From positions 547,988-584,653 of the forward strand of contig NW_001865061.1 of the NCBI RefSeq assembly GCF_000002865.3: a DNA stretch of 36,666 nucleotides, written 5' to 3'. Made by a program: the position numbers and the translations under genes. The notes beneath the pieces are model-generated. The model searched no databases, was not told where the DNA came from, and saw only the letters and a list, made by a program, of their open reading frames with translations. Positions 1 to 36,666 of this stretch are shown one piece after another; the first letter of the stretch is position 1; the number at the start of each line of letters is the position of its first letter. Origin of the DNA: Monosiga brevicollis MX1 (Eukaryota; Opisthokonta; Choanoflagellata; Craspedida; Salpingoecidae).

Positions 1-100
1 GCTGATCTTGCCCCCCAGTCCTGATCAAAACGTGACCTCAGCCCCTCGCTGGCCCGCCTAGTCCGCACAGACGCGCCCGCACACTCCTCGTCGCATCTAC
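1..100. other. Upstream flank of the RASSF gene
   Basis: GC-rich sequence before the first ATG at 101. No promoter element or other gene is recognised. Confidence 0.4.
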
Positions 101-2292
101 ATGATGAGCAGTAGCAAGCCCACGCCCCCGCGGCGCAATAAAAAGGGCAAGAAATACCTCACGGATGGTAGCTCATCCGAACCAGAGTCCAATCCCAGCA
201 GCACGGCCACATCTCCGCGCTCTCTCCGAAAATTGGTTCGAGGCACCACCACAGACCTGCGCAACACGGCCAGCCCCAAGAGCAGCCCCCTCCTCAAACG
301 CTTCAACCTCTTTTCCAACCGGAAAAAGTGCGGCCCGCACCATCCCAACTCCCGTTTTCACCCTCGTCTCGCCATCCCGCCCTCCCAATGCAACACGCCA
401 CCCTAATAATGCCCGTCGCTCCCGCTGCTTTAGAAAAGCTCCTGCTGCGCCGGGAACTAGCGAGCGCCCACCCTCGCGCTGGCGCCGGGCCAACAATAGC
501 AACACTTCGATTAAACCGCCCCCCGAACCCCCAAAGGTTGGTGGTCCACCCTGTTGTTGACACGCGAAGATTGCATCACATGACCAAAACCGCGGTGTTT
601 CGGCGCACTAGCGCGCAAACAGATTTGGACATCAACAAAAGCAACAACCCCAGTGCCACCCCCCCACCTTTCTCAGCCAACAAAACCGCGCTCTCCCTCA
701 CTTGCCCGCTTGCTCCGCGCCGCCGCAGACCCACGACTTTGAGCCCCACGATGTCAAGCTCCCAACTTGGTGTGACTATTGCGATGACCTCGTTTGGGGC
801 CTGTTCCGCCCTTGCGTCCAATGCAGCGTGTGCGGCTACACGGCCCACGGAACTTGCGTCGAACACGTCGACCTTCAATGCCACTCGCAATCCTCCCCAG
901 CACAATCCTCGGCCGGGTCCTCCTCGGCCAGCGCCCCTGGCGTGTTGACGCCGCAAGGCAGCGCTAATACCCTCACAGAAGCAGAACAGCCTTGCCCCAC
1001 CACAACCCCCACCAACACTGGCCCTGCTGTTCGGAACCCCCACATTAGTCGCCTCGAGCGTAGCATTGCCTCCGTTTCCTCCATCAGCTCCATCCTCAGC
1101 TCGCAAGACGAAGGTACCACCACCGAGCAGCAACGCGCGCACCCCAAAGCCTCGCAGCCCGACGTACAGGTGGGCGGCCATGGCCTCCTCTCCTATCTCT
1201 CCGCCGCTGACATCCGTGCCAAAATCAACGAATTCAACGCCACCGCCACCGATGAACAGCTAGAGCTTCTGGTACGACCCCTGCCGTCGTCATCATCTCT
1301 CCGTGACCTTGCCCAACCCCTCCCCGGCTTCTCCCCTTGCTCTTCCACTGCTCATTCAGTCCGCAACCCTGCTGGTACGCAGGATGAAGTGGGTGATGAC
1401 AAGAGCTTCAAGGGTTATATTCGCGTTACCCTCAACCTGACCCGCCCCATTCGTGTCTCGCGCGGAGACTTGAGCATCAGCATCTCACCCGAGAACACGG
1501 ACACAACGGGCAGCCCCGAAGCCAGTCTACCCTCCCCCGGAATAGGCCCGTCCCGCTTCTTTCGAACCGGTTCTGGCGGGGGCAGTGGCCCTTACACCCC
1601 GTCGAGCGCCGCCTTTGACGCCGATACCTCCTTCTTCTTGCCCAAAGAGGTTTCCAAGGGTCTGCATGTCACGAGTGCCACCACCTCGCAAGAAGTCATT
1701 TCAATCCTGCTCCGCAAGTTCAAGGTCGTCAGCAACCCTCGAAAGTTTGCCCTCTACGAAATGAACCTTCTCACCGGAGGTGGGTGCTGCCGCTTTTGCC
1801 ATTCCGCGTTGACTCGTGTCTTTCGCTCGCTGCCGTATACGATGACCTGCCTCGCCTTGCTCCGCTCCACCACCATTGGAACCGGCTCTGTGCAGAAAAA
1901 CGTCGTCTCCGACGATTCGAAGAACCCTTGGCCCTCAAACTCCTTTGGGGCGGCAAGAACCGCGATCTCATCCTCTCGCTCGAAGAGTACAACAAAGACC
2001 AACATTTTCGCTGGGAGGAGTTTACCGACACGGAGCTGCACAACTTTTTGCGGATCCTTGAAGAGGAAGAGCAGGCTGCCGTCTGCGTCGTACGTCGCAC
2101 CCGCGCACCCTGGTTGCAAACCGACCTGCGCTGCCCACTCTGAACTTGCTTGCCCTTCTCACTCGTGTCTCGCTGGTCGCCTCGTACCGCGACCCCAATG
2201 AGCAGGTGACGGCCAGCTACGATAAGCGCCGTGCCGAGTTACAACGCCAAATCAGCATGTTACAAGGGCCTGCCCCACCTCTTTCATCCTAA
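101..2292 (+). CDS. RASSF1/5-type Ras-association protein (C1-RA-SARAH)
   Basis: Proposed exons are 101-327, 677-1271, 1383-1779, 1896-2089 and 2206-2292, giving 499 residues with phase-consistent GT-AG junctions. The basic, Ser-rich N-terminus is followed at about residue 90 by a perfect C1 zinc finger, H-x12-C-x2-C-x13-C-x2-C-x4-H-x2-C-x7-C, starting near 732. A YLSAADIRAKINEFNA segment precedes the Ras-association domain, which starts at FKGYIRVTLNLTRP, runs through FFLPKEVSKGLHV and SNPRKFALYE, crosses the third intron and ends at ELHNFLRILEEEEQ. The last two exons supply a short SARAH-like helix (ASYDKRRAELQRQI). RASSF proteins of this layout bind Ras-type GTPases and pair with Hippo/MST kinases through SARAH. 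Domain identity is certain. The first intron (328-676) and the SARAH end are the least certain parts of the model. The second intron (1272-1382) is 111 nt and stop-free, so its retention would keep the frame. Confidence 0.9.
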
Positions 2293-3084
<792 letters not shown>

Positions 3085-5689
3085 CTATGGCTTTGAGACA
3101 GAGGCCAATTGTGCCAAGGCATCCCAGGCGTCGCTTTCCGCTTCCACTTGGGCTGCGTCGGCCTGCAGTCGCGCTTGGTCAGCCAAGTCCAGCGCCGTAT
3201 GATCCAGACTGGATGCTACGGGCTGGGCGTCCACGTATAAGCCGCTGCTGCGATCCACCCCCTCATACGTGGGGTTGTTCCGGGCACTCCGAGGAACCGG
3301 TTTGACATCGAGATAGCCCGGTGCCCCCTGTGGACCGGGCTTCACATCCAGATAGCCCGTTGCTTGACTTCGCGGCTGTACATCGAAATACGCTCGCTGC
3401 CACCGGCGCTGCTAGTGCCGCGTCGCTGACAGCATCCAAATCAAGCACATCCAGGTCCTCTCCGTCACCGCTGGTCGTTCCTCGCCGTGACACATCAGCG
3501 ACTCGAACGGCACCCAGCATATCTGAAAATGTCACGACCTCAGGCAATGGCACAATCTCAAGGAGGTGGGGCGACTCTCGCCCCTTATACGTCGGCAAAA
3601 CCGCCGTCCGTATTTTCTGTGCTAGCTCTTGCGCCTACACCACACATCACAGCAAACTTCAAAGTAAGAGAGCACAGCCAAGCCAAGATCGACCAGGCAA
3701 GTCATCGATTCGCGCGTCCAAGCATGCCAGTCGACAACAGGCGGTGTCGCGTATACCTTTGAAGCGCTGACGGCTTGAATCACAAGGCAAGTGAATCCCG
3801 TATCGCTGCACAGGTCAGTCTCCCGCCTGGCTATCACGGCCACGTCATCATTGCGAAAATGTACGCCCACCACGGTGCGAAGATCCATGGTATCCACCTA
3901 CCCAGCATACAAACGAATTCAGAGGCGCTTCGTGAGCGGGATCCACACCGGTTCCTTCGGGGTGTGTGTTTTTGGTTTCATTCCACATGTCAATCCTTTC
4001 CAAGCCTAGCCAGAATGCCCGCTTCTGGCCTGCGTCACATGAATGCAAACCTCATGAAAGTCATTGGCATTCTTGAGAACGAGCCGCCCCTGCGGTACGA
4101 TCATGCAGTAGACGGGCTCCAAATCGAGATATTTGCCCTGGTAACAAGCTGCACGGAGCTGGTCCATGGCGTTTTCGATGAGATGCCGACCCAGAGAATG
4201 AAGGTCAACGTCTAGCCATCGGCCAATAAGCGCAGACCGCATAAGCAGGCGAGGTGATGAGATAAAATCAGGCGCCAACCTTCTCAGTACGTGTCAGGTT
4301 TGATTCAAACTCACCGTCCACGAATGCGCGCCCCAGGTGGTACGCCGTGACACTGGTGTCCAAATCCTCGTGGAAGTGGTCACGTGAACGCTCAGGTTGG
4401 TCCAGGTCCCATACGGCCTCATCATTGTGGGGCACTTGCATGTGTGTGGCGGTGGCTTCCTCAAAACTGGGTGGAGTGTGATATGCCGGCAAAGCCTCTT
4501 GACTCGGTCGCCGTTGCTCCGGCTGAGCTGTGGCACAAGGTGCGGCTACTTCAGTTGGATCCTCGGGCATAGCGTCTGCCCAGTTCTCCGTCTGATGGGC
4601 CACGTTGACAGCGTGCTTGGCAACGGCTTGCTGCAGCTGCAGGGCTGACTCGGGGCTCTGGCATTGCAGATGATGGACCTCCAGCAAGTCGGGCATGTTT
4701 TCATCCTGCTGACTAAGCGCCAGCAAGGTTCCCCGAGCTTGACAATCAAAAACCAACGCCGGGTTCAGGCGCCAATCCTGGGTTGGTCAGCCAAGCATGC
4801 CCAGGAACAAAGTGAGATGGGCGCGATTAGAAGATACTTGGCAAATCAGTCACCCCTGGGGCATTCGCGCCCGCGGATACATAAACGAACATACCGGCTG
4901 TGACGTGTCTGTTGGCTGCAGCAGGAAGCGAGATGGTCCGATCCGGACTACCAGCTCCAAGTTGGTTCTGCCTGGATGGGGCAAAGCAAACACGTCTTCG
5001 CCCTCAAAGTGGCTGTCTATCGCGTCTACGCAAGGACCCATAGTTATGAAGGTGAGCGAGCGTGCCTCAAAAACCCCCGAAACACGTCTACAACATAAAA
5101 CTGCATTTCAGATGGCTTACCGATGAGAAGATGACGCGCACTAAAGACCGTATCATTGCTTTCCAGCAGTTGCACCTCGGTATACACTGTCTCTGCTCGG
5201 GCCACGGGGGTCCCAAAATCGAACGTAGACGGTCCCATGTCTCGCAGAACGGCGTAGTGTGACGCGTCGGTGTCCTTTGCCGAAGGTGGCGCATCAGTCA
5301 AAACCGTCTGGGTTTCCAGGCGGTCAGACTGGGAGCTGGACAGCATCACAGCCGGCTCGTCGAGGGACAGCGTATTGATGCGGAGTCGGTGGGTGGCGTT
5401 ATTCAGAGCACTCGACAGCTTCAAGATGCCTCGCCGCACCTCGTCGTCCGACGCATGTCCCCAGGCAGATGAATTGGCAGCCGCCGCCTCCGCTTGCGAG
5501 AAGGTCGTCTCCACATTTTGATGCACTTCCACAGGTGGCACAATCGTGCTGAAGGTGGTGATGGTGCTCAAGCCGCGCGAGTTGAGCAGGTCGTCAGCCT
5601 CATCCGTCTCAGCCACTGGGTTGTCCCTGTCCACCGGGCTGCCAAAGGTCGAGCGCAGCGAAATTGTGGGCAAGCGATGCACCTCCGCA
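3085..5689 (-). CDS. PTB-domain protein with YxDV/NPxY tyrosine-motif tail
   Basis: Minus-strand exons by splice logic: about 5689-5121, 5025-4895, 4777-4315, 4211-4051, 3897-3757, 3616-3469 and 3392-3085, about 640 residues. Phases agree throughout. The start codon is not identified and the 5' exon may begin further upstream. Two PTB/PID-like folds are visible. One spans exons 2-3 and ends in HHLQCQSPESALQLQQAV, like the closing strand and helix of PTB domains. The other starts YHLGRAFVDD and continues SLGRHLIENAMDQLR, RLVLKN and FTCLVIQAVSASK. The C-terminal tail carries YFDV, YLDV, YLDV, NPTY and YVDA, spaced 10-16 residues apart, typical of SH2/PTB docking sites. Exon 1 is acidic and Ser/Thr-rich without a known domain. 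Likely role: cytoplasmic phosphotyrosine adaptor. The last intron (3468-3393) is the least certain junction, and the second acceptor could be 5016 instead of 5025. Confidence 0.7.
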
Positions 5690-5940
5690 CTATAACACCC
5701 ATGCACCAACACCAAATGAGTATGCTATCTGTGTATCCATATGATACGAATGTCTTTCAACAGCGACAACAACAACAGCAACAACAACAACAACAGCAAC
5801 AACGACACAGACAACAAAAAACTCGTCATGATGCACTGATTACGCCGCCCCAGCCAGGAAGGGCAGGCGGGCCCACAAGCAGTACAAATAAAGCGGCACA
5901 AGATGCCCACACGAAAGCATACGAAAGGACCGAGAACCTA
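5690..5940. other. Spacer between giant gene stop and PTB gene
   Basis: Only about 250 bp separate the stop of the giant gene (5941) from the first supported exon of the PTB gene. The spacer holds a CAA/CAG-rich repeat. On the minus strand one frame from an ATG at about 5829 reads MTSFLLSVS followed by a run of leucines, a signal-anchor-like stretch, then stops at 5725. No splice junction joins it to the PTB exon in frame, so it is not called a gene. Confidence 0.5.
5761..5818. repeat. (CAA/CAG)n trinucleotide repeat
   Basis: Imperfect CAA/CAG repeat, about 55 bp. It reads polyglutamine on the plus strand in one frame and polyleucine on the minus strand. Confidence 0.95.
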
Positions 5941-8900
5941 CTAGTCGGTCGTCGCGATGGTAGCCTTGCGCCGGCGACGCTTTCGATAGACGACCAGCGC
6001 AACACAGAGCACGAGAACCGCACTGGCAACCGCCAGGATGATGGCCAGCATCTGTTTACTGGCGCCACTGTCAGCCTGACTGTTTCCCTGCCTTGCACCC
6101 ACGGTGGTGCTTGCCTGCATTGTGGTCGGTGCCGGGGTTGTGGATGACGGTTTGAAAGCCGTCTGGGTCTCGCCTAGAACTTCCAATTGAAGGGCCCCGG
6201 CTTCAACGTAGATGTCAAAAAGGTCCGCCGTGCGTTTCCGTGAAAAGCTTAGCAAGACCCCGATGCTTCCAGCAAAAAAGTGCACGCTATAAACGTCATG
6301 GCCGGGCACGTAGTCAAAGTCACCTTCACGCAAAAGCTGGTCCAATTGCGCCCTCATGCCCGCCAGGGCAGAAGCGTTGCGCGCCAGCGCGGCATAATCA
6401 CCCGCCAATAAGAAGCTGACATTATACTCGCGAGGTTGCAAAGCACACGCCTCGCGCAAAGCCTGGCCAGTGTACGTAGCCAGCGGGCGAAACTCCACTG
6501 AAACTCCACTAAAGTTGGTTCGAGCCAGTGCCACCGCTTTGAGAGGTGAAAAGCAAACCGTCGTGCACGCGCTCGCGGGGTAAGGCGCCAGACACTGTGC
6601 CTCGCAATGATCGCGAATGCCAACCATGATGCGCTTCTGGTTGTATCGAGTCTCATCATCCACAAACACGGCCTGCACCAACCCGAGGCCAATGGTTCCG
6701 AGGCTTTGAACGGCGTCGACCTCCACGGTGAAGGACGACACAAAGTTGCGGCCGTTGGCGCTGTCAGCCCGCAAGTATACGGCCCCATCCGTCGCCACTC
6801 GAACCGTCTCTGAGCTCGCGCCCTCATGGCTGGCATTCTCGGCATCTGGCGCGATAAGACCAGCCTCGCCGAGTACGAGGTGGTGCAATTCAAAGTCACC
6901 GTTGAGCGGCAGTGCCAAGTTACCCGCGGCTAGGGCTGTGCTGGCAATCGTGAATTCGCAACGCAACTGGTCAGCACTTAGTTGGCCGCCCACAATCTCG
7001 GGCACAGTCACAAATTGTTGTGCGCCCACCACCACATCGATCATCATGGAAACATCATTCTCGTCGAGCACCGGCACGAGATCCAATTCAAGCCGCAAAG
7101 CTTCCTCGGCTGTCATCAAGGTGGCTGGATCCACCTGCTGCTGCAAAGCCATGGCAAGCCGCGTAACCGCAGCCCCGGCATCGTTGACATTAAAGCACCC
7201 ATCTTGATTGAAGTCGCCCAAAAGGTGCGCGTCCGGATCCCCACACGAAGAACGTGCAGCGCGACCTAGGTCTACCAGAGGTTTCGACCGGCGTCGACGA
7301 CTGTCGTTTGCTGCAGCATTGATTTGCACGATCATTGTGGCTGCGATGGAGTCTCGGTTGTTGTAGGTGCCAATCGGCTCCTGGGCTGTGCTCCCATCCG
7401 AGGTCGCCAGCGTAAATAGCGTGACCACGCGTGCCACGACATCAAGCAGTGCTGGTTCTGCCGTCCCAGCCGCACAAACGAGGCGAGCAAACTCCACCAC
7501 CGAAGCGGTACCGCCCGAGCCTACGCCGGCAATTCGAACCGTATGCTCTGCGCGGTTGATCAAACTGCTAAAATAGCCCGTCCAACCATGGCCGGGTAGA
7601 ACCTCAGAGCACATCAGCAGATTGGCATCAAAGGTCAAGATGACATCGATCGGTCCGAGTGGGGCTCCACCTGTGTTGACGCGCAAGGGAATTTCAACGT
7701 TGCCCGCGCTGTATTGCAGGTGCAGGGGAAGGCCAACTGGGCTGCCCAAGTCGATGTCCCCGACCTCTGGCGCCAGATTGCAAGCGAATGTGGCCGCGTA
7801 AATGGGTTCTGTCAAGTTCCCGGCCGCAAACACGCGCAACGTGTGCCATTGCGCCCCGTTGGCTTGAAGCACGACGGAGCCCAGGGCCTCGTCCACGGAC
7901 GCCGCACCATCACCCTCAATCGTAAAGGCTACAACATCTGATAAGGCCGGCCCCGCGCTGCCCCCAAAGTTTGGATAGAGGCGGGCGTCAGAAAACAATA
8001 AATCAAAGGTCGGCTGTGTAATCGTGCCAACCACCCCGGTCATCGTAGACGGGAAGGACCAAGCAGACACAGCGACCGCGTGCACCATGTCTGCGCTCAC
8101 CGCAATGGCCATGCTGACATTGATGCGTGCATCCAGCGACGCTCGAACGTAAGCTGTAGTCAGCGGGCTTGAGGCAGAGGCCCGCCGAACAATTTGCGCA
8201 TCCAGCGCCACGCTCGGATCGAGCAGTGCGCCTCCCTGTGCATCAACCACGCTAAAGAGCAACAGGGGGTCCGCATCTACAACAATCTCGGCCTGATTGC
8301 TGAGAATCAGCGTAGTGTGGACCTCTGCTGCCTGCCAATGCGGCGAGGCTCCATATCGATGTAGCACATCAACTGGTTGACGACCCGCAAAGGCTGGATA
8401 AGGCAGAAACTGGAGCGTGAGGTGCTCGCTGCGAACGATGCGCACGGTGGCTGAGGCTGTGACGTTGACGTGCATGAAGCTGAGCGTTAGGTTGACCTCG
8501 CCTGTGTACCCGTGTACATTTGCCAGCACTTGAAGCAGCCCATCCACGCGCTCAATGCGAACGAGTGACGCGTTGCTTGATGTTACTTGAGCCCGAGGAT
8601 CCATCGTCATATCCTGATTATAAGTGGGAAAGTGCAAGGTGATACCAAGCACTCCCTCTGTGGCCAGTGGGCCACTGTTGAGCCGTGCAACCACGTCGCC
8701 AACAACCGCAAGCACGGCTGGTGCAGACAGGCTTGCTCGGTCCGGATCTGGTAGGCGTACGTCGACCAAGGCTGGCGCAACCGTGGCAAGCGTGCGGTTG
8801 CAGACGGGGGGCTGCCACGTCACGGCCAGCACGTCTGCATCCGCTGCCGCGCTGCTGGAATTGCGGGCCTCAAGAAACCACTCGTTATTGTGAAACACAC

Positions 8901-11900
8901 GAATTAACGCCGGGTTGAGGGATGACACGACAATCCCGTCGTCTCCGTCGAGTCGCTGCTCGGTGTTATCACTAAAACGAGCCCGAGTGCGTATCACGGC
9001 CACCTCACCCTCCTGTGTCAGCGTGGCCGTGGTGTGCGCCACCAGCACGGGCGAGGTATCTGCAGTGCACTCGCCCACGACGTCCACGGTAGCAGCCGCC
9101 AGCACTTGGACCGAAAAAGCATCGATATGCACATCCGAATCACTGACCGATAGAGCCACATCCACTGCCGAGGCAGAAATGCTGGTGTCCGGCTGCACGC
9201 GCAGCAGAGTCTGGCCTGAACGCAAGCCCCGCACTACATATCGTCCGTGCACCAAACCCACCGAGGCCACGGCAGGCTCAAGAACAGTTGGTTGGGGCAC
9301 GAGATGCGTAACATCCACCGCTTTTCCATTAATCGTGGCCCAGGCACGCACAATACTGGATTGGTACAAGCCGCTGCAGCCGTCTATACGGTTGAGAATT
9401 GCGTCGTCCAACACCAGTCGGAGCGTGCCTGGAGCGGGGCCCAACACGCGCAGCGTGCGCTGAGCCATCAAGGTGCCCAGCGTGGCTTGCACCTGCACCC
9501 CCGTGGCTACGGTGTTGGCAGTTGTAGCCACACTGCAATCAGCCATCACCAATATGCCGGTCGTGTTGGCTGAGCACGTGGAGCTGGAGGAGGCCGCAAA
9601 GACGGTGCCATCGGCCCGGTAGGCCTGCACTGTGGCTAGTGCCGTAGCCGGTGCAGCGGCATCAAGAGCAGCGGTGTTCAGCACTTGATCTCGATCAAAT
9701 GCCAAATGCAAGGATCGAAAAGCGCGCGTCTCCACGATAATCGGGCCCACTTGCCGATCCTGTCCTCGCCAATGGAAGAGTGCGCGTCCTTCTAGTTGAA
9801 CCGGGTTGGCATTGGCGAGCGTTATGCTGCCTGTGTCAAAATGCACAAAGGCATGACCTGCGCTCGGACCAGCAGTGATGGTAAGGGTGCACAGCCTGAT
9901 GGGGGAGGGTAGCCGGTCCTCGTTCAGACCAGAACGGTCTGCCAGCGTAGCCACAACTGCTTGCGCCTGTCCATCCCCAGCAACCTCGCCAAACCAAGTG
10001 GCCGCGTCGAGGGTTAAGGCCATATCAACGAGGGTGTCAGCCTCGAACCGCAATGAAAATGCTCGCACCATCATAGGAGGATGAATCATGACGTCAATGA
10101 CAGCCACATCTCCAGTAAAGAGTGGTGCATCGCGCATGCGCAACGACACGAAGCCTTCTGGTGCCGGAGCGACTGTGGGCTGCTGCAGGACGGTGAGGGT
10201 GGTCGGGACAGTGAACGGCGGCAGCGTGTCTACCGAGGCCATGACCACGAGCTCACGCTCACTGGTGAACCAGGATGCAGGGATCTGGAAGGCTACCTTG
10301 CACAAGCCTAAGGAGCTAGCCGTCACGGTGCAGGCAGCACTGGTGCTGAGCGAGGGACCCCCCGTTGTCGTTGACGCCGTAATGGTTACCAGCGTCGAGG
10401 CGACGTGAGCTTCGTCACGGGCGCCGCGCACCTCGACGGCTAGCGAAACAGTGGCCGCATCGTGATATACCATTGGGTTGCTGAGCAGGATGGCGCGAAC
10501 GGAGGCGGCTGGGACGCGTTGGTCGCAGGCCACGCTTGCGCTGGCTCCCAGCTGCCCAGGCAAGTTGGTGGTAAAGGAGGCGGTACCACCAGCTGGCAAA
10601 GTAGCACCAAGGTGCACCAGCTCGACTCGCTCAAACTGTTCGGTAAGGTTATAAGATACAGCTCGAATAAGGCCGGCGGGCCCATGGTCCACTGCGGTCA
10701 AGCCCAGGTCAAGGGCGCCCGGAGCCAGGGGCGTGACTGGAGTAGGAACAGTGGTAGAGGGCATCGACGTGGGTAAAGCCGTCGTGGTGGGAGATGATGA
10801 TGTGGTCACAGGCACAGTGGTGGAAGAGGCAGTCTGTGAGGAAGAAGAGGATGAAGTGGAAGTGGACCCGGTGGTGGACCCGGTGGCGGACCTGGTGGAT
10901 GTTGTGGTCAGCAGCGTATCAGTAGGCATCACGGTGGTCGAAGTGATTGTGGAGGATGGGTTTGTCAACGTGCTGCTGGGACAGGTAGTCTCCTCGAGCG
11001 TTATAATATGCAGCGGTGAGTAGCCGTTGGCTCGATACAGCGGCAACGCTGGTGTGCCTGCACGCAGAGTTAAAAAGTTGGCCGTAGCATCCAGAACACC
11101 GTATTGGTAGGGTGTATCAATCACGTTTGTGATCAAACCGCCCGTGAGACGATCGACAAAGGTTTCGCCCTGTGCATTGGTCGTGCCGTGTAATACGGAG
11201 AGACCGACTGGGCCGTCCAGTGACCCCGTTCCGCGCACCTCGTATCGTCCCGCGCCAACGAAAGAAGCCTGCAAAAGTCCACCATTGAAGCCATCGCCCT
11301 TACTAAAGTTGACACGAAGCCCCGTCGTCACGTCAAGGGCTGCAAACTGGGAGGGGGCGAAGCTGCCTTCAAGGTCAAAATAAATGAGGGCGTCGTCGGG
11401 GGCCCTGACCACGTCATTCAAGCCACGATCCATGGCCAGAAGCTCGGCCCGAATTACCCAGCTACAACCTGCGTCCTCGGGCACGGCCCCTGCCGGAATA
11501 AAGGTGAGGTTGTCTATGAAATACAAATTTCCCAATTGAAGTTTATTGAGGTGGTTGTTGTCTTGGCCGTTGATGATACCATTTCCGTCGGCATCCATAG
11601 CGGCCGCAAGGGCGGCTGGAATATTTGCAGGGACACCACGGGCCAAGAGCTGCAGGTGGCACTGTACATCCCCGACATCAAATGCGCAGTCCCCGTCTAT
11701 ATCTCCGGGTTGGCGCTCAGTGGGGCAAGGCGTGGAGGGCCAAGCGAAGCTGCAGTTGGCAGCAAGCCTGGGCACCGCACGGCGCTCACGGGGCCGCGGC
11801 TGTCCCAGGGGCCGTGTCACGGGAGCCGTTGGCGCACCAAGGAGGCGCCGGCGTCGCCGATCAGCAGCCTCATGCACTTGCACAGACACGGCCCCTGCCA

Positions 11901-14900
11901 CAAACTCGACGGGTTTGCTAATGAGATCAATGCTCGAATCCTCTGTTTTGGCTTGCACCAGACGAGCCGTGAATGCTGCGATGCCCGCCGTGTGTGCGCG
12001 GAACCTCAGCTTTGCTAGTTCTGGCAGGCCGGCCAATGGCACTTCCGGGATACCGGAGATCACGGCAATACCAAGCTCGTCTCGCATTGTAAAGGTGCCT
12101 GACCCAAAACTGCTTCCCGGTTGAGCCGATTCGAGTTCCACAAGGGAAGGATCAAAATCAACCTCAAGGACAAACGAACCGAGGCGAGGTACACCCGAGC
12201 CAACACGGAAGCGCACTGGCATGGTTAGGGTGGCGCCCACCGCTACGGGCGACAACGGCAAACCGGATGTGGCCCCCAGGTCTCCATCGAGATGGGCTGG
12301 GTGCAGATTGGTTGGCACCGTGAGCAGGGCTGGCAGAGCTGAGGACGAGGCGCCTGCGGGCGCCACCAACAGCTGTACTGGTGCATAGTCGTTGGCGCGC
12401 AAAGTCGTGATGCCCAGCGCGGGATCGATCTCCACTGCCGTGGAGCTTGAAGACGCAAACGTGAGCAGGTCAGGATATTGAAGGGCAAGTGTCGAGCCTG
12501 TGAACAAGTTGGCATACGTCAGGACCGTGCCGTCAGACCAGGTTGTGTCGACGATAACCTGAGCTGTATCGTTGACCTGGCCCAAATAGGTGCCGGACAA
12601 GCTGATGGGGCCGGCGCGCAGGGCTGCATTGCTGAGAGCAGCCAGAGTCACCTCATCGTCACGCACCTCAACCTCGTGCTGCTGGCTCATGACCGTCTCA
12701 ATGGCGGCACCAAAGCCTGCAAGGCCCGCACTGAGGGGTTGGATGCGGCCCGTGTTAACGTCGAGGGTGGCTACTTCGGGCGTGAGTGCCATGACTGTCA
12801 CGTAGCTGGCTGTCAAGCTGACGCTCTGGCTTGCACCATCAGAAAGGCGTGCCGTTGCCGCCAGCAACAACTGCTGACGTGTGCCACCGGTGTCGGCCAA
12901 AACCAAACTCGTGTTCTTCGGGACGCTGTCTGAGCCCGAGTACACCGGATACGGCGTCGTGGATAGATGGAGCGAGGCCAGGGTGACCACTTGAATCTGT
13001 ACCGTGGCGGTAAAATTGATGTGTGTGAACGATACATTTATGGTGATGAGGCCGCCCGTTGCCCCGGCGGGCCGCAAAACGTCTCCATTAAGCGTGGCGT
13101 TGACCGTGGACAGTTCGGGTACGATCTCAAGTCGCATGCGTGCATCGCCGTTCATGATCTGAGGTCGAGTCGAAGCGAACACGAGAGTGACCAGCACATT
13201 GGCCTCGGTGCTCACTCCCAGATGCCGTGCCGGGTCTGCAGCTGTTGTAATGCGCGTCGGAAAGGCCTGTAGACGCGCCCCGACCGGAGCAGGAAGTTCA
13301 TGCGTCACCCGAGCCCGAGCTGATGCGAGCGTCACGCGTGATGTGTTGGGGGCTGTACAAGCGGCTGGCACTTGCCAGTCGACGCGTAATAAATATCCTG
13401 AGCCGGAGCCCGCCGCATAGACATCGCCGGAATGCGTTTGACCGTCCGCCTTGTCCACAATGCCAAGCACCCGCTCGTCTAGCGAGCTGAGGGTCAGCGC
13501 GGCGGTGTCGAGCTCCGCACTGGTGCCATCAGAAAAAATGCTGCGAGCAGCAACTTGAGCCTCGGCAAACTCCGACGTGAGACGTTGCTGGAGCGTCATC
13601 GTGGCCAAGGAAACTTGATCGCGAAACAGAATCGCGCTGGAAGGTACGGAGACGGTAAAACCCGTCAGCACGGTCACTTGCAACCCTTCCGTCAATACGG
13701 GCTCATCCGATGTGACGACCAGGGTGGAACCAACTTCCACGCCATCCACACGAACGGCGCGCACCTCGGTTGCCCCGGGGCTCTGGCCCACTAGCTGCAA
13801 CTGACCAGCGGCCGAGATACCAAGGGCCGCAGCCGTGCTGTTGAGGCTCAGCAGTGCTGGCAACAGCGGAGTGACATCCGACGCTGGGACAAAGACTCGA
13901 CTGCCCAGCCGCAGATCCGTATGCGCGCGGATGACAGTACGCTGATATAGTTGCGCGCACTCGGTGCCCATTGTGGTCGCTCCCTGAATTGCATTTAGGA
14001 CGGGGTCCGCAAGCTCAAACTGAATCGGCAGCTCCGGATATACTATGTAGAGAAGCGTGACGACCGAAAGATTCACCTGGTCCATGCTGATGATAATGGC
14101 TACGGGGTGGTCAGGATGTGCATCGGGACCGACCAGGATTTGCGAACAATCTGAGGTGAGCGTGACGCCGCTCGTATTGGTGCTACACGTAGCCACGCCA
14201 TGAAGATCGATCAAAGGGGCCTGAGGCAGGCCAGGGATCAACAGCGGTGCGATGTAAGCGGTTGTATTCAGTGCCGTTATTCGGCCCATGTGTACCAAGA
14301 GCATCGTTTCGGGCATGATGATGCCCAGGGGAGTGGGAATGGGCTCCAAGTGTACCTGGCCCACACCTTCAAGCGACGCGCCGGTGCGGTCCACTACAGT
14401 GGCGTTGGTTGGCCCTAGAATGAGAGTATCTGCCGCTTCGTCTGTAGCCGAGGTGATGCGTACGTGCACGGTGGCGTCTCTATTGGCCACGAGGCTGCGA
14501 AAGCTGACAACTGCCAGGCGCTCCATGCCCGTCACGCCGCGAACGGCCGATCGAGCCACACCCACCACACGCACCAGTCCGGCTTCGTAATAGGTCTCCG
14601 CCCGCCAGACATTTGTGTCGACCGTGACCGAGGTAAACGCCAGCTCCATCGCATCCACAGACAGTTCTATGCTCCAGGTGCTGAGTGGGAAGCGCGAGCC
14701 ATTGCCGTAAAGCGGGATGTCCAGCACATTGCCAGGATAAATCGGTCGCAGCGGAAGCCAAGCTTGTACCAGCGCCTGCGCCTGTGAAACCCATGGCGCA
14801 AATACCGGCACTGAGGGCAAAGGCAGCATTTGATTGCCGCTGTACGAGATCAAAGCCTGCACGGAGGACAGGCCTTGCAAAGAGGGCAAGGTGGAATCGA

Positions 14901-17900
14901 TGCAACGGAAAGCGTAGCCGTTCTGCCGCTGGCACTTTGTCGTGCGCAACCCGAGCGCGCCGAGATTCATCAGCAGGTTCACGTCCGATGTAGTGGCTGC
15001 ATATATATCGGTAATGGGCAAGCCGTACTCGTCCTGGAAGCGAACGAGGACGTCGAAGGCCACATCGGGATAAAGCACGGAAGTGATGACCTGTGCTGTC
15101 GTGGCTTGGGGGTTGGCAGGGCGCGCTGGGGCCGTGCGAGCCACGGACGTCGTGGATGTGCCGTAGGAAATGGCGATGCGGGCCGTTGTGCCATAGGGGA
15201 CGGGGTAAGTCGGAGCAAGTTCGGCACCATAGGACGTGCTACTGATACCCAAGACCTGGCTCACGGCCACTGAAGCGTCGGACGACTCAAAAATGGGCTT
15301 GGGGTAGCTAGCCGCGGGAGGCAAGGCTGGCACGCAAGTACGATCGGTTGTGGCTGTGGCAGGCACATCCTCCACTTCATCCTCATCGCACACCGTCAGC
15401 GGGGCACAAACTGTGTCACTCCACGCCTGGCACGCCGCAATCCGGTACGCGTGCAGTCCACAGCCGGCACAAAGGCGGCATGCACGATCCGAGGTCGCGG
15501 TTGCATTGGCCTCGACAAACTCGTTGGCTACACACTGTGTCAGGTTGGCACAGGCACGATCACTCGTGGCGGTCGGGGCTACACGTTCGTACTGTGCGTT
15601 GGTACAGACGGTCCGTGCCAAGCAGGCGGTGTCCTGTGTCAGCGTACAGGCGGTAAAAGCATACTCTTCTGTTCCGCAGGTGCTGCACGGTGTGCATAGC
15701 CGATCGCCCGAGGATGTGCATGGCGCACGCTCGTAGGAAACACCCGGGGTGCAATCGGAGCAGTTGGCACACTGCGTGTCGGCAAACTTGGAGCAGGGTG
15801 CAATTGGGTGGCGACCCGCAGGACAAGTCGAGCAATCGGCGCAGGCACGGTCCGAGGTGGCCGTCGCGTTGCGTGTTTCGTACTGCAATGGAGGCGGCTG
15901 GCACGTGGATAGGGCGGTGCAAGCGCGTCCGCTGGTGAGAGTCGGGCCTTCTGTCTCGTACTCGGAGGTTGCGCACTGGTCACCATTTGCCCAGCAGGTG
16001 AAGGACGAGCGCGAAATATTGAGCACGACCAGTGGGTTGTAGCCCGAACGCTCCAGCTGCACCGAGCCGCAAGAGGTCGGCAAAGGAAAGGAAAGGGGTT
16101 CGGCATACTTGAGTGAGGCACTCGAAGATGGACCGGCCAAGTGCGCGAGGCGAAGGGCTGAGGCGTGGCCGTCGGCGATGCTCTCTGTGAGCAAGTACAG
16201 GCTGGCATCATATGCGCCGGCCGGTAGAGCTGAGGCTGCTACAATCGCAAATGCGCCGGCGGATGAGCCAGACGAGTTGACTGGTACCATTTGCCACACG
16301 CCACCCTCATAGTTGCCTCCCTTGCTGACCGCCACGCGTTCACCTCGTTCCAAGACACTGCTGTGCATGGCCTGGGACGCACCGGCACCCTCCAGATCGA
16401 TGAAAAGGCGCGTGCGGGCGGTGACAGGGCAGTTGGCACGGGACACTACGTTGGCGCTGACGCTTAGCAGGCATCCAGTTGCGTTGGCACTTAGGACAGG
16501 ACTTGTGAGCCCAAGGTTGCGGACAAAGTGTAGCAAGCGCGCGTTGACAAACAACGCGTACAAAATGTCGGCCGCCTCGAAAGCGCCATTTCCGTCAGCG
16601 TCAAGACCTCGAATGGTATAGTCTGGCAGGGTACTCAGGTTGGCTGCGGCAGCGAAAAGCGTTTGTGCCCGATAAACATCGGCAATGTCGAACACGCAGT
16701 CGCCATTAACGTCACCCACGGCCCGAACGCCATTGGGACAGCTAGCACACGGTGGTGGGCTCGAGCACTTGATGGCGCACGAGCCCGTCTCGGTGGTGCG
16801 CCGTGAGCGGGTTTGAGCTGCTCCGCGTTGTCGGCGCCGGCGAGCTGGCAACTCCGAATCAGCGTCGACCCAAAAGGTCACATTTCCGGCGACAAAGGGT
16901 ACCTCGTCGCTCATCACTGTCTCGTCCACCGCCAGCAGAGTGCCACGGCCATCCAAGCGGCTCAGGCCTGTGGGCGCATTGGTCGATACTACCAAGGTTA
17001 ACACAGCCAGTTCAAGATTGGCTTGCCGGGGGAGCTGGCTGGCAATGCCGGAGATTTCAACCGAATCTTCAAATTCGTCCACCGGAGCCAGAAAGCTACC
17101 ACCAGCCCATGCGCTTCCCGGGCGCACCTGGGCTACGCGCACAACCGCAGCATCAAACTCGAGGCGTAGAGCAAAGGCCCCAATTTGCTGTGCTTGCCCG
17201 TTGATGCGAAGGGGGACGTGGACTGTCGCCCCGGGCACAACAGGCCCCAGTGGTGCCCCACTTGACGCACCCAAGTCAACATCAGCCGCCACCGGGTCAA
17301 GGTTGCAGTCAAAGCTCACGTTGGCCGCCACTGCTCGATCAGCGGCGGCTCGTACGCGTAAGACGAGAGGCATCGGAGCATTGCCGAGCAATGAGACCCG
17401 CAAAGTATGCGACTCCACTTCAGCCGATGGGCTGACCAGGGCTGGCGAGAAGTCGATCTCAGCCAGCACTAGGCCATGCCAAACTGGCCCTGACACGGTT
17501 CCAAAGCCGGGATACTGACGCCCGTCGTCAAAGACCAGGTCAAAGGTGGGGTAAGCCCCAGCCCCGATGGTCCCACGCAAGGTGGGTGAAAAGCGTAGAT
17601 TGCGCACGCTGGTGACATTGGTGGGATCTGTGTGCACCGTCAAGGGCACGCGAGGAGCAATCAGGCCCAGCAGCGAGGCACCCACATGCACGGGGTCAAG
17701 ATTGGAGATGAAGTCGGGCTCGGCGATGGGCGACACGCGAGCTGTTGCGGCGCTCCAAGACAAGATGTGGTCGACAACGCTACCACCAACGGCATGAGAC
17801 CAGAAGCTCACGCTCAGAGCAGGCTCGGTGGTGACGTCGAGATTGGCGCCATCGCTGCGCTGAAGCATGACCTGAAGCGTGCATTGCTGCCAGTGGCTGC

Positions 17901-20900
17901 TATTGCCGTAGGGCCTGAGGCCATCCACCACCATGGCTGAGCTACCCGCGTAGGCTGGATACGGGCGTAACGTGGCAGTCAAGCTCGTGGTTTCGACCAC
18001 GGACAAGAGTAATTGGGTGCTGACATTCGTGTGTGTAAAGCCAATGCGCAGACGGACCGTTCCGGACCCGCCTGTGGGACTGCTATAAACGCGAAAGGGA
18101 CCGGCTGCTGAGCGATTCATCGAAACAATGTTTTCGCCTTCGAGAATCGTGAGGGTGGTTCGTTGGTCCAGCGACATGTCTTGCATGTGGTCGGCATATG
18201 TCAGTGCTGCACTAATGGTAGCAATGGTCGGCAAGGCAGCGTGCTGCAATTGAGCCAGCGCGCTCCCGGGTACGGCCAGCACGTCGTGGCTCAGCTCGGC
18301 AGTGGCGCCAGAGGGCGGTGGCCAAGCAAGAGTCACGTTGAGCGTCGTTTCGGCCCACAGGGCGGGCGTGGCACAGCCCGCTGGCATCCACGCCACGCGC
18401 ACACGACCTTGACCAGGCCTATCGAGAGCCTGCACAGCCGTGCCGTTGTTGATGACCCTCAGGAATTCAGGGGAGAGCGACTCCAAAATCAAGCCTTGCG
18501 TGGGGCTTAATGGCAAACGCGTGCCGTCCTGAAACAGAACGGAGGCGACAATGCTTGCAACCTGGCCTTCTCGGGTGAGTACCGAGGTCCAGGATGCATT
18601 GAGGTGCACTGGAGTCAAGGCAGTGAGAATTTCACTGTCGGCGCTCAGCGCAACATCGGCCACCACGGCGGCATCCAGACGGCGCACCACGGCCGCTTCT
18701 TCGCTCATGGGCACAACAACAGCTGCAGCCCCAAGCCGCGGTCGATCGAAGGCCACCTCAAACACGTCTTTGCCAACAGTGGATGTGGGCCAAACACGCA
18801 GGTATCCGTCGTCGGCCATGACTGTAGCGATGCTAGCCGCGCTGGCACCCACTTCCACGAGGTGAGGGGCAAGGATTGAGCTCAGATCAACCGGGCGGCT
18901 CAGGGTATCTAAAGTCAGATTAGCGGTCACAGCGACGGCCAGGGGCTCAAAGGCGGCACAACTGTCAGTGCCATTAAACGGATTTAAGGGTGCTGGCAGG
19001 CGTCGGAGCACCGCTGTCGAGGTGCTCAGCGTGACATCGGTGAAACGCCATAGGCGGAGAGGAACGTGGGCCCTCGTGTCTTCGACCGAGATGTTCAGTA
19101 GGAGTGACGCGCCCGGTGCGGGCAAAGCCGTCCCAGGCAACACCAGCCGCGAGCAATCGCTGCTCGGAACGACGGCTACCTCTTCTGCCCCGATGATCTC
19201 GCAGACCAGAGCCAGGCCGTCCATTGTCGACGTACGATCGCTAAAGCTAGCTTGGTAAGCAATGCGCGCGGTACTAGCCAGCCCAGTTAGTGTAGCGGTG
19301 TCGACCAAGTCGGTGTGCAAGACCCAGGCGTGGAAGCCCGCCAAACGGGGCTCTCGAACCACGAGCCGACCCGTGCTCGTGGCTGGGCTCTCGCGGGCAA
19401 AGCGATCAAACACTGCCACGTTGGTTGACGCCATGCGATTGACTAGATTTTCGCGGCCAATGTCAAGAAAGTCAAGCACGGTGCAAGAGAGCGTCGCGTT
19501 GCCGGAGCGGGCCGCAGTAGTCACGCGGAGGTGGACGGTTCCCACAGCTCGCGCAGGCACGGCACCAACCGGGGCGTTGGCCACGTCGGCGTAGGTACCC
19601 AGGAATGCGAGGCTTTGAGCGCTTTCTCGGCTCTCAGTCAGAGTAAAATCGGCAGTCAGACTTACCCCTACAATCTCGATTCCAGCGCTCGCTTGGCAAT
19701 GGAGACGAAAGAGGCCCACCTCGCGGATAGCATAAGCATGCAGCGTGGCATCCACGGCATCGCCAGGGTAAAGGTCGTGGGCCGGTACATTGAGTGCCAG
19801 CGCGGGTAGATCAGCTAGGACCACATCGGCGGGTGCGTGCAGGTAGAGCGTGCTGATGGGTGCTGTGACAGAGGAGATGTTCGCAGCGTGGGCCTCCCCG
19901 ACGTGGACCACCAGCTCAAGACTGATTTGCGCATGAAAGAGGGCAATGGGCAAGTCCAGCTGTGCCATGCAGATGCCGCTGGGGCGGCTTGGCGAGCACG
20001 CTGCTTGCAAATCGCTCGCATTCACGCCATCGGGAAGCTCACCGAAGCCACGCGGTGGGCGCAGCGAAAAGCCCAAACGAGCATCGGCGGACACGTGTGC
20101 GGCGCTGCCGGTGGCAGACCGCCCTTGTAATTGCACAACCACTGTCGGGTCAGAGAACCAAAGTTGCGAGTCGGTAACCATGAAGGCTTCCACCGAGACG
20201 AGTGGCAGGATGGGCGGCACAAGCGTGAGGGCGGCCGGTGCAGTACGCTCTGCTAGCTCGGCGCTGACCGTGGCACTGCTCCCATTTATGACAGGACCAG
20301 CCACGTGCGTGAGGTTTGGGATCTGGCCGGCTGGCGAGGGGTACAGCAGCGCGTTTTGCACGATTATGCGCGGCTGAAAGCTGAAAGGTTTGGGGATATA
20401 TTGACAAGCGCGGTCCGAAGTGGCAGTGCGTGGAAGCACCTCGATCTCGTCCAGAGCGCACTGGGTCGCATTGTGGCAGAGTCGATCCGAGGTGGGGGTG
20501 CAGTCGATGGCCGCGTACTGATGGGCTTGGCAGGATTGACACGAAAACTGACAGCGAGACCCATATGTTTCACGGTGACATTGGCAGGTGTAGTTGTTGG
20601 TGCCGTCGACGCAGGTACCACCGTTGGCGCAGGCGTCGGGGATACAATCATCAATGTTGGTTGCACAGCGTGGCCCGGTAAAGCCGTCGGGACACGAGCA
20701 ATTGAAGCGATCGGCGGAGGTGTTGCACTGGGCCGTGCATTGGGCGAGTGCGGTAAAGAGAGCACGGCTGGTGGTATCGAGGTCGACGTACACCGACTGA
20801 TTGCGCGCACAAGACAGCATGCATTCCGTGTTGCACGGTGTGGGAGCGCGCTGAAAGGGCTCATGTGCACAGGGTTGTAGTTGCTGGCAGCCGACATCCT

Positions 20901-23720
20901 CGGCACAAGCAAGGTGGATGTCCCGGCAGGTTTCGTGGCAGGATTGGATGAGGGCCGAGCGATCATAGACATCTGTGCACGCACCACCATTGAAGCAAGC
21001 CTCGGAGGTGCCTGCACAGGTTAGCAGATGTTCGCAGTTGTCGCCCGTAGTCCAGTACGGGCATTCGCACGTGTATGCATCAGTTCCATCCATGCAAGTC
21101 CCGCCATTCTGGCAGGGCATGGGTGCACACTCGTCAACATTTGTCTGGCAAAAGTCGCCCGTGTACCCTGGGGGACAACGGCAGTGAAAGGCACGAACCC
21201 CGTCAGTTTGACGACACTGGTTGAGAATGCAGTCTACGCCGGCCTCATACAAAAGACGAGCAGTGCTGTTTGGGGCATTGCCGTCGCAGCCATCCAGACA
21301 GGTGGCGTCACATAGGGGCTCAGCTGCGCCGGCTTGCAAACAGGGGTGACTGCAGTCGGGATCGGCAGTGCAGGCAGCAAAGCTCTCTTGACAGACGGTA
21401 CGACATGGCGTGGGCTCGTCCACACACGTGGCCCCATTCGTACAAATAGAGGCGTTGCACCCAAGCTTGACCTCGCAGTGGTCGCCGTCAAAGCCCTCGG
21501 GACAGGTACAGCCATAAGTGTTAAAGTCTGCATAACAGCTACCCCCGTTGCTGCACGGGTCGTCGGCACACATGTCGACCATGTGCGCGCAGAGCTCGCC
21601 TTCCCAGCCGGGAGCACAGTGACAGGTGGCATTGTATAGACGCTCAGCAGTGCTGCAATCGTTCAAGTAACAATCAAGCACGGCAGCAAAGAGACTTTGG
21701 GCTCGGTGGCCTTCTGGAATAGATCCCGAGCTGCAGCCAAGGACGTCGTCCCGAGAGGCGTTGTAGAGGCTGATGAGTTGGAGGCACGGCAGGGCACGAT
21801 TGCACTCGGTCAGAGACTGGCAAGGCTCGTAAAGGTCGTTGCACTGTGCCGAGCAGCTCGGGGCTGGCTCATACAATTCTTCGCAGGTGGCTCCGTTTTG
21901 GCAACTGGTGACGTTGCAGCCAACGGCTGTCTCGCAATGAGCACCGTCATAACCGTGGGCGCAGGTGCATACAAACCCACCGTCGAGGGTGTCACGACAC
22001 GATGCGCCATTCAAGCACGGAGACTCGGTCTCACACACGGATACCTGCGCGAGGGAACGGGTCGAGCCCACACACGTAAAGACCGTGCGTTCTTGGTGAG
22101 ACATCGCACGAGGGAGGCAAGTGCGAAAGAGAGAGAGATGATGGTCTTACGCGCTCGCGGCAGTGGTCGCCCTCAAAGTCGGTTGTGCAGTTGCAAGACA
22201 GAGCATAAACCTCCCGCCCAGCGCCCTGTGGAGAGCAGTGCTGCCAGATGCAGGCACCAATCTGCTCATAGAGGGCGGAGGGATTGGCTACGTAGCAGCA
22301 CTCGGCCACGTTGTTGCATGGTGGATTCTCCTCTTGAACGACAAATTGCAAGACACTGAGACAGTTGCGCTCCTGCTGGGGACAGGAGGCACACGTGCTC
22401 ACGTCACAGCGTTCAGCACACGTGAGATCACGTGCGTGCTCGACACAGGTGCCATTGTTTGCACAATAGTCGTCGCTGCATGCGAGGGTGTTGTTGGCAA
22501 CCATGGTGGTTGCGTTTGGGGTGACGGTCGTGGTGACCGGCGACGTGGTTGCTGTGGCCGGTAGCTGCGTGGAGCCGTTGATTGTGGGGGTCGGGGTGGG
22601 ATGCAGCGAAGGGCTAGCTGTGGGGGTCTCTGCAATTGTACTGGTGGCAACCGGGATGCAGAACGCAGGATAGTCTGGGCAGCAATTGCCAAAGTCCATG
22701 CAAAGGTCATCGCACTGGCAATCGTCGCTGCTGTCGTAGCCTTCTGCCCCACAGCCCTTGTTGGCGCAGCGGCCGTTGGGGCCCGCGTGCGTGGTGGGCT
22801 CTTGCTCAGCCGTGGAGCTACCCACTGAGGGCGTGCGGGTGGCCACGGTGGTCGTTGGTGCCGTGGTGGTGGACACGCAAACCTGGCGATGCACGGTTGT
22901 GAAGAGATGAGATTCCAGGGCGACGCACAGCGCAGAAAAAAAAAAGAGCCAAGCGGCGAGGGTAATAGGAACGATAGTTTGATAGCAAGCAAGACCTGGT
23001 TGTAATCGCTGCAGCAAGACCCTTCGCCCGTGCACAAAGGGTCACAGTGACAGGGATGCGAAGGGTCGTAGGTGGCATAGCCACAGCCCTGAAACGCACA
23101 GGAGTTGATATCGCCCGAAGCTGCGTGGTGGCGATAGCATTGGATTTTCGAGGCAAGGGAAAAGTCAACCAGCCAGCTACATGATCAAGCGTGGACAACA
23201 CGAGGGTGGTGTGGACGACAAGCTCACTTGGAACAACAGTGGCTGTTGACGTCAGGTTGGGCGTCGACCGAGACTGTGGTCCAAAGGTGGATGTTGTGTG
23301 GGAGGCAGTGGTGGTGCTGATGGATGACGATGCACCGAGACAATACTATAAAAGGCATGTTCGGACAGGACGGATGAAGGACAATGAGGGGCAAGGGGAA
23401 TGTAGCACGCATGCACGGGGCGCGGGCGGGGCACACGCAAGCGAGTTGCGGGCCGGCAGCGGGGGAGGGACCTGGTTATAATCGGGACAACATGATCCTT
23501 CGTTGACACAGTACACGTCGCAGTGACAAGGATCGCTAGCGCGGTATCCACCAACTGTACAGTCGTTCTGAGCAGCACAGGTCGAGCGAGACTGGGCGCT
23601 GGTGGGCCAGGGCACGATGGTGGCGAGCAGTACTAGCAGTAGCACAAAGTGTGGTGTTTGGTCGTGCACGGCGAGCCATCTGGGGCTCTGCCGCGCCATG
23701 GCCATGGTAGAGCGGGCCAT
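5941..23720 (-). CDS. Giant type I membrane protein: SMB, EGF, TNFR-like and three TMEM132-like cohesin-dockerin units
   Basis: Exons 23720-23472, 23088-22996, 22882-22151 and 22044-5941, all phase 0, encode about 5,725 residues; the last exon is one 16.1-kb open frame. The ATG at 23720 is first in frame, with in-frame alternatives just downstream, and precedes a signal peptide (hydrophobic LLLVLLATIV core, cleavage near PTSA-QS). Order: somatomedin-B repeats; Thr-rich linker; alternating EGF and inserted-EGF domains (about 350-860); TNFR-like cysteine repeats; TMEM132-like unit 1 (about 910-2370); TNFR-like cluster (to about 2600); unit 2 (to about 4040); Ser/Thr linker; unit 3 (to about 5640); one transmembrane helix (about 5689-5712) and a tail of about 14 residues, YRKRRRRKATIATTD. 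Many N-x-S/T sites fit a glycosylated ectodomain. Likely a cell-surface or matrix adhesion protein; function is inferred from architecture only. Confidence 0.95.
6200..10729 (-). other. TMEM132-like unit 3 with cohesin and degenerate dockerin
   Basis: The third copy repeats the order: cohesin-like LFTGDVAVIDVMIHP, the TMEM132-like block IDGCSGLYQSSIVRAWA with VDVTHLV, BIG2-like repeats (YPAFAGR, FDLLFSDARLYPNF), a cohesin (about 7770-7310, DIDLGSPVGLPLHL), a RRRR site (about 7305-7290) and a dockerin-like region. The first calcium loop is good (GDFNQDGCFNVND). The second (LDLVPVLDENDV) no longer has regular ligand spacing. The unit then runs through a further beta-rich domain to the transmembrane helix. 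Confidence 0.83.
10730..10989 (-). other. Mucin-like Ser/Thr-rich linker
   Basis: About 85 residues made almost entirely of Ser, Thr, Pro, Val and Ala separate units 2 and 3. It is a likely O-glycosylated spacer. Confidence 0.85.
10990..15309 (-). other. TMEM132-like unit 2 with cohesin and dockerin
   Basis: This copy shows the TMEM132 resemblance best: CAQLYQRTVIRAHTDLRLGS, FVPASDVTPLL, RSIFSDGTSAELDTAAL, TLSSLDERVLGIV and a G-x-G-x-G-Y-L-L-R-V block follow the order of the animal TMEM132 middle region as I recall it. A cohesin (about 12300-11865) starts DGDLGATSGLPLSPV and contains VEFVAGAVSVQV. Five arginines (RRRRRLLG, about 11862-11840) separate it from the dockerin-like loops GDIDGDCAFDVGD and MDADGNGIINGQD (about 11705-11540). 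Confidence 0.87.
15310..16015 (-). other. TNFR-like cysteine repeats, second cluster
   Basis: At least eight short repeats of the type C-x-x-C...ATATSDRAC occupy about 230 residues between units 1 and 2. The repeated T-S-D-R-A-C ending marks each module. Confidence 0.85.
16020..20394 (-). other. TMEM132-like unit 1 with cohesin and dockerin
   Basis: About 1,450 residues of beta-rich sequence. An early cohesin-like part begins at LYPGDAVDATLHAYAIREVGLF. The middle holds TMEM132/BIG2-like blocks, including a YPAYAGS motif and FDLVFDDGRQYP. A second cohesin (about 17310-16850) starts DVDLGASSGAPLGPV and includes FDAAVVRVAQVRPGS and VEISGIA. A basic RRRRQR segment (about 16845-16800) precedes a dockerin-like pair of calcium loops, GDVNGDCVFDIAD and LDADGNGAFEAAD (about 16725-16555). 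Both loops have acidic or amide residues at EF-loop positions 1, 3, 5, 9 and 12. Confidence 0.85.
20395..20545 (-). other. TNFR-like cysteine repeats, first cluster
   Basis: Short repeats with C-x2-C, PTSDRLC and TATSDRAC signatures, resembling TNFR/NGFR-type cysteine repeats, lie between the EGF array and TMEM132-like unit 1. Confidence 0.75.
20550..22480 (-). other. Alternating EGF and cysteine-rich-insertion EGF array
   Basis: Canonical EGF domains of about 33 residues (near 22035-21935, 21575-21478, 21135-21035 and 20650-20550) alternate with four longer modules (near 22480-22155, 21925-21590, 21460-21150 and 21022-20665). Each longer module starts like an EGF (C-x4-C-x-NG-x2-C), diverts into about 80 extra residues, and returns to an EGF end (C-x-C-x2-G-[FYW]-x-G-x2-C). 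The inserts share a C-x3-C opening, an internal Cys cluster and a closing C-x3-[QNH]-C or similar pair. Several canonical members (for example NVDECAPMPCQNGGTC) look calcium-binding. Confidence 0.9.
22996..23571 (-). other. Somatomedin-B repeats split across phase-0 exons
   Basis: Exon 1 carries the first seven cysteines of an SMB domain (C-x5-C-x10-C-H-C-x3-C-x5-CC-PDYNQ). The eighth cysteine is the second residue of exon 2, at the family's usual spacing after the CC pair. Exon 2 (31 residues) is itself an SMB-like repeat ending CCSDYNQ, whose last cysteine is supplied by exon 3 (V-C). It lacks its own first cysteine unless a different acceptor is used. A third, complete SMB domain lies in exon 3 (about 22785-22665). 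SMB domains are compact disulfide knots found in vitronectin and other secreted proteins. Confidence 0.85.
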
Positions 23721-24837
23721 GCGCTCGCGCTGATTGTTTGGGGTGCGCGGAACCCCAGCTAAACTGGCCAACTTGAGGACAGAAAGGGACTACAGGAGCA
23801 GAACAAGTTTGTGGCCTGGGATTCTGAGCGTCAGGTGCTGCTTTCGGATCTTATGCCTGGCGTCGCGTAAATTTGGCGGGGGCCGAGCAAAGGGCAGGTT
23901 GTTCCGCAGAGCGCGGATGAGCTAGCACAGCCAAGGGAAAACAAGCACAGAAACCAAGGACAGGCTTCTCGTACCACATTGCCGCACCCCCGGCGGCCGA
24001 GAGGATGATGGCCAAGGTGCTTTGGTTGTTGAGTCGTCTATCTTTTTGTTTTTACCGGGGCAGAGCTTTTGCTCGGAAACGGCTGCTCTTGCAAAGTCGC
24101 AACCAAGCAGCAGTGTGCCAGCAAGCCTGAAATTAGCCAGAAGGCTGTGCCGCCGGATGCAGGATGGTATATCCGGTGAATCACACAGACAGCCCCACAG
24201 ATCAACCCGACCAACACAGACCAACACAGTCCAACAGACTGACACACTCTCGCAACGTGTCGTCGTTGGAGAGGGACAGAGAGACAGAGAGACACAGAGA
24301 GAGAGAGAGAAAGGGGGGCGGTGAGCCAGCCGTTGCAAAAAAAAAAAAAAAAATAGAGGCAAAAAGAACAAAAGAGAGCGTTTCCAAATGACGCGGTCTG
24401 GTGGAAAGGCCGTGTCCAACGGACAGTTGTCGTTTTGCTGTACTCGATGGACAACCTGTCGCGGTCATGGACGAGCGAGAGGGGGTTGGCGGCGAGATGA
24501 TCTCAATGCGGGTCCTCGCCGCCCATCGCCCAACCTGATAGTTTGCTTGCATGCAAACATCCTATCTCAACTACACATCTTGGAAGTTAAAAGAGCACTG
24601 CGGCCCGATAGAAGTTAAAAGCCAAGGGGGTTTATCACTTTAAGTTTTCTACAAATTTTTCGAGAGAAGAGATGAGAGTCAGAGAAGAGTTAAATTTGTT
24701 AACCAGAAACAGAGCCTAAGATGGGACTGAAACAAAGACACACGGAAAACGAGTAGTAAAACAAGAGAATTTGACTAACCGTGACCGAGAGACAGAGGTG
24801 TGGATGACACAGAGAGAGAGAGAGATCAGAGAGATCA

Positions 24838-24907
<70 letters not shown>

Positions 24908-24921
24908 GCGCGCGCGGGAAG
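23721..24921. other. Divergent intergenic region
   Basis: About 1.2 kb between the divergent starts of the giant gene and the coiled-coil gene. It contains a GA-rich tract (about 24276-24312), a run of 16 or more A (about 24336-24352), GA tracts and a CA microsatellite (24839-24904). It presumably holds both promoters, but no element is recognised and no coding segment is supported. Confidence 0.55.
24839..24904. repeat. (CA)n microsatellite
   Basis: About 64 bp of perfect CA repeat, ending 18 bp before the ATG of the downstream coiled-coil gene, so within its 5' leader or core promoter. Confidence 0.98.
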
Positions 24922-26834
24922 ATGGTGGGGCCGGAGCTGTTGGCGGCGGGGGTGTGGGAGGTACAGGCGGGGCAGGAGGTGGGGGTGACGCAGCGGTTGG
25001 GGGAGTATTGTCGGAGGGCGTTTGAGGGGGTGGATTTGGAGCAGTATGCCCGGCCAGAGCTGGTGGATCTGCAGCAGGCGGGGGAGCCGGCCATGGCACA
25101 GGAGGTGACTCGACTGCGACAGGCCGACGCTCGGACCACATTGTATCGCTTACGCCTCGAACAGGCTTGTGCTGCCCTTGAGGCCGAGCAGCGATGTGCT
25201 CAGCAACTCTTGCCAGCGCTTCATGCTCTCCCCCTGGGTCCCCAGCAGCTGGACGCCGCCAGGTGAGAGAGAGAAAGAGAGACAGAGAGAGATTTGCCCG
25301 GGTCTTGACCACCCCCACTCGCCCCACATTGGTGGCTGTTGCCAGCGGAGGGAGGGCTTTAACCCCGCTTCTCCCTCCCCTTTCTTGCCCAGCCTCGGGT
25401 TCTTGGCTGTCGTTCTTGCCCATGTCCTCATCCGGATCCTCGGTCACCCAGGCGACAAGCCAGCGAGCGTGAAGCCACGGCGGCTCGCCTTGATGAAGAG
25501 CTGCACGAAATCAGGTCGGTTTCAGTGCCGTCGCTGCTGAGCATGAACATGGCAAAGGCCAACTGGGCTCAACATCAAATGGACGCTTTGGTATAGGGTT
25601 ACGCTTCAGGACATGGCGCAGCGAGCAAGCGATGCCATTGTGAGCACGTATATCGGTGGCAACTACCAGGCCATCAAGTCGCAGCAGGTGGGTACGGACG
25701 CAACTCGCCCTCCAGCTCCGGGGCTTGCCGAATGCGAGCCCGCCGTTCTGCTCAGGCACCACCCCCAAGGCCTCCGACCCTCTCACCACCTGCTCAACGC
25801 GGGTGTTTCATCAGGAGCGGGTACTGACGGCACAGCGCCATGTCGTCGAGCACCTTACACAGCAACGCGCACGCCAGCATCGGCGCCGAGCTTTTCTCGA
25901 GTCAGTTGTGATCATGTGGCTGCACACTGTTTCTTTCCACCATAGAAACCATGGTGGGGCAATGTGCCGCAGGATCTGGCTCTGGCTGATTGGTTGTTGT
26001 GTTGGCTCTTGCAACATGCAGCTGGATCCGCGAGACGGAGGAGCAGCTGTATGGGTGCTGGCAAGCCACCGCCCGGCTTCATACAGAACTGGCTGACACT
26101 TGCACAAACATGCTACGAGGTCTGTGCTCATGCAACGGCTGCCTCACCTCTTGATTGCGGTTACGGTGCTGACCTCGACGCGAGGGTTGGCGGAATGCGA
26201 AATGCTTGGACCTGACATTGGCGCATGACGTGTGGTGCACAGACCTGGAGGACGCCGGGACCCGCCATCAGCGGCCCCTGGAGGTGATTGCGAGCCATGA
26301 CACGGCCATGTTGGACCTTGCCAAAGCCGTGAGTTTCTGCTGTCACTTGTTGTTTCAAATTAATTTTCAAGATGACCAAGTGCTCGTTTGTCTCTCTGTC
26401 TGCCTCTCTGCCTCTCTGTTTGTCTCTCTGCCTGTCTCTTCCTGTCTCTCTTCCTGTCTCTCTTCCTGTCTCTCTTCCTGTTTCTCTGCCTATTGGCCCT
26501 TCTGTTCCATCTGTTGGGTTGGCCCAGGTGTCCAACTCCCGTCGCATCTGGCTCTGTACCTCGAGCCGTGCAATTGCTTTTGGTTCGTACCATTGACAGG
26601 GCGTGACACTGGCGTGTTGGGGTCTGCTACCCGGTGCCAATAGGTTGTCGGGCCGAATAAGGAATTGGCATCGTACGAGGATGTGCGCGTGGGTCTGGAG
26701 CAGTTACTGGAGAGGCACCATGAGGCGCAACAACGCAATTCGCGCTTGCACACGTCGCTGGCCGAGCAGGTAGCGCAACTCCCAAAACGAGTCGGCCAAG
26801 GCCAAAGGGGTTTATGTTGTGAAGAGTCAGGCTG

Positions 26835-26873
<39 letters not shown>

Positions 26874-27198
26874 GCAGGATAGGAGGGAGATGGATCGATG
26901 GTCAAGGTGGTGAAAGGCAGTTGTTCGACCTTGACTTTTTTACTTTTGTTTGGGGCCGGCACTCATCCATTCGTTTGGCCATGGGATTGTGCGGCAGGGA
27001 CAAGCAGTACGTGCGGCGGTCGCCGACTGGCAGCAGTGGCTTCAGCAACCTCATCTGCGCGACCAACACGGACTGCTGGTCGAGCAGGCCACTCATGCAC
27101 GCCTTCAGCTTCTTGCACGCGAAGCTGATGTCGTGGAGCGCGAGGTGGCGGCCTTACTTCGCGCCATGCGTGACACCTCTGCCAGCGTTGCGTCTTGA
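24922..27198 (+). CDS. Coiled-coil protein, possibly augmin subunit HAUS3
   Basis: Exons by phase matching: 24922-25262, 25452-25518 (or to 25590), 25610-25687, 25815-25900, 26022-26119, 26243-26328, 26662-26769 and 26998-27198, giving 354 or 378 residues. Most of the protein is charged, Ala/Leu/Gln/Glu-rich and predicted coiled coil (for example ASEREATAARLDEELHEIR). Two places recall HAUS3, a centrosome and spindle augmin-complex subunit that recruits gamma-tubulin: an N-terminal GEYCRRAFEG...DLQQAGEPAM, and GGNYQAIKSQQERVLTAQ followed by LTQQRARQ, similar to the FDLQIAKQDYYTARQ region as remembered. Human HAUS3 is about 600 residues, so this protein is short for the family. The gene model is fairly firm; the family assignment is tentative. 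The start is the first ATG in a long frame just after the CA repeat. Confidence 0.65.
26386..26490. repeat. CT-rich repeat with 12-bp TCTCTTCCTGTC period
   Basis: Intronic pyrimidine-rich stretch in the coiled-coil gene. It has about four near-perfect 12-bp copies at 26436-26485, preceded by looser TCTCTGCC copies. Confidence 0.85.
26835..26871. repeat. (CA)n microsatellite
   Basis: About 36 bp of CA repeat inside the last intron of the coiled-coil gene. Confidence 0.97.
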
Positions 27199-27759
27199 GC
27201 GCCAGAGTGAGACAAATTGATCAGAAATGTACATCTTGGTGGCCAGAGCCAAAGTCTGACGATCAACCGCCGCCAGGGGTAGCTTGTTACACCACACGCC
27301 ACATTTTCCTCATGTATGCACGCGTTTCGTCTAAAGTCACGAGGTGAGGTGTGTGTGTGTGTGGGAGGGTTGTTGATGTGACTCTCATTCTTATGATTAT
27401 TGCCGCGTATCTCGCCCTGAGTCAACTGCATCTCTTGCTCTCTACTTGCCACCAATGCCTTGGGATGGTTTTTTTCTTTTTTTTTTTAAATTACTTAGGG
27501 GTGTTTACGGCTCGTGATGTCGTTGTCATCTCTGTGTCTCTCACTGTCTGTGTGTCTTTGGCTCTCCCTCTTTCTGTATGTCTCCTGCTGTCTCTCTCTC
27601 CCTCTCTCTCTTCAAGGGCTCACTCTCTCAAGCTCTGCCAAGCGCTCTCACTTCACAAACTCGCCTTGAAACTTTTTCAGACTCTGTCTTGCCCTTTTTT
27701 TTTTTTTTCGAATGATTGCGTGGTTGGCTTTTCACCAAGTCTTTTTCTTTTCTCTCTAA

Positions 27760-27805
<46 letters not shown>

Positions 27806-28202
27806 CTCTCTCTCTCTCTCTCTCAAGCTCTCTCTCTAAATCTCTCGAAATCTCTCGAAATCTCTCGAAATCTCTCGAAATCTCTCGAAATCTCTCTCTC
27901 TCTCTAAATTTCTCTCTCTAACTCCCCTCTCTCTGAATCTCTCTCTAATTCTCTCTCTCTCTCTCTCTGAATCTCTCTCTCTCTCTGAAGTTTTTTTATC
28001 TTTTTTGTCGACGAGTGAGAGAGGTATTCAGGCCGTCATCTCTCTCGTTCAATGGCGTGCACGCGGGACAACGGCAGCGGCACCTCGTCTCAGAAAGAAA
28101 AATACGGCGGTGGCGGGCTGTTGGTGTGTAGAGCATTGGACTAACTGTGTTGCTGGAATAGGGTGGCAACGGATTGTGTGACCTGTGTGGGGACCAGCGA
28201 AC
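27199..28202. other. Low-complexity intergenic region
   Basis: 1 kb between two same-strand genes, dominated by CT-rich simple sequence. No coding segment or RNA gene is seen. Confidence 0.7.
27500..27990. repeat. CT-rich low-complexity tract with (TCTCTCGAAA)n
   Basis: Long pyrimidine tract. A perfect CT run (about 27765-27830) is followed by about five copies of a 10-bp TCTCTCGAAA unit (about 27838-27892), then more CT with interspersed AAAT and GAAT. Confidence 0.95.
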
Positions 28203-30008
28203 ATGCGCTGGATCGTGGTACCTGCCCTGGCTGTGGCGTTGATCGCGCTGGGGCACGCACAAGAGCTCTCCCCGACCCTGCCACAGGACATGGATGAACA
28301 CAGCTTCTTCTTCCTCAGCGGTGCTCATCACAGGTCTGCTCTCGGTTTTTTTTTTGTTTTTTTTGGCTCTGTGGTGCTTGAAGCTTTGCAATGCGGTGCT
28401 ATTCATGCCCCGCCTCGCGCGCGCAAGGCCCGGCCCCTCTTGTCTCTTGTCTCTCTCTCTCCTTCTTTCCCTCTCTCTATCTCTCCTTCTTCACCTCCAT
28501 CTCCATCTCCATCCTCTCTCTCCCTCTTTTCTCCGTGGCACGCGCCTCACCATGCCGTCTTTCTTCTGCTCTACTGTGCTCTACCATGAATAGCGGAACT
28601 ACATTGACCACGTTGATCCTGTGCACCCACCCACGCTCATCTTGCATTCGCAGTGCGTTTTCCCCACCATCCGCGACCCACGACCATGTGCTTTTTCTCC
28701 TCACCTCTGGTTGGCGGCCATGCCTGCGTGCGCACCATTCATTTAGACAGCGGCGCCCCTGAAGATGAAGGCGCTCACATTCAGCGTGGTGTACGTAGCG
28801 ATTGCTGTCGGTGGTTGTTTTTGAGTTTCCTTTTTTGTGGTTGATCAGTTTCTGAGGCATGGAAGAAGGGGGTTGCGCGCATTGCTTGCTTTGGTCATCA
28901 TCATCTGAGGCATACATGAAGCATTGCCTTTGCTGCTTTTCTTTTTTTTTTTTTTTGTTTTTTTCACGCGTGCAGATTTGCCCACATACACCATTGACCC
29001 GCTGCCGCTCCCCTCACCTCTCCTTTTGCTCACCCCTTACCACAGGTTTACAAGACCGAACACGTGCTGGGAGGCGCCATGAAGTATGCCTACCACCCTG
29101 CCGGTCACTTGATTGAGACTGACAGCAGCTTGACGGACCGAAACCGACGCGCTGTTTTCGACGCCTGGGGCCGGTACTGGAACCTGTCGCGCCCAGTGCT
29201 GGTGGAAAAGTCACCGCGCCACACCATCATGACTCGCTACCTGCAAACCATGTTCACGCCGGACAAGTCACGATTCCTTGTTATCATGCGCCACCCGCTC
29301 GCCGCTTCCCACTACGAATGGTTCCGCAACCGCAAGTACGACGAGGCTCGTGGCCACTGTGGTCGCCCCTGGATTGAACACTGGCTCGCCATCTATCGCT
29401 GGGTCCGCGAGGACATTCCCCACCTGCGTGAGGCCCGCGTCTTCCAGTATGAACGCATGTTGGCCGGGGCCCCCATGCTGCAAGACTCGCGCCTACTCGC
29501 CAAGGCCTGGGTCAACGCTCTCTATCGCTTCATGGGCCTCGAAGAAGATGTCGTGGACATTGAATACCAAAAGGCGGCACGCCCCGACGAAACCATGCCC
29601 CTTGAACTCCACGCTCTTCACGAGATGGATGACGGCGCGTCCAACAACGGCGCCCGTCGTCGCCGCCTGCTTGGCCTCAACTTGACCACCGAACGCCTGG
29701 ACGACGATATCTGGGAGCCAGAAGTGGCCGTCGATCCCGCACCCCAGCTTGGCGGATCTGCCCGGACCGGTCGCAAATTGCTCGAATTTTACGGTGGCAA
29801 CCGCCTTCAGGTGCGCGTCAACGACCGCCTTGTTTACCACTGGATCCCTCAGTGGTATGACCTGATTGACATGGAGTCTGAGGTTTGCCAAGGCGTGATT
29901 GACGACTATGAGCGCGAGCTGAACGAGTACGGCTACTCGCTCAAGGTTCTCAACTACGCCGCCCCACCCCCGGCCTTTGTGGACAACCACGTCCAACTTC
30001 GCCCCTAA
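28203..30008 (+). CDS. Secretory-pathway sulfotransferase
   Basis: Exons 28203-28333, 28594-28652, 28747-28790 and 29046-30008 give 398 residues, all junctions phase-consistent. The N-terminus is a signal peptide or signal anchor (MRWIVVPALAVALIALGHAQ). The 5'-phosphosulfate loop HHSGTTLTTLIL is formed exactly across the first intron and is followed by THP. DEGAHIQRG-VYKTEHVLGG crosses the third intron and matches the DEG-x-H-x-Q-x-VY element of the Sulfotransfer_3-like family. VEKSPRHTIMTRYLQ and RFLVIMRHPLA form the 3'-phosphate-binding region. These enzymes transfer sulfate from PAPS to protein tyrosine or glycan acceptors in the Golgi or lumen. The acceptor here is unknown. A family-atypical insert with RRRRLLG near 29660 resembles a proprotein-convertase site. 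The start ATG directly precedes the signal sequence. Confidence 0.92.
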
Positions 30009-30613
30009 ACCCAAAACAACATTGCCCCGCCTCCCCCTAAGCTAATTTCAAAATGCAGTGCGACGTCCTTGGACCAAACCGCCGCGCGACATTTTTATTA
30101 TTTTTTTTTCTTCTTGTTGCTTGTCTCCATGACCCATCTTTAGCTGCGTGTTTGTTGCCTGTCTTTGTGTGTCCGTGTTTGTTATGTCGCATCCTGGTGT
30201 GTGTGAGCAACCCAACTTACCAGCCCAGTCTTCGGTCAACTTGATAAGGCGCGCCCATGCTCATGATCAAAACACACACACACAAGGCCCAAGGTGTCTG
30301 CTTGGCAAATCTGACCCAGAAACAACAATCGACACACAATATTTTTATTCTTTTCTTTCTTTTCTTTCTTTTCCTCTGCCTTTTCTGGGCTGCCCCTGTC
30401 CTGCTTGGGGTTCTGATCAGCAGGTCGTGAGACGCACAGTCGAGTGATATCATTCATTGATTGGGTCGGCTTGTAGCAACATAAAAAAAACAATCGAGGA
30501 ACACACGCTGAACCCTTTCGTGTCATTCCTCGTGCGTAAGTATCTTCTTGTTTAAAACAGTCGGTCTTGTCAATCCAAAAGGCACTGACGGGGCTGGTCC
30601 AAATTAGGGCTGT
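30009..30613. other. Convergent 3' region
   Basis: 600 bp between the convergent sulfotransferase and guanylate kinase genes. It is T-rich in places (30092-30120 and 30341-30372). No coding signal is seen. Confidence 0.6.
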
Positions 30614-31730
30614 TTACGCCGCGGCCTGCATTTTCTTGGCGTGCTCAATGTCAGGCATCAAACAAGCCTTGAACTTTTCGTAGGCGGCATCGAGGTCGTC
30701 GTTGACAATGACGTGATCAAACTTGCCAGGCGTAGCTCCTGGACGACAAGGACAAGTGCGTGCACATCAAGGCATGAGAAACCAGCATAGCGCCTTGGCA
30801 CGAGAGAAGCAACCGGGCGTGACGAAGCAACTGACCGTAAACCATGGCGGATTCGGCTTCGGCCAGACGCTTTTGCAGGCTTTCCTCGGTTTCCGTGTTA
30901 CGGCTGCGGAGACGCTGTTCCAGAACCTCCACGCTGGGTGGCTGCACAAACACAAAGAGGGGTTGCATGTCCAGGTTGCGGACGTTTTCGCAGCCCTGAC
31001 GTTCAATATCCAAAATGCAAATACGGTTCTGAGCCGCCACATCCTGAACATGGAGGGGGGAGGGAACGGCGAGACGGCGGGGAGAAAGAGGATCGCATTA
31101 GCGTGCGAAAGGATGTAAGAATCGTACATGGGGCGAGGAGGGTTGATTTGAGAGGGAAAAAAAAAAAACATGACATACCGAGATGGCGCGCTTGCTGGTG
31201 CCATAGAGGTTGCCGCCAAACTGAGCATGCTCCACAAACTCGTCCGAGGCAATCATTTGCTCCATCACCTCCCGCTCCGTAAAGTGGTAGTCTGCATTCA
31301 TGGACATCGAGGCAGTACAATTGAGGGTGGATCCGTGATCGTGGTGTTGAACACGGAGAAAAAGGACGCACTGGGAAAGGGGACGTACCGACACCGTCCT
31401 GCTCGCCAGTGCGAGGCTTGCGCGTGGTGTGGGAGACGCTAAGAGCGAACACGCTATTGGGTTCATCCACGAGAACATCATGAGCTGGCTTTGCCCAGGA
31501 GCAACCAGGGCCAGGACAAGGAGGTGCTTTGAGGGAATCATGAACCAACTCGGGAAATTCCTTAAATAGACGCTTAAGGAAGGTGCTCTTGCCAGCACCC
31601 GAAGGGCCTATTGATGGGGGCGCCCCATGCAAAAATGAGGTGGTGTGCTGGCGCATACCGAGGCCAGCCTGATCGTACCAGAGACGACGATGGGCCGGGG
31701 TTGGTCCTTCTTAGCGGGAGGATTGGCCAT
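30614..31730 (-). CDS. GUK1: Guanylate kinase
   Basis: Six exons, 31730-31679, 31607-31550, 31453-31389, 31291-31179, 31043-30836 and 30738-30614, join in phase to a 206-residue protein, the usual eukaryotic length. It catalyses ATP + GMP to ADP + GDP in the cytosol. The P-loop GPSGAGKST is formed across intron 1. [24 protein letters not shown] spans introns 2 and 3 and contains the GMP-binding Ser, Arg and Tyr region. [24 protein letters not shown] and a LID-type [12 protein letters not shown] follow, then [14 protein letters not shown] near the C-terminus. Each motif is intact, so the splice model is secure. Introns are 71-153 nt. Confidence 0.97.
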
Positions 31731-31779
31731 GATGGTCGTGGTGCGCACGCTCTACGCCATTGTTCGGCAATATAGCGAT

Positions 31780-31944
31780 TCAGGTCAGAAGTGAGCGAGC
31801 AAAGTGGTCATTTCCAAAAGCCGTGTCAAGCTGAATCACTGCCACAGAGGGGACGGCGGGGCAGAGACGAACGGCGCTCATGCACGAGGTGACAATGCCC
31901 ATGACGGCGGCCGGGTTGGCAAAGATACCAGCCAAAAAGCGCAT
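31780..31944 (-). other. 54-codon ORF just upstream of guanylate kinase
   Basis: The ATG at 31944 opens a frame beginning MRFLAGIFANPAAVMG and ending with TGA 49 bp before the guanylate kinase start. Its ATG sits just after a good acceptor-like CTCTTGACGCAG, so it could be an exon of an unrecognised gene or an upstream ORF in the leader. It has no known domain. Confidence 0.25.
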
Positions 31945-32074
31945 GCTGCGTCAAGAGTTGCAGTGCACAAAGGGTGTGAGGGGGGTGCTCACCAGCATGA
32001 GGCGTTGGAATAAATTCGAAGAGTATAAAAAATGCCAGCAACACGCCTGACACGAACCTTGATGTGAACGGAAG

Positions 32075-32108
32075 GGTGGTGGTGGTGGTGGTGGTGGTGG
32101 TGGTGGTA
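32075..32108. repeat. (GGT)n trinucleotide repeat
   Basis: About eleven GGT units. It reads polyproline, polyhistidine or polythreonine on the minus strand. Confidence 0.97.
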
Positions 32109-33236
32109 GGTATCTACAAACGACATCCACGGAACGGGTTTTGTGAGTGAGAAGACAGTGGTTGGTAACGACGGCCGAGCTGACGAGCCAAGACGAGGTT
32201 GGGGTGAGCGGGAGAAAGTGTGGGTGGGTCGCTGTACGTGAAGCAAGCAGAGCAAGGGACATTGACTTGGAAGAGACACTGGGTGCATGCATGAGCATGG
32301 TGGGGGTGGAAGGGCAAGGGGGAGTGAGGGAGGACAAGAATGACGGAAAGGGTCTGAGCCAACTTGGTTGGGGGGTGTGTGACACCATCGCGTGGATGAA
32401 AGGCGCGTTGGGTTGGGCCAGGACTTGTTGGCTGAAGAAGCAGGGCGCGAGGGTTTGGAACAACGGGAGAGGGGATCCAACACAAAGCGTGCAACAACGC
32501 AAGGACACTAGAAGGACGGCGATAGCGAGCGCGCGACTGCCATCGACGGGAGAAGATGATGCAGGGCACACGTGCGTCTCAACGAGGCGACACGACTCAG
32601 TGGTTATGGAAAGGAGGTGTAGAATGACAGAGATCCACAGGGAAGGCAGGCAGGGTGGTGGTGGGCAAGGAGCGCCCGGGATCCAGCACCCCTGCCATGA
32701 TCATGCCCCCCACACACACACACTGCTACACCGGCTGCCGTTTCCTCAACGAGGAGGGCTGCAATCCGTACCAGAGCTAGAAGGAGAAAGAGGGAGAGAG
32801 GTTGGGAAGGAAATTTTCAGAGAGAGAGGGATGCGATGCACAATCAAGGGCCGTTTTTGAAGGGGAATTCTTTAGCCAAACAGAGAGAGGGGATGAGGAC
32901 TGATGTTGAAGCAGAGAGTTGAACGGAAAGAGACGGAGAGCCCAACTGCTTGGCAACGAGATTCTAGTAGTCGAATGCAGTCGCCATAACCAAAATCACT
33001 GGTATTAGCGAAGTCAGTCACGATAACTTTATTGTCATGCTTTCTTTGCAACGTTCAACTTCCGTGTGCAAGTGTGAATGATTTAAGAGAGAAAAACTTG
33101 GATGAAACAATACAAAACCGATCCTCGAGTCTGAATGCCACGACGGGGCAAAAACCACCTTAAACCAATTCAAACTTCATGGTCATGCCTTTTCCATAAA
33201 CCAGGCAAGTGAACAACACACACACGCGGCGAGCGC

Positions 33237-33268
33237 CTCTCTCTCGCTCTCTCTCTCTCTCTCTCTGT
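33237..33268. repeat. (CT)n repeat
   Basis: Short CT-rich simple repeat in the intergenic region. Confidence 0.95.
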
Positions 33269-33655
33269 TCGTCTGCGCTGGTTCAAATGGCAGCGCGGTG
33301 GCGGGTACCGGTTCAGTGACCACTGAAGCCGCGTGTGCTTGTTCTTGTGTGTGTATATGTGTGTATACACATAATGGGATTCAAGAGTGGTGTGCCGCTG
33401 GTATCGATGCTCGTGGTGCTGGGGCAGGCACAGCCGTGTGTGGCGGTCTTGTGATGGGGCGCATGGGCTCGGTCAACCAGCCGGCAGCGCCGCTGCCCCG
33501 TGCCATGCGTCCTTGCTTTGCACCTGGCACCACAGCAGCGACTCCAGCAGCCCCGACTTGATGAGCGTGCATTTATTATTGTCAATGTCTCTGCCGTTCC
33601 GTCATTGTTCTTCCTCACGCTCAACCAGCCATCTTGATCAGCTCCGTTCAACTGA

Positions 33656-34445
<790 letters not shown>

Positions 34446-34829
34446 GTGCACAGAACTTGTTTTCGTTTCTTGGGCGTTTTTCTGGTAAAACGACCAGTTG
34501 ACATGGTTCACCAATGGATCTTTGATCTTTGACCTCTTTTTCCATCTGATTCCCCTGCCTTTGATCAACCTGCCACCTCTGTCTCGAGTGTCATCCTGTC
34601 ATCCTTTTCACCTTGGAAGTTGTTCTCAAGGTGCTGGACTGCTTGATGCACATACATCCATACATTCCTTTGCCTCACTGGGCGTACATGCAAAGAAAAG
34701 TGCGGCTGTGGGCCGGTTTGCCCGCCAAACTTTACATCGAACCATACAAATGCATTGGCAAAGACTCGATTATTTTTCATGTGGGAAAAGGGTGCCTCAA
34801 GACTCGTTTCGTTGAGGGCTTGCGTGCTT
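34446..34829. other. Convergent 3' region
   Basis: 384 bp between the stop of ubiquitin-L40 and the stop of the transporter gene. It is AT-richer than its neighbours and has no coding signal. Confidence 0.6.
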
Positions 34830-36666
34830 CTACTGCGCAGCCTTGGCAGACAATTGCGACACCTAGGGCACAGGTCACAAGCGGGCACAAAGAGTGAATT
34901 GTGCGCAACTGTGCCATGTCTGAGCACCGCGAAACACTTACGCTGAGACTGCGCTTGGTGTCCAAGGCTCGCGCCCGCGAGACCGAGGCACTTGCAGCAA
35001 CCGTGAGCAAAATCATGGCCCACAGCACGCCCGACTTGCCGCCCAAATACAGACAAAGCGAGACAACGGGCGCCTGTAACATGGCGCCAAGCGCGCCCAT
35101 GCCCCCAATGTAGCCTGCCACAAGCGTAATGCAATCTAAAACACAAAATCAAGCCGTCAGTCGAGGGAACATTGCACGTGGATGGGATGCGTTGGCTGGC
35201 GTGCTGAAGAAATGACCACGACACCATCAACACAACCAAGCCTTAGGGCGAGGACTCATCGTTAAACATACTCGCTTCCCGCCCCAAGTCGATGGCCATT
35301 GACGTGGAGAGGATAACATCGGTACCGCCGCTCCCACCACCCATGATGATCAAGAAGAAACAAGCCAGCACTATCCACTGCTGTGTCAAGTAGAGCAAGA
35401 GGGTTGCCACAGCTGACAGCGCCAGTGCAAAGTGACAAGCCAACACGCGCCGGCCCCGAAACATTCTGCGCGCCACATGGCAAATCCGCATGAGCACGGA
35501 GAGTCAGAGACAAGAGGACAAGAACACCCGAAAAAAAAAAAAAAAAACGCAAACACAAAAGGGGAGCTTCAAGGAGCGTGACCGCGAGGGCTGAATCTCA
35601 CGTTTGGGCGAGGTGTCCAAGCACGATCGAACCGACGAGGCCTCCAAACTCGTAAAAGCTTGAAAAATAGCCTGGTGTGAAACAGGACAAGACGGCAGCA
35701 GATGCAGAGACACGTGAGGCCAAACGCGTAGCCATGCCGGCACGAGAGGCACAAGACAACGAAAAAAAAAACGGGGTGTGCGGATTCGTCGGTCACACCT
35801 GCTTGGACAGCAGAAAAGCCCAGTTGTTGCTCAAAATACAGGGGGAGCCACATGTGGAGCGCAAAGCTGGCAAAACATGAATGAGTGAGCCATCGCCTCT
35901 CGGGAAACCAGTGGCAAACGGGGACAAAGCCCTTTATCAGACTCGAGGCAAGACACAAACCGAAGGGCATTGAGACACATGTACGCGAGGGCTAGCTCAT
36001 GGATGTGGGGCAGACGCAAGACATCGGCAATGTTGTTAATCTCCAGCGGGGCCAAGGGCTCCATGACAACAACCTCCGTCTCAATATCGCTCTCCGTGTC
36101 TGTGTTGGAGGCTGAACCTGGATCCACGGCAACGTAGCCTTCGTTGCGCGACAGGACGACCTGGCTGTTGCCAGAGTGGCTGCTACGGGGTGAGCCTCGG
36201 TGGTGGTGCAGATGGTGGTGATGATGGGGCGGTGCCGTGGGAGGTGGGCTCGAGGATCGATAGTGGGAGGGAAGCGGTGGTGTCTGTGCGCCACGAATGC
36301 CCGACGGCATGCGGAGAAGCCGGAATACCAAGAGGCTCAGTACCAGTGCCATGATGGACGGCACCGTGAAGATGTGCTGCCAGCCGAGCGTGCTTCGGAG
36401 GACGTGCGCCAACAGTGCGCCGCTTAACAAACCCACAAACGTGGATGAGCCCCACACGCCAAACTGCAAATCCTCCTTGTCCCCGTGGTGCCTAGGAGGA
36501 AGGACAGACTGGGAATGAGGGAGGCAGGGGCAAGATGGAGGGGCGCTAAATGCAAGAGCAACGAGGGCACAGGATGGTTGAATACGGACCACTTGCTGAG
36601 GGCTTGAACACAAAAGGGCATGAGCATGGCCTGGCATCCGCCGCTCAAAGTCAACAGCACGAGGTG
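34830..36666 (-). CDS. SLC37-type sugar-phosphate MFS transporter, 5' part beyond the window
   Basis: Exons 36666(partial)-36590, 36491-35961, 35866-35799, 35671-35602, 35465-35272, 35135-34942 and probably 34862-34830 join in phase. The gene runs off the window at its 5' end, so the first membrane helices are missing. Visible parts follow the SLC37 (glycerol-3-phosphate/glucose-6-phosphate antiporter) order: LSGGCQAMLMPFCVQALSKW, FGVWGSSTFVGLLSG, WQHIFTVPSI, a long cytoplasmic loop, MWLPLYFEQQLGFSAVQAG, YEFGGLVGSIVLGHL, GGGSGGTDVILSTSMAIDLG and YIGGMGALGAML. The central loop is unusual, with Pro and His runs (PPHHHHHLHHH) and acidic Ser/Thr sequence. SLC37 members exchange sugar phosphates for phosphate, usually in the ER membrane. 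The last exon could instead start at 34832; both choices give the same stop. Confidence 0.88.

Follow-up and report, generated by a model that had tools for sequence, protein, structure and literature searches.

We describe a giant surface protein in which three TMEM132-like units, of a type known from adhesion proteins of animal nerve cells, each contain two cohesins and a dockerin; the linker that joins the second cohesin to the dockerin carries proprotein convertase-type sites. On our preferred reading, to which we give a little better than an even chance, each of these adhesion units ends in a cleavable clasp that is cut at the linker and joined by calcium-dependent cohesin-dockerin contact. 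An initial annotation of the same DNA had suggested cohesin-dockerin clasping; this is plausible from the sequence, and the convertase-type sites between the partners, which had gone unnoticed there, would strengthen the idea.

Gene and units of the giant surface protein

The window, i.e. the whole stretch of 36,666 nucleotides analysed here (G000:C34:547988-584653, from a genome of 39.47 Mb in 57 contigs), encodes the protein as one minus-strand gene with an ATG at 23720, a stop at 5941 and a main exon of 16.1 kb. The end coordinate 23720 of the initial annotation coincides with the ATG of exon 1. An open minus-strand frame extends from 22146 to 5941 and holds an uninterrupted ORF of 5,387 aa (5941-22104). 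The first methionine of this ORF probably lies within an intron, as judged from a GTAAG donor at 22150 and the acceptor GCGCAG/GTATCC, so that exon 4 would instead comprise 22044-5941. Exons 1-3 encode a Somatomedin-B (SMB) domain detected by Pfam (1.7e-7) and one or two more recognised by eye. The order along the chain is SMB, EGF repeats (six stretches, Pfam), unit 1 (U1), TNFR-type repeats, unit 2 (U2), a Ser/Thr-rich stretch, unit 3 (U3), a membrane helix and finally a short, basic tail; the last three were placed by eye. The helix is C-terminal, and the chain is probably a type-I surface protein. The features are as follows (coh1 and coh2, first and second cohesin of a unit).

23472..23720, minus strand: exon 1, hydrophobic N-terminus plus another SMB-like domain (both by eye)
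3' end at 22996, minus strand: exon 2, short, by eye
22151..22882, minus strand: exon 3, Somatomedin-B domain (PF01033, 1.7e-7), linker and EGF-like stretch by eye; junctions by eye
5941..22044, minus strand: exon 4 (main), 16.1 kb, 5,367 codons and stop; acceptor GCGCAG/GTATCC by eye
19402..19797, minus strand: U1 coh1, TMEM132-type cohesin, aa 770-901 (profile, 2.8e-19)
16855..17304, minus strand: U1 coh2, aa 1601-1750 (Pfam cohesin, family profile, predicted fold)
16798..16842, minus strand: convertase-type sites in the U1 linker from coh2 to dockerin, RRRR at aa 1755 and RSRR at aa 1766 (motif search)
16513..16725, minus strand: U1 dockerin, aa 1794-1864, two calcium loops (family profile)
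16000..16512, minus strand: U1 post-dockerin beta domain, conserved, aa 1865-2035 (alignment of units)
15295..15843, minus strand: TNFR/NGFR cysteine-rich repeats between U1 and U2 (Pfam PF00020, 4.2e-16)
14377..14775, minus strand: U2 coh1, aa 2444-2576 (6.4e-28 with a profile that includes this stretch itself; 5e-15 by another profile search)
13354..13686, minus strand: U2 Ig_TMEM132_6th, aa 2807-2917 (Pfam)
11869..12309, minus strand: U2 coh2, aa 3266-3412 (Pfam and family profile)
11779..11859, minus strand: convertase-type sites in the U2 linker, RRRRR at aa 3416 and RERR at aa 3439 (motif search)
11506..11715, minus strand: U2 dockerin, aa 3464-3533 (family profile)
10969..11505, minus strand: U2 post-dockerin domain, aa 3534-3712 (relatives and alignment)
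9859..10128, minus strand: U3 coh1, aa 3993-4082 (profile, 7.8e-10)
9436..9693, minus strand: U3 Ig_TMEM132_4th, aa 4138-4223 (Pfam, below curated cut-off)
7330..7779, minus strand: U3 coh2, aa 4776-4925 (profile, 1.3e-33)
7252..7299, minus strand: convertase-type site in the U3 linker, RRRR at aa 4936, with a minimal RAAR at aa 4948 (motif search)
7006..7227, minus strand: U3 dockerin, aa 4960-5033 (family profile); second calcium loop degenerate by eye
5986..6051, minus strand: transmembrane helix, aa 5352-5373, then short basic tail, by eye

Bacterial contamination or a chance ORF was ruled out by the intron-separated exons (junctions by eye), the SMB, EGF and TNFR domains, the 39.5-Mb genome and the presence of paralogues at eight loci. 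Elsewhere in the window, a RASSF-like neighbour with a C1 and a Ras-association domain (705-2201, plus strand) and a guanylate-kinase-like frame (31006-31656, minus strand) were found.

The three successive repeat units reported by the initial annotation were recovered as diverged copies with 26-28% identity (BLASTP: U1/U2 27%, E 4e-42; U1/U3 28%, E 8e-55; U2/U3 26%, E 2e-24), and profiles supported TMEM132-type domains, cohesins and dockerins alike. In each unit, a TMEM132-type region that includes a cohesin of its own (coh1) is followed by coh2 and the dockerin, so that the one cohesin per unit of the initial annotation has become two. Profile searches thus count six cohesins and three dockerins per chain. 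The dockerins had been described as having paired calcium loops; all three are found by the family profile, but the second loop of U3 appears degenerate by eye.

The Pfam cohesin profile (PF00963) matched U1 above its curated cut-off (7e-6) and U2 below it (0.004), and did not list U3 at E<=1; among 16 aligned units, including a shorter U3 piece, it matched all at E<=0.1. The predicted structure of U1 coh2 is a cohesin fold by structure comparison, the lists of matches being taken up by cohesins. Ig_TMEM132_6th was detected above the cut-off in U2 (2e-11); the match of Ig_TMEM132_4th to U3 (2.6e-4) stayed below, with 21.3 of 27 bits. Pfam Dockerin_1 (PF00404) had no match in the window protein at E<=1 and matched eight of the 16 aligned units at E<=0.1, U1 not among them. 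The family dockerin profile matched bacterial dockerin chains in the PDB (1.3e-5). In 54 distinct dockerins, a regular expression for acidic ligands recognised calcium loop 1 in 52 and loop 2 in 51, and position 6 of the loop is Cys in 51.

Convertase-type sites ahead of the dockerin

Sites were counted in 43 proteins, namely P0001-P0030 plus 13 frames from this genome, with 144 cohesin matches, 85 dockerins and 84 cohesin-dockerin units, 81 of them distinct; a phosphatase on contig C4, described below, lies outside this set. The strict motif R-x-[KR]-R occurs in 68 of the 81 distinct coh2-dockerin linkers and RxxR in 73. By group, the strict motif is present in 3/3 linkers of the window, 9/9 from the rest of the genome and 56/69 from database relatives; a smaller preliminary count had given 51 of 53 linkers with the motif. 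All 13 linkers that lack it belong to database relatives, and 12 of them contain RR, KR or RxxR (P0030 has none); the last unit of P0018-P0021 and P0023 shows KR and KK only. Either [KR]R or RxxR was found in 80 of 81 linkers, and two [KR]R clusters in 68. At the last site (n = 80), defined by R at P1 plus a basic residue at P2 or P4, arginine occupies P4 in 67 cases, P2 is K or R in 75, and P3 is variable.

The motif is concentrated in these linkers, with 113 occurrences in 4,417 residues versus 25 in 167,979 residues elsewhere in the same proteins, a 172-fold higher density. Within the 5,387-aa window frame (exons 1-3 left out), all such motifs lie in the three linkers, except for the basic stretch past the membrane helix. 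The second site of U3 is a minimal RAAR, which aligns with an R..R invariant in 16/16 sequences of alignment A1. Two sites flank a spacer of 8-93 aa in 70 of the 81 units; the units on C31 and C10 have a single basic cluster near coh2, and the only cluster of the C27 unit is near the dockerin. As a control, 60 cohesin matches without a dockerin were reduced to 55 by removal of duplicates and three truncated matches. The motif was found within 95 residues downstream in one of these 55, versus 68 of 81 with a dockerin; the Fisher p value of 4e-24 is overstated, as many of the proteins are orthologues or paralogues and not phylogenetically independent.

These numbers bear on an alternative built on the clasping idea of the initial annotation: the chain would stay uncut, cohesin and dockerin would clasp within the molecule or between cells, and the basic clusters would do no more than touch acidic polymers. 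The cohesin and dockerin domains are real and the linkers arginine-rich, as this explanation has it, but when linkers were shuffled with their composition kept (500 rounds), the motif appeared in a mean of 9.1 and a maximum of 17 of 81. The observed R-x-[KR]-R spacing is thus far above that of same-composition shuffles, and a polymer-binding patch would not need it; we hold this explanation to be very unlikely.

The linker has a pLDDT mostly below 50 in AlphaFold models. These flexible, secreted stretches, with their R-x-[KR]-R or RxxR motifs, fit putative substrates of a furin-type proprotein convertase. A convertase-like gene is present in the genome itself: subtilase (S8) pieces were found at C56:960648-962324, one interrupted by stops in the way that introns would produce, and a P domain follows 184 bases on. 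In PMC2770060, PCSK-family proteins are reported from a choanoflagellate; they do not group with bilaterian furins, and the consensus R-X-R/K-R is shared.

Proposed joining of the pieces

In the proposed mechanism, a proprotein convertase would cut the flexible coh2-dockerin linker in the secretory pathway, often at two sites, so that a short spacer would be released. The calcium-loaded dockerin would dock on a cohesin. The simplest partner would be coh2 next to it in the chain, and docking would keep the pieces together noncovalently. After maturation the protein of this gene would consist of up to four pieces in a row, connected by strong calcium-dependent joints that could open under pull or at low calcium, a logic like that of furin-cut Notch. 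According to PMC3376496, cut Notch is held by a noncovalent calcium-dependent contact. The likeness to this S1-cut heterodimer lies in the logic only, a furin-type cut combined with noncovalent calcium-dependent joining (PMC3376496); by Pfam, the window protein has neither a Notch repeat (LNR) nor the heterodimerisation domain, and its joint would be a repeated cohesin-dockerin contact.

The distribution of cysteines mostly argues against a disulfide bridging the predicted cut. Coh2 is cysteine-free in 70 of 81 units and the linker before the last basic site in all 81, and the cysteines after that site, counted up to 185 residues past the dockerin, are even in number in 71 of 81 (44 of 51 units with a cysteine just ahead of coh2, 27 of 30 without). 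A bridging disulfide is hence not expected in most units, by reasoning from parity rather than from structure. U1 and U2 fit this pattern, but U3 does not: its coh2 contains two cysteines and the count past the cut is odd, so that a bridging disulfide is possible there.

The same sites would also be compatible with release, i.e. shedding of pieces or of a short peptide messenger, with cohesin and dockerin not holding the chain. In its favour, most units (70 of 81) have the spacer of 8-93 aa between two sites, and the membrane anchor is found, by sequence, in the last piece only; the spacer is, however, unconserved in the 16-unit alignment, unlike a peptide messenger, and a dockerin is retained past nearly every cut, so that we regard this explanation as quite improbable.

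As to the partner of the dockerin, a cohesin precedes it by no more than 400 aa on the same chain in 84 of 85 cases, partly by selection with coh2-dockerin queries, and the exceptional dockerin starts 28 aa into a fragment. AlphaFold modelling of coh2, linker and dockerin alone (281 aa) gave a pTM of 0.63; by our own rough estimate about 0.48 would be expected for an unplaced or independent dockerin and about 0.66 for a placed one, which makes this a rough hint from pTM. In a mirror-tree comparison of 72 units, with 2,473 divergent pairs out of 2,556, dockerin distances correlated with those of coh1 (r = 0.69), the post-dockerin domain (0.63), coh2 (0.55) and the stretch after coh1 (0.49); the partial correlations were 0.39, 0.21, 0.28 and 0.03, respectively. 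Dockerin divergence does not single out coh2 and leans, if anywhere, to coh1.

This strong correlation with coh1 speaks for a different use of the cut, in which the freed dockerin would bind coh1 or coh2 of another molecule, the cut having prepared it for cell-cell adhesion, polymerisation or the swapping of chains. The number of six cohesins and three dockerins per chain and the paralogues at eight further genome loci also speak for it. We consider it unlikely, as 84 of 85 dockerins stand directly behind a same-chain cohesin (partly by selection) and the attachment of the N-terminal pieces would hang on other molecules. Against the cleavable clasp within one chain we count the 13 of 81 linkers without the strict motif, sites without a dockerin on contig C11, the cysteines and degenerate loop of U3, and the mirror-tree result.

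Bacterial cohesin-dockerin contacts are among the strongest reported, according to PMC6030884; dockerin homologues were undetectable in vertebrates, and the strength of binding by the TMEM132 cohesin was left open there for that reason. The present arrangement is unlike the cellulosomal pair in that both partners lie in one chain of eukaryotic surface proteins, with cutting sites between them and Cys at loop position 6. Both candidate partners in one chain of TMEM132-type relatives, with conserved cutting sites between them, make the question of cohesin binding by TMEM132 directly testable.

Relatives and the TMEM132 family

Two protein-database searches (15 and 16 rows, with P0003 and P0012 in both) yielded 29 relatives, P0002-P0030. 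Our own profiles detected one to four cohesin-dockerin units in each of the 29, partly by selection, as the queries covered coh2 and dockerin; cadherin domains are present in many of them (precomputed Pfam). P0012 matches the TMEM132 3rd and 6th domains (both below cut-off), the 4th, the 5th, cohesin, dockerin (below cut-off) and cadherin, the best stretches lying in different units. In P0030, a weak dockerin with zero basic sites was seen at 2656-2888, and P0029 has coh2-like cohesins at 2787 and 4523 with neither dockerin nor RxKR.

In the genome outside the window, nine distinct coh2-dockerin units were found at eight loci on contigs C10, C22 (two loci, three units), C27, C31, C38, C40 and C54. 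Pfam profile searches of the whole genome for TMEM132, cohesin and Dockerin_1 were added because the window units are diverged. The TMEM132 4th domain was found at 14 places, 13 of them over the cut-off and the window's own below it, the 6th domain at two and cohesin at six. On C38, C27, C31, C10 and C22, matches of the 4th domain and dockerin lie about 2.4-2.8 kb apart in open frames of equal length, and the paralogue L046 shows the order 2nd (below cut-off), 4th, 5th, 6th (below cut-off) and dockerin. The TMEM132, cohesin and dockerin order of the initial annotation thus recurs in relatives.

Dockerin_1 matched 13 places at E<=1, six over the cut-off. Four weak matches (C35; C31 twice, calmodulin-like; C56) were not counted, as no cohesin was seen by eye and no convertase motif nearby; the C56 match has one RGRR 195 codons upstream, beyond stops. 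A weak match on C11 has no convertase motif upstream. Locus L036 on the same contig has a coh2 followed by basic sites without a recognised dockerin, possibly a case of clasp decay.

One of the matches over the cut-off lies in a receptor tyrosine phosphatase gene with a 4,334-aa frame (G000:C4:35169-48170; L040, L041). The order is TNFR repeats, a cohesin-like stretch, RRRR, RDRR and RRRR, Dockerin_1, five fn3 and two tyrosine phosphatase domains. The cohesin-like stretch is below the Pfam cut-off (E 0.0026), was missed by the family profile and gave no PDB sequence match; Dockerin_1 (3.2e-5) is above the cut-off in two Pfam searches and below it in another. Pfam listed no TMEM132 domain at E<=0.01, and the cassette had no protein-database relative at E<=0.01 among 8,000 scored candidates. 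The phosphatase appears to carry a cassette similar to that of coh2, site and dockerin.

It is conceivable, though in our view somewhat short of probable, that these genes reflect an adhesion system older than animals, provided that the genome is a choanoflagellate's. In such a system the cohesin-dockerin pair of the cellulosome would serve as a calcium-dependent press-stud spanning a convertase cut; giant surface proteins would carry it repeatedly, and a receptor tyrosine phosphatase would have it as well. Pull between cells or calcium loss would open joints at fixed places and could signal, in the mechanical logic of Notch with different parts. Surface receptors that are cut but held might then have been built by a possible route independent of Notch.

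Coh1 lies directly before BIG/Ig domains in all three units (profile, which contains U2 itself). In relatives with the same units, the TMEM132 4th and 5th domains are above the cut-off and PF23039 below it only. For the region preceding the cohesin, Pfam lists Ig_TMEM132_2nd below the cut-off in paralogues and not for the window protein. The PP1-docking (RVxF) and WIRS motifs are absent from the cytoplasmic tail, whose 15 residues include no F, a residue which both motifs need. The RVxF motif belongs to the cytoplasmic tail of TMEM132 proteins, as stated in PMC6030884. In comparison with human TMEM132A-E, as described in that paper, the units share the cohesin followed by BIG/Ig domains, and the Pfam 4th, 5th and 6th domains (2nd and 3rd below cut-off) occur in these units or their relatives. 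The differences are the three units per chain, the extra stretch past the 6th domain, the second cohesin, the dockerin, the convertase-type sites and the tail of about 15 residues. The initial annotation had hinted at a pre-animal form of the TMEM132 architecture; the pre-animal age of this architecture and its presence in choanoflagellate and sponge cadherins had been published in 2017 (PMC6030884). The same paper attributes all five TMEM132 domains to lefftyrin, coherin and hedgling, cadherins that occur in choanoflagellates and sponges, and mentions earlier reports of cohesins in such cadherins. Many cadherin-bearing database relatives carry the same cassette of coh2, site and dockerin, whereas the window protein has no cadherin repeats (PF00028 not listed at E<=1).

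In the open-access literature we found no account of a second cohesin regularly paired with a dockerin of the same chain, nor of conserved convertase sites between them. The convertase sites in the coh2-dockerin linker seem to be new; the dockerins of these proteins may have been noticed before. Peer is said to have described dockerin-like modules outside bacteria in 2009.

Compared as DNA, the window units gave no near-identical match of the kind seen between neighbouring units within one frame at other loci, namely L046 on C38 (99.8% over 4,283 bp), L036 on C11 (98.2% over 3,917 bp) and L001/L002 on C40 (98.9% over 1,309 bp). Such near-identity suggests recent duplication or gene conversion (or assembly effects).
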